Positions 1-7,359 of a stretch of DNA of 7,359 nucleotides are shown in pieces. Positions within the stretch are counted from its first letter, which is position 1. Each line of letters begins with the position of its first letter. The translations under genes were made by a program, and so were the position numbers. Source of the stretch: Actinomycetes bacterium (GTDB lineage Bacteria; Actinomycetota; Actinomycetes; Propionibacteriales; Nocardioidaceae); contig JAKPAQ010000562.1 of NCBI GenBank assembly GCA_029779385.1, forward strand, positions 1-7,359. Reading direction: 5' to 3'. Below the pieces are notes generated by a model, which worked only from the letters and a program-made list of their open reading frames with translations, was not told where the DNA came from and made no database searches.

Positions 1-297
1 GCGATCGCCCGATTGCTGGAGCAGTGGCCAGCAGGGGTAACCGGCAACGTAGTCATCGAGGTGCCCGGTCCAGGCTCCAAGCAGGACTTGGCGACACCGG
101 CTGGCGTGAACGTTGTTTGGGTGCACGGGTCGGCGGCATGGATCGCTGAAGTTGAGGCGCTGAAGCCGTCCGCGCAGACGCGTTTTTGTTGGCTTGCGGG
201 CGAGTCAGGTGCTGTTCGGCGGCTCAGAAAGTTCGCTTCAACCGAATTAGCGATTGCTCGCGACTGCCTAGACGCCACCGGTTACTGGCGAGCTTGA
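1..297 (+). CDS. Siderophore-interacting protein (ViuB/SIP-type FAD-binding ferric-siderophore reductase), C-terminal part
   Basis: The reading frame is open from the first base, so the N-terminal FAD-binding domain lies outside the window and the TTG at 13 is not a real start. The 98 visible residues match the C-terminal NAD(P)H-binding SIP domain. They begin with AIARLLEQWPAG, continue through an EVPGPG strand-loop, and end with WLAGESGAVRRLRK and the family-typical terminus TGYWRA. In this family the protein reduces ferric siderophore complexes in the cytoplasm, using NAD(P)H and FAD, to release iron. The stop is TGA at 295-297. No siderophore biosynthesis or transport gene is visible on this side. 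No convincing intrinsic terminator follows: a 5-bp stem (273-277 with 286-290) overlaps the end of the gene but is too far from the T-rich stretch at 304-312. Family assignment is confident; substrate is unknown. Confidence 0.85.
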   Translation, partial: AIARLLEQWPAGVTGNVVIEVPGPGSKQDLATPAGVNVVWVHGSAAWIAEVEALKPSAQTRFCWLAGESGAVRRLRKFASTELAIARDCLDATGYWRA

Positions 298-338
298 CAA
301 ACGTTTCTTTTTGGGATCCTGCACTCGCGGCCTAGTGG

Positions 339-377
339 AAAACAAATTGTGGAAAAAAATTGCAATCTTTTTTCATT
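339..377. other. AT-rich island, possible DNA unwinding element
   Basis: 31 of 39 bases are A or T, in sharp contrast to the G+C-rich surroundings. The core is a run of seven A (353-359), the 8-bp palindrome ATTGCAAT (359-366) and a run of six T (368-373), giving a nearly symmetric A-tract/T-tract element. Two direct copies of GTGGAAAA (335-342 and 349-356) lie 14 bp apart at its left edge. The composition and the position beside DnaA boxes fit a duplex-unwinding element or intrinsically bent DNA. It is not a good intrinsic terminator because the stem would be almost all A-T. Confidence 0.4.
348..356 (-). promoter_or_regulatory. DnaA-box-like 9-mer inside the AT-rich island
   Basis: Read on the minus strand this is TTTTCCACA, 8 of 9 matches to the DnaA box TTATCCACA. 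A weaker copy (TTTTCCACT, 7 of 9) lies at 334-342 on the same strand, 14 bp away. The box is oriented opposite to the main array at 439-513. Confidence 0.4.
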
Positions 378-385
378 CCACACCT

Positions 386-396
386 TGTGACTCACA
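386..396. promoter_or_regulatory. Compressed inverted repeat TGTGA-C-TCACA
   Basis: Perfect half-sites TGTGA (386-390) and TCACA (392-396) flank a single base. The same half-sites recur at 418-422 and 429-433 with the normal 6-bp spacer. A 1-bp spacer would not fit a standard Crp-type dimer, so this may be a degenerate site, a half-site or chance. Confidence 0.25.
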
Positions 397-415
397 TTTA
401 CGCAGGTCAGACGCC

Positions 416-435
416 ATTGTGACGGTCGTCACAAT
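416..435. promoter_or_regulatory. Crp/GlxR-type operator palindrome
   Basis: A perfect inverted repeat has 9-bp arms ATTGTGACG and CGTCACAAT around the 2-bp centre GT. Inside it lies exactly TGTGA-N6-TCACA (418-433), the consensus bound by Crp/FNR-family cAMP receptor proteins, including GlxR of corynebacteria and the mycobacterial Crp. It sits 3 bp before the first strong box of the DnaA array and about 220 bp upstream of the dnaB start. The match to the motif is seen directly. That a Crp-like protein binds it, and that it controls dnaB or initiation, is inference. Confidence 0.55.
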
Positions 436-438
436 CGA

Positions 439-513
439 GTATCCACAAGTTCCTCCACCGACTGTGCACAATCAACCTCGGCGTTTTCCACAGGAATCTC
501 GAATTTATGCACA
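439..513 (+). promoter_or_regulatory. Array of four phased DnaA-box-like 9-mers
   Basis: Reading the plus strand, boxes start at 439 (GTATCCACA, 8 of 9 to TTATCCACA), 462 (CTGTGCACA, 7 of 9 to TTATNCACA), 484 (TTTTCCACA, 8 of 9) and 505 (TTATGCACA, full match to TTATNCACA). The second is nearly palindromic, and its minus-strand reading at 463-471, TTGTGCACA, is 8 of 9 to the TTGTCCACA form used by many high-GC actinobacteria. Start-to-start distances are 23, 22 and 21 bp, about two helical turns, so the boxes face the same side of the helix. This arrangement is what cooperative DnaA assembly would use. Individual boxes are imperfect; the spacing and clustering are the stronger evidence. Confidence 0.6.
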
Positions 514-646
514 ACCCCTGTGCGTGCTCATCTCGACCCAGTTGAATCGGACCCGTATGGTCGCAGAGGTGGTTGTTTCGGGACTTCACCGCGACTGATT
601 CTGTCGGGGCACCCTCCTAGAGTTTTACTACCAACACGCCTGTCCC

Positions 647-652
647 GAGGAG
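647..652 (+). promoter_or_regulatory. Ribosome binding site of dnaB
   Basis: GAGGAG lies 4 nt before the GTG at 657. The purine core AGGAG is canonical but the spacer is on the short side. It supports GTG 657 as the start. Confidence 0.6.
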
Positions 653-656
653 CCTT

Positions 657-2066
657 GTGAGCGTCACCGATTCCTATGAGTCCGAACCAACGCGGTCGGC
701 TGGATCGGCATACACTCCGCCCCAGGACATGGCCGCCGAGCAGAGCGTTCTTGGCGCGATGCTGCTGTCGAAGAATGCGATCGACCCAGCCAACGACTTG
801 CTTGAGGGGCGTGACTTTTACCGTCCAGCCCACGAACTGATCTTTGACGTAATCACCGAACTGTTTAACCGTGGAGAACCGGCCGATGCAGTTACCGTCG
901 GAGCCGAACTTGCGCGCCGTGGCGAGATCGGCCGCATCGGCGGGTCGGCCTATTTGCACGACCTAGTCCAAGGTGTACCGATCGCGGCCAACGTCGACTA
1001 CTACGCCCAGATCGTTCACGAAAAGGCCGTACTTCGCCGGTTGGTCGAAGTGGGTCAGCAGGTTGCACAACTTGGCCAGTCCGGAACCGGCGAACTCGAA
1101 GACATCGTAGATCGCGCTCAAAAGGCCGTGCTCGACGTTGACGGTACGAAAACGAACGATGACTATGCGCCGTTGGCCGATCTCGTCCCAACGACGATTG
1201 ACGAACTCGAAGAACTACAAAACCGTTCAGGTGAAGTCAAGGGCGTCATGTCCGGGTTCCCCGATCTTGATCGGTTGACCACCGGTTTTCGCGCCGGCCA
1301 GATGATCGTGGTCGCCGCTCGCCCCGGTGTCGGAAAGTCGACACTCGGTTTGGACTTTGTCCGGCACGCGTCGATCCGGCAGGGACTCACCTCGGCGGTC
1401 TTCAGTTTGGAAATGTCCAGTTCGGAAATCGCGATGCGAATGCTCTCGGCTGAGGCGCGAGTCGGTATCCATCACATGCGTGGCGGCACGATGTCCCAAC
1501 ACGACTGGGAATCCATCGGCAAGGTCATTAGCAATGTTCAAGCCGCGCCGATCATCATCGACGACAGCCCGAACATGACACTGCCCGAAATCCGCTCCAA
1601 GGCGCGACGCATCAAGAAGCAACACGGCTTGGACTTCATCGTGCTGGACTACTTGCAGCTGATGACTTCGGGAAAACGCGTCGAAAGCCGCCAGGTAGAA
1701 GTTTCTGAATTCAGCCGCCAAATCAAGCTTTTGGCCAAAGAGCTTGAAATTCCGGTCGTCGCGATCAGCCAGTTGAACCGAGGCTCCGAGCAACGCACCG
1801 ACAAGACTCCTCAGTTATCTGACTTGCGTGAGTCCGGCTCGATCGAACAGGACGCTGACATCGTCATGTTGCTGAACCGGCCTGACCAGAACAGCACCGG
1901 CGAACCAGAACGACCCGGCGAAGGCGACATCATCGTGGCGAAGAACCGATCCGGCCCGGTCAACCGAGTCTCGGTCCTGTTCCAGGGTCACTATTCGCGG
2001 TTCACGCCATTGGCTCACGACATCGAACCAGAATCCGGCGGGGCCTCGGCTGCCGACTTTGGCTGA
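657..2066 (+). CDS. dnaB: Replicative DNA helicase DnaB
   Basis: Encodes the hexameric 5'-3' helicase that unwinds the chromosome at the replication fork, is loaded at the origin with DnaA's help, and recruits primase. The protein is 469 aa, normal length for an intein-free DnaB. An N-terminal helical domain (about residues 22-165, starting PPQDMAAEQSVLGAML) contacts primase. A linker follows, then a RecA-like ATPase domain from about 196. Visible motifs are Walker A ARPGVGKST (221-229, K227), catalytic-glutamate motif SLEM (E252), Walker B FIVLDYLQLM (327-336, D331), the H3 segment SQLNRGSEQR onward (371-401), and H4 KNRSGP (429-434) with the arginine-finger region at R431. Many actinobacterial dnaB genes carry an intein; this one is uninterrupted. 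The GTG start is supported by GAGGAG. In most actinobacteria dnaB follows rpsF-ssb-rpsR-rplI; here a SIP reductase and a 359-bp regulatory region precede it. It converges with the P450 gene, 11 bp between stops. Confidence 0.97.
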   Translation: MSVTDSYESEPTRSAGSAYTPPQDMAAEQSVLGAMLLSKNAIDPANDLLEGRDFYRPAHELIFDVITELFNRGEPADAVTVGAELARRGEIGRIGGSAYLHDLVQGVPIAANVDYYAQIVHEKAVLRRLVEVGQQVAQLGQSGTGELEDIVDRAQKAVLDVDGTKTNDDYAPLADLVPTTIDELEELQNRSGEVKGVMSGFPDLDRLTTGFRAGQMIVVAARPGVGKSTLGLDFVRHASIRQGLTSAVFSLEMSSSEIAMRMLSAEARVGIHHMRGGTMSQHDWESIGKVISNVQAAPIIIDDSPNMTLPEIRSKARRIKKQHGLDFIVLDYLQLMTSGKRVESRQVEVSEFSRQIKLLAKELEIPVVAISQLNRGSEQRTDKTPQLSDLRESGSIEQDADIVMLLNRPDQNSTGEPERPGEGDIIVAKNRSGPVNRVSVLFQGHYSRFTPLAHDIEPESGGASAADFG

Positions 2067-2077
2067 ACCAACCGACT

Positions 2078-3175
2078 TCAACCAGGGATTTTAACTAGGC
2101 GCACCGGCACTGACCAATAGCCGGCGAACGGTTCGCTTTCGGCCTGGATCGGCTTCGTCGTATCGAATTCGACTCTGCCGGCCGTCAGCAACGTCTGAAC
2201 AATTACCCGCAATTGCAGAGTCGCTAGACCACGGCCAGGACAAACGTGAACACCGGTGCCATAGACAAGATTTTTGTCACGATTACGGGCCGGGTCGAAG
2301 GTATTCGGATCCGTGAAGGCGGCCGGATCAAGATTTGCTTCACGCCAAGACAACACGATCTGGTCGCCGGCATTTATCGGACATCCGGCTAACTGGGTGT
2401 CGGCGGTCGCCGTGCGCCGGTTGGAGACGAACGGGTCATTTAGCCGCAATATTTCATCTATGGCCGCGTCCAGTTCAGCATCGGTGGCCCTGGTTAGGAA
2501 CCGTTGATGCTCGCTGTGCTCGGCGAGCCATGCCACCACGACGCCCACACAACGGGCGACCGAAGACAGATCACCGCCGGTCCAGTTGCGTAACACCGAA
2601 ATCACGTCCGCCTCGGTTAGCGGGCCAACTTCGCCGGTCCGGGCGCCAATGAGTTCACCGGTCACATCGCTGGCCGGCCGGCCCTGGCGTTGTCGAATCA
2701 AACCGGCCATCATCGAGTCGAACCTTTCGGCGACTAGTGCCGAAGCCGCTAGATCGCCAGCAATAATCGCCTCACGGTGGTCGCTGACCCAGGCGGTCAA
2801 CTCCGGTTCCAAGTCACTTGGCCAACCCAGCCAAGCCACCGAGCCACCGATCGCGAACTTAATCCCAAGATCAGCGACCGCATCGAACTGGCCAGCCGGG
2901 AACTCGGCAATGATGCGGGTGGCCAATTCTCGCAATGCGGGCTCGAGCGCCTGGATCTGGTCCGCGCTGAAAAACTGGTCGAGCAATTCGCGATAGCGAG
3001 CATGCTCCTGTCCGTCCAGCCCGTTTGGAATTTGCCTGAACCGCGAAACCGCGTTGGAAAAAAGGGCCGGATTCGTGGCTGCGGCGACAACATCAGCATG
3101 TTTAGTCACTACGAGGCGCCCGGCGCCGTCACGTTGGCGACCTGAAAACTCACTCACGTGATGACTCTGCGCCAT
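2078..3175 (-). CDS. Cytochrome P450, short form
   Basis: A soluble bacterial P450 haem monooxygenase of 365 aa. Visible motifs are the C-helix motif EHARYR (57-62), the I-helix segment TGGDLSS (199-205), the K-helix ExxR EILR (E241, R244), FDPAR (293-297) and the haem-ligand loop YGTGVHVCPG (305-314) with proximal ligand C312. The N terminus is about 30-40 residues shorter than a typical 400-aa bacterial P450: it lacks the usual A-helix region and starts near the first beta strand (GRLVVTKHADVV, 19-30). An in-frame TGA lies 30 bp upstream of ATG 3175, so the short N terminus is real or nearly so; GTG 3157 is an alternative start. In the I helix the threonine after the acidic residue is Leu (D202-L203-S204), which may alter oxygen activation. 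No ferredoxin or reductase partner is in the window. It lies 45 bp after the phosphatase gene on the same strand, a possible operon. Substrate is unknown. Confidence 0.93.
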   Translation of the reverse strand: MAQSHHVSEFSGRQRDGAGRLVVTKHADVVAAATNPALFSNAVSRFRQIPNGLDGQEHARYRELLDQFFSADQIQALEPALRELATRIIAEFPAGQFDAVADLGIKFAIGGSVAWLGWPSDLEPELTAWVSDHREAIIAGDLAASALVAERFDSMMAGLIRQRQGRPASDVTGELIGARTGEVGPLTEADVISVLRNWTGGDLSSVARCVGVVVAWLAEHSEHQRFLTRATDAELDAAIDEILRLNDPFVSNRRTATADTQLAGCPINAGDQIVLSWREANLDPAAFTDPNTFDPARNRDKNLVYGTGVHVCPGRGLATLQLRVIVQTLLTAGRVEFDTTKPIQAESEPFAGYWSVPVRLVKIPG

Positions 3176-3178
3176 GAG

Positions 3179-3195
3179 GGGGTCAGCCGCACCCC
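3179..3195 (-). other. Small hairpin just before the P450 start
   Basis: On the minus strand GGGGT (3195-3191) can pair with ACCCC (3183-3179) around a 7-nt loop. The stem ends 3 nt before ATG 3175 and covers the place where a Shine-Dalgarno sequence would lie. None is otherwise visible. It could affect P450 translation or be incidental; a 5-bp stem is weak evidence. Confidence 0.25.
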
Positions 3196-3220
3196 AAGAT
3201 CACGAATCAGGTGGCCAAAT

Positions 3221-4030
3221 TCATAGCGCCGAAACCAGTTCAGTAACTGCTGCGGGTGGCCCGGCAACCGACCAGATCAGGCCATGAGCCTCCACTTGGA
3301 TACAGGTGCCACCGACACCTGCGAGCAGGGCAGCACCGGGCAGCCAGTCCCAGACCGGAGTGCTGTGTTGGAGCCAGCAGCCGAGCCCGCCACTGGCAAC
3401 CAGCGCCAAATCCATCGAGCCCGAACCGAGCATCCGAATGGTCGCCGGCAGGTGCGCGGCGCGCGACCAGGCCGCGAAAGCCGGCGAGTCTTCGATAAAT
3501 GTTGGGTGCGCGTACGTTGCCAGACTTAACTCGGCGACCGGTCGATCCGCCAGTGGCGCCAGGGCCACCCCGTTGCGATTAGTGCCGAATTCGGGGCCGC
3601 CGGCCCACACCGTCCCTGAAGCGTGCTGGGCGACCGCCCCCAGGACCGGCTGATCGTCGACGGCCAAGGCGATCGCCGAACACCAGTAGTCCGAGCCGGC
3701 AGCAAAGTTGTAGGTGCCGTCGACCGGGTCGATCACCCAACGTCGGCCGGAGGTTCCTTTCGTGAACGCTCCTTCTTCACCGACGATGCCGTCGGCAGGT
3801 CGCAGCGTAGCCAGTTGCTCGACCACGAACTTTTCGGCCGCCAAATCTGCAGCAGTCACCAAATCGGACACGTTGGATTTGGTTCGGGCGGCCAACGCTC
3901 CGCTGGCGCGAATCTTGGCCGCGATCCGCGCTGCTTCGGCTACCAAATCGGTGGCGAGTTCGAGGTCAACTGCACTTGGCGTCACGGAACAACCGTAGGC
4001 GAAACCCGGCGGAGGTATCGCCAGCGACAC
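3221..4030 (-). CDS. Inositol monophosphatase family phosphatase
   Basis: A Mg2+-dependent sugar-phosphate phosphatase of the IMPase/SuhB/HisN superfamily, likely cytoplasmic. With GTG 4030 as start the protein is 269 aa, the usual family length. Metal- and phosphate-binding motifs are all present: TAAD (D62), GEEGA (E85-E86), WVIDPVDGTYNF (D101, D104, G105, T106) and WDWLPGAALL (D228) near the C terminus. The start is chosen because GAGGAG lies 7 nt upstream of GTG 4030. The ATG at 4063 would be out of reach of this site and would add an uncharacteristic N-terminal MLLPIWVRRR. GTG 3985, at VTPSAVDLELA, lacks a Shine-Dalgarno sequence but would still keep the whole domain. In actinobacteria relatives act on inositol phosphate, histidinol phosphate or fructose-1,6-bisphosphate; the sequence does not decide among them. 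It is divergent from the protease (44 bp apart) and leads the P450 gene. Confidence 0.93.
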   Translation of the reverse strand: MSLAIPPPGFAYGCSVTPSAVDLELATDLVAEAARIAAKIRASGALAARTKSNVSDLVTAADLAAEKFVVEQLATLRPADGIVGEEGAFTKGTSGRRWVIDPVDGTYNFAAGSDYWCSAIALAVDDQPVLGAVAQHASGTVWAGGPEFGTNRNGVALAPLADRPVAELSLATYAHPTFIEDSPAFAAWSRAAHLPATIRMLGSGSMDLALVASGGLGCWLQHSTPVWDWLPGAALLAGVGGTCIQVEAHGLIWSVAGPPAAVTELVSAL

Positions 4031-4037
4031 TTCGCGT

Positions 4038-4043
4038 CTCCTC
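4038..4043 (-). promoter_or_regulatory. Ribosome binding site fixing the phosphatase start
   Basis: GAGGAG on the minus strand, 7 nt before GTG 4030, an ideal distance. It argues for GTG 4030 over the longer ATG 4063 reading. Confidence 0.65.
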
Positions 4044-4063
4044 ACCCATATCGGTAACAACAT

Positions 4064-4070
4064 GAGGGGG
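4064..4070 (+). promoter_or_regulatory. Ribosome binding site of the serine protease gene
   Basis: GAGGGGG lies 4 nt before ATG 4075. Only 20 bases separate it from the oppositely oriented site of the phosphatase gene. Promoters for the two divergent genes must therefore overlap each other or lie inside the neighbouring coding sequence. Confidence 0.5.
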
Positions 4071-4074
4071 AATC

Positions 4075-5190
4075 ATGAATGAACCGTTGGAGTTTAAGAC
4101 TCTGGATCGCGAAATTGGTAAACGTGATCGGCTAGCAGAACCGCCCGAATCTGGAATCAGCACGACGCTGTTTCTGCCGGGCGCCGAACCAGTCCCGCAG
4201 GTTAGTGAAGTGTCAGTGGTCGAACCGGGGGTGAGACTGGGTCAACGGGATACGTTTCGGATTGACCTGGACTTGCCACGGCGCGAGCTTGGCGTTCACG
4301 CGGTTCCGCCGGGGTTGGCTGGAACGAAACTCTCGAAGCGACGCAAACTACTTCGTGAGGAAGACGCACCGACCGAGGTCGGAGGTTTTCTGCCTGACCA
4401 TCTGGCTCGGCGCGTGCGTCCCGAAAAGTTAGACCGAAAATTCGCGCGGCGACTCAAGACCGTCGAACCGACCGAGGACGATCCGCGAATCCCGACCACG
4501 ATCTTCGGCAACGACGACCGCTACTGGTTCAACGACACCGCTTTCCCGTGGTGTACGACCGGTCGGGTAGAAACCTCAAACGGCGGGTGGGCGTCAGGGG
4601 CAATGATTGGTCCGAGGCACTTGCTGACCTGCAGCCACGCGATCGGTTGGAATACCCGCCCGGATCCGTATGTAGCGGGCTGGATCAAGTTCATGCCCAG
4701 TTACTTCGACGGTTCGACGCCATTTGGTGAAGCGTGGGGAACTCACATTTACTGGCAAGAGCAAGTATTCGGGCCATGGATTGACGGCACCGAATCCCTG
4801 CACGACTACGTCGTAGTGGTGTTGGATCGGCCGATTGGCAACCTGACTGGCTGGATGGGTTCGCGTTCATACACCGACGCTTGGGACGGCGGAAACTACT
4901 GGAGTCATATTGGCTACCCACAGGACGTATCCGGCGGGACTCGGCCAATTTTCGTCGGCGGCTTCTCGATGGACGGTGACGACAACACGCCAGATTCGGC
5001 CCAGGCGCTGTACCACCAAGCCGATGTCATTCCGGGACAGTCCGGTGGCCCGATGTTTGGTTGGTGGCCAGGTGAGCCGTGGCCGAGAGTCGTAGCCGAT
5101 CAGAGTTGGCAGAACACTGGATCGAACGGGGCTAGCGGCGGCTCGAAAATGGTCGACCTAGTGATTAGGGCCAGAGCTGATTTCCCGTAG
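4075..5190 (+). CDS. Trypsin-fold serine protease without signal peptide
   Basis: A 371-aa protein with a chymotrypsin-like (S1, V8-like) peptidase domain in its C-terminal two thirds. The catalytic triad can be read directly: H188 in LLTCSHAIGW, D244 in SLHDYVVVVLDRP, and S323 in PGQSGGPMF. The strand HIGYP (278-282) precedes the substrate-pocket region, as in glutamyl-endopeptidase-like members. The domain runs from about 155 to 367. The first 140 or so residues are charged, rich in Arg, Lys and Glu (especially 84-128), and match no domain I recognise. They could be a pro-region, an adaptor or a binding segment. There is no N-terminal hydrophobic stretch, so Sec or Tat export is not indicated, unusual for this family in Gram-positives. 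Tryptophan is notably frequent in the protease domain. The gene stands alone on its strand, divergent from the phosphatase and convergent with the DUF4203-like gene. Target and activation mechanism are unknown. Confidence 0.88.
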   Translation: MNEPLEFKTLDREIGKRDRLAEPPESGISTTLFLPGAEPVPQVSEVSVVEPGVRLGQRDTFRIDLDLPRRELGVHAVPPGLAGTKLSKRRKLLREEDAPTEVGGFLPDHLARRVRPEKLDRKFARRLKTVEPTEDDPRIPTTIFGNDDRYWFNDTAFPWCTTGRVETSNGGWASGAMIGPRHLLTCSHAIGWNTRPDPYVAGWIKFMPSYFDGSTPFGEAWGTHIYWQEQVFGPWIDGTESLHDYVVVVLDRPIGNLTGWMGSRSYTDAWDGGNYWSHIGYPQDVSGGTRPIFVGGFSMDGDDNTPDSAQALYHQADVIPGQSGGPMFGWWPGEPWPRVVADQSWQNTGSNGASGGSKMVDLVIRARADFP

Positions 5191-5200
5191 GAGAAGTTTC

Positions 5201-5227
5201 GGCTCGGGCTACTAGGCGGCCCGAGTC
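5201..5227. terminator. Possible bidirectional terminator hairpin between convergent genes
   Basis: CTCGGGC (5203-5209) pairs with GCCCGAG (5219-5225). One G-T and one G-C pair extend the stem to 9 bp (5201-5227) around a 9-nt loop. It lies 10 bp after the protease stop and overlaps the last codons of the DUF4203-like gene. No T-run follows on either strand, so intrinsic termination is uncertain, although actinobacterial terminators often lack a U-tract. Confidence 0.4.
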
Positions 5228-5847
5228 GAACTCTGGACTTGCCATTGGTCTTGGGTCCAGCGGCGTCGAGACTGGGCGACCACACTGACCACGACGAGCG
5301 CTAGGTAAGAGGCGTACCAGAACCAGTCGTGTGGCACATTCGCGGTGACGGACTTGTCGTCAAATGAACTGCTGTCAATCGCTCCCGTCAACAGCATTAG
5401 GCCGGTTACTACGGCCGAGGAACCACCGAGTGCGGACAGCCAGATCAACAAGAAACCAGGCAAGTCAGCAACGATCGCGACAATTCCTAGCAACGCTCCG
5501 AAGGCGATGCCGACAAGAGCGATCAGCCAGTTCCAAGAGACATTCATCGCACCCATTAGGGCGGCGCCGGCGGCGAAACCTAGCGACATGGTCGCGAGTA
5601 ACACCGCAACCCAGTAGTAGAGGTACGACAATGCGGCGAAGACCAAGGCGAATACGAAACCGACGATCCAGCCGCTCGCTTGGGAGAGGAAACCACCATC
5701 CCAGATGGCGGCAACGAGTCCGGCGCCGAGGCCAAAGCCGACGAACGCGCCCCAGAAGGTGATCACTATCCGCAGGGCAAAAGCGCCGAAGAAGCAAAAG
5801 AGCAGGCCGGCCGCTATTGCGGCGGTGCCGATGACGATGTCGTTCAT
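5212..5847 (-). CDS. Multi-pass membrane protein, DUF4203 (TM7S3/TMEM198)-like
   Basis: A very hydrophobic 211-aa protein of unknown function. Seven likely membrane helices can be seen at about residues 3-23, 27-48, 58-76, 78-100, 105-127, 131-154 and 175-192. They are rich in Gly, Ala and Phe, with small-residue GxxG-like spacing (GAFVGFGLGAGL). A short polar loop (155-173, IDSSSFDDKS) precedes the last helix, and the C-terminal tail is cytoplasm-like and basic (QSRRRW). This layout resembles DUF4203 proteins; the assignment rests on pattern, not alignment. ATG 5847 is chosen because the longer frame from 5919 adds a hydrophilic 24-residue stretch overlapping the upstream gene. A GAGGG lies 13 nt upstream, rather far. 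The gap to the preceding aminotransferase gene is 16 nt, so the two are probably co-transcribed. Confidence 0.75.
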   Translation of the reverse strand: MNDIVIGTAAIAAGLLFCFFGAFALRIVITFWGAFVGFGLGAGLVAAIWDGGFLSQASGWIVGFVFALVFAALSYLYYWVAVLLATMSLGFAAGAALMGAMNVSWNWLIALVGIAFGALLGIVAIVADLPGFLLIWLSALGGSSAVVTGLMLLTGAIDSSSFDDKSVTANVPHDWFWYASYLALVVVSVVAQSRRRWTQDQWQVQSSTRAA

Positions 5848-5863
5848 GTTTTCAACGTAGCCC

Positions 5864-7359
5864 TCAGGCGAGGCAATTGCCGGGAAGCTCGAACCAGCGA
5901 AGTCGTTCAAACTCTTCACTAAGCCCAGTTGGCGCGGTGGCCAAGTCCGGTTCGCTGCGGCACTCGGCCAGTTCGGTCGCTTCGGTCAAGTACTCGGCCA
6001 AGGCCGATTCGGGGGCCCGATCATCTAAGTGGGGATAGCGCATTTCTCCGGTCGCCTGGTCGTAGTGAACCTGAGCTAACCGAAGTGGCGGTTCGACGCG
6101 CCCGTCGCGGTGATGCCAAAGGCCGGTGGCCGGATCAAAGCGGTAGTCCGGCAGGAACCGGGTGCCGTATTCGGCGATGAACTCGACGGCCTTGATCAAA
6201 TATTCGACCACCGCATCGGAGACGAAATAGTTGAAGTTCACCCGAACCCAGCCGGGTTTGATCCCTTCGCAGCCGCCACTGATCTCGTTTTCGAACTCGT
6301 GTGAGCGTTCGACGTCGATGCCCAGCAGCCGGTGTCCGTACGGGCCGGCGCACGAACAGCCGCCTCGAGCCTGGATCCCGAACAAGTCGTTCAGCAGCGA
6401 GACGACGAAGTTGTGGTGCAGGTGCCGACCCGACTGGCCGGCATGAACAACGAAAGAAATGATTGACAGTCGTTCGGACTCCAGATTGCCGAGCATTTCC
6501 AGGTTCGGAACTTGGCGCCAAGCCTCGATCACCCGGCCGAGCACTTGGGCTTCACGCCCGTTGATGACCTCGACGCCCACCGACTCCTTTAGTCCGAACA
6601 CCAAACCCGCCCGGATGGATTCGATGATCGCCGGGGTGCCGCCTTCTTCGCGGTGTTCGGGATCAGCAAGGTAGCGGTGCTCGTCCGGGTTGACGTACGC
6701 GACAGTGCCGCCCCCCGGAACCACCGGCACGCGGTTGGTCAGCAGCGACTTGCGGATCGCCAACACACCCGGTGTCCCGGGGCCGCCGATGAACTTGTGC
6801 GGGGAGATGAAGACGGCGTCCTTGGTGCAGTCGGCGTGCTGCTGGCAGTCGGGGTCCATCTCGATCTGGACATAAGGCGCGGCGGCCGCGAAGTCCCAGA
6901 ACGACAAGGCGCCATGTCGGTGCAGCAGGTCGGCGATCGCGTGAGTATCGGTGAGAATGCCGGTCACGTTCGAGGCAGCCGAGAACGAGCCGATCTTCAG
7001 TGGCCGATCACGGTAGGTGACCAGTTCACGTTCAAGGGCCTCAAGGTCGACGTGGCCGTCGGGGTCCTCACCGATAGTGACGACATCGCAGATTGATTCG
7101 CGCCAACCGAGCTCGTTCGAGTGGTGCTCAAACGGCCCGATAAAAACTACCGGTCGTTCGCCGGCCCCGATCTGGGCCGAGAGTTGGTACTTCGCATCAA
7201 GATCCGCGGGGATCCGCAGGTTTAGCAGGCCGATTGTCTTGTCGATCGCGGCAGTCGATCCCGAGCCGCAAAACAGGATCGCGACCTCGTCGCCGGCACC
7301 AACACCGCGGCGAATGATTTGGCGAGCATCCTCGCGCAGCCGGGTCGTCTGAAGGCCGG
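5864..7359 (-). CDS. Class V PLP-dependent aminotransferase / cysteine desulfurase-like enzyme, 5' end missing
   Basis: The frame runs without a stop to the window edge, so the N terminus is missing. The GTG at 6967 is an internal codon, because family sequence continues upstream of it. About 497 residues are visible, numbered here from the first complete codon. Fold-type I, NifS/SufS-like motifs appear in order: GSGSTAAI (31-38, cofactor phosphate binding), GPFEHHSN (74-81, His stacking on PLP), the Asp that holds the pyridine nitrogen in FWDFAAAAPY (D155), and the PLP lysine in SPHKFIGGPG (K188). The C-terminal catalytic loop reads ARGGCSCAGPYGH (C334, C336), where SufS/NifS carry their sulfur-accepting cysteine. 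About 90 residues beyond the usual fold follow (from YRFDPATGLWHH). Family relatives release sulfur from cysteine or cleave related substrates; no suf or nif partner is visible here. The 16-nt gap to the downstream membrane-protein gene suggests an operon. Confidence 0.9.
   Translation of the reverse strand, partial: GLQTTRLREDARQIIRRGVGAGDEVAILFCGSGSTAAIDKTIGLLNLRIPADLDAKYQLSAQIGAGERPVVFIGPFEHHSNELGWRESICDVVTIGEDPDGHVDLEALERELVTYRDRPLKIGSFSAASNVTGILTDTHAIADLLHRHGALSFWDFAAAAPYVQIEMDPDCQQHADCTKDAVFISPHKFIGGPGTPGVLAIRKSLLTNRVPVVPGGGTVAYVNPDEHRYLADPEHREEGGTPAIIESIRAGLVFGLKESVGVEVINGREAQVLGRVIEAWRQVPNLEMLGNLESERLSIISFVVHAGQSGRHLHHNFVVSLLNDLFGIQARGGCSCAGPYGHRLLGIDVERSHEFENEISGGCEGIKPGWVRVNFNYFVSDAVVEYLIKAVEFIAEYGTRFLPDYRFDPATGLWHHRDGRVEPPLRLAQVHYDQATGEMRYPHLDDRAPESALAEYLTEATELAECRSEPDLATAPTGLSEEFERLRWFELPGNCLA

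Follow-up and report, generated by a model that had tools for sequence, protein, structure and literature searches.

In mycobacteria, purified DnaA of M. tuberculosis enriches five regions, one of which lies upstream of dnaB; the homologous regions were bound by DnaA in M. smegmatis as determined by ChIP-seq, and a mycobacterial DnaA mutant with reduced binding upstream of dnaB under-expressed dnaB (PMC7738170). In Caulobacter, a distant lineage, DnaA boxes are predicted upstream of dnaB, and dnaB is placed within the DnaA regulon (review, PMC8203912). We analyzed a stretch of 7,359 nucleotides (the window, meaning the whole of that stretch) in which an array of DnaA boxes precedes dnaB. It has in common with Caulobacter the predicted boxes, and with the mycobacterial region a candidate DnaA site upstream of dnaB, the mycobacterial one being tied to dnaB expression (PMC7738170); however, the two Mycobacterium-group loci in our survey had 0 and 2 boxes, were without the 9-mer GCAGGTCAG at up to one mismatch, and were without the register of sites seen in the window. 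Since DnaA binding is nevertheless reported there, box counts do not map in any simple way onto binding.

The window is, by its sequence, Aeromicrobium-like; its DnaB protein has 83-85% identity to named Aeromicrobium proteins, rising to 95% for a protein from a metagenome. The features upstream of dnaB are collected in Table 1. A 371-aa protein encoded further along, at 4075-5190, matched Trypsin_2 below the threshold (E 0.0017, 19.5 bits, cut-off 27.6) and could be a divergent serine protease. An Rfam search of 200-900 for structured RNA gave zero matches up to E = 5.

Table 1. Features at the start of the window, with positions counted from its first nucleotide.
Feature	Position	Strand	Remarks
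Siderophore-interacting protein (SIP) gene, end part	1-297		
Intergenic region, 359 bp	298-656		between SIP gene end and dnaB
DnaA-box-like TTTTCCACA	348-356	-	inside AT-rich stretch 340-373
Box 0, CATTCCACA	374-382	+	TCCACA core at conserved -25 relative to companion motif
Companion motif GCAGGTCAGA	402-411	+	contains 9-mer GCAGGTCAG; invariant in window and eight relatives
Box 1, GTATCCACA	439-447	+	
Weak site TCCTCCACC	451-459	+	lies between boxes 1 and 2, at one helical turn; TCCcC position conserved at +52
Box 2, CTGTGCACA	462-470	+	invariant in window and eight relatives
Box 3, TTTTCCACA	484-492	+	
Box 4, TTATGCACA	505-513	+	
Likely -10 TATGGT, main dnaB promoter	556-561	+	42 bp after box 4; by eye from alignment; -35 weak
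Second promoter-like site TGTCGG-N10-TAGAGT	602-623	+	exact PafBC motif match
dnaB, replicative DNA helicase	657-2066	+	

The preliminary description had named five boxes, four starting at 439, 462, 484 and 505 with start-to-start distances of 23, 22 and 21 bp, and a fifth at 348-356 on the minus strand; all were found in place and correctly spaced, and the adjoining segment that it gave as about 79% A+T measured 0.79 at 340-373, 0.77 at 340-374 and 0.74 at 334-375. To these we add box 0, the weak site and the conserved companion motif, together with an exact TTGTGCACA on the opposite strand at 463-471, overlapping box 2. When boxes were scored as TTRTSCACA with at most one mismatch, overlapping matches being merged, the intergenic region gave 5 matches against a mean of 0.36 and a maximum of 3 in dinucleotide shuffles, none of 2000 reaching 5. 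The window as a whole was less striking (7 matches, 3.58 expected, with 7 reached in 15 of 200 shuffles); all 7 of its box matches fall inside the intergenic region. A perfect inverted repeat, ATTGTGAC-GGTC-GTCACAAT (TGTGA-N6-TCACA), separates the companion motif from box 1 at 416-435; only the three closest relatives retain part of it, and we take it to resemble a CRP/GlxR site. A second short inverted repeat, TTGTGACTCACA, is found at 385-396.

The array is not private to the window; it is a rigid composite element present in much of Actinomycetia. When the window was aligned with eight genomes having 71-84% DnaB identity, boxes 1 and 3 were almost invariant, beside the wholly invariant GCAGGTCAGA and box 2. 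The survey was then made of 84 loci, consisting of the window, two sets of 16 and 27 loci, and 40 loci hand-picked from the listed DnaB places, leaving out L112 (its genome is the same as that of L003) and L115 and L116 (a contig end shortens the upstream stretch). Three or more boxes were present within 250 bp upstream of dnaB at 68 of the 84 loci, which are kin rather than independent samples and by selection lean toward genomes with similar DnaB; the remaining 16 include both Mycobacterium-group loci. Background was taken from 262 segments of 700 bp drawn from ten of the surveyed loci, where three boxes occurred in a single segment, and the mean density per 700 bp was 4.29 boxes at the 84 dnaB loci vs 0.10 in the background. 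In each of the twelve Nocardioidaceae loci (L001-L012), four or more boxes fell in the 700 bp preceding the dnaB match.

The 9-mer GCAGGTCAG was present upstream of dnaB exactly at 51 of the 84 loci and with up to one mismatch at 60, while 24 had none even at one mismatch. Forty-seven elements, defined by an exact 9-mer with a box-like site preceding it, could be superimposed without gaps over positions -30 to +68 relative to the 9-mer, and TCCACA, GCAGGTCAG, box 1, the weak site and box 2 keep their register over this span of about 100 bp. Four genomes of 7-10 Mb (G188, G179, G267 and G065), presumed Streptomyces-like by their size and layout only, have dnaB towards the middle of a long contig and carry the element 33-36 kb from dnaA; three of them match the 9-mer exactly, and G188 has one mismatch. 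S. coelicolor is said to have DnaA-box clusters H24, H69 and D78 near oriC and outside of it, reportedly described by Smulczyk-Krawczyszyn and colleagues in 2006, a nearness to oriC which is seen here as well; presumably one of these clusters may be the dnaB element, because the four Streptomyces-like genomes carry the element at the distance given.

The element keeps company with dnaB. In relative G112, SIP is followed by MATE, which diverges from dnaB, and then by the element and dnaB; in the window the order is SIP, element and dnaB, MATE being absent from this interval; the SIP fragment of the window is 51% identical to the G112 SIP. That the element might be part of the divergent MATE gene was ruled out, since the window retains the element without a MATE gene there. 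The genes dnaA and dnaB were on the same contig in 37 of 39 genomes, at distances of 19-124 kb (median 41 kb), so that a function depending on proximity to oriC is possible. The exceptions were G036 and G010. In G010 some 472 kb separate dnaB from the closer end of its contig, dnaA sits on a different contig, and the element is still found.

As would be looked for at a DnaA-regulated promoter, five boxes are clustered near the likely dnaB promoter, the last of them 42 bp before the -10-like site. We consider the element to be a DnaA-bound control region of dnaB, most likely an activating one, and assign this reading a probability of roughly 0.75. The array, its conservation in a fixed register, its keeping with dnaB and its freedom from a DnaA-trio are present data; we infer DnaA control in the organism of the window, and activation as the sign of that control. 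DnaA would bind an array of sites in helical phase, most of them in one orientation (box 0, box 1, the weak site, and boxes 2, 3 and 4), whose end lies some 40 bp short of the likely -10 of the main dnaB promoter, a second protein would probably read the companion motif GCAGGTCAG inside the array, and bound DnaA would most likely activate dnaB, whereby the supply of helicase would follow DnaA. Activation is the best reading because of the mycobacterial DnaA binding together with the dnaB expression of the mutant. Among the roles weighed in the preliminary description, the DnaA-regulated dnaB promoter is thus backed by conservation, by geometry and by the published mycobacterial binding (PMC7738170), while the relocated oriC found no support, and the judgement that each possibility is unusual does not hold, the element recurring in most surveyed loci; boxes that were not conserved in close relatives would have counted against that description, and the opposite was seen.

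The second promoter-like site has the form TGTCGG-N10-TANNNT, which is the PafBC motif as printed in PMC8151990, where dnaB is also reported to be induced by mitomycin C in a partly PafBC-dependent manner. The site is probably a second, DNA-damage-inducible promoter of dnaB. The TGTC(A/G)G form of the motif was present in 29 of the 84 dnaB upstream regions and in 5 of the 8 close relatives.

Readings in which the control of dnaB is not the point must be weighed against this one. A datA-like titration site near oriC would hold DnaA and damp initiation, its place before dnaB being secondary, and we regard this as unlikely. The S. coelicolor clusters near oriC would suit such a site, as would the distance of 19-124 kb between the element's gene and dnaA in 37 of 39 genomes; however, G010 keeps the element though its dnaB is far from dnaA, some 40 bp separate the end of the array from a conserved -10-like site, and the element stays with dnaB though the neighbour gene changes. 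DnaA-box clusters analogous to datA in B. subtilis and S. coelicolor are reviewed as repressing untimely initiation (PMC5742627), whereas for the site before dnaB one DnaA mutant ties binding to dnaB expression (PMC7738170). Very improbable, in our estimate, is a DARS-like site which would convert ADP-DnaA to ATP-DnaA. The likeness would consist in boxes that are compactly clustered and accompanied by a further motif. Regulation accounts better than reactivation for the position close to the promoter and for the published connection with dnaB expression (PMC7738170). Titration or reactivation of DnaA is possible as a side function of the dnaB control region.

The preliminary description had called the region origin-like, and one part of this holds, in that the companion motif is common to the element and to oriC. 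That a relocated oriC should lie here is not supported. Phased boxes, an AT-rich neighbour and the shared 9-mer are what an origin would offer; however, dnaA and dnaN were together in all 13 relatives searched, and the AT-rich stretch, at 0.79 in the window vs 0.38-0.56 in the eight relatives, is peculiar to the window rather than a conserved unwinding stretch. Downstream of dnaA, an unwinding-type module, made up of a pair of box cores with a trio-like run after them, was found in 30 of 38 genomes, using a pattern loose enough that at least one of the 30 (L087) looks like a chance match, whereas no DnaA-trio run follows the boxes in 45 of the 47 dnaB elements, that of the window included. GC skew over 200 kb in four relatives was weak; it was net negative between dnaB and dnaA in G112, G208 and G252, which fits replication arriving from the dnaA side, and the minimum of G034 was at the edge of the stretch and hence uninformative. 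The cumulative minima in the other three were 15-24 kb beyond dnaA, away from dnaB, and none was exactly at dnaA. A second or relocated chromosomal origin is, on these grounds, the least probable of the readings and can hardly be entertained.

Further box clusters are present in the relatives. There were six in the 200 kb around dnaA of G188, with 13 boxes at oriC and 4 at dnaB, and the densest cluster of G034 is not the one at dnaB. The skew minima named above were at +20.1 kb (G208), +23.7 kb (G112) and +14.7 kb (G252) from dnaA, and DnaA-box clusters lie within about 2 kb of them, at +20.4, +22.6 and +12.6 kb respectively. The G208 cluster (L146, 434-488) is just 3' of crgA (Pfam CrgA), and a cluster of G034 at +46.9 kb from dnaA (L157, 6904-6988) comes after cyclophilin and rhomboid genes. 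These two clusters are possible counterparts of the Rv0010c-Rv0011c DnaA site in M. tuberculosis; the study reporting that site saw no counterpart in other species (PMC7738170).

The companion 9-mer is shared by the dnaB element and the actinobacterial oriC, and in both it stands together with DnaA boxes, as CTGACCTGC or GCAGGTCAG; the oriC copy lies 22-23 bp from two boxes which are then followed by the DnaA-trio-like run. With the search confined to the span 9-32 bp ahead of the unwinding boxes, CTGACCTGC was found exactly in 7 and with up to one mismatch in 17 of the 30 origins having the module (38 genomes examined), and all 17 were at 22 or 23 bp; 200 letter permutations of the 9-mer gave a mean of 0.14 and a maximum of 9. 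Among 18 loci inspected upstream of dnaA (less than 300 bp was available at five), it was exact at 2 and had one mismatch at 1, and it was exact upstream of dnaA in G208 when the contig ends were joined. Across 18 genomes RTYNNYGCAGGTCAGM gave 157 matches vs 16 for the reversed control. A DnaA box was within 200 bp at 5 of 16 further motif sites and at none of the other 11, and the motif is therefore real but not confined to DnaA sites; a tRNA gene was present at 4 of these 16 loci. The pattern CCACA-N15-20-GCAGGTCAG matched in 129 of 296 genomes, with many matches elsewhere and the reversed control also matching often; among the matches listed, at least 30 by hand count sit a few hundred bases upstream of dnaB. 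Copies resembling GTTTnCGCAGGTCAGA were seen near tRNA genes (L237, L241, L244 and L248) and, by eye, in inverted pairs (L252 and L260).

No publication on such a motif was among the top titles of a broad motif-letter search of the open-licence literature. A 9-mer beside both the dnaB boxes and the oriC unwinding boxes is possibly new, a claim we make weakly because the search covered open-licence papers and its matches were in part broad. We infer a protein partner for GCAGGTCAG, and a second protein probably reads it within the array. More tentatively, and with the odds somewhat against it, GCAGGTCAG could be the site of an undescribed actinobacterial replication factor acting jointly with DnaA both at oriC and at the dnaB promoter, and in some species also at the dnaA promoter, making a composite switch that would run both origin opening and helicase supply.

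That DnaA binds upstream of dnaB in mycobacteria, and that it controls dnaB in Caulobacter, is already in print; what is added here is a rigid composite element across much of Actinomycetia, and a 9-mer at a fixed place beside the oriC unwinding boxes. If a protein reads this 9-mer, two short probes would suffice to fish for the reader, and that reader would be a missing regulator linking origin firing with the supply of helicase.
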